Of a DNA stretch of 64,000 nucleotides, positions 1-64,000 are shown piece by piece; within the stretch, counting starts at the first letter, position 1, and each line of letters starts with the position of its first letter. Origin of the DNA: Candidatus Poribacteria bacterium (GTDB lineage Bacteria > Poribacteria > WGA-4E > WGA-3G). A program made the translations under genes and the position numbers. The DNA lies in contig PYIY01000201.1 of assembly GCA_003635195.1 (NCBI GenBank), forward strand, positions 1 through 64,000. Reading direction: 5' to 3'. Below the pieces are notes generated by a model. It was given only the letters and a program-made list of their open reading frames with translations. It was not told the origin of the DNA and searched no databases.

Positions 1-1482
1 ATGCAAACTTACGTGTGGCATCCAGAGACGGGTGAGGTAATCGTCAAGTTTGCGGGCAGAAATTTTGTCTTTTCTCCGGACAGTCGTCTGCTGGCGGGTG
101 CAGCGTTTGACGAAACTCTTGGTGATACCGATCGCGTTGACCGTTGCGTTTCGATATGGGATGTAACAACGGGTGAGCGCATCTCACACTTCTCAACGCA
201 TACGGATTGGGTGGAGAATATAACCTTTTCGCCGTGTGGTAAATTTCTTGTGTCGAGTAGTTGGGATAAAAGTCTGCGCGTGTGGGATGTCACAAAAGGT
301 ATACAAAAGAAGGCTTATACCGATTCTGAAACAGATTGGGGATTCCCTTTCTACTCGCCAGAAGGGAAATTATTGACTGTTGTACGTCGCCATGAGAATA
401 CTAATATAGCCATTGATATCTGCAGTGTAGAACCCCGTGAAAAACTACAAACAATTGAGCTTTTAAGAGGGAGCGTTGGTGCGATGTGGTTTTTCAGATG
501 TCCACAGTTGATTATCGCCTACGCGCTGTCCAACAAATGGACGGATGGCAAAACACAAACATTCCCAACACTTCGTGAACCTCATTTCCCGTGGCCCTAT
601 CCCAAGGTGGCTTGGTTGGATAACCAAACGCTCGCGAGTACCCGCGATTATCCCGGTATTGAGTTATGGGATGTTGCCCAAAAGTGTCCACGTGAAACAT
701 TGTTAAAGGGTAAGAACATTTATACGTACACTGTTCTGGCCTGCGGAAGGATACTGGGCACCCGTCTCTACAATGAGACCAAGGTATGGGATGCCAGTAA
801 ACCGGACGAACCCGTCGCTGAGTTCACAGCACCTAAGGAACCTTCGGATTGGGTGCGTCACGAGATATTCGCGCCTACTGGTGATCGGATCGCAGTGGGG
901 AGTCGAGAAGGCACGGTTTATGTATGGAACTTCCAGAACCCAGAGGAACCAACACTTCTCATAGGACATACGGATTACGTTACATCACTAGCGTTTTCGC
1001 CGGATGGCAAGCGGTTGGTGAGCGGGGCGCGCGACGACACCACTCGTCTGTGGGATGTTGCGTCAGGCGAACAAATTGCTACGCTGCCCTTGGATGAACC
1101 TCGGACAACTATGGGGATAGCGTTCTCACCGTTTGGCAAGATAATTGCCGGTGGAATGGACGAGGAGATTCGCTTCTGGTGCGCTGAGCAACTGACAACG
1201 TTACGCACGATACCGCAATCTGAGAACAGCCGACGGACGTATGCTCTCGCTTTTTCGCCGTGCGGCAAATATCTTGTATCAGCGACTTGGTGGCGGAGGG
1301 GGATGGAGAAGATGGCAACCCGTTTATGGGACGTTGCCACAGGCGAGAATATCCATACCTTCTGGGGACATACAACAGACGTGCAGTCACTCGCCTTTTC
1401 ACCAGATAACACGCTACTGGCGAGTGGAAGTTTTGATGGCACAATCCTGTTGTGGGATGTGCGACCTTTTATTGGTTCTTAA
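1..1482 (+). CDS. WD40 repeat protein, 5'-truncated by window edge
   Basis: The protein is built from WD40 blades. Repeated endings of the form W-D-V are seen near residues 53, 95 and 226 and near the C-terminus, with matching S-P-D/C-G-K turns and G-H-T-D openings (for example around residues 320-350 and 455-485). At least seven blades can be made out, so a beta-propeller scaffold for protein contacts is expected, with no enzymatic residues visible. The first base of the window is already in frame and the protein begins inside a blade, so the true start probably lies upstream. The stop at 1482 is followed by about 145 bp with no gene. Its partner is unknown; the downstream ATPase pair has its own likely promoter. 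Confidence 0.85.
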   Translation: MQTYVWHPETGEVIVKFAGRNFVFSPDSRLLAGAAFDETLGDTDRVDRCVSIWDVTTGERISHFSTHTDWVENITFSPCGKFLVSSSWDKSLRVWDVTKGIQKKAYTDSETDWGFPFYSPEGKLLTVVRRHENTNIAIDICSVEPREKLQTIELLRGSVGAMWFFRCPQLIIAYALSNKWTDGKTQTFPTLREPHFPWPYPKVAWLDNQTLASTRDYPGIELWDVAQKCPRETLLKGKNIYTYTVLACGRILGTRLYNETKVWDASKPDEPVAEFTAPKEPSDWVRHEIFAPTGDRIAVGSREGTVYVWNFQNPEEPTLLIGHTDYVTSLAFSPDGKRLVSGARDDTTRLWDVASGEQIATLPLDEPRTTMGIAFSPFGKIIAGGMDEEIRFWCAEQLTTLRTIPQSENSRRTYALAFSPCGKYLVSATWWRRGMEKMATRLWDVATGENIHTFWGHTTDVQSLAFSPDNTLLASGSFDGTILLWDVRPFIGS

Positions 1483-1551
1483 ATGTTGACTGGCAAGGTC
1501 CTTGATTTCATCTTTTTTTCCTAAAGTGGGATGTCTATCACGTATTTTCGG

Positions 1552-1581
1552 TTGGTATCTGTGCTTTGGTTGTGTTATCAT
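1552..1581 (+). promoter_or_regulatory. Putative sigma70 promoter for ATPase/TOPRIM pair
   Basis: TTGGTA (1552-1557) and TATCAT (1576-1581) are separated by 18 bp, with an extended -10 TG at 1573-1574. The ATG at 1629 lies about 40 bp beyond the predicted transcription start. This also argues against the longer reading frame beginning at 1566, which would start inside the promoter. Confidence 0.45.
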
Positions 1582-1628
1582 TTTCATATCACGTTTGCAG
1601 AAATATCTATTGTAGGGAACTTACTGAG

Positions 1629-2768
1629 ATGATTATCAATCGGCTTATCGTAAAGAATTGGCGGAATTTTCAACAGATTAACGTTCCGCTCAGGGAACGT
1701 CAGTTTATTGTCGGTCCAAATGCATCAGGTAAATCCAACCTGTTAGACATCTTTCGCTTTCTCCGCGATATCGCCAAAGCCGAAGGGGGAGGACTCCAAA
1801 AAGCGATCAGTGACCGAGGGGGTGTTTCCAAAATTCGGTGCCTGTCCGCGAGGCAAGATCCAGAGGTTGCCATCGAAATTCACATCGCAGACACGCCAGA
1901 TGCCCCCGCTATATGGCGATATAGCGTAGGGTTTCGTCAAGCAGATCGTGAACCTTGCCAAGCGCATCTCACATACGAACGCGTCTGGAGAGGGGATGAA
2001 CTCCTTCTTGATAGACCCGATGCAGAGGACAACGAGGATCCAGATCGCCTTACACAGACCGCCCTTGAGCAGATCGCTGCCAATGCGAAGTTTCGGGAGG
2101 TTGGACGATTTCTTCGTAATGTTACCTATCTCCATCTGGTCCCACAACTTATCCGTTTCGCCGATGTGATTCAGGGCAGGGTTATTGAAGACGATCCTTT
2201 TGGTCAGGGATTTCTTGAACGCGTCGCGAGTGTGCATCCGAGTACCCGCCGTGCTCGTCTGAAAAGAATTGAACGGACCCTCAAAATCGCAGTCCCGCAG
2301 TTTGAAAAATTGGAATTTATTCGTGACAACAGAGGGCGACCACACTTACAGGCACATTATTCCCACTGGCGTTCAAATGAAGAAGGACAGCACGAAAACC
2401 AATTTTCGGATGGCGTACTTCGGCTTATTGGACTCCTATGGTCTCTGCTTGAAAGCGACTCAATAATATTATTAGAAGAACCAGAACTCTCTTTAAACAT
2501 AGGTATTATTTCTCAACTTGCCCCTTCTATTTCTCGTCTGCAAAGAAGTCGCGGATCACAGGTATTGGTTAGCACACAAAGTGATGTGCTACTTATAGAG
2601 CCCGGCATTGATGGGAGAGAAGTGCTTTTGCTCATACCTGAAAAAGAAGGAACCATCGTCAAGATTTCGTCTGACATCGATTATATCCGGGCACTTCTTA
2701 AAGCAGGTCTCACAGCCGGTGAAGTCGTGCTAACCAGATATCCAGAACAATCGAGCCTATTAAAATGA
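1629..2768 (+). CDS. AAA/ABC-type ATPase of a two-gene OLD/PARIS-like defence module
   Basis: A RecF/SMC-like ATPase of about 379 residues. Walker A (GPNASGKS) is at residues 29-36, an ABC-signature-like FSDG segment lies near residue 268, and Walker B reads ILLEEPE. The switch position has STQSD where family members commonly have THS. I chose ATG 1629 because the protein then starts with the typical short beta-strand before the P-loop; the frame is open to 1566 but adds unrelated residues. The gene overlaps the next one by 4 bp (ATGA), so the two are probably translationally coupled. Family knowledge: such ATPases act with a TOPRIM nuclease in OLD, Gabija and PARIS-type anti-phage systems. 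Membership in any named system is inference. Confidence 0.8.
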   Translation: MIINRLIVKNWRNFQQINVPLRERQFIVGPNASGKSNLLDIFRFLRDIAKAEGGGLQKAISDRGGVSKIRCLSARQDPEVAIEIHIADTPDAPAIWRYSVGFRQADREPCQAHLTYERVWRGDELLLDRPDAEDNEDPDRLTQTALEQIAANAKFREVGRFLRNVTYLHLVPQLIRFADVIQGRVIEDDPFGQGFLERVASVHPSTRRARLKRIERTLKIAVPQFEKLEFIRDNRGRPHLQAHYSHWRSNEEGQHENQFSDGVLRLIGLLWSLLESDSIILLEEPELSLNIGIISQLAPSISRLQRSRGSQVLVSTQSDVLLIEPGIDGREVLLLIPEKEGTIVKISSDIDYIRALLKAGLTAGEVVLTRYPEQSSLLK

Positions 2769-3367
2769 GTCTGAATAACGTAATTCTCGCGGTTGAGGAT
2801 AGGCTCAGTGATGCAGTGGCGACCAAAATTCTTGAGACGTTTGGTGTTGAAATCGTGGACAGAATCGGGTTCCAAGGAAAATCGCATCTTGAACGAAAAA
2901 CGCCCGAATTCAATAGAGCCGCCAACGGTATAACAGTGTTTATGTTGACAGATTTAGACACGCCCCGGGAGTGTCCACCAAGACTTATCCAGTCGTGGAT
3001 CAGAGGTACTCTCAATCCAAGATTTTTCTTTCGTGTGGCAGTTATGGAGGTTGAATCTTGGGTGATGGCGGATCGGATGGGATTTGCAGCTTTTCTATCT
3101 GTCCCCTTACATCGAATTCCGTCGCCGACGGACGATCTCTTGAACCCTAAAGAGTTTCTTTTATCGCTTGCCAGGAGAAGTAAAAAGAAGACCGTCCGCG
3201 AAGCATTGGTGCCCGCACAAGGTGCAACATTCAGCGTAGGCAATGAATATAATACACTTTTGAGTGAATTCGTTCAAGACCATTGGGATTTAGAACGCGC
3301 TGCTACCGCATCTCCGAGTTTAAAACGAACATTAGACCGACTCGCTAAAGAAAAAGGCAGGTACTAG
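2765..3367 (+). CDS. TOPRIM-like/DUF4276-like putative nuclease partner
   Basis: A 200-residue protein with the sparse motif pattern of TOPRIM-fold proteins. There is an early acidic residue after a beta-strand (Glu11 in AVED), a D-L-D pair at residues 63 and 65 followed by TP, and a strand with MEVESW (Glu95, Glu97) that matches the H/R-E-x-E-A-W-type motif of DUF4276-like proteins. The start overlaps the stop of the upstream ATPase. The pairing resembles AriA/AriB (PARIS) or OLD-type modules, in which the ATPase senses infection and the TOPRIM subunit acts as nuclease. The fold assignment is by motif only and needs a profile search. The stop is 6 bp before the next gene. Confidence 0.65.
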   Translation: MSLNNVILAVEDRLSDAVATKILETFGVEIVDRIGFQGKSHLERKTPEFNRAANGITVFMLTDLDTPRECPPRLIQSWIRGTLNPRFFFRVAVMEVESWVMADRMGFAAFLSVPLHRIPSPTDDLLNPKEFLLSLARRSKKKTVREALVPAQGATFSVGNEYNTLLSEFVQDHWDLERAATASPSLKRTLDRLAKEKGRY

Positions 3368-3373
3368 AGATCT

Positions 3374-3691
3374 GTGAACAAAAAATTCCAACGCCATATT
3401 GAAGATTTCACCTGTTCACATTGTGGTGCCGCTGTCAATGGAGACGGCTACACCAATCACTGTCCAGAGTGTCTCTGGAGCCGACATGTTGATATCAATC
3501 CCGGCGACCGAGCCGCGTTCTGTCAAGGCATGATGGAACCGATAGGGTTCACCGTAAAACATGGCAATTATATTCTGACTCACCGCTGCACAACATGCGG
3601 CATCGAAAAAAAGAACAAAACATCAAAAAATGACAGTTTTGCGGCGATTCTAAACTTAATGAGTTTTGAAAATAAAAAGAAAAATAGGTAA
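3374..3691 (+). CDS. RNHCP domain zinc-binding protein
   Basis: A small 105-residue protein with a GTG start. Cysteine pairs CSHC, CPEC and CTTC, the last preceded by HR, together with an RH-V-D motif in the middle, match the RNHCP family, named for its conserved R-N-H-C-P type motifs and thought to bind zinc. Its function is unknown. The C-terminus is lysine- and asparagine-rich. The gene starts 6 bp after the TOPRIM-like gene and could be co-transcribed with it, but RNHCP proteins are widespread and not known as defence components. Confidence 0.75.
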   Translation: MNKKFQRHIEDFTCSHCGAAVNGDGYTNHCPECLWSRHVDINPGDRAAFCQGMMEPIGFTVKHGNYILTHRCTTCGIEKKNKTSKNDSFAAILNLMSFENKKKNR

Positions 3692-3791
3692 TGTTGTGAG
3701 CGCGTATTCGTTTGAGCAGGGAGACCCGACCAAACGGACAGATATTTAATTTTACCGAACTTGAACATCAAAACCCACAGGGAGATGTCCT

Positions 3792-4715
3792 ATGAATAAA
3801 AAAGGCATACTTACAATTGTATCCATCTGTGTTGTCGCTATTGCTGCGATTGTTCTGGCGTTTCTGCTCCATTCAACCTCCAGCAAACTCAAACAGACAC
3901 AGGCAGAATTGGCTACCACCAAAACCACATTGCAGACAACTGAAATCGCCAAAACCGATGTAGAAAAGAGGTTAACCGAAACCCAAAATACACTGTCCGA
4001 AACCCAAAGTACATTGGAGAAAACGCGTTCGGAACTTAGCCAGACCCAAGAGATATTACAAAATGCCAGCGAAGCCGCTCGAAAAATCGCCGCTGAACGA
4101 AACACGCTCCAGAAGGACAAAAGCGCACTGGAGCAGGAAAAAGAGAGTCTTCGCGCAAAACTCACCGAGATTGAATCTGAACTACAGAGGATTCGGGAGC
4201 AATCACAACGTTCAATTGCGGCTATCCAAGAGAGGTTTAAAGATACAGTCGGTGCCGTGTTAGATGACGCAGGACGGCTGAAGCTTGATGTCAAGGGGAA
4301 AATCCTGTTTGAAACAGGCAGTGCGATTCTGAGCACAGACGGAAAATCCCTGCTGGACGCGATTGCGGAAGAGGTATTGCTCAACGCTGACTATTCGGCT
4401 TACGCAATTCGGATTGAGGGACATACGGATAATACGCCCATCGGCGGCGACGCACTACGGAACTGGAATCTCTCTACCGAGCGCGCAATTGCCGCCGTGA
4501 AATACCTGCAGGAGCATGCCAACGTCACTGCTGAACGTTTGGCAGCGACTGGATACGCTTTCTATCAACCCATAGATACCGCTGAAACGCTGGAGGCAAA
4601 AGCCAAAAATCGGCGGATCGAAATTATACTCGTGCCACCCCAAGATTTTTTATCTGAATTACTGACATCGCTCCAAAATGTGATGACCTCTATTGAGGCA
4701 AAGGGATCTCAATAG
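3792..4715 (+). CDS. OmpA-family protein with membrane anchor and coiled coil
   Basis: 307 residues. An N-terminal hydrophobic segment (about residues 5-27) forms a membrane anchor or uncleaved signal. It is followed by a long heptad-rich coiled coil (about 30-150) full of Thr, Glu, Lys and Gln. A C-terminal OmpA/MotB peptidoglycan-binding domain contains EGHTDNTP and an R-A-x-x-V helix, then R-R-I-E-I near the end. The likely role is a periplasm-spanning link between the inner membrane and peptidoglycan. A good Shine-Dalgarno (AGGGAG) precedes the ATG. It converges with the - strand gene ending at 4726. No MotA-like partner is adjacent, unlike the pair at 58.6-61.5 kb. Confidence 0.8.
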   Translation: MNKKGILTIVSICVVAIAAIVLAFLLHSTSSKLKQTQAELATTKTTLQTTEIAKTDVEKRLTETQNTLSETQSTLEKTRSELSQTQEILQNASEAARKIAAERNTLQKDKSALEQEKESLRAKLTEIESELQRIREQSQRSIAAIQERFKDTVGAVLDDAGRLKLDVKGKILFETGSAILSTDGKSLLDAIAEEVLLNADYSAYAIRIEGHTDNTPIGGDALRNWNLSTERAIAAVKYLQEHANVTAERLAATGYAFYQPIDTAETLEAKAKNRRIEIILVPPQDFLSELLTSLQNVMTSIEAKGSQ

Positions 4716-4725
4716 CGTTGTCTGT

Positions 4726-5544
4726 CTATTTTTTCTTTCTAATCGCGCGTGCACGTTCGATCAACCGTTCCAGATTAACAATCTGTTCGAGTATCTGCGC
4801 GTTTGTCCACGAAACGAAAGCAAGATAGCGTAATTCATCTGGGTCGTTCAGGGTTCCAGCACCGAGTGCAACCTGAAGTCCGCTTGCAGTGATGTACCGA
4901 ACGCCCACGTTCAGACCCGTGCCATCGAATTCTAAACTCGTCGTAATGTCGCCTTTCGCGAAAGCCGGTTGGAACTCCTTGCTCAGCCCAACAAACACGC
5001 CTATAGGACGTTCTTCAAACGCAAACCGCTGCGTACCAATCCCGATGTGCCCAGAAAATCGATGTATACGCGGCAGATTAAAAGTTTTATTGACAGCAAG
5101 AAAAGCGGAAGGCGTTCCACCAACTTCTGCTTCCGAATCCGATGCGAAAATCTTATTACCGAGTTTCTCTACACCTATTGCCACACTTGGAATCACCCCC
5201 GTTTCCGGCTCTTTTAAGAGTTGCAACTTCAAACTTGCGGTTCGGTTAGAAGAGGATTCTGAACTGCGTTCTTCCGCTAACTGTGTCAGTCCGATTTCAA
5301 CTCGGTCAAACAGTCCAAAGTTGAGACGAATTGCAATGGTGTCACCAAGGTTTGCCGTGGAAGGGTCCATCGCCCGCTGTTGGAAACCGAGATAAGTGCC
5401 TGTCTCGAATATGCCGTGTTGCAATACCCTACCGGTTGGAATATCTACTAATCCACTCCCTGTAAACACTTCGCCTCTGACAGTGTTAGAAACCGTGATG
5501 GAGGCAAAAACAGCCATGAAAAGCAAGATCGTGTGTCGAAGCAT
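4726..5544 (-). CDS. Secreted outer-membrane beta-barrel protein, YjbH-like
   Basis: 272 residues with a cleavable-looking signal peptide (about residues 1-24, ending VRGE). The mature part has alternating hydrophobic and polar strands typical of an outer-membrane barrel and an N-terminal SGLVDIPTG segment that resembles YjbH-type exopolysaccharide-linked barrel proteins. The C-terminus is a basic helix. It starts 5 bp after the rpiA stop, so it is probably co-transcribed with rpiA, which looks like chance operon membership rather than a shared pathway. The exact family is uncertain. Confidence 0.55.
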   Translation of the reverse strand: MLRHTILLFMAVFASITVSNTVRGEVFTGSGLVDIPTGRVLQHGIFETGTYLGFQQRAMDPSTANLGDTIAIRLNFGLFDRVEIGLTQLAEERSSESSSNRTASLKLQLLKEPETGVIPSVAIGVEKLGNKIFASDSEAEVGGTPSAFLAVNKTFNLPRIHRFSGHIGIGTQRFAFEERPIGVFVGLSKEFQPAFAKGDITTSLEFDGTGLNVGVRYITASGLQVALGAGTLNDPDELRYLAFVSWTNAQILEQIVNLERLIERARAIRKKK

Positions 5545-5549
5545 TGATG

Positions 5550-6242
5550 CTACTCCATATACTGGATACCGGAAGACATGCCGATGATGATTTGGTCAAC
5601 CCGATTCACAAAAATCCCGTTCTCTACAACACCCGGAATGTTGTTTAGCTGCATCTCTACCTCTTCCGGTGCAGGGATCCCGTCAAAGTGGCAGTCAAGG
5701 ATATAGTTACCGTTGTCGGTGATGAGTGGCGATGCGTCTCCGCCTTGTGAGGTGTTCTGTCGTAGTGTTGATTTCCCACAGATCCGATTGACAGCAGTTT
5801 GGGTGACTTCCCATCCGAACCGTACGATTTCCACAGGGAGTGGAAACGTCGTGCCGAGGACGCGTGACATCTTGCTTTCGTCAACGACAATCAATATCTC
5901 TTTAGAAGCGTTAGCGATAATCTTCTCTCTAACGAGCGCAGCACCCCCACCTTTAATTAGATTAAGATGTGCGTCTACCTCATCAGCACCATCAATAGTT
6001 AGGTCAATGGTCGGGTGTGTGGCGAGCGTTGTCAGGGGTATCTTTTGTGCTAACGCGATTTTCTCAGTGCCCTCGGAGGTGGGAATACCGACAATATCAA
6101 GGCCTTCACTCACCATCGTGCCAAGTTTCAAGAGCGCGTAATAGACGGTGGAACCTGTCCCCAATCCTACAATCATACCGGATCGGACACTCTCTGTCGC
6201 TTTTTCTGCAGCAATTTTTTTCAGGTTTTCAGTGTTCATCAT
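5550..6242 (-). CDS. rpiA: Ribose-5-phosphate isomerase A
   Basis: Interconverts ribose 5-phosphate and ribulose 5-phosphate in the pentose phosphate pathway (cytoplasm). Family hallmarks are all present: GLGTGST phosphate loop near residues 26-32, the TIDGADEVD motif carrying catalytic acids, and KGGGAAL with the following RE. Length (230 residues) is normal. Two ATG codons stand in tandem at the start (6242 and 6239). No Shine-Dalgarno is seen, and a well-matched promoter places the transcription start at about the first ATG, so the message is probably leaderless. A barrel-protein gene follows 5 bp downstream. Confidence 0.95.
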   Translation of the reverse strand: MMNTENLKKIAAEKATESVRSGMIVGLGTGSTVYYALLKLGTMVSEGLDIVGIPTSEGTEKIALAQKIPLTTLATHPTIDLTIDGADEVDAHLNLIKGGGAALVREKIIANASKEILIVVDESKMSRVLGTTFPLPVEIVRFGWEVTQTAVNRICGKSTLRQNTSQGGDASPLITDNGNYILDCHFDGIPAPEEVEMQLNNIPGVVENGIFVNRVDQIIIGMSSGIQYME

Positions 6243-6249
6243 ACATATA

Positions 6250-6278
6250 AGTTTACCAGAAGATCACCTTGAAATCAA
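6250..6278 (-). promoter_or_regulatory. Promoter of rpiA (leaderless)
   Basis: On the - strand, TTGATT (6278-6273) and TAAACT (6255-6250) are separated by 17 bp. The ATG at 6242 lies 7 bp past the -10 box, where transcription would be expected to start. Confidence 0.6.
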
Positions 6279-6285
6279 GTTTTTA

Positions 6286-6442
6286 ATAGTTATCAGTTAT
6301 CAGTTTGCCTCGCAATGGGAGTTAAGAGGCTTCCGATTCTCCAATGTTTTTTTAGGAACCGTCGTTACCTATAATGGGTAACGACCGTGACAAGAAGATT
6401 TTAGAGAATCAAAAACCAGACTGATAACTGGCAACTGATAAC
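6286..6442. repeat. Dispersed palindromic repeat, TTATCAGT family (E1)
   Basis: The ends are inverted copies of AGTTATCAGTTATCAGT. The inside holds a stem-loop (GTCGTTACC at 6361-6369 with GGTAACGAC at 6377-6385). Relatives sit at 30650-30783, 38813-38950, 48354-48500, 54423-54590 and 54893-55033. It occupies the gap between the divergent rpiA and aspartoacylase-like genes. No coding capacity is seen. Confidence 0.75.
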
Positions 6443-6453
6443 CAACAAAACAT

Positions 6454-6482
6454 TTGATTCTTTTTCCCTATTGTGCTAAAAT
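6454..6482 (+). promoter_or_regulatory. Promoter of the aspartoacylase-like gene (leaderless)
   Basis: TTGATT (6454-6459) and TAAAAT (6477-6482) with a 17-bp spacer. The ATG at 6490 begins 8 bp after the -10 box, implying a message with almost no leader. The longer reading frame from 6454 would start within the -35 box and is therefore unlikely. Confidence 0.6.
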
Positions 6483-6489
6483 ATGCCTC

Positions 6490-7476
6490 ATGAGGAATAA
6501 TATTCGCCATAGTAGCTTGGTGGTTGGGCATCTGGTTGCTGAACCCGCAACGCGGACGGAAGGTCACCTCAAAGTTGGTACGATGCCTGACGGGACGGCT
6601 GTCCGACTGCCTGTCGTACTCATCAACGGGAGGTACCCCGGTAAAACACTCTATATCCAAGCGATTAGCGACGGAGATGAACTCAATGGCATCGCTGTTG
6701 TTCACAAAATTCTCCGAACGGTCGCGCCAGAGCAGTTGCACGGCAAGATTATCGTTGTGCCGCTTGTCAATTTTTACGCGTTTCATGCCAAACAAGCATT
6801 CAGTCCTGTAGACAATCGTAAAATGAACCGCTGTTTCCCGGGTAGAAACGACGGTACGTCAAGTGAACGGATCGCCTATTATCTTTTCCAACACGCTGTC
6901 CAGCAAGCGGACTACTGTCTTGATCTGCACCAAGGCGGCGTACATCCGATGATAGATGAGGTTCGCGTCCGTGTTGGTGAAAAACATACACTCCACAGCG
7001 CGTGCCTTGAACTTGCACGCGTTTTCGGTATCGGGCATATTCTCGATCAGAAGGGACCGAAGGGACAACTCGCACAGGCAGCACCAGAGGTTGGCATTCC
7101 AACAATCGATCCAGAATTGGGTGGAACCCACGGATGGGACGCAGCAAGTATCAAAAAAGGCGTGCGTGGCGTGCGCAATGTGTTACAGTACTACGATTTT
7201 ATTGCTGGAACGCCAGAGATTCCTGAACAGCAAATCGTCGTCAAAAAATTTGTGCCGCTCATCAGTAATGAAGGCGGTTTTGTCTATTATAGAGCGGAAT
7301 TGTCCGAGCATCTGACAGCGTCTCAGCCGGTTGCTGATATTTGCGACGTTTTTGGCAATGTCCGAGAATCTATATCTTCACCCGTTGACGGTGTTTTCTG
7401 GGCAAAACCTATTTATCCGATGGTTGCGAGTGGCGGCATCATTGGCAAAATAGGCACGCCTATTGCGTATCTCTAA
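6490..7476 (+). CDS. Succinylglutamate desuccinylase/aspartoacylase-family hydrolase
   Basis: About 328 residues, zinc carboxypeptidase-like fold of the AstE/AspA family, which cleaves N-acyl groups from amino acids or related compounds. Supporting segments are the early NGRYPGKTL region, the HKI helix, VVPLVNFYAF with following R-K-M-N-R-C-F-PG, and the DLHQGG zinc-ligand motif; a C-terminal barrel-like domain ends in a GGIIGKIG turn. I prefer ATG 6490 over the upstream frame because of the promoter position. The substrate cannot be told from sequence. An Xaa-Pro aminopeptidase gene follows 24 bp downstream, so both may act in peptide or amino-acid turnover. Confidence 0.8.
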   Translation: MRNNIRHSSLVVGHLVAEPATRTEGHLKVGTMPDGTAVRLPVVLINGRYPGKTLYIQAISDGDELNGIAVVHKILRTVAPEQLHGKIIVVPLVNFYAFHAKQAFSPVDNRKMNRCFPGRNDGTSSERIAYYLFQHAVQQADYCLDLHQGGVHPMIDEVRVRVGEKHTLHSACLELARVFGIGHILDQKGPKGQLAQAAPEVGIPTIDPELGGTHGWDAASIKKGVRGVRNVLQYYDFIAGTPEIPEQQIVVKKFVPLISNEGGFVYYRAELSEHLTASQPVADICDVFGNVRESISSPVDGVFWAKPIYPMVASGGIIGKIGTPIAYL

Positions 7477-7500
7477 TATTATCCATAAGGAGGACACGGC

Positions 7501-8808
7501 TTGCACAAACAGAATCGTAAAGCCTTTATTGAAAAAATGGGGAGTGGAGGTGTCGCTATTTTCGCCAGTGCACCGCCCGCGAAATGGAACCATGATACTG
7601 AACATATTTACCGTCCGGATCCCAATTTTTATTACTTAACGGGGTTTGAAGAACCGGAATCCGTCTGTGTCATCGCGCCTGAACATCCGAAGTACCAGTA
7701 TATCCTTTTCGTTCGTCCGAAAGATAAGCAAGCGGAAATTTGGAACGGTAAGCGCGTCGGCGTTAAGGATGCGCGGAAACGCTATGGTGCTGATAAAGTC
7801 TATCCGATAGAAAAGTTCGGTGAAAAAATCGGGAAATACCTACAGGATGCCGAAAGACTTTACTATACCCTCGGTTCCAATGAAGATGTTGATACCGAAA
7901 TCCTTGCACTTTTCACACAGTCTGTGAAATCACGGATCCGCTCCGGCAAAGGATTTGATACGCTTGTCGATCCAAGTCCCATTCTCAGTGAACTACGGTT
8001 AATCAAAAACGAGACCGAACTGCAGCGCATCCGGATGGCAACGGAGATTACAGTAGCGGGTCACGCCGCAGCAATGAAAGCAGTGCGTCCAGGAATGTAT
8101 GAATACGATTTAGAGGCACTCGTTGAATCCACGTTCCGTATGAACGGTGCCGGCGGTCCCGCTTTTCCGACCATCGTGGCGAGTGGTGGTAACGCGACGA
8201 TCCTCCACTACACAACAAATAACCGCCAAATTGAAGACGAAACGCTTGTCCTCATTGATGCAGGCGCGGAATACGATCGGTACTGTGGGGACGTGACCCG
8301 GACCTTCCCTGCCAACGGTACCTTCACTGCGGCGCAAAGAGAGATTTACCAATTAGTTCTTGATGCACACCATGCAATTATTGAGGGTATCCGTCCGGGT
8401 GTTTCTATTGATGAACCCCACCAAAAGTCGATTGAGTTGTTAACAGAAAGCATGCTCAGCCTTGGGCTTCTAAAGGGAAAAGCGGAGAAATTGATAGAAA
8501 AAGAAAAATATCGGCAGTTTTACATGTACCGCATCGGACACATGCTCGGCTTAGATGTCCACGATGTCAACTGTGTCCGCGAACCAGATGGCGAGTTTAA
8601 AACCTTCCAGCCGGGGATGGTGATGACAATTGAGCCAGGACTTTATGTCGCCGACGATACAAAGAATGTGCCATCCGCCTATCTGGATATCGGTATCCGT
8701 ATAGAGGACGACCTTCTTGTCACAGAATCCGGTTGCGAAGTCTTAACAGATGAGGTACCGAAAGAGATTGATGAAATCGAAGCACTTGTAAACAGTAGAA
8801 AGTGGTAG
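7501..8808 (+). CDS. pepP: Xaa-Pro aminopeptidase (M24B family)
   Basis: Removes N-terminal residues that precede proline. It has the N-terminal creatinase-like domain (residues 1-140, with PDPNFYYLTGF) and the C-terminal pita-bread metallopeptidase domain. Metal ligands expected for the family are visible: DAGAEYDRYCGDVTRTFP carries two Asp, HMLGLDVHD carries His, TIEPGLYV carries Glu, and RIEDDLLV carries the last Glu. The length (435) is usual. The start is TTG at 7501, supported by AAGGAGG at 7487-7493 with ideal spacing; no in-frame ATG exists before the conserved region. It cytoplasmically processes peptides, possibly with the upstream hydrolase. Confidence 0.92.
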   Translation: MHKQNRKAFIEKMGSGGVAIFASAPPAKWNHDTEHIYRPDPNFYYLTGFEEPESVCVIAPEHPKYQYILFVRPKDKQAEIWNGKRVGVKDARKRYGADKVYPIEKFGEKIGKYLQDAERLYYTLGSNEDVDTEILALFTQSVKSRIRSGKGFDTLVDPSPILSELRLIKNETELQRIRMATEITVAGHAAAMKAVRPGMYEYDLEALVESTFRMNGAGGPAFPTIVASGGNATILHYTTNNRQIEDETLVLIDAGAEYDRYCGDVTRTFPANGTFTAAQREIYQLVLDAHHAIIEGIRPGVSIDEPHQKSIELLTESMLSLGLLKGKAEKLIEKEKYRQFYMYRIGHMLGLDVHDVNCVREPDGEFKTFQPGMVMTIEPGLYVADDTKNVPSAYLDIGIRIEDDLLVTESGCEVLTDEVPKEIDEIEALVNSRKW

Positions 8809-8858
8809 ACCTATTCTGTCCGCCGTTCACCGTAATTCCTAACTTGGAGGCACATGTT

Positions 8859-9151
8859 ATGATTGAAAACTTAAAGCAGACAATAGTAGAGATGAAGGAC
8901 GTAATCCGTCAGAAATACAAAGCCGAGATTAAAGGTATCTTCGGTTCATATACACGCGGTGATTTCCATGCAGACAGCGATTTGGATCTCTTAGTAGATT
9001 TCGATGCGGGTGCTGATCTGATGGATCACGTTAATCTCCAACGATTTTTGGAAGATAGATTGGAATGTAAGATTGATGTCGTATCACGACGCTCATGCCG
9101 AGAGAAGAAAAACTTCATGCCTCTGTTTTCGACAACGTGATTAGCCTGTAG
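8859..9151 (+). pseudogene. MNT-type nucleotidyltransferase gene with C-terminal frameshift
   Basis: Minimal nucleotidyltransferase of the MntA/HepT-antitoxin type. GSYTRGDFHADSDLDLLVDFD contains the GS-x-DxD active-site pattern. The start ATG 8859 has TTGGAGG at 8844-8850. Up to about residue 76 it matches the intact paralogue at 18562-18849 closely. After that the frame diverges and stops at 9140, whereas a -1 shift near 9090-9120 restores the expected ending (ASVFDNVISL, stop at 9149-9151). It therefore looks like a one-base deletion or a sequencing error. No HepT-type toxin gene follows; instead the next 300 bp are repeats. Confidence 0.75.
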
Positions 9152-9233
9152 GATTCTCACTGCGAAGCACCCCTGATCGCGACTTTTCTTCCAGAGCCAT
9201 TCAGTTCTCAGTTTTTTAGTCCAATTTTGGACC

Positions 9234-9383
9234 CCCAGGCCCGGTAGGTTCGGTTTCCTAACCGAACCGGACCTTAGACGCAAACCTTGTATGCCGCGAT
9301 ATGCTCTTTAGCCCCATAGGGGCGGCATTTGTGTAGAAATGTACATCAACCAAAGACCCAAGCCCCGTAGGGGCGGCATTTGT
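9234..9383 (+). repeat. Composite repeat, left copy flanking the defence island
   Basis: It consists of a GGTAGG-type palindrome (GGTTCGG...CCGAACC, about 9241-9270), a CTCTTTAG-GCCCC-TAGGGGC module (9303-9327) and a second GCCCC-GTAGGGGC module (9362-9375). The same three parts in the same order and spacing occur on the opposite strand at 22291-22440. The region 9152-9465 holds nothing else that I recognise as coding. Confidence 0.75.
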
Positions 9384-9431
9384 AAAAACGTTCCTACAAA
9401 ATACCGAGAAAAAATCCACTAAATTGACACC

Positions 9432-9462
9432 TATGGTGCCGTTTCCTAACCGCCCCGGATCC
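9432..9462 (+). repeat. Partial GGTAGG-family repeat at the broken helicase start
   Basis: The segment GGTGCCGTTTCCTAACCGCC followed by CCGGATCCT matches the central and 3' part of the GGTAGG repeat unit seen at 9234 and 33096. The helicase reading frame opens immediately after it, following the TGA at 9463-9465. Confidence 0.6.
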
Positions 9463-9546
9463 TGAAAAAAGGACGAGAAATTCTATAATTTCTTATCAAA
9501 ACGGTATGAGCTTGCGGAACGGATCGCTGATCAAGAGAAAAACCTG

Positions 9547-12216
9547 TTGTTGCTCACGGCGACACCACACATGGGAAAAGATGATGGTTACTATTTTCTA
9601 TGGCGGCTACTTTTACCTGAGCACCTCGCCGCACAAAACGCCTTTACTCGATTGCCTGACAAAGAGAAATCTAAACACCTACTCCGGCGTATGAAGGAGG
9701 AGATGGTTACCTTTGATGGAAAACCCATCTATCCGCCGCGGCGAAGTCAGACCATCGCCTATCCACTCAAGCAAGGAGAGGTAAGTGAGCAATCCTTGTA
9801 CGACGCTGTCACAGCGTATTGTGAGAAGTATTTCGACCTGGCGGGTCAATACAACCGAAGTGCAGCAAAAATGGCGATGATGATTTTACAAAGACGGCTT
9901 GCCAGCTCAACTTATGCGCTGCTGCAAAGCCTCATCAGGCGAGCAGAAAAACTCCAAACAACCTTTCACCATCTCCAAAATGGCAGATTGTCAGCAGAGC
10001 AATTAGAAAACGAACAAGCAAAACTTAAAGACATTGACCTCAGAGAAGAAAAGACCGGTGATGAGGAAGAGGTTGTTGACGGAAAGGAAGAGGCTGAACA
10101 AGTTGACGAAGATCTTGAACGTGCAACTGCTGCGCGTTCAATTATCGAACTCGAAACTGAAACCACTCACGTCCAAAACTTGGCTGAACTGGCAAGGAAC
10201 GTTTACAACTTGCAATCTGAAAGCAAGTTTGAGAATCTATGGGAGGTATTAACGGAGTATCCAGACACAAAGGTTCTGATTTTCACCGAGCATCGCGACA
10301 CAATGACTTTTATCATTGAACGCTTAGAGGCATTAGGCTTTACCGGCAAAGTTGCTCAAATCCACGGCGGTATGAAGTATAGTGAACGTGAAAAAGAAGT
10401 CGAATTTTTTCGGGATCCCAACGGCGCGCAATATCTCGTCGCAACTGACGCAGCAGGGGAAGGTATCAACCTTCAATTCTGTTGGCTCATGGTCAACTAC
10501 GATATTCCGTGGAATCCTGCTCGACTTGAACAGCGGATGGGACGAATCCATCGGTACAAACAGACACATACGGTAGTTTTGCTAAATCTCGTTGCTGAAG
10601 ATACACGTGAAGGACGTGTATTGAAAGTACTATTGGAAAAAATGCAAAGGATGCGTGAAGAACTGGATGACGATAAGGTGTTTGATGTTATTGGACAACA
10701 GTTTAGTCAAATCTCTTTGAAGGAACTTATCACAAGAGCCATCACAGAAGATCAAGTTGATGCCTCAATCCAGACTATCGACACGCAATTCACATTGGAA
10801 AATATACAAAGGCAACTTGAAGGGCAGCAGAAATCGGTTGTCAGCAGTGAAGTCAAGCGATTACTCAGCAATGTTCAGGAACAGCGGGAATCCGCCGAAA
10901 CGCTTCGCACGCTACCCGCTTATGTCCGAAGTTTCTTTGAGGATGCAGCCCCCTTACTCGGCTATCGGATTAAGGGTGACATTGAAGCGACTTTTAAGTT
11001 ATCCGATTGCCCTGCCTCTGTACAAAATGCAATTGATGGATATCCGCCTCAGTTACGCGAGCAGTTAACGTTCTCACGTGAAATTGCACTGCCTGCTGGA
11101 TCAGAGAAACCAGAAGCGATTTTTCTGCACCCCGGCGAACCGATTTTTGACGCAATTCGCTCCCGCTTTTTGGAAAAATTCAACACCGAAGGCGAGCGCG
11201 GGGCAGTCTATTTCGATCCGCAAGCGGATGAACCCTATCTGTTCTATTTGGCGAGAATACCTGTGATACAGCAGGGTAATAATAAACCGCATGTACTTGA
11301 TGAAATGCTTATCGGAATCAAACGCTTTGCAGATGGACGATGTGAAGAAACGCCGGCACATCTACTGTTAACCCTAATACCACGGACAGCACAACAGAGC
11401 ATGCCTGCAACTTTGTCCACTGAATGGATTAACCGCGCTGACGAAATACAACCCGTTAAAAATTTCGTCCGCGAAAACTTCGGAAATCCGAAACTCTCTT
11501 GCATCCATGATGTGCTCCATTTTGAGTTGGAAGGCAAAAAGAGACAGATTCAGGTTTCATCTAACTTGCGGAAAGCAGAACTTCTTGAACAACGACGCGT
11601 CCTCAGAGAAGCCGTTGCTAAAGGCGTACCGGCAGCGCGGACGAAACTGAACAACTGTGAGAACGAACTCAATGCACTTCCTACGAAACGTGAACAAGCA
11701 GAGGTGAGTCTCATTGAAGAAATTGAAAATACCCAATTGGGTCCCGTAACTGTCTATACTCGTGCCTTTGTTACCGAACCTCCAACTGAAGAAATTCCGG
11801 CAAAGACACTACGAGACACCGAGGCTATCGCAATCAAGATTGCCATGGAATATGAGCATGAACGCGGTGCTGAAGTCAAAGATGTCTCTAATCCGAGCCT
11901 GAAAAAAGGGTTTGACTTACACTCCAGACACCCAAATGGTGAAGTGCGTTATATTGAAGTCAAAGGACGTACAGGAATTACGGGTGTTGAATTGACAGCA
12001 AACGAATGGCGGCAAGCCATGAATCACCGCGATCGGTACTGGCTCTATGTCGTCTATCATTGTGATACTGAACCACAGTTACACCGATGCCAAGATCCTT
12101 TTGAAACTCTGACCGAAAAGGCCACAGGAAGCATACGTATCAATGCCGGTGACATCATGAAAAACTCGGATGTAGCGGTGTTCAATGCAAACGTCAATCC
12201 AACCGTAAGGGGGTAG
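9547..12216 (+). CDS. SNF2-type helicase with DUF3883, N-terminally truncated
   Basis: The retained part starts just before helicase motif III (LLLTATPH). Similarity continues through motif IV (VLIFTEHRDT), V (ATDAAGEGINLQ) and VI (QRMGRIHRYKQ), then a long C-terminal region ending in a DUF3883-like domain (about residues 770-870, with EVKGRTG and DRYWLYVV). Homologue-like sequence extends upstream in frame to 9466, but no ATG is there and a TGA at 9463 closes the frame; the first usual start is TTG 9547. Motifs I and II with the P-loop are missing, so it cannot be an active ATPase alone. DrmD/Hma-type helicases are the nearest match I know. It ends 5 bp before the ATPase gene and probably heads the operon. 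Confidence 0.8.
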   Translation: MLLTATPHMGKDDGYYFLWRLLLPEHLAAQNAFTRLPDKEKSKHLLRRMKEEMVTFDGKPIYPPRRSQTIAYPLKQGEVSEQSLYDAVTAYCEKYFDLAGQYNRSAAKMAMMILQRRLASSTYALLQSLIRRAEKLQTTFHHLQNGRLSAEQLENEQAKLKDIDLREEKTGDEEEVVDGKEEAEQVDEDLERATAARSIIELETETTHVQNLAELARNVYNLQSESKFENLWEVLTEYPDTKVLIFTEHRDTMTFIIERLEALGFTGKVAQIHGGMKYSEREKEVEFFRDPNGAQYLVATDAAGEGINLQFCWLMVNYDIPWNPARLEQRMGRIHRYKQTHTVVLLNLVAEDTREGRVLKVLLEKMQRMREELDDDKVFDVIGQQFSQISLKELITRAITEDQVDASIQTIDTQFTLENIQRQLEGQQKSVVSSEVKRLLSNVQEQRESAETLRTLPAYVRSFFEDAAPLLGYRIKGDIEATFKLSDCPASVQNAIDGYPPQLREQLTFSREIALPAGSEKPEAIFLHPGEPIFDAIRSRFLEKFNTEGERGAVYFDPQADEPYLFYLARIPVIQQGNNKPHVLDEMLIGIKRFADGRCEETPAHLLLTLIPRTAQQSMPATLSTEWINRADEIQPVKNFVRENFGNPKLSCIHDVLHFELEGKKRQIQVSSNLRKAELLEQRRVLREAVAKGVPAARTKLNNCENELNALPTKREQAEVSLIEEIENTQLGPVTVYTRAFVTEPPTEEIPAKTLRDTEAIAIKIAMEYEHERGAEVKDVSNPSLKKGFDLHSRHPNGEVRYIEVKGRTGITGVELTANEWRQAMNHRDRYWLYVVYHCDTEPQLHRCQDPFETLTEKATGSIRINAGDIMKNSDVAVFNANVNPTVRG

Positions 12217-12221
12217 ATTAA

Positions 12222-13484
12222 ATGTTTCTCAAATCAATTCATTTGAACAATGTCAAATGTTTTTCTGATATTGCTTTATCATTTGAAGGTGAGGATGGCG
12301 ATATCCGCAAGTGGACACTTTTACTGGCTGAAAACGGTGCAGGGAAAAGCACGCTTCTGAAAGCTATTGCCCTTGTAACTGGCGGTAGTGACGCGATAAC
12401 TGATCTGTTAGGAGAACCCTCCGACTGGATCCGGTACAAAACGCAGAGATGTGAAATCTCAGCTGTTTTGGGTACAACGGAAGGAGAGGAACGCGAGATT
12501 CGCTTACAGATCGCGCCCGAAGATACCCGCACCGATGTCATCAGGAAAAACGAACAGAGTCTCGCCTGGCTTGATAAGGCACTCAAAGGGAAAAAGGAGG
12601 ACTACTTTGTTCTCGGTTTCGGTGCGTCCCGCCATCTCAATGCAGCAAACAGTCGAAGAACAAAGACCTCGGAATTCACAAACAAAAGGGCACAGCGCGT
12701 CGCTACCCTATTCAATCCTGATGCGACCACCAAACCGATCGATTCCTGGGCAATGGACCTCGACTACATAGGAAACGGCACTGCATTGGAAACCGTCCGA
12801 AAGGTACTCAGCAGTCTACTACCGGAGATAAAGTTTCATCGCATTGATAAACAGAATGGGCACTTACTGTTTGATACGCCAGATGGTATTGTGCCGCTAC
12901 ATTGTCTCAGCGACGGGTATCTCGCGATGGCAGCTTGGATGGGTGACCTATTGTTCCGAGTCTTAGAGAATTTTGACGACTTAAAAGAACAACCGCTTAC
13001 CGCAAAAGGGTTGCTCCTCATTGATGAGGTCGATCTGCATCTCCATCCGAAGCGGCAACGTGAGGTGTTCTCGTTCCTTGATGAATGGCTGCCGAATTTC
13101 CAATTCGTTTTCACAACACACTCACCCATGGCCGCCCAACAAGCGGATAAGGGGGAGCTCCACTGTTTGACACGCGAAGCGAAAGGGGTTGACATCCATC
13201 CGTTCTCTGGTAATCCGAAACGGTACCTCTTACACCAATTGGTGATGTCACCCGCGTTCGGGTTAGATACTGATGAGTCTAAAGAGGTTGAGGACATGAA
13301 GAACCGATACCGCCACCTCCGGGACAAAGCGGAGCTGTCAACTAAGGAGCAAGAGGAACTGAACCAACTGAAAGCATCTCTCACGGAACTCCCAACCGGG
13401 GGCAGGGCAAATATGAAAATAGTTGAGGAACACACAGAACTTTGGCGGAGAATTGAGAAAGAGTTGCGGGAGAGCAGGGGATGA
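12222..13484 (+). CDS. PtuA-like AAA ATPase (Septu-like)
   Basis: 420 residues, SMC/RecF-type ATPase with a GAGKST P-loop (about residues 40-45), a LSDGY signature, Walker B LLLIDEVD followed by LHLHP, and a TTHSPM switch. The C-terminal helix-rich tail carries KEQEELNQ. It overlaps the HNH gene by 4 bp, the arrangement and protein pair seen in Septu (PtuA ATPase with PtuB HNH nuclease) and in retron-associated versions. It presumably recognises an invasion signal and licenses the nuclease. Its placement inside a helicase-methylase-DUF499 cluster is unusual. The ATG follows the helicase stop by 5 bp, so one transcript is expected. Confidence 0.85.
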   Translation: MFLKSIHLNNVKCFSDIALSFEGEDGDIRKWTLLLAENGAGKSTLLKAIALVTGGSDAITDLLGEPSDWIRYKTQRCEISAVLGTTEGEEREIRLQIAPEDTRTDVIRKNEQSLAWLDKALKGKKEDYFVLGFGASRHLNAANSRRTKTSEFTNKRAQRVATLFNPDATTKPIDSWAMDLDYIGNGTALETVRKVLSSLLPEIKFHRIDKQNGHLLFDTPDGIVPLHCLSDGYLAMAAWMGDLLFRVLENFDDLKEQPLTAKGLLLIDEVDLHLHPKRQREVFSFLDEWLPNFQFVFTTHSPMAAQQADKGELHCLTREAKGVDIHPFSGNPKRYLLHQLVMSPAFGLDTDESKEVEDMKNRYRHLRDKAELSTKEQEELNQLKASLTELPTGGRANMKIVEEHTELWRRIEKELRESRG

Positions 13485-14359
13485 TACCCTTAACAAGGAT
13501 TCGCATGGAAAATGCCATCCATCACAACTTTTACGGTGAAACAAAGAAGAGGCTTGAACAGGAATTGCTGCTTGAAGAGCGGCGAGTCAAGAGTGGTAAG
13601 GCGAAGAAGCACAATTTCAAATCCAGTTACTGGAAGTCCGCGAAGGAACAACTTTTTGCCGAGACAGGCGGTAAGTGTGCCTACTGCGAAGACCCAATCT
13701 TAGCAGGTGCCTACGGGGATGTCGAGCATTACCGTCCCAAAAGCATCTACTGGTGGCTCGCTTACTGTTATGATAATTATCTCGCGGCCTGCGAAATTTG
13801 TAACCAGAGATTCAAGAGAGATAATTTCCCAATCCAAAATCGGAGGATGCGGGGACCAGCAATTCATGCCAACACAACAGACACGTCTATAGAATCTCAG
13901 GCGGGGAAAATAGCACCTGACCCGTTCGATGAGATCCAAGTTAACAACTTCATTCGCGAACATAAACAGGAACGCCCACTCTTGATCAACCCCTATTTTG
14001 ATGATCCCGCTGAATACTTTGCATGGCGTGCCGATGAGGATCTGAAAGAAGTTGAAATTACTGCTAATTCTGAAAGGTCCCAAGTCGAAATAGTTGTCAA
14101 CACTGAAAATCCTGATGTTGAATCTATCGCTGAGGCATCTATCCAGTATTATGGATTGAATCGCAAGAAGCTCAAAGATGATAGATATTTTATTTACAAT
14201 ATCTATAACGGATATAGACAGATACTCGAATACGATAATATCCCTCTGGAAGTTCAAAGAATCAGCAGAAATACCATAGAGGGAATGAAGTCCCCTGGGG
14301 CACCATTTGCCGGTATGATTCGATACTTCGAGGCACTTTCTCCTATATCGGAAGGCTGA
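13481..14359 (+). CDS. PtuB-like HNH endonuclease
   Basis: 292 residues. The HNH/zinc core lies around residues 62-110: CAYCED, then DVEHYRPK, then WLAYCYDNYLAACEICNQRFK. This is the C-x-x-C, V-E-H-x-R-P-K, C-x-x-C-N pattern of PtuB-type nucleases. It starts at ATG 13481 inside the last codons of the ATPase gene, so translation is probably coupled. The C-terminal half is helical and charged. It would be the DNA-cleaving effector of the pair. The following gene begins within about 80 bp, suggesting continued co-transcription. Confidence 0.85.
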   Translation: MIPLTRIRMENAIHHNFYGETKKRLEQELLLEERRVKSGKAKKHNFKSSYWKSAKEQLFAETGGKCAYCEDPILAGAYGDVEHYRPKSIYWWLAYCYDNYLAACEICNQRFKRDNFPIQNRRMRGPAIHANTTDTSIESQAGKIAPDPFDEIQVNNFIREHKQERPLLINPYFDDPAEYFAWRADEDLKEVEITANSERSQVEIVVNTENPDVESIAEASIQYYGLNRKKLKDDRYFIYNIYNGYRQILEYDNIPLEVQRISRNTIEGMKSPGAPFAGMIRYFEALSPISEG

Positions 14360-14441
14360 ATTTATGAGAAAATTAATGGATAGTATAGTCGTACGGACAC
14401 CCATGCCTTTCGCGCGCCCTGCACCAAATCAGGAGAAAATT

Positions 14442-15455
14442 ATGAAAAACCAAGATGGAAACACCGTTTCGCCTAAACTCACCGAACAGATTATCAGAGA
14501 ATTCGGTATCGACCCTGAAGAGATTCCGGGTTGGGAGGAGTTGTCGCTCAGACAACTCTATACCCTGTTAAGTTGTCACCCTTCATTGACCGAACTTTAC
14601 GAGGCAGGGGCAAACGCAGAACGGAATCGCCGGATGGACGTGTTAGACGACCTCCGCGCCATGTGGTACTATGAGGAAGACGGCGGTGCACCTACACCCG
14701 ACGAACTGAAACACTACGGTGAGGCTGCATGGGCAGCGGTTGACGAAATTATACGAGATGCTGATACCGAAGGACGCGATCTATTAGCGTTTTATGCCCA
14801 AGTCGAAAACCTCACACTCGATATCCCAACAAGTGCAGAACAGTGGACACCGGACAATATCCGCCGCGCGACTGCAATTTTACAGATACCGCTCCAACAC
14901 GATTGGGAAGGCTTTAGTGAAGTCTGGGATGTCACGCGATTTGAGATACTTGAGGGCCAGCTGGATACGCTTGTTCAGCGTCTGGACACGCAGGAAATGT
15001 TAACCGGCCGCTGGAAGGCACCCCCACAAAACACGATAGCAGAGACACCAGTAGGCACCTTACGACGACGCGTCAGTTCAGAATTACCACCCCCAAGCTT
15101 CTTCGCGAATGAAGCAGAGGCCCGAGCCTTCGACACCTTTCAACAAGCGTTTGGTTTTTTCTTAGATGACGCACACGTTGAAAAAGCCATGCATGAACTC
15201 GGGGTCTGGGATCCGAACGGCACATGGTATAATGGGGTCAATGTGAAAACACTGGATACCTATATCGGGCAAGTCGCAGAATACTTACTTCAAAATAAAT
15301 CAATATATACTAACTTAACATCAATAATGGGGGGGTTACGAGCGGAAGCACTACAGCAAACGAAGCAGCGGACGTTAGATCTACTGCAAGCACTGCAGCA
15401 CTACGCGGAAACGGTCGGCATTACCACCTCCAACGATCCCCAGGGGACCAAATAG
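14442..15455 (+). CDS. Unrecognised protein of the defence island
   Basis: About 337 residues from ATG 14442, preferred over ATG 14364 because AGGAG (14431) precedes it and the extra N-terminus looks unrelated. I do not recognise a domain. It is acidic, Trp- and Leu-rich, mostly helical, without signal peptide, membrane segment, cysteine clusters or nucleotide-binding motif. The C-terminal region (from about residue 215) with FFANEAEARAFDTFQQAF looks like a distinct helical domain. It sits between the HNH nuclease and the methyltransferase, 17 bp before the latter, and is therefore probably a structural or regulatory subunit of the island. Confidence 0.7.
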   Translation: MKNQDGNTVSPKLTEQIIREFGIDPEEIPGWEELSLRQLYTLLSCHPSLTELYEAGANAERNRRMDVLDDLRAMWYYEEDGGAPTPDELKHYGEAAWAAVDEIIRDADTEGRDLLAFYAQVENLTLDIPTSAEQWTPDNIRRATAILQIPLQHDWEGFSEVWDVTRFEILEGQLDTLVQRLDTQEMLTGRWKAPPQNTIAETPVGTLRRRVSSELPPPSFFANEAEARAFDTFQQAFGFFLDDAHVEKAMHELGVWDPNGTWYNGVNVKTLDTYIGQVAEYLLQNKSIYTNLTSIMGGLRAEALQQTKQRTLDLLQALQHYAETVGITTSNDPQGTK

Positions 15456-15472
15456 GGTAGGAGGAAACCAAA

Positions 15473-18406
15473 TTGCCACGTAGACTCATTGAAGAAGCTT
15501 TTCCGCTACAGAAGGTCTCCGAAGATTCAAAACACGAAAAGCGGGTAAGTTATGGTCTTATTGCTTCATTGCACACATGGCCAGCACGCAGACCGCTCGC
15601 TGCGTGCCGCGCTGTGACAATAGCAACTCTGCTTCCAGATCCTGCCGATGCGCCTGAGAAAATGAAGGCGGAATACACGCGACTCTCTGGATCACCTCTA
15701 CCGGACAAACAACGTGACTACCTCTGTAACACCCTCATTGCTTCGCTCACGCGGTGGAAGGATGAAAATGGACAAGGCGATTGGGACGCAATGGATAAAA
15801 ACGGCCGGTGGCTCAATAAACTCCGTATCGTCAGAGATCTGATCCTAATGGCATACAATGGACATCCGCCCAAAGTGCTAGATATGTTCGCCGGCGGGGG
15901 CGCGATTCCACTTGAAGCGATGCGACTCGGCTGTGAAGTCACCGCCAACGACTATAACCCCGTTGCTTGGTTTATCCTTAAATGCACACTTGAATATCCG
16001 CAACGTCTCGCCGGAAAAACGCATCCGCTGCCTGATTTAGCTCTTGATGAAAAGCCTGATCTGAAACAGGGAGACCTCGCCGAGCATGTCCGCTTGTGGG
16101 GACAGTGGGTTTTGGAGAATGCTCGAAAGGAACTTGCACAATACTATCCAACGATTGATGGTAAAACAACGGTCGCCTATCTCTGGGCGCGGACTATCCC
16201 TTGTCAAGATCCACAATGTGGCGCGACGATTCCGCTGCTTAAGACGTTGTGGGTATGCAAAAAGGAAGAGAAGACGTTTAAGAATACGCCCAAAAATCGA
16301 AACCATCCTGACTTCCTTCGTCTCAAAGAAACAAAAAACCAGACGAAAGTCGTCATCAACGGAAAGCGCGCCCTCAAACTCTACCCGGATCCTGAAACAA
16401 AGCAGATCCGTTTTGAGATTATTACACCGAAAAAGACCACGGATATTGGCGAACCTACAATGTCTGGCTCAACGGCAACTTGTCCGTTTTGTGAATCGCA
16501 GCAGCCGACAGACTATATCAAACGGTGTGGACATGAGGGAAAACTCAAAGCACAAATGACAACCGCCGTTTACCAAGCAGAATACGGCAAGGAATATCGT
16601 CCACCAACACAAGCGGAGATTGATGCAGCGGAAATACCGACAGAAGCATTAAAAGCAATTGCTGATGAAATTCCGCACGGGATGCCTGATGAAGCATTGC
16701 CGGAAAGTGATAGATCAGGGGCTGGACGAGCATTTTCAGTGCCACTCTATGGCTTCAAAAAATGGTCAGATCTGTTCACAAACCGACAATTGTTGGCACT
16801 GACGACCTTTGTAAAATGGACACGCGCAGTGCAGATGAAAATGAAAAACGCTGATTATACGGTGGAATGGATAGAGGCAATTAGCGCCTATTTGACGTGT
16901 GCCTTTGACAGAATATTGGTTCAAAACTCAAATATAGTCTATTGGCTCACCGATTCAGAAAAAGTTGGCCATACTTTTATCAGATATGCCCTACCAATAA
17001 CCTGGGATTTCAGCGAAGCTGTACTTCTAAATGAAGTGCCGGGTAGTTATCAGTTTTGCCTTGACAGAATTCTTTCTTGCATGGAAACAATCTCTCAGGC
17101 ACAAAGAGTCGGAGTATCAAATTGTGTCATTTTGTGTCAATCTGCCACTAATCCAATTAACCAGGAAGTTGATGCTATCATCACGGACCCACCCTATTAC
17201 GATGCTATCCCTTACGCTGATCTTTCCGATTTCTTCTATGTATGGATCCGTCGAATGTTCGATCCCCGGTTTTCTGATAGTTTATCGGAACCACTCACAC
17301 CCAAAATCGATGAACTTGTTCAACACTCAGGACGTTTTGATGGGAATAACACTGAAGCAAAAAAATTTTATGAAAAAGGGATGGTTGAAAGTTTTCAGAA
17401 GGCTCACGAGACCTTATCAGAGGATGGTAAAATCGTGATCGTTTTTGCTCATAAAGAACCAGACGCATGGGAGACCCTTGTTAAAGCAATGATTGAATCC
17501 GGTTTAGTGGTTACGGCATCATGGCCGATTGATACTGAACAAGGAAAAAGGATGAGAACTCAAGGAAGTGCTGCCCTCGCCACTTCACTTTGGATGGTGT
17601 GCCGGAAACGTTCCATGAAAGCGAAAGTAGGGCATTATAGCAAAGTCAAACGCGAAATGCAGGAACGGATTACCGAACGCCTCCGCTATTTTTGGGACGA
17701 AGGCATCCGAGGCCCCGACTTCGTTTGGGCTGCTATCGGGCCCGCGTTAGAAAGCTATTCCAGTTACAAAGCAGTCAAATGGAATACAGGTGAACTTTTC
17801 ACAGTGACGGAGTTTCTCACAGAGGTGCGACGAATGGTGACCGACTTCGCATTAGGACAGATTCTACACGGCACTAGCACAGAAGCACTTGACGAATGGA
17901 CTCGCTACTATCTGATGCACAAGGACTACTTCAGTACAGAAAACGCGCCCGTGGGCGAGTGTATCCTCTTGGCACAAGGTTATGGGGTACCACTCGACGA
18001 TCTACGAGCCGCACAGACTGGTATCTTGAAGAAAGTCAGTTCCGGCAACGCACTCAAACTACTCGAATACACCGAGCGGGTTTCGGATAGAATCGGCTAT
18101 GCCCACACTTCAGGGAGAATTCCCATGATAGACATAATCCACAGAATCATGAGACTGTGGGACGCAGGCGAAAAAGAGCAAATCAATGCCTACTTCTATA
18201 AGCACGGACTCCAAGAAAATGCGCTCTTCAAGGCTGTCGTTCAAGCACTCATTGAAACGAGTCCACAAGGTTCCAGTGAAAGATCGCTTTTAGAGACACT
18301 CATCAATTACGAACCGGGAGAACCGGTAAGCGGAGTTTCCAGTTCTGGACGGTCAGACTTCGACGTAGTCCAACTCCGACTCCCACTTGACGAAAATTCG
18401 TCGTGA
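15473..18406 (+). CDS. DUF1156-domain DNA methyltransferase
   Basis: 977 residues. An N-terminal DUF1156-like segment (LIEEAFPLQKVSEDS, then RPLAACRA) is followed by methyltransferase motif I (VLDMFAGGGAIPLEA, about residues 140-155), two C-x-x-C zinc-ribbon-like patches (about residues 240 and 340), and motif IV DPPYYDA (about residue 570) followed by a long helical C-terminus. DPPY indicates N6-adenine or N4-cytosine methylation. It starts with TTG, supported by AGGAGG at 15459-15464. In Hma/DISARM-like clusters this enzyme marks host DNA while the helicase and ATPase act on unmodified DNA; the same role is inferred here. It is not disrupted. Confidence 0.9.
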   Translation: MPRRLIEEAFPLQKVSEDSKHEKRVSYGLIASLHTWPARRPLAACRAVTIATLLPDPADAPEKMKAEYTRLSGSPLPDKQRDYLCNTLIASLTRWKDENGQGDWDAMDKNGRWLNKLRIVRDLILMAYNGHPPKVLDMFAGGGAIPLEAMRLGCEVTANDYNPVAWFILKCTLEYPQRLAGKTHPLPDLALDEKPDLKQGDLAEHVRLWGQWVLENARKELAQYYPTIDGKTTVAYLWARTIPCQDPQCGATIPLLKTLWVCKKEEKTFKNTPKNRNHPDFLRLKETKNQTKVVINGKRALKLYPDPETKQIRFEIITPKKTTDIGEPTMSGSTATCPFCESQQPTDYIKRCGHEGKLKAQMTTAVYQAEYGKEYRPPTQAEIDAAEIPTEALKAIADEIPHGMPDEALPESDRSGAGRAFSVPLYGFKKWSDLFTNRQLLALTTFVKWTRAVQMKMKNADYTVEWIEAISAYLTCAFDRILVQNSNIVYWLTDSEKVGHTFIRYALPITWDFSEAVLLNEVPGSYQFCLDRILSCMETISQAQRVGVSNCVILCQSATNPINQEVDAIITDPPYYDAIPYADLSDFFYVWIRRMFDPRFSDSLSEPLTPKIDELVQHSGRFDGNNTEAKKFYEKGMVESFQKAHETLSEDGKIVIVFAHKEPDAWETLVKAMIESGLVVTASWPIDTEQGKRMRTQGSAALATSLWMVCRKRSMKAKVGHYSKVKREMQERITERLRYFWDEGIRGPDFVWAAIGPALESYSSYKAVKWNTGELFTVTEFLTEVRRMVTDFALGQILHGTSTEALDEWTRYYLMHKDYFSTENAPVGECILLAQGYGVPLDDLRAAQTGILKKVSSGNALKLLEYTERVSDRIGYAHTSGRIPMIDIIHRIMRLWDAGEKEQINAYFYKHGLQENALFKAVVQALIETSPQGSSERSLLETLINYEPGEPVSGVSSSGRSDFDVVQLRLPLDENSS

Positions 18407-18452
18407 CAAGTCTGTGTAAAGTGTTCGTTACATTGCGATTCCTTTTTCCTGA

Positions 18453-18481
18453 TTGACTTTGAGTGCAAATCGTGTTAAACT
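18453..18481 (+). promoter_or_regulatory. Promoter for MNT-DUF499 transcript
   Basis: TTGACT (18453-18458), 17 bp, TAAACT (18476-18481). It sits in the only sizeable gap inside the island (18407-18561), so the MNT and DUF499 genes may be transcribed apart from the helicase-methylase block. Confidence 0.65.
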
Positions 18482-18561
18482 ATGCGATACAACGTATGAC
18501 CAGACTTATCAACAACTTACTACGTTCCATTGGGTAAGCGGTAAACGCGCGGAGGGGCATT

Positions 18562-18849
18562 ATGATTGAGGAACTGAAAAAAAATATCATAGAAAAAAGG
18601 GACGAAATACGCAAGCAGTACAAAGCCGAGATTGTAGCTGTTTTCGGTTCTTATGCGCGCGGAGATTTTCACGCAGATAGCGATTTGGACCTTTTGGTGG
18701 ATATGGATCCCGGTGCCAGTCTATTTGATCTTGTCGGTCTTCAACACTTTTTGGAGGATAGACTCGGATGTAAGGTGGATGTGGGGACGCGAAACTCACT
18801 CCGAGAGGAGCTGCGGGAGTCCGTGTTCAGGGAAGCCATATATCTATGA
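18562..18849 (+). CDS. MNT-type minimal nucleotidyltransferase
   Basis: 95 residues, DNA polymerase beta-like nucleotidyltransferase fold. The catalytic pattern GSYARGDFHADSDLDLLVD (GS then D-x-D) is intact, followed by the third acidic strand CKVDV. Family knowledge: MntA proteins AMPylate and neutralise HEPN (HepT) toxins; other members are solitary. Here no HEPN gene is adjacent, and the DUF499 ATPase begins 20 bp downstream. It is a close paralogue of the frameshifted copy at 8859. A GGAGG-like site precedes the ATG. Confidence 0.85.
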   Translation: MIEELKKNIIEKRDEIRKQYKAEIVAVFGSYARGDFHADSDLDLLVDMDPGASLFDLVGLQHFLEDRLGCKVDVGTRNSLREELRESVFREAIYL

Positions 18850-18869
18850 CCTGAAAGAGGAATAAACGC

Positions 18870-21086
18870 ATGGGCAATAACGCATGGCATGAACATTGCA
18901 TCTTAAGAGATGATGTCCGACAAGGCACACTTGAACTTGCAGAATTTGCAGCGGATCTCTATGCAGTGCGAACGGGAGATGCCCCTAACGTCTATCGTGT
19001 GCCAGATCTTTTTTTCGATCGTACTTATGCAACCGATAATCTGAAAAAATTGGTACAAGACGTACTCCGACGGTTAAATGGACAAGGCGGCACCCCCGTT
19101 ATTAACGTTCAAGTCGCCTATGGCGGTGGAAAAACGCATGCCCTCATCGCCTTGCTACATTTGGCAGAACATGGTGCTGAGTTACAAATTCATCCCACCG
19201 TGCAGGAGTTTATGAGATTCAGCGGTTTAGACACGTTGCCTCCGGCAAGGGTTGCCCTTCTTCCTTTCGACAAATTTGACGTAAAAAATGGAGTTTTAGT
19301 GATAAGTCCTGACGGTAAACAAAGGCAGGTTAAAACTCCATGGGGCGCATTGGCATATCAACTTGCCGGTGATGAAGGATTGGCAAAAATCGCCGAGCAT
19401 GAAGCCAATTATGTCGCACCTGCACAACCTATCCTTACCGAATTATTGAAAGCACCCCGAGATGAGAATTTATCTACCCTCATTTTGCTTGATGAAGCAC
19501 TCATGTATATGCGCGGTGCTGTAAATGATGATCCGAAGCGATTAGGTATTTTTCAGGATTTCTTTCAAGGACTTACCCAGGCGGTGGCAAGTGTTGATCG
19601 TACTGCGATTGTGGCAAGCCTCATATCATTTGATAATGCAGCGAACGATCCTACTGGAACGAGGGTCTTAAGTGCAATAGGAAATATTTTCCAACGTGTT
19701 CGCGAAAGCGTTGAACCAGTTGTTCGGGAAGATGTTTCAGAATTACTCCGCCGGCGTTTGTTTGAATATATTCCACCTGAGAAAGAACGACGCGTCGTTG
19801 TAAACCGTCTTGTTGAGTCAATGAAAAAGTTACCTCTTCGGGCATCACAGAAAGATTCACACGCGGCTGACCGGCTTTTAGAATCCTATCCATTTCACCC
19901 CGATCTTATTGAGGTATTCTATCAAAAGTGGACACAGTTGACTCACTTCCAAAGGACACGTGGTGTCCTCCGGACATTCGCAATTGCGCTCAGAGAGGCT
20001 GAGGGGAAAGACACCACCGAGTTTGTTGGACCCACCACACTCCTTGGTACTGATGGCGAATTATCAGAGGCTATTCAAGAGCTCGTTGAAACTTGTGATG
20101 AAGGCAATCAGTGGACACCGATTCTCACAGGAGAACTCGAAAGAGCCCGCACTATTCAGAAAGACTTACCGCTCCTCACATCCCGAGAAGTTGAAGCCGC
20201 AGTCCTTTCTACCTTTTTGCATTCACAACCCATTGGGCAGAAAGCAGAATTAGCAGACCTCTATCTCCAACTTGCACACACCGACATTGACGTGATGTCA
20301 GTTGAGAAAGGACTTTCTGAATGGCGAGAAGCCTCTTGGTTCCTCAAAGAGAACGAGAACAGCTGGGCTTTGGGAACAACGCCTAATCTGACCAACATGC
20401 ACGTCCGCGCAATGGCGAGACTCACTGAAGATCAAATCACTGAAGATTTAATAAAACGGATAAGAAGTGCCAAGCTTGGTCGAAACACAGATAATGTGGA
20501 TTCCCACACATTGCCCCAATCTTCTGCTGATATCAGCGACAACCCCGAGCTCCACTTCGTGATTGCCGGTCCTGAATACGCATCGGTTCCAGGCGAGGAT
20601 GTCTCTCCCAAACTCAAAGCGTTTTTTGAGAGAACCTACCGAAACAATGTCATCGTTCTTGCTCCCGAAAACTCGTTATTAACAGGATTGCGACAACGCA
20701 TCCGAAGAATCCTTGGATGGCAGAATATCGAAAGCGGTGACGATATGAACCTTTTGAATGGACCACAGAAGGCACTCCTATTACAACGCAAGCAAGAGGA
20801 TGAAACCGGTATCTCAGAGTCGATCACATCGGCTTATAGTGTACTGACTGCTGTTGACGAAGATGGCAACGTTAAAGCAAGTTCGTTACCACCCGGGCCA
20901 GATTCACCGTTTGAACGAGTCAAAACTGCTTTGATGGCTGAAGACAGACTGCTAACAACTTCGCTCGATCCAGATCTACTTACGCCGGAGAGTTACTTTG
21001 ATATCTGGGGAGAAGACGAAACCGCCAAACCCGTTCAAGGGTTGTATGGTATGTTTGCAAGTCTTCCACGTTACCCCGATTGTTAA
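18870..21086 (+). CDS. DUF499-type ATPase, N-terminal part (frameshifted gene)
   Basis: 738 residues covering the ATPase body: P-loop GGGKTHAL (about residues 90-97) after NVQVAY, Walker B LILLDEALMYM (about 204-214), and a conserved N-terminal HEDVR-like region (here LRDDVRQGT). It breaks off in LPRYPDC, where DUF499 proteins usually continue. The next frame, starting 7 bp earlier at 21080, carries on with LLNRQVFVDTLRRGV. The two parts together (about 1,110 residues) match the usual size of the family, so I read this as one gene split by a frameshift or base error. In DISARM-like/Hma clusters DUF499 accompanies the DUF1156 methylase. Confidence 0.85.
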   Translation: MGNNAWHEHCILRDDVRQGTLELAEFAADLYAVRTGDAPNVYRVPDLFFDRTYATDNLKKLVQDVLRRLNGQGGTPVINVQVAYGGGKTHALIALLHLAEHGAELQIHPTVQEFMRFSGLDTLPPARVALLPFDKFDVKNGVLVISPDGKQRQVKTPWGALAYQLAGDEGLAKIAEHEANYVAPAQPILTELLKAPRDENLSTLILLDEALMYMRGAVNDDPKRLGIFQDFFQGLTQAVASVDRTAIVASLISFDNAANDPTGTRVLSAIGNIFQRVRESVEPVVREDVSELLRRRLFEYIPPEKERRVVVNRLVESMKKLPLRASQKDSHAADRLLESYPFHPDLIEVFYQKWTQLTHFQRTRGVLRTFAIALREAEGKDTTEFVGPTTLLGTDGELSEAIQELVETCDEGNQWTPILTGELERARTIQKDLPLLTSREVEAAVLSTFLHSQPIGQKAELADLYLQLAHTDIDVMSVEKGLSEWREASWFLKENENSWALGTTPNLTNMHVRAMARLTEDQITEDLIKRIRSAKLGRNTDNVDSHTLPQSSADISDNPELHFVIAGPEYASVPGEDVSPKLKAFFERTYRNNVIVLAPENSLLTGLRQRIRRILGWQNIESGDDMNLLNGPQKALLLQRKQEDETGISESITSAYSVLTAVDEDGNVKASSLPPGPDSPFERVKTALMAEDRLLTTSLDPDLLTPESYFDIWGEDETAKPVQGLYGMFASLPRYPDC

Positions 21087-22213
21087 ACCGACAAGTATTT
21101 GTTGATACCCTTCGACGCGGCGTTATGGAGGGACGAATTATGCTACGCACCGTCCGCCCAGATAGTTCTCAGAATACCTACTGGCGCGAAATCTCCCTCA
21201 CTGACGAAGATTTTCGAGAAAAAGGGTTAGAAATTGTTCCGATTGAGCACGCGGAACTTCATGACCTTAGTGCTGAATTATTAATTCCGGGACACCTGCC
21301 AGAGTTGTGGCAAGGTGATAATGTTCCAATAGTAGTAGGCACAATTCGGGAATTTTTTGACGGAGACGAAGTACCAAAACTCGTCTCTGACCATGTTCTT
21401 TTAGAAGCCATCCAATCTGCTGTTCAAAACGGGTTGCTGATGGCGCGCCATACAGATAAAGCATATCTTAGAGAGCCCATCCCTGATGCTGAGATAACCG
21501 ACGACTTGGAATTGCTTATGCCATTAGAACCTATTAGGGTTTCAGAAATTAGCCACAATTCACTGCCTGACGCGTGGGAAAACGAAACCTCATCTGTTAG
21601 TAAGTTGATGAAGGTGTTGGCTACACATAAAGGCACGCCAATTCCATGGGCTTTGATCCACGATGCTATTAATGATGGTGTATCCAAAAAGTTCTTTGAA
21701 TTTACTAATAAGGATGTTAAGTGGCCCTGTAATCCTGAAGAAGCCAATAGAGTAGGTTTAAAAGTTTCAAAAGCGGTAGTAAAAATAGAACCGGAGGATC
21801 TCATTGGGAAAGATGCAAAGAGTGCTTGGGAATCTGGAAATCCCACGCTGGGATTGATTAAAGAGACACTTGAATCCAATATAGGTACTGTTATACCTGA
21901 TCCTGTGTTTCTCGAAGCTGCCAAAGGTGCTATTGACGGTGGATTAATCATCTCAGATGGATTATTAACTGACGACTTCTATCATGTTCGGGTGCGTCAG
22001 GCAGCGTGGATCGGTCATACTGAATCCTACCTTACCGAAATTGAAATCCAAGATTTGGCCGAAGCAGTCGCTGATTTGGCTGATATTGCACCTGAACTCG
22101 ATTTTAAGTTCCGTATATCAATTAGTGCTGAGGGTGAACCTCCATCAAGTGAAGTGCTAGAAAAGATAAACGAAGCACTTCAGAAGGTTACAGATAAACT
22201 CAAATTTGATTGA
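21080..22213 (+). CDS. DUF499-type ATPase, C-terminal part (frameshifted gene)
   Basis: 377 residues from a TTG that overlaps the upstream stop by 7 bp. The opening residues continue the family sequence of the previous frame without loss, and no Shine-Dalgarno is evident, so an independent start is less likely than a frameshift. The remainder is acidic and helical, with a final segment ALQKVTDKLKF. If the split is real in vivo, translation could re-initiate at the overlap and give a two-subunit protein. Confidence 0.75.
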   Translation: MLNRQVFVDTLRRGVMEGRIMLRTVRPDSSQNTYWREISLTDEDFREKGLEIVPIEHAELHDLSAELLIPGHLPELWQGDNVPIVVGTIREFFDGDEVPKLVSDHVLLEAIQSAVQNGLLMARHTDKAYLREPIPDAEITDDLELLMPLEPIRVSEISHNSLPDAWENETSSVSKLMKVLATHKGTPIPWALIHDAINDGVSKKFFEFTNKDVKWPCNPEEANRVGLKVSKAVVKIEPEDLIGKDAKSAWESGNPTLGLIKETLESNIGTVIPDPVFLEAAKGAIDGGLIISDGLLTDDFYHVRVRQAAWIGHTESYLTEIEIQDLAEAVADLADIAPELDFKFRISISAEGEPPSSEVLEKINEALQKVTDKLKFD

Positions 22214-22290
22214 CGGAACCAGAACCATTCAGTTGTAAGAGGAAATTATCGAGTTTCGCGTCTTTTTTCAATTTTGTCAACTTATGAATA

Positions 22291-22440
22291 TAAACATGCC
22301 GCCCTTACAGGGCTTAGGTTTTTGATCGTAAACGCTGCTATAAACATAGCGTCCCTACGGGACTAAAGAGGGTTATGAAGTCTTCAAGGTTTTCGCGTAG
22401 GAGCCGGTTCGGTTGGGAAACCGCACCTACCGGACCCGGG
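22291..22440 (-). repeat. Composite repeat, right copy flanking the defence island
   Basis: Reading the - strand from 22440 down gives GGTAGGTGCGG...CCGAACCGG, then CTCTTTAGTCCC-GTAGGGAC, then AGCCCTG-TAAGGGC, the same modules and spacing as 9234-9383 on the + strand. The gap 22214-22557 contains this element and a promoter for the next gene, with no coding region. Confidence 0.75.
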
Positions 22441-22528
22441 CGGACAACCTGACCGAAGAATCGGAGAACTGAATGACGTATGCCGCAACTTGTGAGTCTT
22501 GATTAACTGGAAAAAACCGAGGGGTCTG

Positions 22529-22537
22529 TGTTATAAT
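22529..22537 (+). promoter_or_regulatory. Extended -10 promoter for the HEAT-repeat gene
   Basis: TGTTATAAT forms a perfect extended -10 element (TG, one base, TATAAT). No good -35 box is at the usual distance. The ATG at 22558 follows CGGAGG. Confidence 0.5.
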
Positions 22538-22557
22538 TCTAATAACGGAGGCAACAG

Positions 22558-23124
22558 ATGCCAAAACATGGAATTCCGAAGCAAAAAAAATTAAAAGGCA
22601 TGAACAAGTATCAGAAGAATGCACATCGTCGGCGTGAAGATCGGTTGCGCGGTGATGAGGTTGAATACTATCTATCTCTCGCTTACTCTTCTGATCCAGA
22701 TGATCGCGTCGAGGCGATGGACAATCTTTGTCCTTGCCACGTCAGGAAACGGATTGATGCAGTCTGGGTGGCACTCTACAAAGGGATGGTCGATCCAGAT
22801 CCGCGCGTCCGAAAAGCGGCATGGCACACACTCGATGACGGCGGAAACCCGAACGATCCGAGACTCCAACCACTCCTTGAAAAAATCGCTAAGGAAGAAA
22901 CCGACCCCAAGTTACGCCAACGTGCACTGGATCTCATCGCTGCGACCCGAAAGGTTGAGGAGCAGAAAGAAGTCCTGTTGGGGCAGAAAGCACACACTTT
23001 TTCTGGACGTTGCGATTGGTGCGGTGCCTCAAACGTTCCAGTCAGTTACGATTACGAAACAGAGTTTGAGGTGAACGGCACAAAACGTTTCGCTTTGGTC
23101 TGCGAAGCGTGTGAGGCTGTATAG
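22558..23124 (+). CDS. HEAT-repeat protein with C-terminal zinc motif
   Basis: 188 residues. The N-terminus is strongly basic (KKLKGMNKYQKNAHRRRE). The middle has HEAT-like helical repeats (about residues 45-130, with DPDPRVRKAAW and DPKLRQRALDLI). The C-terminal 40 residues hold CDWCG and CEAC, a likely zinc ribbon. This mix suggests a nucleic-acid or protein scaffold; no enzyme motif is present. It has its own promoter and Shine-Dalgarno and is followed after 6 bp by a methyltransferase-like gene. Function unknown. Confidence 0.7.
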   Translation: MPKHGIPKQKKLKGMNKYQKNAHRRREDRLRGDEVEYYLSLAYSSDPDDRVEAMDNLCPCHVRKRIDAVWVALYKGMVDPDPRVRKAAWHTLDDGGNPNDPRLQPLLEKIAKEETDPKLRQRALDLIAATRKVEEQKEVLLGQKAHTFSGRCDWCGASNVPVSYDYETEFEVNGTKRFALVCEACEAV

Positions 23125-23130
23125 ACTTTT

Positions 23131-23625
23131 ATGGCGACCCAAAACCAATTATTTGGAGGACCCACCGATTTCGTCGCGACCCGCGGTGTTAAAGAATATC
23201 GTGAGACGATTCCGGTCTGGGTGAATGCGAACGATGTCGTATTGGAAATCGGTTGTGAATGGGGAACAACGACAACGTTGATCGCACCGTACTGTAAAAA
23301 AGTTATCGGCACAGACATCAGTCCGAAATGCATTGAACGTGCAAGGGAAAGGCATCCCGAACTCAATTTTGCGGTACTTGACGGCTTCGATGTTAAAGCA
23401 GCACTGGATCTTGGTGAACCGTTCAGCAAAATTTACATCGATATGTCCGGGATGTCAGGCTATAATTCTCTGCTTGACACAATTGCGTTGTTGACATCTT
23501 ACGCCACGGTCCTCCGTCCGCAGGCAATCATCGTTAAAAGTAGTGCACTAAAACGCTTTGCCGGACGTTGCCACGCGTGGCGTTCCCCACAAAAGGAATC
23601 TGAGACACGCCCAATCCTTCTTTAA
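23131..23625 (+). CDS. SAM-dependent methyltransferase-like protein
   Basis: 164 residues with a class I methyltransferase motif I (VVLEIGCEWGTTT, about residues 34-46), post-I acidic loop (GTDISPKCIERAR) and a motif IV-like strand (KIYIDMSG). The fold ends soon after a VLRPQAIIVK strand; the last 20 residues are basic and polar and the stop abuts a CTCACTGCGAGGCA repeat, so the C-terminus may be altered by the repeat. The substrate is unknown. It starts 6 bp after the HEAT gene. Confidence 0.7.
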   Translation: MATQNQLFGGPTDFVATRGVKEYRETIPVWVNANDVVLEIGCEWGTTTTLIAPYCKKVIGTDISPKCIERARERHPELNFAVLDGFDVKAALDLGEPFSKIYIDMSGMSGYNSLLDTIALLTSYATVLRPQAIIVKSSALKRFAGRCHAWRSPQKESETRPILL

Positions 23626-23794
23626 CTCTCACTGCGAGGCAACTGATAACCGACAACTATTAAAAAATGAAGAAGAATTAGTTTGGATGCAACAGATAGA
23701 TAAGATCCGCTTTATAAATGCACTTGAAAAAAAGTGAAGGGAAGTTGATTTCAATGCAACGAACTAAACAATACCTTGATAAAGTGAGTTTTAC

Positions 23795-24370
23795 ATGATA
23801 CCAGATGATGTGTACGTACACCAAACGGTAGAGGGAGATGCCGAGGCATTTAACGAGCTCGTCAATCGGCATCATTCAAAGATTTATGGGCTTGCCTACC
23901 GGATGCTCGGTAACCCCGATGATGCTGCCGATGCAACCCAAGAAACATTTTTAGAGGCATACAAGTCCGTTAAAACGTTCCAATTTCAGTCGCAGTTCGG
24001 CACTTGGCTATATCGCATCGGCATCAACACATGCCAACAGTATATCCGTAAATCGCAATCGAACGAGCGCAAGCTTACCGCTTATACGAGAGAGGCGGAA
24101 ATCCATGGTTCCGCTTCTGAGAATGACTCACCTGAACGTGCGGCGATTAAAACTGAACAGAACGAAGTTGTTCAAGATGCGATCGGCCAGTTACCACCAA
24201 AGCAACGCGAGGTTGTCACGCTCTATTACATGCAACACCTGAAGTATCGGGAAATTGCGGAGATATTGAAATGTTCAGAAGGCACAGTCGCCTCTCGGTT
24301 GAATCAGGCACTGAAAAATCTCAAGCGGAAACTGAGTAAATACTATCTCCAAGGAGGGGTATCCCAATGA
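23795..24370 (+). CDS. ECF-type RNA polymerase sigma factor
   Basis: 191 residues. Region 2 (about residues 18-85) contains YGLAYRMLGNPDDAADATQE and the FQSQFGTWLYRI -10 recognition helix. Region 4 (about 130-180) contains the LPPKQREVV and REIAEILKCSEGTVASRL helix-turn-helix. There is no region 1 or 3, as expected for ECF factors. It overlaps the next gene by 4 bp, which encodes a zinc-finger anti-sigma-like protein, a standard regulatory pair. The target regulon is not evident; a GGAAC-type self promoter was not found with confidence. Confidence 0.92.
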   Translation: MIPDDVYVHQTVEGDAEAFNELVNRHHSKIYGLAYRMLGNPDDAADATQETFLEAYKSVKTFQFQSQFGTWLYRIGINTCQQYIRKSQSNERKLTAYTREAEIHGSASENDSPERAAIKTEQNEVVQDAIGQLPPKQREVVTLYYMQHLKYREIAEILKCSEGTVASRLNQALKNLKRKLSKYYLQGGVSQ

Positions 24371-25086
24371 ATTGCGAACAGACTCTTAAGAATCTGCCTC
24401 ACTTCGTCGTAGCAGAAAGTCCAGAGGCGATGGATCGAGTTTCTGCGGGAACGTCGCAGCGTGTGGTTTTGGAGCATCTTCGGAGCTGCCCAGAATGTCA
24501 GAAGACGTATGAAGCCCTGTGGCATACCGCCAGTGTCTTGGAAAGCACAGATGAACCCATCCCACCACCGGAATTGGCAAATAATATTCAGGCGCGCGTC
24601 CGGGAACTCCATCAACGGAAGCAGCTGGCATTTTTCGCGAGTCCATTGGCGTGGTGTCTTGATCGGTTGAAGTTGGATCTTTCTCCAAGGGTTGTTAACG
24701 CTACTGCACTCATTTTCTTTCTTATCGTCTCCGGTTTTACCGCGAAACTTGCGTTCTTTACAAACCCACCCGAACCCGAACCCGGCTTGATAGCGATGAA
24801 AAAGACAATGCTCAATAAGATCAGAATCTCCACGGCTCCGTGGGCGGTGCTTAAAGATACCGAGACGCATACGGAAGAGGGACAGATGCTACAGCAATCA
24901 ATAACGGTTGTCCAAGGTGAGCAGAATCGTTTCTTTAGTCCAACGCGAAGTGTCTCACAGGTATGGCACACAGATACGACAGATGCTAATGGACAGGGCG
25001 GTGAAACGAGTGTTGCTAATTACTTACAAAACAAGGTGAGCGAAAAGTTAACCGTGTTTTGGGATAACATTAAAACAGAGTTGTAG
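24367..25086 (+). CDS. Zinc-finger anti-sigma factor-like membrane protein
   Basis: 239 residues. The cytoplasmic N-terminus carries a ZAS-type motif (Cys3, His37-x3-Cys41-x2-Cys44), and one membrane segment spans about residues 109-130, leaving a C-terminal part of about 110 residues outside the membrane. The start overlaps the sigma factor stop. It presumably binds and holds the upstream ECF sigma factor until a signal arrives. Confidence 0.85.
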   Translation: MNCEQTLKNLPHFVVAESPEAMDRVSAGTSQRVVLEHLRSCPECQKTYEALWHTASVLESTDEPIPPPELANNIQARVRELHQRKQLAFFASPLAWCLDRLKLDLSPRVVNATALIFFLIVSGFTAKLAFFTNPPEPEPGLIAMKKTMLNKIRISTAPWAVLKDTETHTEEGQMLQQSITVVQGEQNRFFSPTRSVSQVWHTDTTDANGQGGETSVANYLQNKVSEKLTVFWDNIKTEL

Positions 25087-25113
25087 CGCATATCTCATAA
25101 ATGTAAATGTGTT

Positions 25114-25137
25114 GGGCGAGGTCTCCATGCCTCGCCC
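25114..25137. repeat. Perfect short hairpin GGGCGAGG/CCTCGCCC
   Basis: An 8-bp perfect stem (25114-25121 with 25130-25137) and 8-base loop, 28 bp after the anti-sigma stop. It lacks a following T-run, so it may be a dispersed hairpin or an atypical terminator. The rest of 25138-25552 holds C- and G-runs and a fragment of the TTATCAGT family (about 25510-25542) and no gene that I can support. Confidence 0.55.
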
Positions 25138-25552
25138 TCATCATTTATAATTACTTGGGCACTCTCAAACAGTCTGATGCCTTTATAGTAAAATCCGAAA
25201 AGAAATAAACATTTGCAAAAAGATAACCCGCCTAGGGGAAACACCCCAGCAAAAACACCCCCCTTATCAGGGGGGAATAAGATGGGAATCGCTTTGATTT
25301 GATGTGTTTCATTAATTATGGGCTTTACTATAACAGGCATTCAGACTGGAAACCCAAACTAAAAATGCTCCGAATATGCCTATTTGTTTTTAGGATTCAG
25401 TATAAAAAATATACCACTATCCTTTTCTTTGCTGCCGGGGTCTAAACCTCGCCTACCGATGCCTGACAACCGAATTGACACCTATAATGAGATTAGAAAC
25501 AATCCCACCTACTGACAACTGACCACTGATAACCGACAACCTGGAAAAAAGA

Positions 25553-25581
25553 TTGACATACAACTAATCTTCGTGTATAAT
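25553..25581 (+). promoter_or_regulatory. Consensus sigma70 promoter of the oligopeptide transporter operon
   Basis: TTGACA (25553-25558), 17-bp spacer, TATAAT (25576-25581): both boxes match consensus perfectly. Transcription would start near 25588, some 32 bp before the ATG at 25620. Confidence 0.8.
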
Positions 25582-25619
25582 AGCCGAAAATTTGGCATGC
25601 TGGAAAGTAACGCAAGAGA

Positions 25620-26654
25620 ATGGCTTTAACACAAGAAACATCTTATCAAGAACCACTTCTGGAGATTTCAGGATTAAAGACAGTCTTCCCAACAGACGAT
25701 GGCATCGTAAATGCTGTGAACGATGTCAGTTTCTCTATTGCACGTGGGCAGACCGTAGGCGTTGTCGGTGAAAGCGGTTGTGGAAAAAGTATCACCGGAC
25801 TCTCACTCCTCCAACTCGTGCCATCGCCGGGCAGAATCGAAGCTGGTGAAATTCTATTCTATCGCAATAGTGATGCGAATCCGTTGGATATTGTACAGGT
25901 TCCACCGAAAAGTGACTTGATACGTCAAATTCGCGGCAATGAAATCGCCATCATTTTCCAAGAACCGATGACTTCGCTGAATCCTGTTTATACTGTTGGA
26001 GACCAGATTGCCGAAGCGGTTGCCCTACACGAACAGGTGGATAAAAAAATTGCTCGCGAACGTGCGATTGAGATGCTTGTACGCGTCGGTATCCCCGCCC
26101 CCAGTCAACGTGTCGATGAATACCCACACCAACTCTCAGGCGGCATGCGACAACGTGTCATGATCGCAATGGCACTCTGTTGTTCACCATCACTGCTCAT
26201 CGCAGATGAACCGACAACTGCACTTGATGTGACGATTCAAGCACAGGTACTCGGTCTCATGCAAGAACTTCAAGCGGAAATAGGGATGGCGATTATGCTG
26301 ATCACGCACGACCTTGGTGTTATCGCTGACCTCGCTGATGAAGTGGTTGTTATGTACGCAGGACGCGTCGTTGAAAGAGGTACCGTTGACGACATTTTCT
26401 ATAATCCGCTGCATCCGTACACACAAGGACTCCTTAAATCCATCCCTGTTCTCGGTAGGACAGTGCAGAAAACCTTACCCTCAATACCCGGGACAGTGCC
26501 GCATCCGTTGGCATTGCCGACAGGGTGTTCATTTCAACCTCGCTGTCCTGAACGGATACCAGAATGTGAACAGATGCCTGAACTTGAGATAATCAATGGA
26601 AATGGAGACAATGACACACACGTTGTACGCTGCTGGCTTCACGCTGACTCCTAA
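25620..26654 (+). CDS. Oligopeptide ABC transporter ATP-binding protein (DppD/OppD)
   Basis: 344 residues. Walker A GESGCGKS (about residue 49), signature LSGGMRQRV, Walker [13 protein letters not shown] and switch ITHDLG are all intact, and the C-terminal oligopeptide/dipeptide extension carries CSFQPRCPE. It is one of two ATPases energising import of peptides through permeases encoded at 30.8-33.1 kb. The substrate could also be nickel or a sugar, since this family is broad. It heads the operon behind a consensus promoter. Confidence 0.92.
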
Positions 26655-26747
26655 ACGTAAACCGAAACTTCCAAATCCGAGAGAAATTAATCGGAAACCG
26701 GTTTTCGACAACGGAGAAAACCGAGCGGAGATCCAATAACCAAAAAA

Positions 26748-27746
26748 ATGGAAAAATTGCTTCAGGTAAACGACCTCCGAAAATACTTCCCTATCCAGAA
26801 AGGGATCCTCCAACGCACCGTCGGCTATGTCAAAGCGGTGGACGGGATCAGTTTCGACGTGAATCGTGGTGAAACGCTCGGTCTCGTCGGCGAGAGCGGC
26901 TGTGGAAAGACGACTGCTGGACGCTGTCTGCTCCGACTCATACCACCAACAAGTGGCAGTTTCATTTTCGGTGAGGAACAGGTAGATCTGGCGAAATTGA
27001 CGCACCGCGAGATGCAACCTTTTCGGAAACGCATCCAGATGATCTTCCAAGACCCACACGCATCACTCAATCCTCGGATGACAGTCGCCGATATTGTCGG
27101 AGAACCGATGCGTGTCAACCGCACCGAGAAAGGGACAGCACTTCAAGATCGGATTGTAGAACTGCTGGAGTCTGTCGGTTTGAAAGCGCAGGATATGCGT
27201 CGGTATCCACACGCCTTTAGCGGTGGGCAGCGTCAACGGATTGGTATCGCGCGCGCGTTAGCACTCCAACCTGAACTCATCGTTGCAGATGAACCCGTCT
27301 CGGCATTAGATGTCTCGGTGCAAGCGCAGATCCTCAACTTGTTGGCAGAACTCCGAGAAGAATTCAATCTCTCCTATATCTTCATCGCACACGATCTGAG
27401 CGTTGTCGAACACATAAGCGACCGTGTCGCAGTTATGTATCTCGGCAAAATTGTCGAGATTAGCGATGCCGAAACGCTCTATGAATCGCCGAAGCACCCT
27501 TACACAGAAGCGTTAATATCCGCTGTGCCGCTCCCTGACCCGAATGCCCAACGGAAACGTGAGCATATTCGTCTTGAAGGGGATGTGCCTGATCCTTCAC
27601 AGCCGCCGACTGGATGCTATTTTCACCCGCGCTGCCGTTACGCAACCGATGTATGCAAACAGGAAACACCAGAACTTCGAGAGGTTTCACAAGGTGTTCA
27701 GGTGGCTTGCCACCATAGCGATACGTTGGAATTACAAGGAGTTTAG
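26748..27746 (+). CDS. Oligopeptide ABC transporter ATP-binding protein (DppF/OppF)
   Basis: 332 residues. Walker [10 protein letters not shown], signature [15 protein letters not shown], Walker [13 protein letters not shown], switch IAHDLS, and C-terminal [11 protein letters not shown] extension. The partner ATPase of the upstream gene, separated by 93 bp. The next gene, an MNT-HEPN fusion, starts 2 bp after its stop, so the transporter operon includes it. Confidence 0.92.
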
Positions 27747-27748
27747 CG

Positions 27749-28693
27749 ATGCCAAAGCAGAAAATGTCTCCCGATGAACTCTCGGCATGCAGGAAACGGC
27801 TGGAACAGGTGTGGAAGAACCGAGGAATGGATGAAGGTTTGCTCCATCAAGCATGGCATGATGCTCAGCAAGTCGCAGCCCTGCTTTACGAGGAGTTTGG
27901 CGCGACCCAAGTCTCTGTCTTCGGTTCGCTTACAGAACCGCTATGGTTTATGAAGGGATCAGATATTGATGTTGCTGTGTCCGGACTCTCCAATGATGCT
28001 TATATTAAGGCGCGCATCGCAATTATGAATTTTGATTCGGCGTTCAGAATAGACTTAATCAATTTCGACACGTCAGAAGGACTTTTCCGTGAACGGATAA
28101 AACATCAAGCGATTCCTATCGAAAAAGGAACGCGTCCAGTATTATGGCAGCCCCTTTATAAACACTTACAACGACAGGTTTTTCCTACTGAGGGCGGAGA
28201 GCTTTACGAAATGAACCGAAAAAGAATTAAACAACGTATCAACGATGAACTTGATAAAATAGACGGAATACTTGAAAGAATCCAAAGGGGATTGGATAAT
28301 ATTGATGTGCTACCTGTTCAAGCAAGAGAATTCATCGAAAATACAATCGCAACAGATCTCGCCGATATCTATAGGGGTATAGAGAACATTTTTCTACGAA
28401 TTGCACGTGAAGTAGATAGGCACGTGCCAACTGGGAGTAGATGGCATAAAAATCTACTCGCACAAATGACAGAAAAACGACCAGAACGTCCACCTGTGAT
28501 TTCTGAAAATACATCTCTTCAATTGGAAGACCTTTTGGATTTTCGTCACAAGATGAACAACATCTACGGCAAGGAATTGAGATATGAAAAGACCATGCCG
28601 CATGCAAAGTCCATTGATGAACTGTTTGCAAGCGTATCTCAAGACCTAAATACGTTCACTGACTCCCTTGAAAAGCGCGAAGAGGGTGCTTAA
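27749..28693 (+). CDS. MNT nucleotidyltransferase-HEPN fusion protein
   Basis: 314 residues. The N-terminal half (about 35-125) is a nucleotidyltransferase: VFGSLTEPLW then GSDIDVAVSG gives GS-x-D-x-D, and RIDLINFD gives the third Asp. The C-terminal half (about 160-305) is helical and ends with a LDFRHKMNNIYG motif of the R-x4-6-H kind seen in HepT-like HEPN RNases or tRNA-modifying toxins. A single chain would combine the toxin and AMPylating antitoxin that are usually separate. It starts 2 bp after the transporter ATPase and ends 1 bp before the binding-protein start. The HEPN assignment is by motif only. Confidence 0.7.
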   Translation: MPKQKMSPDELSACRKRLEQVWKNRGMDEGLLHQAWHDAQQVAALLYEEFGATQVSVFGSLTEPLWFMKGSDIDVAVSGLSNDAYIKARIAIMNFDSAFRIDLINFDTSEGLFRERIKHQAIPIEKGTRPVLWQPLYKHLQRQVFPTEGGELYEMNRKRIKQRINDELDKIDGILERIQRGLDNIDVLPVQAREFIENTIATDLADIYRGIENIFLRIAREVDRHVPTGSRWHKNLLAQMTEKRPERPPVISENTSLQLEDLLDFRHKMNNIYGKELRYEKTMPHAKSIDELFASVSQDLNTFTDSLEKREEGA

Positions 28694-28694
28694 A

Positions 28695-30650
28695 ATGCGA
28701 AAGCCAACAAAAACCTATCAGACTACAACTTTGCCTTTCATTAAAGCAGTGCTTATCTTACTAATTCTCATCGCGGGATGTTCGGGAAACCCGTTAGAAG
28801 ATGTTTCCGATTTCCCGCGTGGCGTTGCGGCGAAAGAGGCACCGATGTGGGCAAAACAGGTCGCCACGGGCAAATTGCCGCCACTGTTAGAACGCCTGCC
28901 AGAAAATCCACTTGTCGCCAAAACGGATTTCGATGGATATGAAGCACCTGGTCCCTATGGCGGGACGTGGCACCGGTTTCACACACATCCAGATTTAGGG
29001 ACGTGGAAAATGACGGCAGGTTATGCCCCGCTCATCCGCTGGAAATTTGATGCCTCTGGTTTAGAACCCGGCTTAGCAGAGTCGTGGGAGTTTAATGAAG
29101 ATGGGAGTATGCTGACGCTGCATCTACGTAAAGGGGTCAAATGGTCCGATGGACATCCTTATACTTCCGCCTCGTTCGCTTATTATTATCAACTCTGTCT
29201 TGATAAGCGGCATAAGTACGGCGCGCCTGTCTGGTGTAAGGTGAACGGCATCCCAATGGAAGTTGAAACACCCGATGACTATACAATTGTGATGAAATTC
29301 GCCGGTCCCAACTGGCTTGTACCACTTTGGTTGGCGACCGGTTTTTGGTGGTGCAATCAATACAACATTCCAGCACACTACATGCACCAGTTCCATCCCG
29401 ACAGCAATCCAGCGTATACCGATTTCATTCGATTCGAGAAAGAGAATATCCCACACCAAAACCCGGAGCGTCCGACGTTGTGGCCCTGGCGGGTGACAAA
29501 ATACGAAAAGGGTGGTTTCCGTGTTGAGCTTGAACGTAACCCGTATTACTACGTTGTTGATACACTCGGCAGACAACTCCCCTATATCGACAAAATCAAG
29601 ACCAGTTTGGTCCCCGAACCCCAAGTTCGCGTGCTCAAAATCCTCGCAGGTGAGATTGACTGCCAATATCGTGGGATGGAACTTCGTGATCTTGCGCTCT
29701 ATCTGAAAGGACAGAAAAAGGGGAACTATACGGTACGCCGCTGGAAAAGCACGGCTGGGGCGCAACCCGCTATCCTCATCAACTGGACTGCGCCCGATCC
29801 AGTGTTAAGAAAAATCATCCGCGACCAGCGGTTCCGCAAGGCACTCGCTTACGGCATTGACCGCGTGAAATGTAACGAAATCGCATGGCGCGGATTGTTG
29901 GAGCCACAAGCAGCGACAGTCAGCCAAGAGGGATGGCACTTCGCTGATGAAGATGGGCAGACCCTTTTTGAGGAGTGGAAACGCGCCGATGCTGACTTTG
30001 ATATCGCTGCGGGAAACCGACTCCTTGATGAGATGGGACTCACAGCACGTGATAAAGACGGTTATAGACTGCGTCCCGATGGCGAACGGATTGAGATGCT
30101 CATGGATGTGCCGAGTTCCAATCTCAACAGTCAAGAAAATGACATCGGCTTAATTATTCAAGAGGGATGGGAACAACTCGGCTTAAAAACGCTGCTCTAT
30201 ACACCCCCCGGTGCCGAATTGAGCCTCCGCCGTACGCTCGGCAAATTCACAATCAGTATGCACGGAGAAGCGGAGATGGATCTTTTTACTTATCCCGACT
30301 GGGTATTTCCGACACTTCCGAAGTACTGGCATCCGAAAGTAGGGAAGTGGTATGAAACAGGTGGTGAAAAAGGTGAACCCGCTACTGGACCGCTAAAGAA
30401 GTTGCTTGACTTATACGATGCGATTAAACGCGAACCCGATGAGAAACAACGGCATCAATATGTTCGGGATGCAGTCAGGATTCACATCGACGAGGGACCA
30501 TTTCATCTCGGTTCTGCGGCGCGTTCGCCATCGCTATTAGTTGTTGCGAACCATTTTCACAACGTGCCGAATGACGGCATTTTAGGACCGTGGGCAATTG
30601 TCACACCCGCAACGCATTACCCTGAACAGTGTTGGATATCTAAACAATAG
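28695..30650 (+). CDS. ABC transporter substrate-binding lipoprotein (SBP_bac_5)
   Basis: About 651 residues. The N-terminal signal ends in a lipobox with Cys29 (LIAGC), so it is lipid-anchored. The body matches periplasmic oligopeptide-binding proteins: LAESWEFNEDGSMLTLHLRKG is the family's typical opening, followed by SDGHPYTS and a C-terminal peptide-binding lobe. ATG 28695 is preferred to 28668, which would overlap the fusion gene and add a basic run. It delivers substrate to the permeases downstream. Confidence 0.9.
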   Translation: MRKPTKTYQTTTLPFIKAVLILLILIAGCSGNPLEDVSDFPRGVAAKEAPMWAKQVATGKLPPLLERLPENPLVAKTDFDGYEAPGPYGGTWHRFHTHPDLGTWKMTAGYAPLIRWKFDASGLEPGLAESWEFNEDGSMLTLHLRKGVKWSDGHPYTSASFAYYYQLCLDKRHKYGAPVWCKVNGIPMEVETPDDYTIVMKFAGPNWLVPLWLATGFWWCNQYNIPAHYMHQFHPDSNPAYTDFIRFEKENIPHQNPERPTLWPWRVTKYEKGGFRVELERNPYYYVVDTLGRQLPYIDKIKTSLVPEPQVRVLKILAGEIDCQYRGMELRDLALYLKGQKKGNYTVRRWKSTAGAQPAILINWTAPDPVLRKIIRDQRFRKALAYGIDRVKCNEIAWRGLLEPQAATVSQEGWHFADEDGQTLFEEWKRADADFDIAAGNRLLDEMGLTARDKDGYRLRPDGERIEMLMDVPSSNLNSQENDIGLIIQEGWEQLGLKTLLYTPPGAELSLRRTLGKFTISMHGEAEMDLFTYPDWVFPTLPKYWHPKVGKWYETGGEKGEPATGPLKKLLDLYDAIKREPDEKQRHQYVRDAVRIHIDEGPFHLGSAARSPSLLVVANHFHNVPNDGILGPWAIVTPATHYPEQCWISKQ

Positions 30651-30783
30651 TTATTGGTTATAAGTTATCAGTTAAGAGGGTTTACCATTTTTTTCTAACC
30701 ATCGGAAATTCTTCAATTTGGTAACGACGGTCACAAAGAGATAATGCAACATCAGAAAACAGACTAAAAACTAATAACTACTA
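30650..30783. repeat. TTATCAGT-family repeat (E2)
   Basis: Starts with TTATTGGTTATAAGTTATCAGT and ends in ACTAAAAACTAATAACTAC; the inside has GGTAACGACGGTCAC, as in E1. It lies between the binding-protein stop and the permease start. Confidence 0.65.
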
Positions 30784-30799
30784 CACAGGAGATACACCC

Positions 30800-31786
30800 A
30801 TAATTACCTATATCATTCGCCGATGTTTTATCGCTGTTCCGACACTTCTGGCGATTTCTATCATCTCTTTTATTATTATCCAACTGCCGCAAGGTGATTA
30901 TCTTGATCGCGAAATCCAACGGTTAGAGGAGGAGTTCGGCGATAGCAGTTCGCTTGCACAAGTCGAGGAATTGCGCGAACGCTACGGGTTGAATGATCCT
31001 CTATGGAAACGTTACTTCATCTGGATAAGCGGGTTTGTTCGCGGTAACTTCGGTGAGTCGTTTGAGTACAAACGCGAAGTCGATGAACTGATATGGGATA
31101 GAATCGCCTTTACGCTTATTATTTCTGTCGGGTCGCTTATCTTCACCTACGTTGTTGCTATCCCGCTCGGGATTTATTCCGCTACGCATCAATACAAATG
31201 GTCGGATCACTTCCTGACCTTCCTGAGTTTTGTCGGAATGTCAATACCGGCGTTTCTCTTGGCACTCTCGTTGATGGTGTTCGCGTTTGACATCTTCGGT
31301 GTCCCCCTATTTGGGCTGTTCTCAGCTTACTATGAAGGCGCGCCGTGGACATGGGGTAAACTCGGTGATCTTTTCAAACATCTCTGGATTCCAGTAATTG
31401 TTGTCGGTATTAACGGGACCGCGAGTTTGATGCGTATCATGCGCGGTAACCTGCTTGATGTATTAGGACAGCCGTTTGTTCAGACTGCACGGGCAAAGGG
31501 ACTGAAAGAAATCGTCGTGGTGGGGAAACACGCCGTGCGGATTGCGATCAATCCACTCATCAGTATTTTGGGAATGAGCCTGCCCGGTATCCTCTCCGGT
31601 TCAGCGATTGTTTCAATTGTATTGGGTTTGCCGACAGTCGGACCGATTCTCCTACGGAGCCTGCTGAACGAAGACATTTACCTCGCTGGCACGCTGATTA
31701 TGATGCTGAGCCTTCTTTTGGTTATCGGTAATTTGCTTGCTGATATAGCCTTGGCTTGGGTAGATCCGAGGATTCGCTATGAATGA
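30800..31786 (+). CDS. Oligopeptide ABC transporter permease (DppB/OppB), non-ATG start
   Basis: 328 residues when read from 30800. The first 20 residues (ITYIIRRCFIAVPTLLAISI) are the normal amphipathic start and first membrane segment of DppB-type permeases. No ATG, GTG or TTG precedes them in frame: the codon aligned with the expected Met is ATA (30800) followed by ATT (30803), with AGGAG at 30787-30791 8 bases upstream. Starting at TTG 30971 instead would remove the first membrane span. Later features are the ALSLMVFAF membrane segments and the permease loop QTARAKGLKEIVVV. Non-canonical initiation or a base error is likely. Confidence 0.8.
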   Translation: MITYIIRRCFIAVPTLLAISIISFIIIQLPQGDYLDREIQRLEEEFGDSSSLAQVEELRERYGLNDPLWKRYFIWISGFVRGNFGESFEYKREVDELIWDRIAFTLIISVGSLIFTYVVAIPLGIYSATHQYKWSDHFLTFLSFVGMSIPAFLLALSLMVFAFDIFGVPLFGLFSAYYEGAPWTWGKLGDLFKHLWIPVIVVGINGTASLMRIMRGNLLDVLGQPFVQTARAKGLKEIVVVGKHAVRIAINPLISILGMSLPGILSGSAIVSIVLGLPTVGPILLRSLLNEDIYLAGTLIMMLSLLLVIGNLLADIALAWVDPRIRYE

Positions 31787-31994
31787 TTTTTTTAAAGTTC
31801 CTTGTGGTTGAATGAAGTAGATTTAGCACTTAACGTGCTATTGTGTAATCCGCTCTCCATTTTGCGGCGTACACGAAGAAATCCGCAGAAACACCCAAGC
31901 AAATACCCCAAGCAAAACCCATAAGCGATCTGCTTCATTACGAGCTACGTCTTTGGTTCTTTTCATTGGAGTAGAAACCTAATAGTAAAAAAAT

Positions 31995-33089
31995 ATGGAA
32001 CTTACAATTGAGACAGCAGAAGAGATTGAGGATGCAGGTGCCCCTTGGACAGATGGTGGGCAGCTGAGTTATCGCCAACTGATATGGCGGCGGTTCCGCA
32101 AAAACCGAATGGGTGTTATCGCGGGTGCCCTTTTGCTGCTTTTTTATATTCTCGCTATCGGTGCGGATTTCTTCGCGCCCTATCATTACAACGAGATCAA
32201 CATGCGGCTGCGGCACGTCCCGCCCCAACGTCTCCATTTCTCACTCTCAGTCGGGTTCTATGTTCACGGCTTGAAATCTGTCCGCAATCCAGAAAGCCTT
32301 GAGTTGGAATTTACGAAGGATATGACACAATGGTATCCCGTTGAATTCTTTTTTAAGGATGCTGACGGCAAGCGACACCTATTCAGCTCTGCGGGTCCCA
32401 TGTTCCTATTAGGCACTGACCGGATGGGGCGCGATCTACTTTCACGGATCATGTACGGGGCGCGCGTCTCAATGACACTCGGTTTAGTCGGTGTCCTTTT
32501 GAGCATTGTTCTCGGTTCTATCCTTGGCACTATCTCTGGATATTGGGGTGGATGGGTAGATAATTTGATCCAACGTATTATTGAGATCCTATCGGCGTTT
32601 CCTGACATTCCACTGTGGATGGCACTCGGTGCCGCATTACCGCCGGGTTGGTCGAGCATCCAGATATATTTCGGTATTACTATTATTTTGTCGATCATCC
32701 GTTGGGGTGGATTGGCACGGCAGGTGCGTGGAAAGGTCTTGGCATACCGGGAAAGCGATTTCGTTATGGCGGCGCGTGCTGCCGGTGCCGGACATTGGCA
32801 TATCATTACAAAGCACCTGCTACCCGGATGTTATAGCCACATTATTGTTATCGCGACACTCGCTATTCCGGGCATGATCTTGGGGGAGACTGCCCTCAGT
32901 TTCTTAGGACTGGGTATCCGCCCGCCGATGACGAGTTGGGGTGTGCTATTAGAAGAGGCACAACGCGTCACGGTGCTGCTGCATTACCCGTGGCTCATTT
33001 TCCCTGCTGTCCCAGTTCTTGTCGTTGTCATTGCCTTTAATTTCTTAGGAGATGCCCTCCGCGATGCCGCAGATCCATACTCAGATTAA
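31995..33089 (+). CDS. Oligopeptide ABC transporter permease (DppC/OppC)
   Basis: 364 residues with an N-terminal cytoplasmic arm, a first membrane segment (about residues 40-58), a long periplasmic loop, and five more membrane segments. The permease coupling loop SDFVMAARAAGAGHWHII is intact, and GMILGETALSFLGLG is the standard DppC motif. The periplasmic loop (about residues 60-140) is longer than usual. It is separated from DppB by about 208 bp that hold no recognisable gene or promoter. Confidence 0.9.
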   Translation: MELTIETAEEIEDAGAPWTDGGQLSYRQLIWRRFRKNRMGVIAGALLLLFYILAIGADFFAPYHYNEINMRLRHVPPQRLHFSLSVGFYVHGLKSVRNPESLELEFTKDMTQWYPVEFFFKDADGKRHLFSSAGPMFLLGTDRMGRDLLSRIMYGARVSMTLGLVGVLLSIVLGSILGTISGYWGGWVDNLIQRIIEILSAFPDIPLWMALGAALPPGWSSIQIYFGITIILSIIRWGGLARQVRGKVLAYRESDFVMAARAAGAGHWHIITKHLLPGCYSHIIVIATLAIPGMILGETALSFLGLGIRPPMTSWGVLLEEAQRVTVLLHYPWLIFPAVPVLVVVIAFNFLGDALRDAADPYSD

Positions 33090-33095
33090 AAGGTT

Positions 33096-33206
33096 CCCCA
33101 AACCCGGTAGGTGCGGTTTGCAACCGCACCAGATTTTAGGCACAAACCTTACCCAGGCCCGGTAGGTGTGATTTCCTAATCGCACCGGATTTTAGGCACA
33201 AACCTT
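33096..33206 (+). repeat. Two tandem GGTAGG-family repeat units
   Basis: Two adjoining ~55-bp units (33096-33150, 33151-33206), each with GGTAGGTG, an inner palindrome (GCGGTT...AACCGC or similar), then GATTTTAGGCACAAACCTT. They share the unit with 9234, 22440 and 55822. They lie between the dppC stop and the SDR gene. Confidence 0.75.
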
Positions 33207-33229
33207 AATTAATACCTATGGAGAAAAAC

Positions 33230-34057
33230 ATGCCAACACAAACAGACCTCGGATTCTTCGCAACGGACGTTTCGTTCACAGACAAGTCCGCAATCGTGAC
33301 AGGCTCCAGCCGCGGCATCGGGCGCGCAATCGCCATTGAATTGGCGCGTCAAGGTGCTGATGTGCTTATCAATTACAACCAAAATCGGGATGCCGCCGAA
33401 TCCGTGCAGCAAGAGGTAGAAGCACTCGGTAGAAAAGCGGTTATCATTCAAGCGGACATCAGTGACCTCGATTCACACGAAACATTGCTTGATACTGCGC
33501 ACGATGCATTCGGGAAGGTGGACATCCTCATCAACAACGCCGGTATCACGCGCATCGCTGATATTCTTGAGGAGACACCCGAACAGTTTGATCTGATTGT
33601 CAACACCAACCTCAAGGCGACCCACTTTCTTACGCAGCGCGTTGCAAACTATATGGTAGCGAACGAGGTTCGCGGGTGCATTATCTACACGCTCTCGATT
33701 TCCGATACAGTGGCATCCGACAACCGGACCGCCTACTGTATCTCAAAAGCGGGGTTAGAGATGAGCATGCGCGCGTTTGCTGGACGCTTGGCAGCACACG
33801 GCATTAAGGTGAACGGCATCGCCGCGGGTGTGATTGATACTGACCTATCGCGCGTCCGTATTCCCGATTATGAAGAGGCGGCAGAAAAGGGTTACATCTT
33901 TATGGTGCGTGCAGGGGCACCTGAAGATGTCGCGCACGCCACGATTTCTGCGATGAAGCTTTACGATACGGGGGTCGTTATCCCGGCTGCCGGTGGTGTG
34001 ATGACTCCGTTGTTGAATCTTAGGTCTATGGCAGAGTTAAATATGAATAAATCTTAG
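33230..34057 (+). CDS. Short-chain dehydrogenase/reductase (SDR)
   Basis: About 275 residues. The nucleotide-binding motif TGSSRGIGRAIA (near residue 20-35), N-N-A-G (INNAGI) and the Y-C-I-S-K active-site Tyr/Lys with Ser upstream (LSIS) mark a classical SDR acting on NAD(P)H. I choose ATG 33230 because GGAG (33220-33223) is properly spaced; the ATG at 33218 overlaps that site. The substrate is unknown; similar proteins reduce 3-oxoacyl or sugar substrates. Confidence 0.88.
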   Translation: MPTQTDLGFFATDVSFTDKSAIVTGSSRGIGRAIAIELARQGADVLINYNQNRDAAESVQQEVEALGRKAVIIQADISDLDSHETLLDTAHDAFGKVDILINNAGITRIADILEETPEQFDLIVNTNLKATHFLTQRVANYMVANEVRGCIIYTLSISDTVASDNRTAYCISKAGLEMSMRAFAGRLAAHGIKVNGIAAGVIDTDLSRVRIPDYEEAAEKGYIFMVRAGAPEDVAHATISAMKLYDTGVVIPAAGGVMTPLLNLRSMAELNMNKS

Positions 34058-34088
34058 AAGGATTGTTAGAACGTCCGTTATTCTTTCT

Positions 34089-34118
34089 TTGAATTCCGGG
34101 GATTTTTTGCGGTACAAT
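34089..34118 (+). promoter_or_regulatory. Promoter of the DUF4325/PIN pair
   Basis: TTGAAT (34089-34094) and TACAAT (34113-34118), 18 bp apart. The ATG at 34177 is preceded by AAGGAG. Confidence 0.55.
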
Positions 34119-34176
34119 AGTTAATAGGAAAGTTGAGCGTATAGAAGCAGAAAAACATTCTTTTAAGGAGATTACT

Positions 34177-34542
34177 ATGTCAGAAGATATTAGAATATCC
34201 ATGTTTGAAGTTGTAGGCAGCCCTTTCTGTGTTGCCTCTGATGATGGGGAGAAGATTCATAAGCACCTTGACGCTGCGCTGAGAGCGAATCAAGAGGTTG
34301 TACTCTCGTTTCATAATGTTACGGCACTCACAACACCCTTCCTCACCGCCGCGATCGGTGAATTATATGGAACGTTCAGCGAAGAAAAAATTCGGTCTCT
34401 ATTGAAAGTGGAAGATATAGCACCAGACGACCTTGCCTTTCTGGAACGCGTCGTTCGCGGTGTCAAATTATATTTTAAAGACCCCCAAAGATTCAATCAA
34501 ATATTTCAAGAGGTCTTAGGGGATAACGACGATGAGGTATAA
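34177..34542 (+). CDS. STAS-like DUF4325 protein
   Basis: 121 residues. The pattern VVLSFHNVTALTTPFLTAAIGELY, a beta-strand then helix, matches STAS-like DUF4325 proteins. It overlaps the PIN-domain gene by 11 bp in another frame. Such two-gene sets could be a regulated nuclease pair; the role of DUF4325 as antitoxin or sensor is inference. Confidence 0.7.
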   Translation: MSEDIRISMFEVVGSPFCVASDDGEKIHKHLDAALRANQEVVLSFHNVTALTTPFLTAAIGELYGTFSEEKIRSLLKVEDIAPDDLAFLERVVRGVKLYFKDPQRFNQIFQEVLGDNDDEV

Positions 34543-35065
34543 AGCAGGCGATATCCGTTACTATAACTTCACTGCACAAGACAAACTGTTTCTGGATGCT
34601 AATATCTGGTTATATCTATATGGTCCGCCGAAACTGAGATCTTATTGGAGGCCTATCTACACAAGCACCTTTAACCGTATGGTGAGAGCAAAAAGCCGAA
34701 TTTATATTGATGTGCTTGTTGTTTCAGAATTTATCAATGCTTATGCCAGATTGGAATGGCAATTTGTTGCAAGACATTTCAACTCTTTTAAAAATTTTCG
34801 CAGCAGTTCGTATTTTAAACCAGTTGCTGAAGATATTGCCGCTGATGTTGAGTTAGTTCTGAGTTATTGTTCAAAGACAGAAAGCGGCTTCACAGCGTTG
34901 CCAATGGATGACCTGCTCGCTGATTATATCAGCGGCGATTTCGATTTCAATGACCAAGTTATAACGGAACTCTGCAAAAACAACGGATTCACCTTCATAA
35001 CAAACGACAGTGATTTCAAAACTCAAGAAATCCCGATCCTTACTGCGAATTCCAATCTCCTTTAG
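34532..35065 (+). CDS. PIN-domain RNase-like protein
   Basis: 177 residues. The PIN pattern of acidic residues is present: LFLDANIWLY (first Asp), VSEFINAYAR (Glu), and FDFNDQVITELCKNNGFTFITNDSDF (two or more Asp near the C-terminus). Family members are Mg-dependent RNases, commonly toxins of VapBC pairs. It overlaps the DUF4325 gene upstream, with which it is probably co-translated. Confidence 0.8.
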   Translation: MRYKAGDIRYYNFTAQDKLFLDANIWLYLYGPPKLRSYWRPIYTSTFNRMVRAKSRIYIDVLVVSEFINAYARLEWQFVARHFNSFKNFRSSSYFKPVAEDIAADVELVLSYCSKTESGFTALPMDDLLADYISGDFDFNDQVITELCKNNGFTFITNDSDFKTQEIPILTANSNLL

Positions 35066-35145
35066 TTAGAAACAGAACAACAAAAAACAATCTCAATTGT
35101 TCCGCTAAATGTAGCGCAATTTCGCTTAACATCACATCAAAAGCG

Positions 35146-36066
35146 TTACATAATCCCAATATCCCGTAATATTGACTTTTTGATTTTGCAGACCATTGTG
35201 TATGCTGGATCGAATACATTACCCATATCGTATTCTACGGCTTGTCCTAATAAGATGTGTGCCGCAGATTTTTCCAAACCGAGTTCGCCTAACCATCGGA
35301 GGAGTTCCGTCGTTGCGTGTTGCACTGCCTGATCTAAGGGACGCGCATTGCCTGCTGTTAGAATATAGTCCTCATTCTCCGCACGGGGCCAGTTAATGCT
35401 CTTGCCTTTGAGCACTTCAACCGTAAACTGCACGTCAAAAGAAATTTCGATGCCAGTCCCGACGATTTCACCGTCACCCTGCACAGCATGCCCATCGCCG
35501 AGATGGAAGAGCGCGCCGGAAACAAAAACTGGGAAGTAGACAGTAACCCCTTCCTGAAAACCGCGATAGTCCATATTGCCACCGTGTGTAGAGGAGGTCG
35601 CTGTCGAAATTGCCTGTCCGCGGGGTGGTGCAACACCGAAACATCCGACCATCGGTTCGAGTGGGAGCGTGAGTTTACCCAACTGCGTCTCTGGGGTCAT
35701 CAACGTCGCTGTCCATTTCTCCACGTCTACATGCCACTCTGCAAGACCACCTTCCGGCATTTCAGATGCGACATAGTGCGGATCCAAAACATTCGGCGCG
35801 ACGACCATAGCCGTCCGTCCAATTGAACGGTTCGGAAGGATCCGGTCAAAATGGACTGATAGTGTATCCCCCGGTTCCGCCGATTCAATATAAAAAGGAC
35901 CCGTTTGTGGATTCCCTCTTTCGGTGACCTGTGCATCGTTAGCATCGTAGCCTGCGTTATCCACTGTGGTAGTGAAAACGGTATCGCCACTCTCAATGTG
36001 AAGCACCGGTTCGTGCGCGCCGATTGCTGTGTAGTAGACTGTCGGTTCAAAGTGATGTGTCGCCAT
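35146..36066 (-). CDS. Acetamidase/formamidase-family protein
   Basis: 306 residues. Matching family features: HIESGDTVFTTTVD, a GPFYIESAEPGDTLSVHF strand pair, GCFGVAPP, and STHGGNMDYRG followed by GDGHAVQGDGE, a set of residues typical of FmdA/AmdA amidohydrolases that hydrolyse formamide or acetamide. No signal peptide. It is transcribed alone on the - strand. Its leader (36067-36090, read on the - strand) is the dispersed GAACCGCAAGGAAAATTAAAAA sequence, which provides the ribosome site. Confidence 0.88.
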   Translation of the reverse strand: MATHHFEPTVYYTAIGAHEPVLHIESGDTVFTTTVDNAGYDANDAQVTERGNPQTGPFYIESAEPGDTLSVHFDRILPNRSIGRTAMVVAPNVLDPHYVASEMPEGGLAEWHVDVEKWTATLMTPETQLGKLTLPLEPMVGCFGVAPPRGQAISTATSSTHGGNMDYRGFQEGVTVYFPVFVSGALFHLGDGHAVQGDGEIVGTGIEISFDVQFTVEVLKGKSINWPRAENEDYILTAGNARPLDQAVQHATTELLRWLGELGLEKSAAHILLGQAVEYDMGNVFDPAYTMVCKIKKSILRDIGIM

Positions 36067-36090
36067 TTTTTAATTTTCCTTGCGGTTCAG
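36067..36090 (-). repeat. Dispersed leader sequence with ribosome site, copy 1
   Basis: Read on the - strand it is CTGAACCGCAAGGAAAATTA followed by AAAA, directly before the ATG of the formamidase-like gene. Near-identical copies precede 47871 and 49655, and another lies at 49533-49560. The remainder of the gap 36091-36396 contains a short CACTTCGTTACGGACTACG segment and one GGCAT/ATGCC hairpin, with no gene. Confidence 0.7.
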
Positions 36091-36328
36091 TCAGTAGGGT
36101 TAAATATCTAAAGTGCCTCTCCGTAAACCCGTCCTCCACTTCGTTACGGACTACGCGCTTGAGTTTCATGGTTCCAAGATAAAAGCAACGTCAAAATTCC
36201 GAAGCATCGTTGAGACCTAATCAAGGACCTGTCCGTAATGGAATGGAAGGCAGCTCAGGAACAATAAATTAAAAAGCAATGTGAATAATATACCACGTTC
36301 AAGAGACATCGTCAAGATAGGAACACTT

Positions 36329-36358
36329 AAAAGTAGTAGGCATACGCTGGATGCCGTA
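36329..36358. repeat. AGTAGGC hairpin repeat, copy 1
   Basis: Short palindrome GTAGGCAT...ATGCCGTA (GGCAT at 36339-36343, ATGCC at 36351-36355). Copies are at 46236-46265 and 48936-48968. Confidence 0.6.
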
Positions 36359-36396
36359 AACCTTCTCACCTGTGTTTGATAGACTTGAAAAATGAT

Positions 36397-36425
36397 TTGA
36401 CATCTCTACACCGCTGTGTTAAACT
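36397..36425 (+). promoter_or_regulatory. Promoter of the HtrA-like protease
   Basis: TTGACA (36397-36402), 17-bp spacer, TAAACT (36420-36425). The ATG at 36466 has AAGGA nearby. Confidence 0.7.
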
Positions 36426-36465
36426 CTTAAGATATTAAAAAACTTCAAACGGAAAAGGATTCAAC

Positions 36466-37908
36466 ATGAAACAGATAATTAAACGCACAAGTCGCGTGGT
36501 ATTAGCAGTTTTCGCGCTCTTTACTTTGATTGTAAATGCCAATGCCCAACACGACTGGACAGAGCAGGTCGCCGCCTATAAACCGATGGTGGTGAATGTG
36601 GAAACCTCCTCAGAGGTCGTCTTTGAAACGGAAGTGAAAGGCACGAATTTTGCCACCGGTTTTGTTGTAGATGCAGAACACGGTATTATCGCCACAAACC
36701 GCCATGTCACCGGCAGCAGCCCTTCTTATGTCAAAATTAACTTCCACGACGGTAGTTTTACAGAGGCGCGTATCCTTTATTACGATCCTACGCACGATTT
36801 CGGGTTTTATCAGATTGATCCTGCCGAGGTTGAATTTGAACTCCAAGCCGTTGAACTCGGCGAATGGGATGCCCTCTCCCTTGGCGATGAACTCCTGCTC
36901 ATCGGGAATAACGAGAAAGAGGAATATACAATCAAATTTGGGAGAATTACGAACCTGAATGTTAACAAGGGTGACCGACATTCGAGTTACATTCACACCA
37001 CATTTGATCGGACAGGTGGCTCAAGCGGAAGTCCTGTCTGGAATACTGCGGGGCAAGTGATCGCGATTCACGCACGCGGCACGGATACCTCCAGTTTTGA
37101 ACTGCCAATTGATTACCTCCACGATGCACTTGAGTTGATTCGGAACAAGATATCAATCCAACGCGGCGAAATCGGTGTGGACCTGGAACTCGTCTCTATT
37201 GGTGAAGCCATCAAACACTTTAATTTTCCAGCAGAGTTGCGAAAAGAGATTGGTCCCTCAAAAGCTGGGACACCCAAGGTCATTCAAATCGAATCCATTG
37301 TGCCGAGAACAACGGGTGAGGCGGACCTCCGCGCGTCCGATATTATCTATCGCATCAATAACGAAATCATTAAAGATGAACTCTATACCTTCGATGCTAT
37401 TCTGAATCAGAACGTTGGGAAAAGCGTCAATTTGGACATCTATCGGAACGGCGAGAACCTGAGTATTGATGTCCCTGTAGAGGACTTAGAGGCGAAGAAG
37501 GTAACTCGCTTTGTCAGATTTGGGGGTGCAATTTTACACGATATTACACCACAACTCCGCCGCATCCTCTTCCTTGAGGCTGACGGTGTCTATTTACCGC
37601 ACGCCGAGAGGGGTAGTAGTTTCTCACGTGTCGGTGTGCAAGAACGAAATGGGAACTCTAAGATAGTCATCCTCGATATTAACGGAAAACAGATCCGCAA
37701 TCTTGATGACTTCATTGAGGCGTGTAAAACGATTACGGATGGACAGCATACCTACGTTGTAGTTCGAGACTTTAATCTGTTCGACAGTTCACCAACACCG
37801 AAGAGTTTAACGGTCAACCTCAAATTCGGTCCGTTGCAACAGTTTGAATGGAACCAAGAGGAATTGGACTGGAAAGAGGTGGAGCAGCCATCAGCCGTCA
37901 GCCATTAG
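36466..37908 (+). CDS. HtrA-like serine protease with PDZ domains
   Basis: 480 residues with a signal peptide (about 1-27). The trypsin-like domain has His80 (TNRHVT), Asp111 (PTHDFGFYQ) and Ser187 in GGSSGSP, an intact catalytic triad. Two PDZ-like regions follow (about residues 255-335 and 385-450). It would act in the periplasm as a quality-control or processing protease. The last residues (PSAVSH) are encoded by a repeat (CAGCCATCAGCCGTCAGCC), so the C-terminus may have been extended by it. Confidence 0.88.
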   Translation: MKQIIKRTSRVVLAVFALFTLIVNANAQHDWTEQVAAYKPMVVNVETSSEVVFETEVKGTNFATGFVVDAEHGIIATNRHVTGSSPSYVKINFHDGSFTEARILYYDPTHDFGFYQIDPAEVEFELQAVELGEWDALSLGDELLLIGNNEKEEYTIKFGRITNLNVNKGDRHSSYIHTTFDRTGGSSGSPVWNTAGQVIAIHARGTDTSSFELPIDYLHDALELIRNKISIQRGEIGVDLELVSIGEAIKHFNFPAELRKEIGPSKAGTPKVIQIESIVPRTTGEADLRASDIIYRINNEIIKDELYTFDAILNQNVGKSVNLDIYRNGENLSIDVPVEDLEAKKVTRFVRFGGAILHDITPQLRRILFLEADGVYLPHAERGSSFSRVGVQERNGNSKIVILDINGKQIRNLDDFIEACKTITDGQHTYVVVRDFNLFDSSPTPKSLTVNLKFGPLQQFEWNQEELDWKEVEQPSAVSH

Positions 37909-37963
37909 CACTATGACGCCACAGAGGTCTCTTGCTGAAGGCTGATAACCGACGGCTATTTGA

Positions 37964-38770
37964 CTACTGAAAACTGATGGCTAACTCAATGAAATCAGAC
38001 GCGAAATGCTTTTCAAAAATTCTGGCGTAGTTGATATGGATGCCTTTCCAAGCAACCCCCATTCCGACTGTCCATGCCCCGTTTGAAAAGCCGAGTCGGA
38101 CAGGGACAATAGGAAACCGATCCCACTCGGCACCGATGTACAACTCTGGTGTTGTTCTGTCAGTTGGGAACGCAATATCTACTGAGAATTGGTACGCGTC
38201 GTAGCGATAAGCGGTGCCGAGTGTCAGCCATTGCGTACCATAACCTTCGAGGTTTTGTGCAAGGCATCCGAATTTGAGGTTCGGGCGCGGTTTGAAAAGC
38301 AACCCGATGTCATAGTTCGTCTGATAGCCAAAGAATTGGTAGACATCGGAGGGGTGCCTTCGCTTAAACTTGAGACTTAATCCTGCGGCGAAATAGGGAC
38401 CGAATTGGTGGGCAACACTGTAGTAGTTGAAATCAGGAACGCCGCTATCAACACCGATGGCGATTTTGTTGCCCCAGAAGAGACTGTACCCGCGGTAGCT
38501 ATAGCCGACACCTTTCGGGTCGAACCGATAATCTTCTCGGTTGTAAAACTTATTGACCCCGAAAAGTTTCACACCTTGCCACTGGATGAGTCCAGCAGGA
38601 TTCCAGAAACCAGCAGTGGCATCGTCAGCGACAGCGGTGAAGGCATTTCCTATCCCTAACGCACGCGCACCGACATAGAGCGGACGCGCCGATTCAAATG
38701 GGAACTCTGTCTGTGCAGATATTGGCGTTATCAACCATAGGAAACATAGGACAGTATAGGTAGTTTTCAT
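37964..38770 (-). CDS. PorV/UPF0164-like outer-membrane protein
   Basis: About 268 residues from ATG 38770 with a signal peptide ending near ISAQ. The mature part begins with FESARPLYVGARALGIGNAF and AVADDATAGFWNPAG, the opening seen in PorV/PorQ and UPF0164-like barrel proteins. Many aromatic beta-strands follow. The C-terminus ends in Phe-Gln after a strand, fitting outer-membrane insertion. Function (secretion or transport) cannot be set from sequence. It has no adjacent gene on its strand. Confidence 0.65.
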   Translation of the reverse strand: MKTTYTVLCFLWLITPISAQTEFPFESARPLYVGARALGIGNAFTAVADDATAGFWNPAGLIQWQGVKLFGVNKFYNREDYRFDPKGVGYSYRGYSLFWGNKIAIGVDSGVPDFNYYSVAHQFGPYFAAGLSLKFKRRHPSDVYQFFGYQTNYDIGLLFKPRPNLKFGCLAQNLEGYGTQWLTLGTAYRYDAYQFSVDIAFPTDRTTPELYIGAEWDRFPIVPVRLGFSNGAWTVGMGVAWKGIHINYARIFEKHFASDFIELAISFQ

Positions 38771-38812
38771 CGTCGATAATTTAGCATGAAACGTCCAATA
38801 TAGCAAGGGAAT

Positions 38813-38950
38813 GGTTGTCAGTTATCAGTTTGCCTCACAGTGAGAGTTGTCGGTTAAGAAGGGTTTGGCGTGCATCAAAATTTCTTTAACTGAAAACGGA
38901 TAACCGAAAGATTTTTCACAGAAAAATCGTACTGATAACTGACAACTAAC
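38813..38950. repeat. TTATCAGT-family repeat (E3)
   Basis: Flanked by GTTGTCAGTTATCAGT and ACTGATAACTGACAAC. It ends 4 bp before the rsmI ATG and so forms its leader; I see no Shine-Dalgarno there. Confidence 0.75.
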
Positions 38951-38954
38951 AAAC

Positions 38955-39656
38955 ATGCAAAACACGCCATCTGGCACGCTTTACCTCGTTAGCACACCGA
39001 TCGGAAATTTAGAGGACATTACCTTGCGTGCCCTCCGCATCCTCAGAGAGGTAGACCTCATCGCTGCTGAAGACACACGTCAAACACGCCGTCTCCTGAC
39101 GCACTACAACATTCAGACCCCCCTCACAAGCTACTTTGAAGGCAACCAGCAAGTAAAGTGCGACAAACTGATTGATCGCATGAAAACGGGTGAGACGATT
39201 GCTCTTGTTTCAGATGCTGGCACACCTATCATTTCAGATCCAGGGTATCCACTCCTGCGTGGCTGTATCACCTCGGAAATCCCTATCATTCCGATTCCCG
39301 GTGCGTCAGCAGTCATCACAGCAGCATCCGTTTCTGGACTACCGCTGCATAACTTTACCTTTGAAGGTTTCCTCTCTCCGAAATCGGGGAAAAGAAAGCG
39401 TCAATTAAGTGTACTCACTGATGAAAAAAGAACGTTAATCTTCTTTGAATCTCCGCATCGTCTCCGCCGCTTCCTTGAAGATGTCTTTGAAGTGATAGGT
39501 GAACGCGACATTGTCGTCACACGCGAGTTGACGAAAAAATTTGAAGAGATATTCCGCGGGAATGTCAGTGAGGCATTGGAGAAATTCCGAGAGACCGAGC
39601 CGCGCGGAGAATTTACAATCATTATTGCTGGCAAAAGGAGGAAAGATGACAGTTGA
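38955..39656 (+). CDS. rsmI: 16S rRNA (cytidine-1402-2'-O)-methyltransferase
   Basis: 233 residues. TPIGNLEDITLRAL, the AEDTRQTRRLL helix, SDAGTPIISDPGY and PGASAVITAAS are hallmark segments of this SAM-dependent enzyme, which modifies C1402 in the decoding centre. It starts immediately after repeat E3. Its stop (39656) overlaps the start of the next gene (39646) by 11 bp, so they are co-translated. Confidence 0.93.
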   Translation: MQNTPSGTLYLVSTPIGNLEDITLRALRILREVDLIAAEDTRQTRRLLTHYNIQTPLTSYFEGNQQVKCDKLIDRMKTGETIALVSDAGTPIISDPGYPLLRGCITSEIPIIPIPGASAVITAASVSGLPLHNFTFEGFLSPKSGKRKRQLSVLTDEKRTLIFFESPHRLRRFLEDVFEVIGERDIVVTRELTKKFEEIFRGNVSEALEKFRETEPRGEFTIIIAGKRRKDDS

Positions 39657-40584
39657 TGGAATCTCACAGATCGCCGTTATCGGTGCAGGACTGATGGGCC
39701 ACGGCATTGCACAGGAATTCGCATGCGCGGGCTATCGAGTCCTGATGCACGATGTCACCGATGAACACCTCAAAACGGCACGCACTCAGATTGAGAGAAA
39801 CCTCGGTGTGCTTGCTGGAAACGCTGTTATCGCAAAAGAGAAGATCGCGCCGACACTACAACGAATTCAGACTGCCACCGAACTGTCTACAGTCGCTGAG
39901 CAGGCGGATTTTGTCGTCGAAGCCGTTACCGAGAATTTAGCGTTAAAACAGCAAATCTTTGAGGAATTAGATGCAATCTGTCCATCCGATACAATTCTGG
40001 CGAGCAATACGACCGCATTAATGCCGAGCCAGATCGGTGTGAAAGCGAATCGTAAGGATAAGATCCTCAACACACACTATTTTAATCCGCCCTACCTGAT
40101 TCCGTTGGTCGAACTCATTCGCAGCCCTGATACCTCTGATGAAACGGTTGCGGTAGCGTTTGATCTCTTGACGGCTATCGGGAAAACGCCGGCGATTATT
40201 GAGAAAGAAGCACTCGGTTTCGTGGGACCGAGATTGCAAGCCGCTTTAATTCGGGAAGCGTTCGCTATTGTAGAACAGGGCATCGCCAGTGCAGAAACTG
40301 TTGATCTTGTCGTGCGGAACAGTTTCGGACGAAGACTCAGTGTCGCGGGTCCTTTTGAGGTTTTTGAACTTGCGGGGTGGGACCTCGTGCTTGCCGCCTT
40401 TGAAGAACTCTATAAAGACCTCAACAGTTCAGCTGACATCAATCCGCTTCTCCGACAGATGGTTGAATCCGGTAAACTCGGCGTAAAGTCTAAGGAAGGT
40501 TTTTATATTTGGACAGATGATAAAATACAGGAACTTCGAGACCGGATGAATCAGGCATTGATACAGCAAGCCAAAAATACATAG
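39646..40584 (+). CDS. 3-hydroxyacyl-CoA dehydrogenase (HBD type)
   Basis: About 312 residues from ATG 39646, which follows AAAGGAGG and overlaps rsmI; the longer frame from 39541 is unsupported. VIGAGLMGHGIA is the NAD-binding motif, NTHYFNPPYLIPLVE carries the catalytic His, and GFVGPRLQAALIREA begins the C-terminal domain. It oxidises 3-hydroxyacyl-CoA in fatty-acid or butyrate metabolism. The stop codon TAG (40582-40584) lies inside the terminal repeat of a MITE-like element that begins at 40581. Confidence 0.92.
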   Translation: MTVDGISQIAVIGAGLMGHGIAQEFACAGYRVLMHDVTDEHLKTARTQIERNLGVLAGNAVIAKEKIAPTLQRIQTATELSTVAEQADFVVEAVTENLALKQQIFEELDAICPSDTILASNTTALMPSQIGVKANRKDKILNTHYFNPPYLIPLVELIRSPDTSDETVAVAFDLLTAIGKTPAIIEKEALGFVGPRLQAALIREAFAIVEQGIASAETVDLVVRNSFGRRLSVAGPFEVFELAGWDLVLAAFEELYKDLNSSADINPLLRQMVESGKLGVKSKEGFYIWTDDKIQELRDRMNQALIQQAKNT

Positions 40585-40697
40585 GACTTACGCAAATTGA
40601 GCAGAAAAGGAACCTCTCTTACTCAAAAAGTAGTTATTTCGGTATTCTTAACCCCCTAAATCCCCCTTATCAGGGGACTTTAAGAGGAAATGCACAA
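40581..40697 (-). mobile_element. MITE-like element, copy 1
   Basis: It begins with ATAGGACTTACGCA (40581-40594), followed by AATTGAGC, and contains ACCCCCTAAATCCCCCTTATC. It matches the reverse complement of the element at 57014-57135, with a degraded far end (about 40690-40697). It overlaps the stop of the upstream dehydrogenase and ends about 15 bp before the VTT gene start. Confidence 0.7.
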
Positions 40698-40712
40698 ATC
40701 AGTAAACAGACG

Positions 40713-41399
40713 TTGTTCGGTTTCCGCTCACAAAAAACGTTTTTTATCTTTCTGCCTGTGATTCTGGTTGGGCTGATTGTTCTGGGAATCCATCACAAAC
40801 GGGTTTGGGAATATCTCCTCGAACTTACTGCTGCTTTTCAGAGCATAGAAACAGCACGTGCTTACATCGCCGGTTATGGCGCGCTTGCGCCTGTTATATC
40901 AGCGGTTCTTATGATCTTTCAGAGCGTGATTGCACCGTTGCCAGCGTTCCTGATTACCTTTGCAAACGGCACACTTTTTGGATTCTGGTGGGGTTCGCTC
41001 CTGTCCTGGAGCAGTTCGATGGTTGGCGCGGCATTCTGCTTCTATATCGCCCGGTACCTCGGTATAGAACGGATTACACGACTCATTAGCCAACCAGCAG
41101 TTGACAAGACAAACGATTTTGTTGAAAAATATGGCACTTACGCTATTCTTATTGCCCGCTTGGTGCCGTTCATCTCTTTTGATGTTGTCAGTTATTTTGC
41201 AGGGGCGACTCGGATGCGGTTTCTCGGTTTTTGGATTGCGACTGGCATCGGTCAACTGCCAGCCACCTTGGTTTATTCTTATCTTGGAGACAGAATCTCT
41301 GCACACATCAAACTGATATTGTGGAGTTTCTGTATTTTAATTTCATTATCAATTATAATATGGCTTGTGAAAAATCGAACCCGTAGCAGTGCTTTGTAA
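40713..41399 (+). CDS. VTT/DedA-like membrane protein (TVP38/TMEM64 family)
   Basis: 228 residues with membrane spans at about 10-28, 55-80, 85-115, 165-190 and 200-220. The pattern PLPAFLITFANGTLFGFWWG and the later LIARLVPFISFDVVSYFAG are typical of the VTT fold, which is thought to move lipids or act in envelope maintenance. The start is uncertain: the TTG at 40713 is the first candidate, and the MITE lies just upstream, so the N-terminus may have been affected. Confidence 0.75.
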   Translation: MFGFRSQKTFFIFLPVILVGLIVLGIHHKRVWEYLLELTAAFQSIETARAYIAGYGALAPVISAVLMIFQSVIAPLPAFLITFANGTLFGFWWGSLLSWSSSMVGAAFCFYIARYLGIERITRLISQPAVDKTNDFVEKYGTYAILIARLVPFISFDVVSYFAGATRMRFLGFWIATGIGQLPATLVYSYLGDRISAHIKLILWSFCILISLSIIIWLVKNRTRSSAL

Positions 41400-41454
41400 G
41401 CCCAATTTATTAAAACAGGCATCGGGGTTAGAACCCTTCACACAATATGAAGTT

Positions 41455-42225
41455 ATGAAACTACACATTGTCCTTTCCCTCACCTTTACAATGATCTGCG
41501 CTTGTCAGCCAACGGCCCCACAAAATTTCGCGGATAAACAGCGAAGATCCCCTCGCGTCCGGGCAGCGTTTGCAGAAAAAGACGGCCCACTTCGCAGCCT
41601 GTTCGCAGACCAAGGGCTCCCCTATCCACCACAGCAACTCTTTATCCGAATCTTCAAACAAGAAAAGATTTTGGAAGTCTGGGCATTTTCAACATCCGAT
41701 GCCGTTTTCAAACGCGTGAAACACTATCCGATCTGCCGCACATCAGGAAATTTGGGGCCCAAAAGACGTGAAGGTGATTTGCAAATTCCGGAAGGTTTTT
41801 ATCACATTGATAGATTTAACCCGAAAAGCAACTTTTATCTATCGCTCGGCATTAATTATCCGAACCAAGCGGATCAGGTTTTGGGCACAAAAGGCAACTT
41901 AGGGGGCGATATATTCATACACGGCGGCTGCACAACAATCGGATGTGTTCCAATTACTGACGAATATATTAAGGAAGTCTATTGGTTAGCAGTGCAAGCA
42001 AAATCAAACGGACACGCAAAAATCCCTGTGCACATTTTTCCAACAGAATTGGACGATCGGACAATGGGACGCTTAAAGACCACCTTTCCAAATGACGATG
42101 CTCTAATAAACTTTTGGAAAAATCTGAAAATCGGATATAATTGGTTTGAAAAGTCTCGGAAACTGCCCAAGATCTCTGTAAATCGGCAGGGTGTGTATCA
42201 GTTTTCAGACCCCGCGTTGGAATAA
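41455..42225 (+). CDS. L,D-transpeptidase family lipoprotein (YkuD)
   Basis: About 256 residues from ATG 41455. The signal peptide ends with a lipoprotein-like Cys17 (ICAC). The catalytic YkuD motif IHGGCTTIGCVPIT, with His then Cys, is intact. It would cross-link peptidoglycan or anchor proteins in the periplasm. It has no cognate binding-domain partner in the window. The preferred start avoids the 22-residue extension from 41389, which overlaps the VTT gene. It ends 13 bp before the next gene. Confidence 0.85.
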   Translation: MKLHIVLSLTFTMICACQPTAPQNFADKQRRSPRVRAAFAEKDGPLRSLFADQGLPYPPQQLFIRIFKQEKILEVWAFSTSDAVFKRVKHYPICRTSGNLGPKRREGDLQIPEGFYHIDRFNPKSNFYLSLGINYPNQADQVLGTKGNLGGDIFIHGGCTTIGCVPITDEYIKEVYWLAVQAKSNGHAKIPVHIFPTELDDRTMGRLKTTFPNDDALINFWKNLKIGYNWFEKSRKLPKISVNRQGVYQFSDPALE

Positions 42226-42238
42226 AGGAGGATACAAA

Positions 42239-43216
42239 ATGGTACGTATAGGTGTAGTTGGAGTCGGCGGCATGGGAAACGGCCATTGCAACGCACTCCC
42301 AAACGTTGAAAATTGTGAATTTGTAGGTGTCGCGGATCTTCGCTTAGATGCAGCGCAAGCTGTGGCTGAACGGCATGAAATCCGCGCCTTCCAAGACTAT
42401 AAGGAATTGTTTGATATCGCGGATGGTGTTGTTGTAGCTACGCCACCCGTTGCACATACACAGGTCGTCGTTGATGCAGCGGAGGCGGGGGTGCATGCTT
42501 TCTGCGAAAAACCGCTCTCTTTGACGCTCGCTGACGCAGATGAGATGATAGAAGCATCGGATAAGGCGGGAACGCATCTGATGGTCGGACAGGTCCTACG
42601 CTTCTATCCTGTCCACGAACTCGGTAGACAGATGGTGGACAATGGCGACATCGGAGACATCACCTACATCGAAACCGACTATTCGGGCCCATATAACGCC
42701 CCGCGCGGTAGACCGGAAAGCTGGTACGGCACCGTTGGTGGACTCTTGGAGAACGGCATCCACAAATCCGATCTGATTAACTGGTTCGGTGGCACTGCAC
42801 TGACCGTCGCCGCTGAGGTAGGAAGTTTCTCCGGACACGACGATTGGGAGGATTATACGATCTCGCTCATCCGCTACGATTCGGGCGCGGTCGGTATTTT
42901 AAGGTGGGGCGGTTTTCTCGGCGCGCGCGGTACTAATGATACAATTATTGACGGAACCGAAGGTTCGCTCCGTCTGAATATGTCAGCGGATCTCGCCTAT
43001 CTTAAAAAGCGCGGCGGCGACTGGGAAGAAATCGTTCCGAATCGCGAGGGACCGCATGGTGTCGTCGGTGAGTTAACCCATTTTGTTGACTGTATCCGAG
43101 AAGACAGAACCCCTATGATTGATGGCAGAGGTGGAAAACATGCCGTAGAAGTCGTTTTGGCGACTTACGAATCGGCGAAAGAGGGAACCAAAGTCGCGCT
43201 GCCGATGGAGGAATAG
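42239..43216 (+). CDS. Gfo/Idh/MocA-family oxidoreductase
   Basis: 325 residues from ATG 42239, which follows AAAGGAGG. The NAD(P)-binding start VVGVGGMGNGHCNALP and the ATPPVAHTQVVVDAA, CEKPLSLT pattern are typical. The substrate is a sugar or inositol-type polyol, not identifiable here. A second, different member of the family is at 49655. No transporter or kinase gene is adjacent. Confidence 0.88.
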   Translation: MVRIGVVGVGGMGNGHCNALPNVENCEFVGVADLRLDAAQAVAERHEIRAFQDYKELFDIADGVVVATPPVAHTQVVVDAAEAGVHAFCEKPLSLTLADADEMIEASDKAGTHLMVGQVLRFYPVHELGRQMVDNGDIGDITYIETDYSGPYNAPRGRPESWYGTVGGLLENGIHKSDLINWFGGTALTVAAEVGSFSGHDDWEDYTISLIRYDSGAVGILRWGGFLGARGTNDTIIDGTEGSLRLNMSADLAYLKKRGGDWEEIVPNREGPHGVVGELTHFVDCIREDRTPMIDGRGGKHAVEVVLATYESAKEGTKVALPMEE

Positions 43217-43320
43217 AAGGGCTCGGCTGGAAGGCTGGAAGGGCGGAAGGATGGGAAAACCCCAACTTTCCAACCTTTGAGCCTTCTAACCCTCCAATCT
43301 TCCAACCTGCCAATCTTTAA
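43217..43320. repeat. GGAAG-type palindromic repeat
   Basis: Purine-rich GGCTGGAAGGCTGGAAGGGC then pyrimidine-rich CCTCCAATCTTCCAACCTGCC form an imperfect inverted repeat filling the gap to the next gene. A partial copy is at about 44215-44252. Confidence 0.55.
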
Positions 43321-43325
43321 AGCCT

Positions 43326-44195
43326 ATGCTCTTCCTCGTTCTCAATATCGTCCTACTTTCCGGCTTTGGACTTTTTCTCAAGCATGCCAAAAACAACCAA
43401 CAACGCCTAAACCCAATCGGCTTTGTCAACTACCTCACCGCGTTCTTTATCAGTATCTGGGTACTCTCTCAGGAATCAGACTTTGAATTCTCAAAGTTGA
43501 CCTTCGCGTTAGGCATATCAAACGGTGTGACGTATGCGCTCGGATTTGAGTTGTTCACTATCGGTATCCAGCTCAGTGGGATCGTCGTCACGGCTGCGCT
43601 CGTCAGACTGTCGATTGTGATACCGATTCTGGTGGCGATGATATTCTGGCAAGAGATTCCAAACCTATGGCAAACCATAGGGCTTCTTTTAACCTTCCTG
43701 GCGATTCCACTCCTCAGCCAGCGGGAAAAAGAGCCGACTTATGCATTCACGCCTGACAAGCCGGAAGTGCCTCAAGGTTTGGGGTTCGCTGTTGCTATTA
43801 CGATCCTGTTGGTCACTGGTATCTCACGGCTCACGATGAAAGCCTTCAACGAAATGTGTCCTATTGACGAGAAATCGCTCTATATGAGTCTGCTTTTCGG
43901 TGTCGCCACAGTTATCTATTTCGGTATATGCCTCTATCAGAGAATATGGCCCAGTTGGTGGGAAGTCTTCTATGGTGTGTTGATAGGTGTTTGTAATGTT
44001 GGCGGGAGTTGGGCACTGCTCATCGCCCTTGACCATGTGAGTGCTTTGATCGCTTTTCCGATGTCAAGTTCCGGTGGCGTGCTGTTCACGATGTTCGTCG
44101 GTATGGTGTTCCTCCATGAACGGCTGAGTCGGACATCTCTCATCGGTGCCTTGGTTGCAACGATTGCATTAATATTTGTCAATTTGAAGCCATGA
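43326..44195 (+). CDS. EamA/DMT-superfamily transporter
   Basis: 289 residues with about ten membrane spans arranged as two repeats; each half has the EamA-like pattern, for instance ALGISNGVTYALGF and GVLIGVCNVGGSWALLI, and a conserved GALVATIALIFVN end. It is probably a drug/metabolite exporter; the substrate is unknown. The start at 43326 lies 5 bp after the GGAAG repeat. Confidence 0.8.
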   Translation: MLFLVLNIVLLSGFGLFLKHAKNNQQRLNPIGFVNYLTAFFISIWVLSQESDFEFSKLTFALGISNGVTYALGFELFTIGIQLSGIVVTAALVRLSIVIPILVAMIFWQEIPNLWQTIGLLLTFLAIPLLSQREKEPTYAFTPDKPEVPQGLGFAVAITILLVTGISRLTMKAFNEMCPIDEKSLYMSLLFGVATVIYFGICLYQRIWPSWWEVFYGVLIGVCNVGGSWALLIALDHVSALIAFPMSSSGGVLFTMFVGMVFLHERLSRTSLIGALVATIALIFVNLKP

Positions 44196-44293
44196 TCCGT
44201 TCATCTTTTCCACTTTTCCAGCCTTCCCACGTTCTATTCTTCCAACCTAAAGTTTTGACAAAATATTTACATACTCCCTATCCCAAATCAAAT

Positions 44294-44322
44294 TTGACTT
44301 TAGGCACAAAATATGGTATCAT
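44294..44322 (+). promoter_or_regulatory. Promoter of small membrane protein gene
   Basis: TTGACT (44294-44299), 17 bp, TATCAT (44317-44322). The ATG at 44350 follows CAGGAAA. Confidence 0.6.
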
Positions 44323-44349
44323 TATGAAAAATTGGGATTCTCAGGAAAA

Positions 44350-44832
44350 ATGCGAGAGAGCGTAGAACTTGTCATCCGAAGCATCCATCTGATCGCGTCA
44401 ATCGTCTGGTTCGGAGGCGTACTCTTTTCTACTTTCATCGCAATGCCAATCCTGCGGCAAAATTTGCCACCACAAGACCTGTTAGCGGTCCACAACCGTT
44501 TTGGGACTTGGATACGATTGATGATTCATGTCCTTCTGACAACGGGGGCGATGGTATTCTTTATCGTTGCATGGAATAACGGATTTTTTGCGCAGCAGAA
44601 TGGCAGCGACTTCAAGACCTACATGTTAATTTTCGTTGCAAAACTTGCAGCGTTTGGACTCATGGCACTCTTTTGGGGGCTATATAGTTCGCTCTATCGG
44701 CGGCACCTTGAGGTTATGCCACCAGACAGCGAAGCACATCACAACCAGAGTCCTTATATCAATATCTGGAGAGGCTTGACGCTGATTGCAGGCTTAATCG
44801 TTTTCGCACTCACATTGTTAGTAAAAAACTGA
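44350..44832 (+). CDS. Small four-helix membrane protein, CopD/DUF4149-like
   Basis: 160 residues from ATG 44350 with four membrane segments. VIRSIHLIASIVWFGGVLFSTF at the N-terminus and a conserved His/Trp early in the first helix resemble CopD-type or DUF4149-like proteins that may bind copper or heme. The last segment is LIAGLIVFALTLLV. It has its own promoter. A radical SAM gene with a heme-type C-terminal domain follows 31 bp downstream, which could be related. Confidence 0.65.
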   Translation: MRESVELVIRSIHLIASIVWFGGVLFSTFIAMPILRQNLPPQDLLAVHNRFGTWIRLMIHVLLTTGAMVFFIVAWNNGFFAQQNGSDFKTYMLIFVAKLAAFGLMALFWGLYSSLYRRHLEVMPPDSEAHHNQSPYINIWRGLTLIAGLIVFALTLLVKN

Positions 44833-44863
44833 TTTCAAAACACTCTATCTCTTCGCTATTAAA

Positions 44864-46231
44864 ATGACAGACACAAAAGTTCAGGCAGTCTCATGGAATA
44901 TCACCCGATTGTGTAACCTGAAATGTACACACTGCTACCTCCCCGCAGGATTCGTAGACACAAACGAGTTAGGGAACGGAAACTTTCAACTATCTGATAT
45001 TCAAAGTTCTACGGAATACTCACGAGATGCGGAATTAAGCCAATCCCAATGCTTTCGGGTCATCGATGAGATCGCCGAAATCAACCCGCACATCCTCCTC
45101 ATTCTCACTGGTGGTGAACCGTTATTACGCCCGGATATCTTGGAGATATCGAAGTATGCCTCCGATACCGGGTTTCTTGTTGTCATGGGCACAAACGGTG
45201 TGCTGCTCAACGACGCAGTGGTCGAGGAGATGCAACAGCACGGGGTCACCGGTGCAGGCGTGAGTCTTGACGCTATTCAACCTACAGATCATGATAAATT
45301 TCGGGGTATGGAGGGCGCGTGGAAAGCGACAATGAATGGCGTTGAGGCACTCAAACGCGCACAGATGGATTTTCTCGTTCAGACCTCCGTAACGCAGTGG
45401 AATTATGACGAAATTCCAAAGATTGTGGAGTTCGCGTATCAACTCGGTGCAAAGGTACTAAATCTCTATTTTCTCGTCCGAACCGGTAGGGGCAAGACGG
45501 TGATGGACCTTACGCCTGCACAATACGAGAAGATGCTTGAGACGATGTTCGAGCTGCAAGCAGCCTATACCGGGAAGATGCTCATCGCTGCGAAATGCGC
45601 CCCGCACTATAAGCGCGTTATCTATGGGCAACAGTCCGACTCCGCCTTTCTCCAAGGTTATCCGAGCGGTACATGTCCGTGTGGCATTTACTACTGTCGC
45701 ATCACGCCTGAGGGTGAACTGACTCCCTGTCCGTATCTACCTGTTAGCGTTGGAAACCTCAAAGACGAAAGTTTCGTTAAACTCTGGAACGAATCGAAGA
45801 CTTTTCAGGACTTACGGAACCGGAATCTGCTTGAAGGAAAATGTGGTGCGTGTGAATTTAGGGAGGTATGCGGCGGTTGTAGGGCACGGGCATACGCCAC
45901 GACTGGTAACTACCTCGCCGAAGATGCGTCATGCGAATATCAACCGGGGTCATCCTCTACCACTGCGGATGGAGAGCAAGACAGCCCGGCACCTGTTCAA
46001 ATTGAGAAAAAGATTGCTTTTGCAACAGAAACCGATTACGATCTACAGTGGACGGCAGCAGCCGAAAAGCGGTTGAAGCGCGTGCCGTCGTTTGCGCGTG
46101 GTATGGTCGTTAAAAGCGTCGAGAAATATGCCCGTGAACACGGCTACCGAGAGGTTACCCCCGAATTGATGCAAGCTGTCAAGAAACGGTTTGATGAAAC
46201 TGGCATCCCATCTTTCAGACCAAAGCGCTAA
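44864..46231 (+). CDS. Radical SAM protein with SPASM and C-terminal PCP_red domain
   Basis: 455 residues. The radical SAM cluster C-x3-C-x2-C is CNLKCTHC near residue 18-25, and LTGGEPLLRPD follows. A SPASM-type region (about residues 300-350) has CPCGIYYC, CPYLP and GKCGACEFREVCGGCRARA, as in NirJ/AhbC/AhbD-type heme-modifying enzymes. The last 50 residues (LKRVPSFARGMVVKSVEKYA) match the PCP_red domain of protochlorophyllide reductase-like proteins. A role in tetrapyrrole or heme side-chain modification is likely but inferred. The small gene at 47871 carries a similar C-terminal domain. Confidence 0.85.
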   Translation: MTDTKVQAVSWNITRLCNLKCTHCYLPAGFVDTNELGNGNFQLSDIQSSTEYSRDAELSQSQCFRVIDEIAEINPHILLILTGGEPLLRPDILEISKYASDTGFLVVMGTNGVLLNDAVVEEMQQHGVTGAGVSLDAIQPTDHDKFRGMEGAWKATMNGVEALKRAQMDFLVQTSVTQWNYDEIPKIVEFAYQLGAKVLNLYFLVRTGRGKTVMDLTPAQYEKMLETMFELQAAYTGKMLIAAKCAPHYKRVIYGQQSDSAFLQGYPSGTCPCGIYYCRITPEGELTPCPYLPVSVGNLKDESFVKLWNESKTFQDLRNRNLLEGKCGACEFREVCGGCRARAYATTGNYLAEDASCEYQPGSSSTTADGEQDSPAPVQIEKKIAFATETDYDLQWTAAAEKRLKRVPSFARGMVVKSVEKYAREHGYREVTPELMQAVKKRFDETGIPSFRPKR

Positions 46232-46235
46232 TGCA

Positions 46236-46265
46236 AAGTAGTAGGCACGCGCCGTTGTGCCGTAG
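46236..46265. repeat. AGTAGGC hairpin repeat, copy 2
   Basis: GGCAC at 46244-46248 pairs with GTGCC at 46257-46261. It sits between the radical SAM and dioxygenase genes. Confidence 0.65.
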
Positions 46266-46288
46266 CAATAACCGCATAGGAAATTTGT

Positions 46289-47014
46289 ATGCTAACCCCG
46301 GAACAGATAACATTTTTTCAGGAACACGGATACCTGATTCTTAAAGATCTCATCGATTCGGAGATAATTGACGGGTGGCGAACACAGGTATGGGAACATT
46401 TTGGCTCCAGTTTTGAAACGCCAGAGACGTGGCCCAACGACTATGAGATTCAAGGTTTCACCTTCTCGCCGTTATTTGGGCATCTGCCTGTGATGCAAGA
46501 GATTATTGAGCAGCTCGGCGGCGGACAATTTTTCACAGGCGGTGGCGGCTCACCAATTATCAAATGGCCCAAGCCTGAAGAAGCCTGGTCAATCCCGAAG
46601 GCAGGACACATTGATGCGTATGGTGCGGTTGCTGGTTGGAGCCCTTTTATGATAGGCGCAACAACCTACCTTTATGACGCTGAACCCAAGGGCGGTGCTT
46701 TCGTCTTTTGGCCCCGAAGTCACCAGTCAACGCACAAGTACTTCCTCCAATATCCAGAGCAGATCGATGGCAGTTTCTACGATATCGAAGGTTGGGATTG
46801 GCACGTACTCTCGGATTTATCGCCAGAGGGACCCCGCGAATTTATTGGGGCTGCGGGTGATGTTGTCCTGTGGCACGCGTTCCTCTGCCACACCGGATCG
46901 GAAAATGTGAGAGGCGTTCCCCGTTTTGGTCTCTTTACGCGCTACGCCCACAAACAGCAGGAGGAGATCAAATACGAAATTCCAGAGGATCTCTGGAAAT
47001 ATTGGGCAATTTAA
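46289..47014 (+). CDS. Phytanoyl-CoA dioxygenase-family protein, copy 1
   Basis: 241 residues. The non-heme iron motif is His107-x-Asp109 (AGHIDAYG) with a distal His201 (LCHTGS); Arg212 or Arg218 (PRFGLFTRY) would bind 2-oxoglutarate. The protein therefore looks catalytically competent and would hydroxylate an unknown substrate. It is about 75 percent similar by eye to the next gene, a tandem duplicate. Its opening FFQEHGYLILKDLI is characteristic of the family. Confidence 0.88.
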   Translation: MLTPEQITFFQEHGYLILKDLIDSEIIDGWRTQVWEHFGSSFETPETWPNDYEIQGFTFSPLFGHLPVMQEIIEQLGGGQFFTGGGGSPIIKWPKPEEAWSIPKAGHIDAYGAVAGWSPFMIGATTYLYDAEPKGGAFVFWPRSHQSTHKYFLQYPEQIDGSFYDIEGWDWHVLSDLSPEGPREFIGAAGDVVLWHAFLCHTGSENVRGVPRFGLFTRYAHKQQEEIKYEIPEDLWKYWAI

Positions 47015-47054
47015 GAAAGGTTTTATCAGCCCTTTACCGATAGAGGTAACTTGT

Positions 47055-47774
47055 ATGCTAACAACAGAACAGATTGCATTCTTTCAGGAACACGGATACC
47101 TTATCCTTGAAAATTTTATTGATTCGGAGATAATTGACGGATGGCGGGAACAGATCTGGAAGCATTTTAATTCCAGCTTGGAAACACAAGAGACATGGCC
47201 CAACGACTATGTCGTCCAAAACTTCAGTTTTTCGCCACTCTTCGGACAGCTGCCTGTGATGCAAGAGATAACTCAACAACTCGGTGGTGGACAATTCGCA
47301 GGGGGTGGCGGTTCACCGCTTGTCAAATGGCCCAACCCAGAAGAAGAATGGGCAATGCCCGGCAGCGGACATATTGATGCTTATGGTCCCGGCGGTTGGA
47401 GCCCCTTTATGTTGGGGGCAACAACCTATCTCTACGATGTCGAACCCAGTGGCGGCGCGTTTGTCTTTTGGCCCCAAAGCCATCATTCAACACATAAATA
47501 TTTCCTTCAACATCCAGAGCAGATTGATGGTAGTTTCTACGATATTGAGGATTGGGGATGGCATGTGCTCTCGGATTTATCACCGGAAGGCCCTCGCGAG
47601 TTTGTTGGTGCTGCGGGGGATGTTGTGTTGTGGCACGCGTTTCTGTGCCATACTGGATCAGCGAATATAAGAGACATTCCGCGTTTTGGGATCTTTGCAC
47701 GCTACTCCCACCAAAAGCGGGAGGAGATTAAATACGAAATTCCAGATGACCTTTGGAAATATTGGGCAATTTAG
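47055..47774 (+). CDS. Phytanoyl-CoA dioxygenase-family protein, copy 2
   Basis: 239 residues from ATG 47055, which aligns exactly with the start of copy 1; the longer frame from 46926 is a read-through of the first gene's end in another frame. The same HID and CHTG iron ligands are retained. It differs from copy 1 mainly by short substitutions and two small deletions. The pair probably arose by local duplication and may act on related substrates. Confidence 0.88.
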   Translation: MLTTEQIAFFQEHGYLILENFIDSEIIDGWREQIWKHFNSSLETQETWPNDYVVQNFSFSPLFGQLPVMQEITQQLGGGQFAGGGGSPLVKWPNPEEEWAMPGSGHIDAYGPGGWSPFMLGATTYLYDVEPSGGAFVFWPQSHHSTHKYFLQHPEQIDGSFYDIEDWGWHVLSDLSPEGPREFVGAAGDVVLWHAFLCHTGSANIRDIPRFGIFARYSHQKREEIKYEIPDDLWKYWAI

Positions 47775-47836
47775 TTTTTTAAATATTGGGTTTCTGCTCC
47801 GATTGAAAAGGCACGCCAAATCACAAACTCACTCGT

Positions 47837-47860
47837 CCGAACCGCAAGGAGAGTTAAAAA
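47837..47860 (+). repeat. Dispersed leader sequence, copy 2
   Basis: CGAACCGCAAGGAGAGTTAA followed by AAA, just before AGGAG and the ATG at 47871. Related to copies at 36067, 49533 and 49627. Confidence 0.65.
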
Positions 47861-47870
47861 AGGAGAAGAT

Positions 47871-48284
47871 ATGAAGAAACAAAATAGTGCACAAGAACGG
47901 ATTACCGATGTAGAAGAACGATTGACGCGTGTCGAAAATCTGCTCGTCAGCATCAATGAGAAGTTGGACCAGCGTCCTGATCTTGGCGAGGTTAATACTG
48001 AGAAAGCGGAAGCGTTCAAGGAGTGGGTGACCGATTACGTCTCAATGCGGTTACAGCAACTCGTGCCGGAGACATGCGACCATCCTGATGAGATCGCACT
48101 TCAGGACGGCCCTTACCTTGACAACACCACGGTGCCTTGTACTGAGGAAGTCGAGCACCGGGTCAAGCGGATACCGATTCCGTTTGTCCGTGAGATGGTC
48201 GTCCAGCGTGTCGCTGAAAATGCACGGGAGGCAGGGATCGAACGCGTAGATATTGAGTTTTTCGAGAAAGCCGCTACATTTTGA
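47871..48284 (+). CDS. Coiled-coil protein with PCP_red-like domain
   Basis: 137 residues. Residues 8-35 form a coiled coil (ERLTRVENLLVSINEKL). The C-terminal part (about 95-137), with VKRIPIPFVREMVVQRVAEN, resembles the PCP_red domain at the end of the radical SAM protein at 44864. The middle has two cysteines (TCDH, PCTE). It could be a scaffold or partner of that enzyme; this is inferred from the shared domain and nearness. Confidence 0.65.
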   Translation: MKKQNSAQERITDVEERLTRVENLLVSINEKLDQRPDLGEVNTEKAEAFKEWVTDYVSMRLQQLVPETCDHPDEIALQDGPYLDNTTVPCTEEVEHRVKRIPIPFVREMVVQRVAENAREAGIERVDIEFFEKAATF

Positions 48285-48353
48285 CAATGTAAAGCCACAG
48301 AGGAGTTCCCTCTGCTTAATTTCGATTGGAAGGACTTCTTAAAGGCACCGCTA

Positions 48354-48500
48354 TAATAGTTATCAGTTATAAGTTCGGTTTTTCTACGAAAAACCTTTTG
48401 GTTAACAGTTAAAGAGGTTTTCTGTGGAAACCTTCACAGAGAATAGAACTGTTCCAAGAACCCTCTTAACTTATAACTTATAACTTATAACTTATAACCA
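48354..48500. repeat. TTATCAGT-family repeat (E4)
   Basis: Nearly identical to 54893-55033: AGTTATCAGTTATAAGTTCGG, the hairpin CGGTTTTTC-TAC-GAAAAACC, TTCTGTGG...CACAGAG, and several TTATAACTTATAACT units at the end. It finishes 6 bp before the ATG at 48507. Confidence 0.8.
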
Positions 48501-48506
48501 CTCACT

Positions 48507-48902
48507 ATGGACTGGGTTTTTAACACTTTCTCGGAATATCTTGAGAACGACTTCAAAAAGCGGATCGGTAATCCAAACCCTACCGTTGCTGATCTTTGGG
48601 AAGCCTTTCAGGTGCTCTTTCCTGCGACTTCAGCGCAGCTTCTTGTGCAGGAGCCAGTGGGTAATACAGTACGGTTTAAAGCACTCGCGTTCTATCATGC
48701 AGACGAAATGGGGCCTTTGATTGAAGCCCCATTAGAATATCTCAGACAGAATTTTGGGGGCGGCAAATTCAAAATCAACTTCTATCACGGCATGCAATTC
48801 ATCGCGACGATTAATTTCAAGCCAGAGGGACCTGAAATCTGGCGCGAACTGCCGGAACTCGAAGGAAATCCTACAATTGACGAAACTGTAAAAACTGTCT
48901 GA
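48507..48902 (+). CDS. Hypothetical protein after E4
   Basis: 131 residues. I recognise no domain. It has an alternating helix-strand pattern with VRFKALAFYHADEMGPLIEAP and a C-terminal acidic stretch, no membrane segment and no cysteine. No Shine-Dalgarno precedes the ATG; repeat E4 forms the leader. The similar size and codon use of neighbours suggest it is real, but its start could be slightly downstream. Confidence 0.6.
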   Translation: MDWVFNTFSEYLENDFKKRIGNPNPTVADLWEAFQVLFPATSAQLLVQEPVGNTVRFKALAFYHADEMGPLIEAPLEYLRQNFGGGKFKINFYHGMQFIATINFKPEGPEIWRELPELEGNPTIDETVKTV

Positions 48903-48935
48903 AACGGGTGAACGACTTACACGCCAAACACGGCG

Positions 48936-48968
48936 CGAAAAGGAGTAGGCACGCGGTATGTGCCCTAA
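48936..48968. repeat. AGTAGGC hairpin repeat, copy 3
   Basis: GGCAC at 48948-48952 pairs with GTGCC at 48960-48964, in the gap before the zinc-HEAT gene. Confidence 0.65.
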
Positions 48969-48977
48969 TCAAAGACA

Positions 48978-49418
48978 ATGGATGTGAATCAACAACAGGA
49001 ATTTGGGGAATGCCCCTCGTGTGCAAATACGAACCTCCGACGGTTAGATGGAAATTCATGGTTCTGCTTGGATTGTGACTGGGATAACCTTACTATTATT
49101 CCGAAAGGCAACGACGAACTCCTCACTTCCCTCCGGCACGGAGATGTCCATTCGCGGCGGATCGCCGCACAAGCGTTGATTAATATCGGTGATGCTGATC
49201 GACATCTCGCCTCCATAATGGATTCAAACGCGCTCCTCGAAGCGTTAGATGACGAAGATGCCGATGTGCGTTACTTCGTCGCCGTCGCGCTCGGTAAACT
49301 GGAAGCCCGTCTGAGCCTCGGCAAACTCAAGCAGCTTGCCCGAGATGATGCCTCCGCACTCGTGCGCGAAGGTGCTAAAACAGCAGTTGAACAAATAGAA
49401 TCACGTCAGTTACCTTAG
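48978..49418 (+). CDS. Zinc-ribbon/HEAT-repeat protein
   Basis: 146 residues. The N-terminus has a zinc ribbon (CPSC...CLDC, about residues 12-34). Then two to three HEAT-like helical pairs follow (LTSLRHGDVHSRRIAAQALI, LEALDDEDADVRYFVAVALG). It resembles the HEAT-repeat protein at 22558, but with the domains in the opposite order. Likely a protein- or nucleic-acid-binding scaffold of unknown role. Confidence 0.7.
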   Translation: MDVNQQQEFGECPSCANTNLRRLDGNSWFCLDCDWDNLTIIPKGNDELLTSLRHGDVHSRRIAAQALINIGDADRHLASIMDSNALLEALDDEDADVRYFVAVALGKLEARLSLGKLKQLARDDASALVREGAKTAVEQIESRQLP

Positions 49419-49500
49419 GGACTGTCAGCCATCGGTTTCCATCGGAAACCGTTAGCCTTTGAGCACAGCATGTAAATTGAAGCAACGTGCCGGGAAACCG

Positions 49501-49656
49501 CATATACGGAGCAGATCGTTATTGACACAACCCACCTAAACGAACCGAAGGAAAATTAAAGATATGGAAGCGCAACCAACGGGCGCGCTGGATATACGGA
49601 GCGGATCGTTTTAATACAACCTACCTGACCGAACCGCAAGGAAAATTAAAAAATAT
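49501..49656 (+). repeat. Tandem duplication of a 90-bp leader region
   Basis: 49501-49566 and 49591-49656 are near copies, each with ATATACGGAGC-GATCGTT, then GAACCG...AAGGAAAATTAAA and ATATGGA. The second copy is the leader of the Gfo/Idh/MocA gene at 49655. The first carries its own ATG (49564), which would give only 16 codons. The gap 49419-49654 holds no other gene. Confidence 0.75.
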
Positions 49657-50719
49657 GGAGAAAGTTCGACTGGGTTATATCGGGTGTGGATTCATGGCGC
49701 AGAAGGTCCATATCCCAAATTTTATGAGCGTCCCCGACTGCGAACTCATTGGGCTTGCCGAGATGCGTTCCGAACTCGGAAAAGCAGTCCAAAGTCGTTT
49801 CGGTATCCCTCAACTTTACCGCGACCACAGTGAACTCGCCCAAAACGCCGACATTGAAGCGGTAGCAGTATCCGCTGACTTCGCCTTACAAGGTGAAATC
49901 GCCAAAGACCTCCTTTTGGCAGGTAAACACGTCTTCATGGAAAAACCGATGGCTGTTTCCACAGAACAAGCGGAGGCTATCGTAGCAGCATCGCAGGCGT
50001 CTGGCAAAAAGTTGATGGTAGGCTACATGAAACGCTACGATGCCGGAAACGAGATTGTCAAGGCGAAGGTAGCACAATTCCGAGAAACAGGTGAACTCGG
50101 ACGTTTGACTTATGCCAGAAATCACGGCTTCGGCGGGGATTGGGTTTGTAATCTTGATACTCACATGGATGGCACTAATGAACCAAAACCGAGCGCGCCT
50201 GTCAAAACCCCAGAATGGATACCTGAACAGTACCGAGGCTCCTATTTGGGATACCTCCAGCAGTATACGCACAATATCAATCTGATGCGCTGGTTCCTTG
50301 ATGCGGGTGACAACGTCACTGTCAAAGCCGTCGATTTAGATGCGAACGGATATTCCGGGATCGTCATCTTTGATATGGATGGCATTCGTGTAACACTGGA
50401 AACAGGCCATGTTTCGCACTACCGCTGGGACGAACATAGCCAATTCTATTTTGAGAACGGCTGGGTTCACACGTGGGCACCACCGTTGCTTTTAAAGAAC
50501 ACACCCGCAGAGGTTGAAATCTATCGCGCTGGTGAAGAACAGGAAATCACGCGCCCGATCCCGATACCGAGTTGGACCTGGGCATATCACAGAGAAGCGG
50601 AATACTTTGTCGCCAATGTCCGTAACGATGAACCCTTCCGTTCTTCGGCCGAGGATACGCTCACGGATGTTCGACTTTTTGAGGATATCTACCGGATCTT
50701 CATTGAGCAGCAGGGATAG
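49655..50719 (+). CDS. Gfo/Idh/MocA-family oxidoreductase, second member
   Basis: 354 residues. The N-terminal NAD(P)-binding motif is LGYIGCGFMAQKVHIP, and MEKPMAVSTEQAEAI carries the family's Lys and Pro. The C-terminal domain has YTHNINLMRWFLD with a likely catalytic His. It is more divergent from the gene at 42239 than expected for a recent duplication. The ribosome site AAGGA is in the repeat-derived leader. Substrate unknown. Confidence 0.87.
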   Translation: MEKVRLGYIGCGFMAQKVHIPNFMSVPDCELIGLAEMRSELGKAVQSRFGIPQLYRDHSELAQNADIEAVAVSADFALQGEIAKDLLLAGKHVFMEKPMAVSTEQAEAIVAASQASGKKLMVGYMKRYDAGNEIVKAKVAQFRETGELGRLTYARNHGFGGDWVCNLDTHMDGTNEPKPSAPVKTPEWIPEQYRGSYLGYLQQYTHNINLMRWFLDAGDNVTVKAVDLDANGYSGIVIFDMDGIRVTLETGHVSHYRWDEHSQFYFENGWVHTWAPPLLLKNTPAEVEIYRAGEEQEITRPIPIPSWTWAYHREAEYFVANVRNDEPFRSSAEDTLTDVRLFEDIYRIFIEQQG

Positions 50720-50752
50720 TTGTCAGTTGTCAGCAATCAACAATCGTATGCT

Positions 50753-50770
50753 ATTACGGACTTACGCAAA
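50753..50770 (+). repeat. Solo MITE-like terminal repeat
   Basis: ATTACGGACTTACGCAAAT resembles the ATAGGACTTACGCA end of the element at 57014 without the other end. Possibly a remnant. Confidence 0.45.
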
Positions 50771-50800
50771 TGCCTGTGTATGAGTGCTACTTTATTTCAT

Positions 50801-50829
50801 TTGAAATTGGGACTCGGATGTGCTATAAG
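50801..50829 (+). promoter_or_regulatory. Promoter of DUF433/DUF5615 module
   Basis: TTGAAA (50801-50806), 17 bp, TATAAG (50824-50829); the ATG 50862 is preceded by GGAGG. Confidence 0.6.
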
Positions 50830-50861
50830 TAAAATAGTTTTTTTATTTCGGAGGAATATAC

Positions 50862-51086
50862 ATGCCGATTCATTGGAGAGATCACATCGTTAGCACGCCG
50901 GATACATTACGCGGTAAACCGCGTATTAAAGGAACAAGAATTCCAGTAAGTCTTCTCCTTGGATACTTGGCAGCGGGTTATACTACAGATGAAATCATTG
51001 CTGAATTTCCTGATCTCAAAACGATGCAGATTCAAGCCTGTCTTGATTACGCCCGTGAATTAGCCGAATTTGAGGAAGTTGCTTAA
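50862..51086 (+). CDS. DUF433-family antitoxin
   Basis: 74 residues. The sequence TPDTLRGKPRIKGTRIPVSLLLGYLAAG is the hallmark of DUF433 helix-turn-helix proteins, which act as antitoxins to DUF5615 proteins. Its stop overlaps the start of the next gene (TAATG). Confidence 0.9.
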   Translation: MPIHWRDHIVSTPDTLRGKPRIKGTRIPVSLLLGYLAAGYTTDEIIAEFPDLKTMQIQACLDYARELAEFEEVA

Positions 51087-51454
51087 TGGGATTACGGTTT
51101 CTGGCAGATCAGTGCGTCCCCATTGTCGCTATCGAGACGCTTCGTGATGTCGGCTATGAGGTTTGGTATCTCAGAGATCTTCTTCCGATTGAATCACCAG
51201 ATAGGGTCGTCATCTCAAAGGCACAAGAGCTAAAATTAATTCTGATATCCATGAACGGTGATTTTGCCAACATATTCAACTATCCACCGGCTAACTATCA
51301 AGGCATTATAGCACTTCAGGTGAGAAACCACCCAGAAGTTTTAACACAGATTGTATCGCGCTTGAAAGATTATCTTTCAGTTAATCCTGACACGGAGCAC
51401 TACAGGGGTAAACTCTTTTTGGTAGAAGTCCATCGAATCCGAATTCGTCAATGA
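51086..51454 (+). CDS. DUF5615 PIN-like toxin
   Basis: 122 residues. LRFLADQCVP (conserved Asp8), the helix after GYEVWYLRD, and ILISMNGDF near the middle fit DUF5615 PIN-like proteins. It is presumably an RNase neutralised by the upstream DUF433 protein. Translation is coupled by a 1-bp overlap. Confidence 0.85.
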   Translation: MGLRFLADQCVPIVAIETLRDVGYEVWYLRDLLPIESPDRVVISKAQELKLILISMNGDFANIFNYPPANYQGIIALQVRNHPEVLTQIVSRLKDYLSVNPDTEHYRGKLFLVEVHRIRIRQ

Positions 51455-51530
51455 ATGAAATTAATACCAAATCGATTGGTCTAATGAAACACTGAATCAT
51501 CTGTACCAGCAAATTCCCTGTCCATACTGT

Positions 51531-53918
51531 CTACTTTCGCATCAGAATTTCCGTGTTGTTGATGTTTATCGCGAGTTCGTAGTTTTCCTGTAAGTATGCC
51601 GCAATTAAGGGGTGTCGCTCCTCGACACGGATACCGTCGACAGCATCGAACCAACCCCCTGTTTTAAAGATCACCAGACGCGTTTTGTCCTGTTCAAGGG
51701 CTGCAATGACCTCTTGCTGCATTGCAGGTGTCGATGCGTACGAGACCTGATGGAAACGAGAGACACCCGGCCGATTTGCGAAGAAATAGTAGGCACCCTG
51801 ACTCGTAAAGTCGAAAATCTTTTCGTTCTCTGCCGTATTTTCCTGAATATAAGCGACAACCTTTTGAATCTGTTCAACTTGATCATCTGGGATATCTACT
51901 GCGCCTGCACGCACTAACTCCTGCGCTACGGTGTTTTGCTTGAAAGGATTCTGCCGTAACCGCTGCCATTTTTCACTAAAACCCACCAACGGATGATGTC
52001 TCTCGCCAACATACCAACAGAATATGACTATCGGAATGAGTATCCATGCTGCCTTCAATGCAGCGTGCCAAGGTCTCTGACCTTTTAGAGACGATAAGCC
52101 GACACGGAACATTCCGATAATACCACCCTCCAACGGAAGTAGACAGAGCAGCCATAAGAAAGTCGCACCATAAATCAGGTGTCCACCGTCTGAACGACCC
52201 AACGCTGTTCGAAAGAAAGCAACCCCACCGAGGAGTAAGAGCAGGAGTTTCATCGTGTTGACTGAATGCGTCCCAGATAGTCCGCGATATGTTAGGTAAG
52301 CCGCGATAATCAAAAAGATGCAGATCGGTAAATACCACCGAAATCCTTCACTGAAGATAAAGGCGTGCCATCCATCCGACGACAATAGCGTAAGTGTTTT
52401 TGATAAGGATGGAAAAGCGAGTCCCCACGTTGCAAGTTGATAGCGACACTGGATATAAGAATTCCAGATCGCATCGTCCAAAGCACCATGCGAGAAAAAG
52501 TAGGCAGCTATTGGGAGAAAGCCTAACAGCAGCCCGCAGCTATAATTGATTAAAGGGAACGGGCGTTCCCGTATTTCTACACCGCTCCGCAATCCATATA
52601 TAAATAGAAACAGACCGATACCGCCTAACGTATAAAGCCCGATTTCAGTGCTGTACCAGAAAGCTAAACCTGTGAAGATACCAGCAAGAACCAGCTGCCA
52701 CGAAACCGCATTAAGTTTTGATGTATTTTGGGAATGTGTGAAGACATTGGCAGTCAGGGCGAAAAAGATCAAAGCTGCTAACATAGGGAGCCCAACTCCA
52801 GCACCGAACCAGAATAGTAAACTTGTGAAAATACCGAAGAAAACCAGCCACCATGAAACTTCACTATTCCTTGAGGTCCTCTGCGGACGTGTCAAAAAGT
52901 TAGCGACAAAGGCAAAACTAATTAAACCGAGGCTGTGCCTTGGGGATACCCAGAACGCTGTGCCAGAGGCGATAAGCATACATAAGAAGGCAGTCAAGAA
53001 TCTGCCTCGAAAAACTTGTAAACCGAGCAGATAGAATGCAACATAACCGAGCGGCGCCAATATATCTTCCATTGACCGCACGCCGAACAAAGTCGGTTCA
53101 AAAAGTAGACCCCCAAACCACGCCAAATAAGCGTTTTGGAAGAGTCCGTGCTGGACATAGACATCCCGAAACGGCACCCCACCGTGTATCATCTCGTTGA
53201 GAGGCGCGAGTCGCTCACCCTCGTGGAACATATCTATGTTACCGTGGAGACTCGCTGAATAGGTAAGCAGATAGATAAAAACTGGAAGGATGACGTATTC
53301 GAGTCCAATACGTCCAAACTTTAGGAGTCTGTGATCACCGAAAGAGGTTTCGCCGCTCTCTTCGTCAGTGGGGTTTGCCGCGTTTTCGCCCTCACTCGTG
53401 TCATCTAAAACATTTGAATTCCACAGAGTAGGGAAGTACCGCTTATACAGCAGTACCAACTTCAGCAGAACCGACAAGGCAATTGGTAAAAGTAAGCCTA
53501 TTAGCGTCCGTTGTCCGATATAGTAAACCTGTAGCCAACAGAACCCTAACGGTATTGATGCCAATGCGTTCGCTTTAAGCACACGTACTATCGGTTGTGC
53601 GGTTAACTTCGCACACCAGCGCGAATAGAGCCACCATCCGCACCAATATAGCCATATCGCTATGGGGATACCGAGCAGTGCCAGCAGATAGAAAAAGTAT
53701 TCTTGTTGTTTCGGGTACGCATTAGCACTGAGCCAGCCGACAACACCGGCGTTTGAGTGGTATTCAAAAGTAATGTATTTTTGGAGAGTTATCCCTAAGG
53801 CGATCGCGAGGGAGGCAGCGGAAAAGGTGAGAAGTCCGACATAGGGTCTGAGTGGCGGGGTTTTGACAACGCGCGCGTCCGGCATAAATTGCTGAAGGTA
53901 GGCTTGCCAGCGTGGCAT
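51531..53918 (-). CDS. Large polytopic membrane protein, glycosyltransferase-like
   Basis: 795 residues with twelve or more membrane segments. A loop motif NIDMFHEGERLAPLNEM (about residues 229-245) in a periplasmic region followed by GGVPFRDVYVQHG resembles the catalytic first loop of GT-C membrane glycosyltransferases, which transfer sugars from polyprenyl donors. The C-terminal 150 residues are soluble. No sugar donor or cluster is adjacent; it is the first - strand gene of the right arm. Confidence 0.65.
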   Translation of the reverse strand: MPRWQAYLQQFMPDARVVKTPPLRPYVGLLTFSAASLAIALGITLQKYITFEYHSNAGVVGWLSANAYPKQQEYFFYLLALLGIPIAIWLYWCGWWLYSRWCAKLTAQPIVRVLKANALASIPLGFCWLQVYYIGQRTLIGLLLPIALSVLLKLVLLYKRYFPTLWNSNVLDDTSEGENAANPTDEESGETSFGDHRLLKFGRIGLEYVILPVFIYLLTYSASLHGNIDMFHEGERLAPLNEMIHGGVPFRDVYVQHGLFQNAYLAWFGGLLFEPTLFGVRSMEDILAPLGYVAFYLLGLQVFRGRFLTAFLCMLIASGTAFWVSPRHSLGLISFAFVANFLTRPQRTSRNSEVSWWLVFFGIFTSLLFWFGAGVGLPMLAALIFFALTANVFTHSQNTSKLNAVSWQLVLAGIFTGLAFWYSTEIGLYTLGGIGLFLFIYGLRSGVEIRERPFPLINYSCGLLLGFLPIAAYFFSHGALDDAIWNSYIQCRYQLATWGLAFPSLSKTLTLLSSDGWHAFIFSEGFRWYLPICIFLIIAAYLTYRGLSGTHSVNTMKLLLLLLGGVAFFRTALGRSDGGHLIYGATFLWLLCLLPLEGGIIGMFRVGLSSLKGQRPWHAALKAAWILIPIVIFCWYVGERHHPLVGFSEKWQRLRQNPFKQNTVAQELVRAGAVDIPDDQVEQIQKVVAYIQENTAENEKIFDFTSQGAYYFFANRPGVSRFHQVSYASTPAMQQEVIAALEQDKTRLVIFKTGGWFDAVDGIRVEERHPLIAAYLQENYELAININNTEILMRK

Positions 53919-53965
53919 GGTTCTTGCCTCAATTGATGTTGCGATCAGGAATTGATATTGCCGCG

Positions 53966-54421
53966 TTAGGTTTCCACAAGTGTGCCGGTAACCTCAATAA
54001 AATCTCGCGATGTTTCGTCCCATGTGAAAGCCTTCACGGCGCGGATCTCAGTGCCGTAAATGGAGATCACCAGATAAATCGTGCCCGGATAGGTCGGTTC
54101 ATCCCACATCATCGCATCTGCTTTGTCTTTTTCGGAGAAATATGCTTCGTGATTCGGGTGTGAATGGTAGAACGCTTTGATATGCTGTGTCTCAGACGCT
54201 TTGGTAACCTTGAACAAATCATCAGGATGTATTACGTACGCCGTACGCGCATCGCGCGGGTATTTGTCCGGATCTTCCTGATGCAGTTCGTTCTGTATAT
54301 TCCGGCATTTCCAGACAAATTCCTGCGTCCCATCGCTCAAAATAGCACCACAGCATTCATCGGGAAACTCCAATTTCGCATGGTCACAAATCTGTTTGAG
54401 GGTTTCTGGTTTTACAGTCAT
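53966..54421 (-). CDS. JAMM/MPN metalloprotease (Mec-like)
   Basis: 151 residues. The JAMM signature is complete: Glu22 (PDECCG), His86-x-His88-Pro (HSHP), Ser96 and Asp99 (FSEKDKAD). JAMM enzymes of this bacterial class cut an amino acid or peptide from the C-terminus of ThiS/MoaD-like carrier proteins, as Mec releases cysteine from CysO. The partner is probably the ThiS-like protein at 54582, whose GG is followed by extra residues. Its start codon abuts repeat E6. Confidence 0.88.
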   Translation of the reverse strand: MTVKPETLKQICDHAKLEFPDECCGAILSDGTQEFVWKCRNIQNELHQEDPDKYPRDARTAYVIHPDDLFKVTKASETQHIKAFYHSHPNHEAYFSEKDKADAMMWDEPTYPGTIYLVISIYGTEIRAVKAFTWDETSRDFIEVTGTLVET

Positions 54422-54422
54422 C

Positions 54423-54590
54423 AGTTATCAGTAGTTATCGGTTATCAATGTTAGAAAGTGTGCTAAAGTTTCAAAGTGTACTAAAGTTGCGAATGCCCCG
54501 CAGTGAGAGTAACTTTACGGACTTTACGAACTTCTTTAACTGTTCTCACTGCGAAGCATGATAACTGATAATCGACAGCCATTAATACAG
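54423..54590. repeat. TTATCAGT-family repeat (E6)
   Basis: AGTTATCAGTAGTTATCGGTTA opens it, a CGCAGTGAGAGT module and its inverse CTCACTGCGAAGCA follow (54497-54555), then ATAACTGATAATCGACA. It separates the JAMM and ThiS-like genes and slightly overlaps the latter's 3' end. Confidence 0.7.
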
Positions 54591-54869
54591 ATCGCTTCCG
54601 CCAGCAATTGCCGGAATAATCGAGATTTCGGCACCGTCTGCGACAGCGGTCTCTTTTCCGTCAAGGAAGCGGATGTCTTCATCATTAAGATAGATATTTA
54701 CAAACCGACGGATATTTCCGCCTTCATCACAAAGACGTTCTTTCATCCCCGGATAGTTTGCCTCAAGATTCTCAATAACACCTTCAATATCAGCACCTTC
54801 TGTCTCAACTTCCGCCATGTTTTGCGTCAAGCGTCTCAGCGGGGTTGGAATACGGACTATTACAGCCAT
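54582..54869 (-). CDS. ThiS/MoaD-like sulfur carrier with C-terminal tail
   Basis: 95 residues with the ubiquitin-like beta-grasp pattern (VIVRIPTPLRRLT, then LEANYPGM, VNIYLNDED, ISIIPAIAGG). Unlike mature carriers, it ends GGSDLY: four residues follow the GG that would normally be adenylated and thiocarboxylated. This points to processing by the neighbouring JAMM protease, as in QbsE/QbsD or CysO/Mec systems. No MoeB/ThiF-type activating enzyme gene is in the window. Confidence 0.87.
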   Translation of the reverse strand: MAVIVRIPTPLRRLTQNMAEVETEGADIEGVIENLEANYPGMKERLCDEGGNIRRFVNIYLNDEDIRFLDGKETAVADGAEISIIPAIAGGSDLY

Positions 54870-54892
54870 AAAATATATTTTCTCCTTTTTGG

Positions 54893-55033
54893 AATAGTTA
54901 TCAGTTCGGTTTTTCTGCGAAAAACCTTTCAGTTAACAGTTAAGTAAGGAGATTTTCTGTGGAAACCTTCACAGAGAACGGAACGGTTCCAAGAACCCTC
55001 TTAACTTATAACTTATAACCCATAACTTATAAC
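54893..55033. repeat. TTATCAGT-family repeat (E5)
   Basis: Near-identical to 48354-48500, with the hairpin GGTTTTTC (54908-54915) and GAAAAACC (54919-54926). It separates the carrier and APS reductase genes. Confidence 0.8.
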
Positions 55034-55035
55034 CA

Positions 55036-55800
55036 TTAAATCGAATAATGTAATCCACACTCTTTAGCGTTTTCTTCTGTGTCGTCGTTTTCTAATGCAG
55101 GGGTTGCATTTTGCCAACGCCACCGGCCCGCGCGATTCGGTTCTCCCGGTTTTATGGGCGTCGTGCAGATGATACATCCGATGGATTCATAATAGTGACC
55201 CTGTGTGTCCGCTTCAAGCAACGGATTCACAGGAATTTCGTTTTCACGGACAAACTGCCATACGTCATCGGCACTCCACTGAATCAGTGGACTCACCTTT
55301 AGCACTGGATGTGTCGTGGATGAGATGATTTCTGCTTTTCGGTGTTGTTTTCTGGCATCAGATTGGTCGTGACGTATACCAGTTATCCAGACATCCAGTG
55401 TTTCCAGCAGCCGTTGCATTGGTCGGACTTTTCGGATGTTACAACAGTATTCCTGCTTCGTTTTACTGTCAAAAAACAGGTATTCGCCGTGTTGTGCGAC
55501 CATCTCCTGAACTTCTTGTCGGTCAGGCTGAATCTGTTCGATTTGGATACCATAACGCGATTCTACCTTCTCAAAGAAGTCATAAGTCTCAGGAAAGAGA
55601 CGCAGTGTGTCGAGTGTGCAGACCCGGAACGGCAACCCGTTTTCAGCAGCTAAGTGAATCATCACCATACCCGAAAGTTGTCCACTTGTGACAATTGCAG
55701 CGCGTTCTTTGAACCGTTTAAAGAGAGAGAAAAGAATTTCTTGGGGACTCTCCGTCAACAGCACTTCTTGGCAGAGCGTCTGATCTACTGGATAGTTCAA
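55036..55800 (-). CDS. cysH: Assimilatory adenylyl-sulfate (APS) reductase
   Basis: 254 residues. Cysteine pairs Cys119-Cys120 (EYCC) and Cys209-x2-Cys212 (GCIICT) are the 4Fe-4S ligands that mark APS rather than PAPS reductases, and ECGLH (Cys248) is the catalytic end. It reduces activated sulfate to sulfite. It lies between the carrier and cysteine synthase genes on the same strand, which makes a sulfur-assimilation cluster. The annotation as cysH reflects the family; the iron-sulfur type is the point to note. Confidence 0.92.
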   Translation of the reverse strand: MNYPVDQTLCQEVLLTESPQEILFSLFKRFKERAAIVTSGQLSGMVMIHLAAENGLPFRVCTLDTLRLFPETYDFFEKVESRYGIQIEQIQPDRQEVQEMVAQHGEYLFFDSKTKQEYCCNIRKVRPMQRLLETLDVWITGIRHDQSDARKQHRKAEIISSTTHPVLKVSPLIQWSADDVWQFVRENEIPVNPLLEADTQGHYYESIGCIICTTPIKPGEPNRAGRWRWQNATPALENDDTEENAKECGLHYSI

Positions 55801-55838
55801 TTTTTTGATCGTGTTCCCTTAGACCCCAGGTCCTGGTA

Positions 55839-55902
55839 GGTTCGGAATGTAATACAAGGAATGGATTTAGTCTATTCCCAGACTAAATCCCCTAACCGAA
55901 CC
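55839..55902. repeat. GGTAGG-family palindrome carrying a nested hairpin
   Basis: The outer stem GGTTCGG (55839-55845)/CCGAACC (55896-55902) encloses a perfect 11-bp inner stem GGATTTAGTCT (55863-55873)/AGACTAAATCC (55880-55890) with loop ATTCCC. Other copies of the family have only a short loop here. It lies between cysH and the cysteine synthase stop. Confidence 0.75.
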
Positions 55903-55914
55903 GGATTTTTTCCC

Positions 55915-56871
55915 TTACGGAAGATTATCCATGATATCCGATTCGATTTCAAAATAACGACTCAAACTGAAATAGCGTTCCCCGGTGTCTGGCAGAATCG
56001 TAACAACCGTTTTATCCGGTCCCTGCGCCCTTGCAACCTGTAATGCGGCATAGACATTCGCACCAGACGACATCCCGACCAATAATCCCTCGGCTGTTGA
56101 AATGGACTTCATCATTTCATAAGCCTCTTTTTCGGAGACCGCGATGACTTCGTCAATGATATCTACATTAAGCACTTCGGGAATCATCCCTGCGCCGAGT
56201 CCATCAATCCGAGTAGGTCCCGGTTTGCCGCCGGACAGCACTGCCGAAACGCTCGGTTCCACGGCGACCACTTTCACATTCGGACACGCTGTCTTTAAAA
56301 CTTCTCCAACACCTGTCAGTGTACCGCCTGTGCCGACCCCTATAACGCAAAAATCGATGTCAGTACCGATTGCCTTGAGAATTTCGACTGCTGTTGTACG
56401 GCGGTGAATTTCGGGGTTTGCGGGGTTCGTGAACTGGTTCGGCATATAGTGGCGTGGGTTCTGTCTGACAATCGCTTCTGCCTCCCAGATTGCGCTTGCC
56501 ATGCCGCCGTGTTCTGGCGTTAGCACAATTTTCGCACCGAAAGCGGAGAGGAGTTCATATTTCTCGCGGCTCACGTTTTCTGGCATCGTTAAAACCACAG
56601 GGTAGCCTCTCGCGATGCCGACGATAGAGAGTCCCAAACCCGTATTGCCAGCAGTCGGTTCAACGATAGTATCCCCTTTTCTGAGGATACCGCGTTCTTC
56701 AGCGTCAACGACCATAGCATAACTAATTCGATCCTTGATACTGCCGCCCGGATTGTAAGCCTCCAATTTTGCGAAGATCGTCGCATCGTCCTTACCGGGT
56801 AGGGCATTCAAGCGAATCGTCGGTGTATTCCCGATGAGGTCTGTCAGATTTTTAGCGATTTTCATGTTCAT
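55915..56871 (-). CDS. Cysteine synthase (PLP-dependent, OASS family)
   Basis: 318 residues. The PLP lysine is in GGSIKDR (Lys46), the AGNTGLGL loop binds substrate, and GVGTGGTLTGVGE binds phosphate. It joins sulfide, or a thiocarboxylated carrier, to an activated serine to form cysteine. The neighbouring carrier and JAMM genes suggest the CysM-type, carrier-dependent reaction; sequence alone does not settle CysK or CysM. A promoter on the - strand lies 35 bp upstream. Confidence 0.93.
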   Translation of the reverse strand: MNMKIAKNLTDLIGNTPTIRLNALPGKDDATIFAKLEAYNPGGSIKDRISYAMVVDAEERGILRKGDTIVEPTAGNTGLGLSIVGIARGYPVVLTMPENVSREKYELLSAFGAKIVLTPEHGGMASAIWEAEAIVRQNPRHYMPNQFTNPANPEIHRRTTAVEILKAIGTDIDFCVIGVGTGGTLTGVGEVLKTACPNVKVVAVEPSVSAVLSGGKPGPTRIDGLGAGMIPEVLNVDIIDEVIAVSEKEAYEMMKSISTAEGLLVGMSSGANVYAALQVARAQGPDKTVVTILPDTGERYFSLSRYFEIESDIMDNLP

Positions 56872-56905
56872 TCTGCTTGTGTGTTTTAGACAATTGCCAC
56901 TTTAA

Positions 56906-56934
56906 AGTATACCATAAACACAGCGAAAAGTCAA
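56906..56934 (-). promoter_or_regulatory. Promoter of the sulfur-assimilation cluster
   Basis: On the - strand TTGACT (56934-56929) and TATACT (56911-56906) with a 17-bp spacer. It is divergent from the + strand promoter at 56969. Confidence 0.7.
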
Positions 56935-56968
56935 AATTATTCAATAGATGGGCGAAGACACTCATTTT

Positions 56969-56997
56969 TTGACTTTCATTTAGTTTTATCGTATAAT
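56969..56997 (+). promoter_or_regulatory. Promoter of the hypothetical gene at 57149
   Basis: TTGACT (56969-56974), 17 bp, TATAAT (56992-56997). The MITE-like element lies between this promoter and the gene, so the transcript leader would contain it. Confidence 0.7.
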
Positions 56998-57013
56998 ACT
57001 TACAACATTAACC

Positions 57014-57135
57014 ATAGGACTTACGCATACCAGTTTAAAGTCCCCCTGATAAGGGGGATTTAGGGGGTTTAAAGGATAAAATTGCCGTTTTTTGCGTCTA
57101 AATTTCCAATATTGCTCAATTTGCGTAAGTCCTAT
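57014..57135 (+). mobile_element. MITE-like element with perfect terminal repeats
   Basis: A 122-bp element with perfect 14-bp terminal inverted repeats: ATAGGACTTACGCA (57014-57027) and TGCGTAAGTCCTAT (57122-57135). Inside is a palindrome AAAGTCCCCCT...AGGGGGATTT. A reversed copy is at 40581-40697. No transposase is encoded here. It forms most of the predicted leader of the following gene. Confidence 0.85.
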
Positions 57136-57148
57136 TAAGGAGACACTC

Positions 57149-57487
57149 ATGGCGAATCACGCACCAATGACTCATGAAGACCACTGGAGTCGCCCAGTGA
57201 CTATGACCCCGGATGGTCGATGGCTCTCTTTACGAGAAGTAGTAGAAGAAGAACCAACGCAGATTCCATTTAACTGCTTGTCCCTTGAAAAACAGTCAGA
57301 ATTGGTCGCGGAACGCATTCGGCAAAGCCCCGAATTTGAGGTAGGTATCCTGGGGCAGGGGATAGTGGACAAGAAGCACGCCATTGACGAAGTGCAGAAA
57401 CGAACATCTATAGGGCGCGCTTTAATTGACGTTGAGCAGCGAATGATTAGAATGTTAATTAAACGTGCTCTTGAAGGAAACCTTTAA
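57149..57487 (+). CDS. Hypothetical protein
   Basis: 112 residues from ATG 57149, preceded by AAGGAG (57137-57142); the frame extends upstream into the MITE, but that extension is unlikely to be translated. No domain is recognised. It is charged and probably helical, with MTPDGRWLSLREVVEEEP and RIRQSPEFEV. No membrane segment or cysteine cluster. It is the only + strand gene among the right-arm - strand genes. Confidence 0.65.
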   Translation: MANHAPMTHEDHWSRPVTMTPDGRWLSLREVVEEEPTQIPFNCLSLEKQSELVAERIRQSPEFEVGILGQGIVDKKHAIDEVQKRTSIGRALIDVEQRMIRMLIKRALEGNL

Positions 57488-57629
57488 CTCACAGAAGTTG
57501 GAAAATGGAGGGCACTACCGCGAGGCAGCCGCTTTAGAACACAATCGTGACTGTCTTTGCACACCTTCAGTTGATCCAAAGTGGGGAAATAAAAAAGCAA
57601 AACTCTTCTAATCAACACCTTCCATTTTG

Positions 57630-58592
57630 CTAGTATTCACGCTGTTCTTTAAAAGCTCGGTGCAGGAAATACACCGTAGAGATGCCAAGACCGATGAGAA
57701 TAAAGAGAATAACAATCGCAGTGCCGAGGCGACTCTTTGACTTAGTGTTGGCTTGGGTTTCGGATGAGGGTGCCCCTGGTGTTGTTATTGGCGGCGTTCT
57801 CGGTGTCGGTGTTGTTATATCCGGTGACGGTCTACGAGGTGTAGGTTCGGGCGTTGTTATCCTGTTCGGTTTTGGTGCAGGATCTACTTTAGAAGGTGCT
57901 AAAGGTACAACCGCTTCCACCTGTGTGCCAAAGGACGGCGGTAGAACACCAACGCCCCATCCTGTTCCAGTTGTCTCACAGTAGTAATAGGTTGTACCAC
58001 CGTGAGTGACCGAGGCTCCTGTAAAATCGCCACTGACCCCCAGCGCAATGTGCCCCGGCGTGAAAATCAACGCAGTCTTTTCTCCTAAACCGCGTAGGAT
58101 CGCTGCGACCAAGATAGTCGTATCCTCACAATCGCCACCGCCCTCAATTAAGGTCTCAATAGCGTAACGTCGAAATTCATCGTATCCTGTGGTCACATCG
58201 TCAAGGGTATACGGTAAGGATTGAACGAAACTGAGCACAAAGTCCACGTGATCCTGTCTAGACCACTCACGACGCTGCCTGAATATATTCTGAAACTCAC
58301 GCGTGAGATTTCCGAGCGTTGTTCTTCCTTCTTCCACTAACTGGGGAATGTCGTAACGTTCTTTGCCGTCGTAGGAATTATACTTTTCAATGTCAATTGT
58401 CATTAGTACAGTATAAGGTTTGCCCTTAAAATTCCAGACGTACCGTTTACCAAGTGTTTGTCGGGTATTGGGTGGACGCTGCTGCACAATTCCTTCCACA
58501 ATCCGAACATCGCTGAGTGCGTCTTCTGCAGTACCATTTGCAGTGATAAGAAGGCTGCCCAAAAGTAGGGCGATAAGCAGTCTCATGTACAT
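57630..58592 (-). CDS. Transglutaminase-like exported protein with C-terminal anchor
   Basis: 320 residues. A signal peptide (about 1-20) is followed by a transglutaminase/cysteine protease-like domain: GGGDCEDTT (Cys155) and PGHIALGV (His181) are the expected nucleophile and base. A Thr/Pro-rich linker (about 235-285) leads to a membrane segment (about 290-311). The domain would sit outside the cytoplasmic membrane. It is the last gene of the ZorAB-like operon, 14 bp after the ZorB-like stop. The role is inferred. Confidence 0.8.
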   Translation of the reverse strand: MYMRLLIALLLGSLLITANGTAEDALSDVRIVEGIVQQRPPNTRQTLGKRYVWNFKGKPYTVLMTIDIEKYNSYDGKERYDIPQLVEEGRTTLGNLTREFQNIFRQRREWSRQDHVDFVLSFVQSLPYTLDDVTTGYDEFRRYAIETLIEGGGDCEDTTILVAAILRGLGEKTALIFTPGHIALGVSGDFTGASVTHGGTTYYYCETTGTGWGVGVLPPSFGTQVEAVVPLAPSKVDPAPKPNRITTPEPTPRRPSPDITTPTPRTPPITTPGAPSSETQANTKSKSRLGTAIVILFILIGLGISTVYFLHRAFKEQREY

Positions 58593-58606
58593 AGCGAACT
58601 ATCCTT

Positions 58607-59398
58607 TTATGGGGCTGCTTGCTCAAGCCGATAAAATAGCAGAATTTCAATGCGTCGGTTTTTGGCTTTTAATGCAAGATTTCTATTATGCTGTCTGAGT
58701 TTCTGTCGGTTATAAGTGCTATCATCAGTTAAACGTTCAACAGGTTTGTACTCACCGAAAGAGGTTGCTGACATCAGATGCCTTGCTGGATCTATCCGAA
58801 TTCTGTTTTGTAGGAATTTATAGACCTCAATTGCACGTAATGCCCCGAGATGTAAGTTAGAAGGCACAAAAGCAGGCGGATCAGGATCGGCATGTCCTTG
58901 AATTTGTATCTCACTGATGTTTTCCAAATTATTTTCGATTTGACGACCCACAACCAGGAGCGTTTTCCTCCCTTCTTCTTTCAGATCATATCTATCCGGT
59001 TCAAACAGGATCCGGTCACTAAAGCTGTAACGTTGCAGTGTCGCTTGGTTGTGGATCAAAATTTCCGTGTCACCACCATTATCAAGAGAGATTGGAATCT
59101 CGAAAGAATCGGTCTCGGTTTCTTCATCTTTCGATTTGCCGACATCTTCCCATTCAACTTCGTACTTTTTAGCGATTGCTTGGATTATTGCCTCCTGTTT
59201 TTCTTCAACTTTCGCGAGTGCTTCGGCTATCTCTTTCTGTTCTTTTGTAACATTATCCACTTCTTCTCTCAGAGCGTCTGTTGCGATGGAAAATGCGGCA
59301 ATCACAGCAAACACGACAATCACCAATATCAAGACAAGCGTCAGCATTAAGTCCGAAAAGGAGGGCCAGAAATTGAAATCTAATGTATTATTTTCCAT
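58607..59398 (-). CDS. ZorB-like OmpA/MotB-family motor component
   Basis: 263 residues from ATG 59398, chosen because the short segment FWPSFSDLM with Asp16 then opens the first membrane helix, as in MotB and ZorB where this Asp conducts protons. The membrane helix (about 17-40) is followed by a short coiled coil and an OmpA peptidoglycan-binding domain (about 145-255, GHADPDPP and LKAKNRRIEI). It overlaps the ZorA-like gene by 11 bp. Together they fit a stator complex tied to the cell wall. Confidence 0.85.
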   Translation of the reverse strand: MENNTLDFNFWPSFSDLMLTLVLILVIVVFAVIAAFSIATDALREEVDNVTKEQKEIAEALAKVEEKQEAIIQAIAKKYEVEWEDVGKSKDEETETDSFEIPISLDNGGDTEILIHNQATLQRYSFSDRILFEPDRYDLKEEGRKTLLVVGRQIENNLENISEIQIQGHADPDPPAFVPSNLHLGALRAIEVYKFLQNRIRIDPARHLMSATSFGEYKPVERLTDDSTYNRQKLRQHNRNLALKAKNRRIEILLFYRLEQAAP

Positions 59399-61514
59399 CT
59401 GTTTTCCTTCGGAAAAATGAATTGAGCTTGCTGAAAAATGAAGGTTTCTCCGGATCACTCGTTCTTGATAAATCTATCTGATCCGTCAACTGGTTAACAG
59501 CATTTGCTAAGGTTTGAGAATTCTGCGAGATCTTTTCGATAGTTGCATTGAGCTTCCCGATATTTGTGTTCAGGGGCGTAACATCAGCTTTTTGCACTAA
59601 TTCTTGAGACGCGTTGCCTAATGTTTCAACATGCCCCTTAATTGCGCCGACTGACTGGCTGATATCACCTGAATCAGATGTAAAGGATTTAATGGCAGCA
59701 TCAAGACTTTGAATATCTGTCGTCAGTCCGCCGACATTGGTACTCAGTGTATTAACAGCCTCTTTCTGATTTTTGCTGCTTTCATCTAATTGTGTCAACA
59801 GGTTTTTAACACTGTCATTTAGATTTTTGACCCCGGTGAGCTGTGCCTCATATTTTTCATTCTGTTCTTTTATTGTTTCATTCTGTTTCTGGAACTCCGA
59901 TTGTAGATCATTAACGACTCCTTCCATGATCTTCGTAAAACTTTCGATAACGCCTTCAATTTGATCAGCAGTTTTTTCAATCGGAAGTTGGAAAAATTTT
60001 AATTGATCGGTAAGTGCTGTTAGTTTTTCATCAAGGGTTCCTTGTACTTCTTTGAGGTCCTCAGTTAATTGACCGGTAAGTGTCTTTAACTCTTCTTTTA
60101 AGGTGGGTTGGATAATTGCGAGATCCGTCTTTAACTGATTTTGTATTTCTGTAAGCCACTCGCGATTTCTCGTGTTTATTCCCTCAAGAAACTGCTTATT
60201 GGTAGTTTCTATGTGTGCACTTGCTTCAGTGGTCTTCTTAAGAAATTTTTGAAGGGTGTTGTCAATTTGCTGACAGGAATCAACGTAGAGTTTCTCACAA
60301 TTTTTCAAGACTTCTACGGTTGCAGTAAGATTTTGATCCTGCTTATTTAATGTTTCAATCTGTTGGTCTAATTTTTGGTTTGCTGCTTCTTGAAACTCAT
60401 TTAATTTTTGGTTTGCTGCTTTTTGAAATTGTTGGTGGAGACTACGAATCTCATCTTGAAAACCGGTGAGGTGGATAACACTTGATGTAAATTCTTTTGA
60501 AAATGTGTCCAAGCTTTCCGTAAAATCTGTGTTAAGCGTATCAGCAGCGGTGCTGATGTCCGATGCCGCTTTGTTGATTTGAACCACTGAATCAGATAAG
60601 GGTTGTGTAATAGCACGGACTTGCATTAGACTTTCGTTGAATTCGTCTATATTACCATGCACTCTTTGGACAGATTCACTAAACTGCGCTGCGGTCTCAA
60701 ATCCTTTTTGCATCTGAGATTCGCTTTGCTGAAGGGTTTGGATTAATTTTTGGGAGGTTGTCGGATAGAGTTGCGGAATCCAAACGGTTAGTGTTGATCG
60801 CTCCAAGATAGATTTAACAGGATGACAGGCAAGTTGTAAATAAATGCCGTAAAGTATAACACCAACAATAGTAAAAATGATACCCCAAATGCTCGGCGCA
60901 AGTGCCCCTTTCATCTTATTAAGAAGCTTACGCAATGCTTGGGTTATCTTTTGACTATTTTCTGTGGAGGGTTGGTTTGCAGCCCTCGTCTCGTTATTTT
61001 GTACGAGGCTTTCACTCGCTACACTTTCTGGTTCTGGCAAAACACGAGAGAGGCCCGTTAGACTATCGGCGAGTCCGAAGAGCGTCCCGAGGAGTCCGAT
61101 CACGATGAAAACTGCCAACATGGAACGAAAGAGATTGTTCCATTTAAATAGCTCAGATGTGGTATGATTAATTAACTCGCTGCCTTCAAGACGGGTTTCA
61201 TCCGAACCTGCCACGAAAATCGCTTTGAGATGTTTTGTGATCGGAGAACGTCTGTTAAGACCCCTTTTCTCACAAAATTCGCTAAACGTGTTTTCAGGAT
61301 CGACTTTCTGGTCGTTATCTTCGCGATCACGATCTCTTTCTTGTTGAGCATCCACGAGTGGTTGGATATTTTGATTGTTTTCGATGCGTTTGTGCTCTGT
61401 TCGCAACCAACGCCAATATATAACGAGTCCGATAAACCAGATGGAAAAGAAGCCTATCAAAACCCATATAATACCGAAAGCAATTAGGTTTTCAGGAAAC
61501 AAGTATTCGAGCAT
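59388..61514 (-). CDS. ZorA-like MotA/TolQ/ExbB protein with long coiled-coil tail
   Basis: 708 residues, close to the length of ZorA. Membrane spans at about residues 10-35, 133-155 (SMLAVFIVIGLLGTLFGL) and 207-230 (SIWGIIFTIVGVILYG) carry the proton-channel patterns of MotA/TolQ. The rest (about 240-690) is a long coiled coil, which in ZorA projects into the cytoplasm as a tail that links sensing to an effector. The stop overlaps the ZorB-like start. About 133 bp separate it from the upstream gene. Confidence 0.85.
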   Translation of the reverse strand: MLEYLFPENLIAFGIIWVLIGFFSIWFIGLVIYWRWLRTEHKRIENNQNIQPLVDAQQERDRDREDNDQKVDPENTFSEFCEKRGLNRRSPITKHLKAIFVAGSDETRLEGSELINHTTSELFKWNNLFRSMLAVFIVIGLLGTLFGLADSLTGLSRVLPEPESVASESLVQNNETRAANQPSTENSQKITQALRKLLNKMKGALAPSIWGIIFTIVGVILYGIYLQLACHPVKSILERSTLTVWIPQLYPTTSQKLIQTLQQSESQMQKGFETAAQFSESVQRVHGNIDEFNESLMQVRAITQPLSDSVVQINKAASDISTAADTLNTDFTESLDTFSKEFTSSVIHLTGFQDEIRSLHQQFQKAANQKLNEFQEAANQKLDQQIETLNKQDQNLTATVEVLKNCEKLYVDSCQQIDNTLQKFLKKTTEASAHIETTNKQFLEGINTRNREWLTEIQNQLKTDLAIIQPTLKEELKTLTGQLTEDLKEVQGTLDEKLTALTDQLKFFQLPIEKTADQIEGVIESFTKIMEGVVNDLQSEFQKQNETIKEQNEKYEAQLTGVKNLNDSVKNLLTQLDESSKNQKEAVNTLSTNVGGLTTDIQSLDAAIKSFTSDSGDISQSVGAIKGHVETLGNASQELVQKADVTPLNTNIGKLNATIEKISQNSQTLANAVNQLTDQIDLSRTSDPEKPSFFSKLNSFFRRKTDGK

Positions 61515-61647
61515 AAGTGTCTTCTATTTTCTCTAAGGGATTTATAAACATGTGCTGTTATTGTCTCGTAGGTAGATGTCTTTTTCAAATGTACACTTCA
61601 TATTGAACTTAGAGAGTGCTTGATTTTGCAAGTGGTGACTTTTGATC

Positions 61648-62757
61648 CTAACTGTCCTTTTCCTTTAATTCTAATTCTCCTTTTTTTTCAAGTTTCCACT
61701 GATCGTTTATAGGATCCCGCTCAAAGAACGCGGGACGAATAACCTTGACGTGATACGTGCATCCTTGAGTATAACCCGGACATTCAAACACCTGACTGAA
61801 GCCTCCAGAACTATACAGAGCATCTTGTAGTACCAAACCAGAAGATGGTACAACTGCATATAAACTTTCTGAATCTATGGCGTACGCAACAAAGCTGCCT
61901 CTTGATGTGGTTTTGAAAATAGCGCGAATGTTTGGATTCTGCGAACGTTCAGTATCGTTGCTAACGTGAATTGAACAATAAGTGCTATAATTCTGTTGTA
62001 ATTTGCCAACATCACCATTATTGTAGGAAGTGACGAAGTCCTGAAGTTCTTGTGATAGTGGCTCATCTCGTTCACTTTGAATGGGAGTGGGGTGTCCCTC
62101 CTCTTGGGATGGAGTCGGACTACCCGTAGTTTTCGTTTTTTCGGGTAGTCTCGAATGTTCAATATTTTTTGCAATTTGGCTAAAGCCTGCTTGGATCGCA
62201 TCAAATAAAGGCCTCAAATCCGAAATCCCTATTTCTTTTATGGAACCAATTTGTACAAGATTTTCAAATTCGCCAAAGTCAAGGGCATATCTATTTTCAT
62301 ACCGGTGGTTCAGCGAGTTCGTATAGGTAACAGAGATTTGAGACGGTTGTTTTAATTTTTCAGGCAAACCTCCTATTAAGCTAATTAAAAATTGTTCAAT
62401 CTTCTGTCCGGGCCCAAAACAGCGGATTTCTCTCTGAAGAAAATTGTTTTCCTCAAGAAACCTCACATCACCAATATTAGACGGACCAGTTCTGAACCGG
62501 ACATTATAGGCTGCTCCAGTACCGATGTTCTCTATACAAAGCATCAGACACTCAACACACGAAGCATGTGGACGCAAGTATACTACAATTTCGGGGGCAT
62601 CAGTATTCACCGGTTTATCAATATTTTCAGGTTCGTTAACAGTTTTCAACGACCATTTCCTGAAAAAAAACATCCAACTAATAATGATGGCGCCTACTAT
62701 AGCGAGGCATATTATAATCGCGCCGATATTTGAAGTTAACCACTCTCCGATTCCCAT
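61648..62757 (-). CDS. Membrane-anchored protein of the ZorAB-like operon
   Basis: 369 residues. An N-terminal membrane segment (about 10-31) is followed by a beta-rich domain with VVYLRPHASCVECLMLCIEN and NIGTGAAYNVRF, then a linker (about 205-235, Thr/Pro/Glu-rich) and a C-terminal domain with a SRGSFVAYAIDSESLYAVV strand pair. I do not recognise a known family. By position, between the actin-like and ZorA-like genes, it is a good candidate for a membrane adaptor of this operon. Confidence 0.7.
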   Translation of the reverse strand: MGIGEWLTSNIGAIIICLAIVGAIIISWMFFFRKWSLKTVNEPENIDKPVNTDAPEIVVYLRPHASCVECLMLCIENIGTGAAYNVRFRTGPSNIGDVRFLEENNFLQREIRCFGPGQKIEQFLISLIGGLPEKLKQPSQISVTYTNSLNHRYENRYALDFGEFENLVQIGSIKEIGISDLRPLFDAIQAGFSQIAKNIEHSRLPEKTKTTGSPTPSQEEGHPTPIQSERDEPLSQELQDFVTSYNNGDVGKLQQNYSTYCSIHVSNDTERSQNPNIRAIFKTTSRGSFVAYAIDSESLYAVVPSSGLVLQDALYSSGGFSQVFECPGYTQGCTYHVKVIRPAFFERDPINDQWKLEKKGELELKEKDS

Positions 62758-62766
62758 AAGTTCTCC

Positions 62767-64000
62767 TTAGATATCTACATTTTTCCATTGCCTTGTTTTT
62801 GCCCTCAATAACTCCTTCAATGCGAGAATAAATATTGGCTCACCAGAAATTTCCTTCGTGGGATCACTATAATTTTGGAAAACTTTTTCTAACGCTTCAA
62901 ATATAACCTCTCCGATCGGAGCAGAACCTTGTGTTTTGCCGCTTAAGGTTGCATTCAAATCGACAGGCAATTCCGTACCTAAGCTATCATTGAAACTTTC
63001 AATGAAATTATGAATGTTTTCGAGGTTATTAACGCTTATACGGTTACGAAATCGTTCATCTGTAAGAATTTCATCCCACTCATAATCTGTTTCGTTTTGT
63101 GTAAATCTTTCACCAGCTAAAAATTTAGGTTGATCCCCACTCGATTCTATTCCATCCGATTCGAGTTTTATTCCGGCAGCAACTAATCCATAAGCGGCTT
63201 CCGCTTTCGGGAACTTACTGATCTCAATACCGCGATTATTATCATCAAACTCTGATGCTGTGAGGATAACACGTTTGAGATGCTGTCTACAACGCTTTCC
63301 ATTTTCGTTATCAGGATTGAAACTGCCACCTGCCATCCAATGTAGTATTTTTGATCCGTTACCACCGATGTATATACTGGGTATATCCGACTTAAAATTG
63401 GTGTTGTTTGAAAGGTGATTGAGAAGTAACCCCACATAGTATAAAAGTCCGGCAACGCCGAGTGAAATGAGCGAAAAAAAAGGTTGAATAGCGGATTGGT
63501 CACGGACAATAGGGAGTTCATCCAACAATACTTGCCCTTTGTCTTGAATCAAAGCGTCGGCTTGAGCATAGAACTGATCATCATACTGATCATCATTATT
63601 CTTCATGGATTTAAGTGACGTAATGGCTTCTTCTCGTATTCGCCTATTTTCTTCTGAATCTTTTTCAGAATCCCACGTCTGAAAAAGATTCAGAAAACCG
63701 GGGTTTTCTTTGAACAGATCCAGAAAGATATGTCGTCCGGCAAATCTGAGTGACGTTTCCCAATACAATTCATTGTTTTGCCAGATTGAAATATCCGAGG
63801 TCTCTCCGCCAATGTCGATGCAGACTGCCCCACTAGTAAAACCACCAGTGGCCTGTGTATTTTGTAGTGTGCTCGCGAAGAATTTTGCGGCGACAACACT
63901 TTCGGACTGACCTGGAGTCACAATCTGATGAGACACCCCAGTCTTTTTCTCGCAATCAGATGCGACCATCCCCCAAATATCTGTAAAGTCATATCTATTA
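62767..64000 (-). CDS. Actin/Hsp70-like ATPase, partial at window edge
   Basis: About 410 residues are visible; the frame is still open at 64000, so the N-terminus lies outside. VCIDIGGETSDISIW is a phosphate-binding loop of the actin/Hsp70 fold and IYIGGNGSKILHW is the adenosine-binding motif. The remainder is helical and charged. It ends 9 bp before the membrane-anchored gene. It resembles SrfB-like or acetate-kinase/Hsc70-like proteins found near MotA/OmpA-type pairs. A role as ATP-driven sensor or effector of the ZorAB-like complex is inferred. Confidence 0.75.
   Translation of the reverse strand, partial: NRYDFTDIWGMVASDCEKKTGVSHQIVTPGQSESVVAAKFFASTLQNTQATGGFTSGAVCIDIGGETSDISIWQNNELYWETSLRFAGRHIFLDLFKENPGFLNLFQTWDSEKDSEENRRIREEAITSLKSMKNNDDQYDDQFYAQADALIQDKGQVLLDELPIVRDQSAIQPFFSLISLGVAGLLYYVGLLLNHLSNNTNFKSDIPSIYIGGNGSKILHWMAGGSFNPDNENGKRCRQHLKRVILTASEFDDNNRGIEISKFPKAEAAYGLVAAGIKLESDGIESSGDQPKFLAGERFTQNETDYEWDEILTDERFRNRISVNNLENIHNFIESFNDSLGTELPVDLNATLSGKTQGSAPIGEVIFEALEKVFQNYSDPTKEISGEPIFILALKELLRAKTRQWKNVDI

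What the first reader, a model, noticed from the sequence alone, without database searches (positions are those of the whole stretch)
1629..3367. Two-gene ATPase/TOPRIM-like module resembling OLD or PARIS
Overlapping genes encode an SMC-like ATPase and a small protein with a spaced Glu/D-L-D/E-x-E-W pattern. The ATPase switch has Gln where His is usual (STQSD). This is the plan of OLD and PARIS modules (AriA/AriB), but the nuclease belongs to a DUF4276-like rather than DUF4435-like group by motif. It may be an unnamed defence variant.
Basis: partly seen in the sequence, partly recalled or inferred. Interest (0 to 1): 0.65.

Follow-up and report, generated by a model that had tools for sequence, protein, structure and literature searches.

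The report
Catalogued HEC-01 ATPase–nuclease pair, Poribacteria
This is an already catalogued but apparently untested candidate anti-virus gene pair (a sensor-type ATPase plus a small nuclease) in a sponge-associated bacterium, sitting at one fixed chromosome site where relatives repeatedly lose the nuclease while keeping the ATPase, as expected if the nuclease is the harmful half.

Summary
Two genes with a 4-bp ATGA overlap encode an OLD/SMC-type ABC ATPase (379 aa, 1629-2768) and a 200-aa protein (2765-3367) with an E11 / D63-x-D65 / E95-x-E97-x-W99 metal-site pattern. The second protein is a divergent DUF4276 with a TOPRIM-like fold. Its best solved-structure match is the OLD TOPRIM domain and its best viral match is RloB. 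By profile comparison it is not DUF4435/AriB. The pair is not unnamed: both proteins match PADLOC HEC-01A and HEC-01B (E 5.7e-141 and 1.6e-60), a candidate system for which I found no experiment. The host is Candidatus Poribacteria. In its genus the pair is intact at one fixed site, just upstream of a core RNHCP gene, in 19 of 38 genomes. In 11 it is absent. In 5 the nuclease is deleted or frameshifted while the ATPase stays open, and in 3 both are broken. No genome has an intact nuclease with a broken ATPase. This suggests a PARIS-like logic: the ATPase restrains or licenses a toxic TOPRIM nuclease. The Gln switch occurs only in a subset of Poribacteria; relatives elsewhere have His. The pair is a new member of a known candidate family.

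The parts
1629..2768 (+). HEC-01A-like OLD/SMC-type ABC ATPase (AAA_21), 379 aa; Walker A GPNASGKS, FSDG signature-like motif, Walker B LLEEPE, switch STQSD (Gln in place of His)
   Evidence: AAA_21 E 4.4e-36; PDLC04180 E 5.7e-141; alignment; profile matches GajA, OLD, AriA, PtuA; AlphaFold model; Foldseek PtuA/GajA/Rad50/SMC heads, E down to 1e-13
2765..3367 (+). HEC-01B-like DUF4276 protein, 200 aa, predicted TOPRIM-like metal-dependent nuclease; E11, D63/D65, E95/E97, W99; starts inside the ATPase stop codon (ATGA)
   Evidence: DUF4276 E 6e-5, below cut-off; PDLC04194 E 1.6e-60; model pLDDT 89.5; top PDB hit 6njw OLD C-terminal region, prob 0.97, E 2e-3; top viral hit RloB-like, prob 0.99; hhalign
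3374..3691 (+). RNHCP-domain gene: core neighbour that marks the fixed insertion site; not judged part of the module
   Evidence: PF12647 E 8.9e-30; present in 38/38 genus genomes whether or not the pair is there; absent beside the pair in other phyla
1..1482 (+). WD40-repeat gene, 5' boundary of the site; not part of the module
   Evidence: in some empty-site genomes the WD40 gene lies about 50 bp from RNHCP

Best explanation
The pair is a HEC-01 module that works like a split OLD (PARIS-type) immune device. The ABC ATPase assembles as a sensor and scaffold that holds the small TOPRIM/DUF4276 nuclease inactive. On sensing an invader-linked trigger it lets the nuclease cut nucleic acid (host tRNA/RNA or DNA), which stops growth or phage replication. 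Shown here: two co-translated genes, intact ATPase and metal-site motifs, a TOPRIM-like predicted fold, purifying selection, recurrent loss in which the nuclease goes first, and linkage of some copies to other defence genes. Inferred: complex formation, restraint by the ATPase, the trigger, the substrate and the anti-phage effect.
For: Both proteins match PADLOC HEC-01 models. The ATPase resembles GajA/OLD/AriA/PtuA by profile and fold. The nuclease is DUF4276, and its top structural neighbours are the OLD TOPRIM domain and RloB. Metal-site residues are invariant across phyla. The pair is always adjacent in 33 loci from seven or more lineages. Loss is asymmetric. In G013, G018, G036, G001, G026 and the second copy of G040 the ATPase frame is open and the nuclease is deleted, frameshifted or wrecked; the reverse was never seen. 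Under a gene-length target model the chance of 6:0 is about 0.002; for the four cases that are not single-base frameshifts it is about 0.014. Junctions differ, and states are scattered over a tree of neighbouring genes. Some mobile copies sit by pAgo, type IIG or type III methyltransferase genes. PARIS precedent: AriA sequesters AriB (PMC12409363).
Against: No experiment. Foldseek support for TOPRIM is modest (E 2e-3, TM 0.33 for OLD; TM 0.47 for RloB). Two of the six nuclease lesions are single-base frameshifts in metagenome-assembled genomes and may be errors. In the Poribacteria the pair sits at a fixed, seemingly non-mobile site rather than in an obvious defence island. No close relative was found in phages, plasmids or viral contigs. 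The complex was not modelled.
Confidence: 0.6

Rival explanations
1. A chromosomally settled ATPase-nuclease with a housekeeping or repair role in Poribacteria, like Cran1 (class 5 OLD, cell-cycle role) in Sulfolobales.
For: Fixed synteny across genera of one family; purifying selection; Cran1 precedent (PMC12796447).
Against: Absent from 11 and damaged in 8 of 38 genomes of the genus, including single-contig assemblies without it (G021, G028). Cran1 is apparently essential; this is not. Copies elsewhere lie near defence genes.
Confidence: 0.12
2. A toxin-antitoxin pair kept mainly by addiction or as a selfish element, with the ATPase as antitoxin and no phage-specific trigger.
For: Nuclease-first decay; overlapping genes.
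Against: Frequent complete loss; not found on plasmids or phages; all ATP-binding motifs conserved, which a plain antitoxin would not need; ATPase frame with low dN/dS even in nuclease-less G018.
Confidence: 0.2
3. The small protein is not a nuclease: DUF4276 is a Rossmann-like domain with another function.
For: Many weak Rossmann-like hits below the first Foldseek hit; no PDB hit by sequence.
Against: Strand-helix order with E after strand 1 and DxD after strand 3, plus an invariant ExExW; best hits are OLD TOPRIM and RloB.
Confidence: 0.08

Closest known systems
HEC-01 (PADLOC-DB candidate system, HEC-01A/HEC-01B)
   Same: Both proteins match the models nearly full length (PDLC04180 1-371/382; PDLC04194 1-198/204), adjacent and in the same order.
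   Different: Gln instead of His in the ATPase switch in part of the Poribacteria; fixed chromosomal site; no direct experiment known to me or found in the library for either.
PARIS (AriA + AriB, 'class 4' OLD)
   Same: Two-gene ABC ATPase + TOPRIM nuclease plan; nuclease seems to be the toxic half.
   Different: Nuclease is DUF4276 not DUF4435 (hhalign 97.1 vs 0.7); ATPase is 379 aa against 464 aa for the AriA chains in the PDB; best ATPase model is HEC-01A, not AriA.
OLD / Gabija GajA / retron Eco8 effector
   Same: N-terminal ATPase profile match; TOPRIM is the nearest solved fold of the nuclease.
   Different: ATPase and nuclease are separate genes; no helicase (GajB) or reverse transcriptase partner.
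AbiL / RloAB
   Same: ATPase matches AbiLi (E 3.8e-16); nuclease model's best viral fold match is RloB-like.
   Different: Nuclease gives no AbiLii/RloB sequence match at E<=1.
Cran1 (class 5 OLD, Sulfolobales)
   Same: Vertically kept OLD-type ATPase/nuclease at a conserved locus.
   Different: Cran1 is a fused protein and apparently essential; here the pair is split and often lost.

Membership tests
HEC-01 (PADLOC) | ATPase matching HEC-01A | tested here: met
   PDLC04180 E 5.7e-141, 1-371/382
HEC-01 (PADLOC) | DUF4276-type protein matching HEC-01B, adjacent | tested here: met
   PDLC04194 E 1.6e-60, 1-198/204; ATGA overlap. PADLOC's exact system rule was not at hand
HEC-01 (PADLOC) | Anti-phage activity | not testable with these tools
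   The library search found the name only as a prediction in one survey
PARIS | AriB = DUF4435 TOPRIM nuclease | tested here: not met
   No AriB/DUF4435 hit at E<=1; hhalign prob 0.7
PARIS | AriA-type ATPase as the best match | tested here: not met
   HEC-01A 468 bits vs AriA 108 bits
PARIS | ATPase sequesters nuclease and releases it on a phage trigger | not testable with these tools
   Only indirect: nuclease-first decay
OLD family (classes 1-3) | ATPase and TOPRIM fused in one protein | tested here: not met
   Two genes in the window and in all homologous loci
TOPRIM nuclease | E after strand 1, DxD after strand 3, TOPRIM fold | tested here: inconclusive
   Motifs and topology present; top PDB hit OLD TOPRIM with prob 0.97 but TM 0.33
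DUF4276 | Family profile | tested here: met
   Pfam E 6e-5, below the curated cut-off; hhalign prob 97.1, E 5.6e-11, motifs in register
AbiL / RloAB | RloB/AbiLii nuclease | tested here: not met
   No sequence match at E<=1; only fold similarity to an RloB-like protein
MADS | Mad3 ATPase with the other Mad genes | tested here: not met
   mad3 E 1.5e-17, far below HEC-01A; NCBIfam 69 vs cut-off 420; no Mad partner by the nuclease scan

The most novel reading that the evidence does not exclude
The Poribacterial locus is a natural record of how a split OLD immune system decays. The TOPRIM/DUF4276 effector is deleted first and repeatedly, leaving ATPase-only loci still under constraint. The ATPase would be a dedicated inhibitor/sensor that may keep a nuclease-independent role, and HEC-01 would be a separately evolved PARIS-like class.
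Probability: 0.3. Interest if true: 0.5.

Novelty: new member of a known kind. Interest (0 to 1): 0.33.

Why it matters
HEC-01 is a catalogued candidate system without an experiment that I could find. This locus gives a concrete, testable hypothesis (toxic DUF4276 nuclease, restraining ATPase), natural intact and nuclease-less alleles at one site, and a set of residues to mutate. It also widens the split OLD-type architecture beyond PARIS by sequence and fold evidence.

Tried and rejected
RNHCP as a third module gene: rejected, since it is in all 38 genus genomes with or without the pair and is missing beside homologues in other phyla. A 5'-extended ATPase (TTG 1566): rejected, M1 at 1629 is invariant. 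'AbiEii toxin' label of AAA_21: a Pfam name only, not followed. Gln switch as a defining trait: rejected, His is usual in relatives and both occur at the same site. Carriage by phages, plasmids or viral contigs: no match. PDB sequence search with the nuclease profile: no relevant hit. An orphan ATPase in G041 (C126) was not counted, because the contig ends 3' of it. The G022 ATPase is split over two contig ends, so it was counted as intact only on its nuclease. Automatic pairwise alignment of deletion junctions misplaced some ends; I read the junctions from the sequences instead.

Full report
What is there. Two genes on the + strand overlap by ATGA: an ATPase at 1629-2768 and a 200-aa protein at 2765-3367. 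The ATPase is AAA_21/OLD-like. Its profile matches GajA, a solved OLD, PtuA, AriA and SMC heads, and its model (pLDDT 81.8) matches PtuA, GajA, Rad50 and cohesin heads. The second protein is a weak DUF4276 hit by Pfam but a clear one by profile-profile comparison with Poribacterial DUF4276 relatives: probability 97.1, E 5.6e-11, with E11, D63/D65 and E95-x-E97-x-W99 in register. Against a DUF4435 (AriB-type) alignment the probability is 0.7, with only the N-terminal TOPRIM half aligned. Its model (pLDDT 89.5, pTM 0.87) has strand-helix-strand-helix-strand order with E11 after the first strand and the DxD after the third. The best of 850 PDB hits is the OLD C-terminal TOPRIM region (6njw, prob 0.97, E 2.1e-3), and the best viral-model hit is an RloB-like protein (prob 0.99). 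Similarity scores are modest, so TOPRIM is likely rather than proven.

Is it new? No. PADLOC-DB holds both proteins as HEC-01A and HEC-01B (E 5.7e-141 and 1.6e-60, near full length). The papers at hand that describe PADLOC do not discuss HEC-01, DUF4276 is not mentioned in any held paper, and the name HEC-01 occurs in one microbiology paper, as a prediction. 'HEC' as 'Hma-embedded candidate' is from memory. I found no experiment on it, but the library lacks most subscription journals.

Where it occurs. The host is Candidatus Poribacteria, judging from the records of close homologues. Homologous pairs, always ATPase then nuclease, also occur in Binatia, Myxococcales, Thermoanaerobaculia, Gammaproteobacteria, Desulfobulbaceae and Dehalococcoidia at about 34-66% identity, which implies horizontal movement. 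No close relative was found in phage, plasmid or viral-contig collections. In the Poribacterial family the pair sits at one fixed place: WD40 - ATPase - nuclease - RNHCP - OmpA - outer-membrane gene - rpiA. Copies at other sites and in other phyla lack RNHCP. Some of these lie beside defence genes: L044 by a prokaryotic Argonaute and an FRG-TPR gene, L040 by a type IIG restriction-modification gene, L053 by a type III methyltransferase. Others (L042, L049, L050) have metabolic or secretion neighbours.

Gain, loss and decay. RNHCP is in 38 of 38 genomes of the genus. At the site directly upstream of it the pair is intact in 19, missing in 11, nuclease-broken with an open ATPase frame in 5 (G013, G018, G036 by large deletions; G001, G026 by single-base frameshifts), and broken in both genes in 3 (G004, G008, G016). 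A further second-site copy in G040 has an open ATPase and a wrecked nuclease. In G004 and G008 a large nuclease deletion accompanies a single nonsense or frameshift lesion in the ATPase, so the nuclease probably went first there too. G010, an empty site, still carries the last codons of the nuclease before RNHCP, which shows loss rather than primary absence in that genome. Junctions differ between genomes and the states are scattered over a tree of RNHCP plus OmpA, so the losses are largely independent. The reverse state, intact nuclease without an intact ATPase, was not seen in 79 genomes. With a gene-length target model the probability of 6:0 is (200/579)^6, about 0.002; without the two frameshifts, which could be assembly errors, it is about 0.014. 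This is my arithmetic on the counts, and it assumes independence. ATPase dN/dS is about 0.08-0.13 and nuclease 0.10-0.29 against the window.

How it most likely works. PARIS gives the template: AriA, an ABC ATPase hexamer, holds AriB, a TOPRIM tRNase, and releases it when a phage trigger binds (PMC12409363). The plan, the conserved metal site and the nuclease-first decay fit a nuclease that is dangerous unless the ATPase is present. That part is inferred; substrate and trigger are unknown. A plain toxin-antitoxin reading and a Cran1-like cellular role (PMC12796447) are the main rivals. The latter is weakened by how often the pair is lost.

The Gln switch. STQSD is in the window and part of the Poribacteria. 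Other Poribacteria at the same site and all non-Poribacterial homologues in the alignment have His at that position. It is a lineage trait that may slow hydrolysis (inference), not a definition of the system.

Verdict. A correct observation and a good structural guess, but the system is already catalogued. The added value is the fixed-site presence/absence record and the one-sided decay.

Noticed in passing
L054:6053-9776 (Desulfobulbaceae): Here the ATPase gene starts at the very end of a SpoU/TrmJ-like RNA methylase gene, and the nuclease is followed about 64 bp later by an RtcB-type RNA ligase gene; possibly chance, but it hints at an RNA substrate or RNA repair.
   Followed up: partly
L044:1179-6712 and L045:165-2207 (Poribacteria, second-site copies): An FRG-domain + TPR gene (PADLOC PDC-S15-like) lies just upstream of the ATPase in both loci, and a prokaryotic Argonaute gene is nearby in L044.
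   Followed up: partly
L002, L003 (own genome, contigs C70 and C197) and relatives: Poribacteria carry several further DUF4276 + ATPase pairs of other subfamilies; 63 of 78 related genomes have at least one DUF4276 match.
   Followed up: partly
window 3367-3374 and relatives: In many relatives the nuclease stop overlaps the GTG start of RNHCP (CAGTGAAC), so losses of the nuclease tend to spare its last codons, which carry the RNHCP start region.
   Followed up: partly
window 8802-9140: Small MNT-type nucleotidyltransferase gene (Polbeta/NTP_transf_2); a possible toxin-antitoxin half, not examined further.
   Followed up: no
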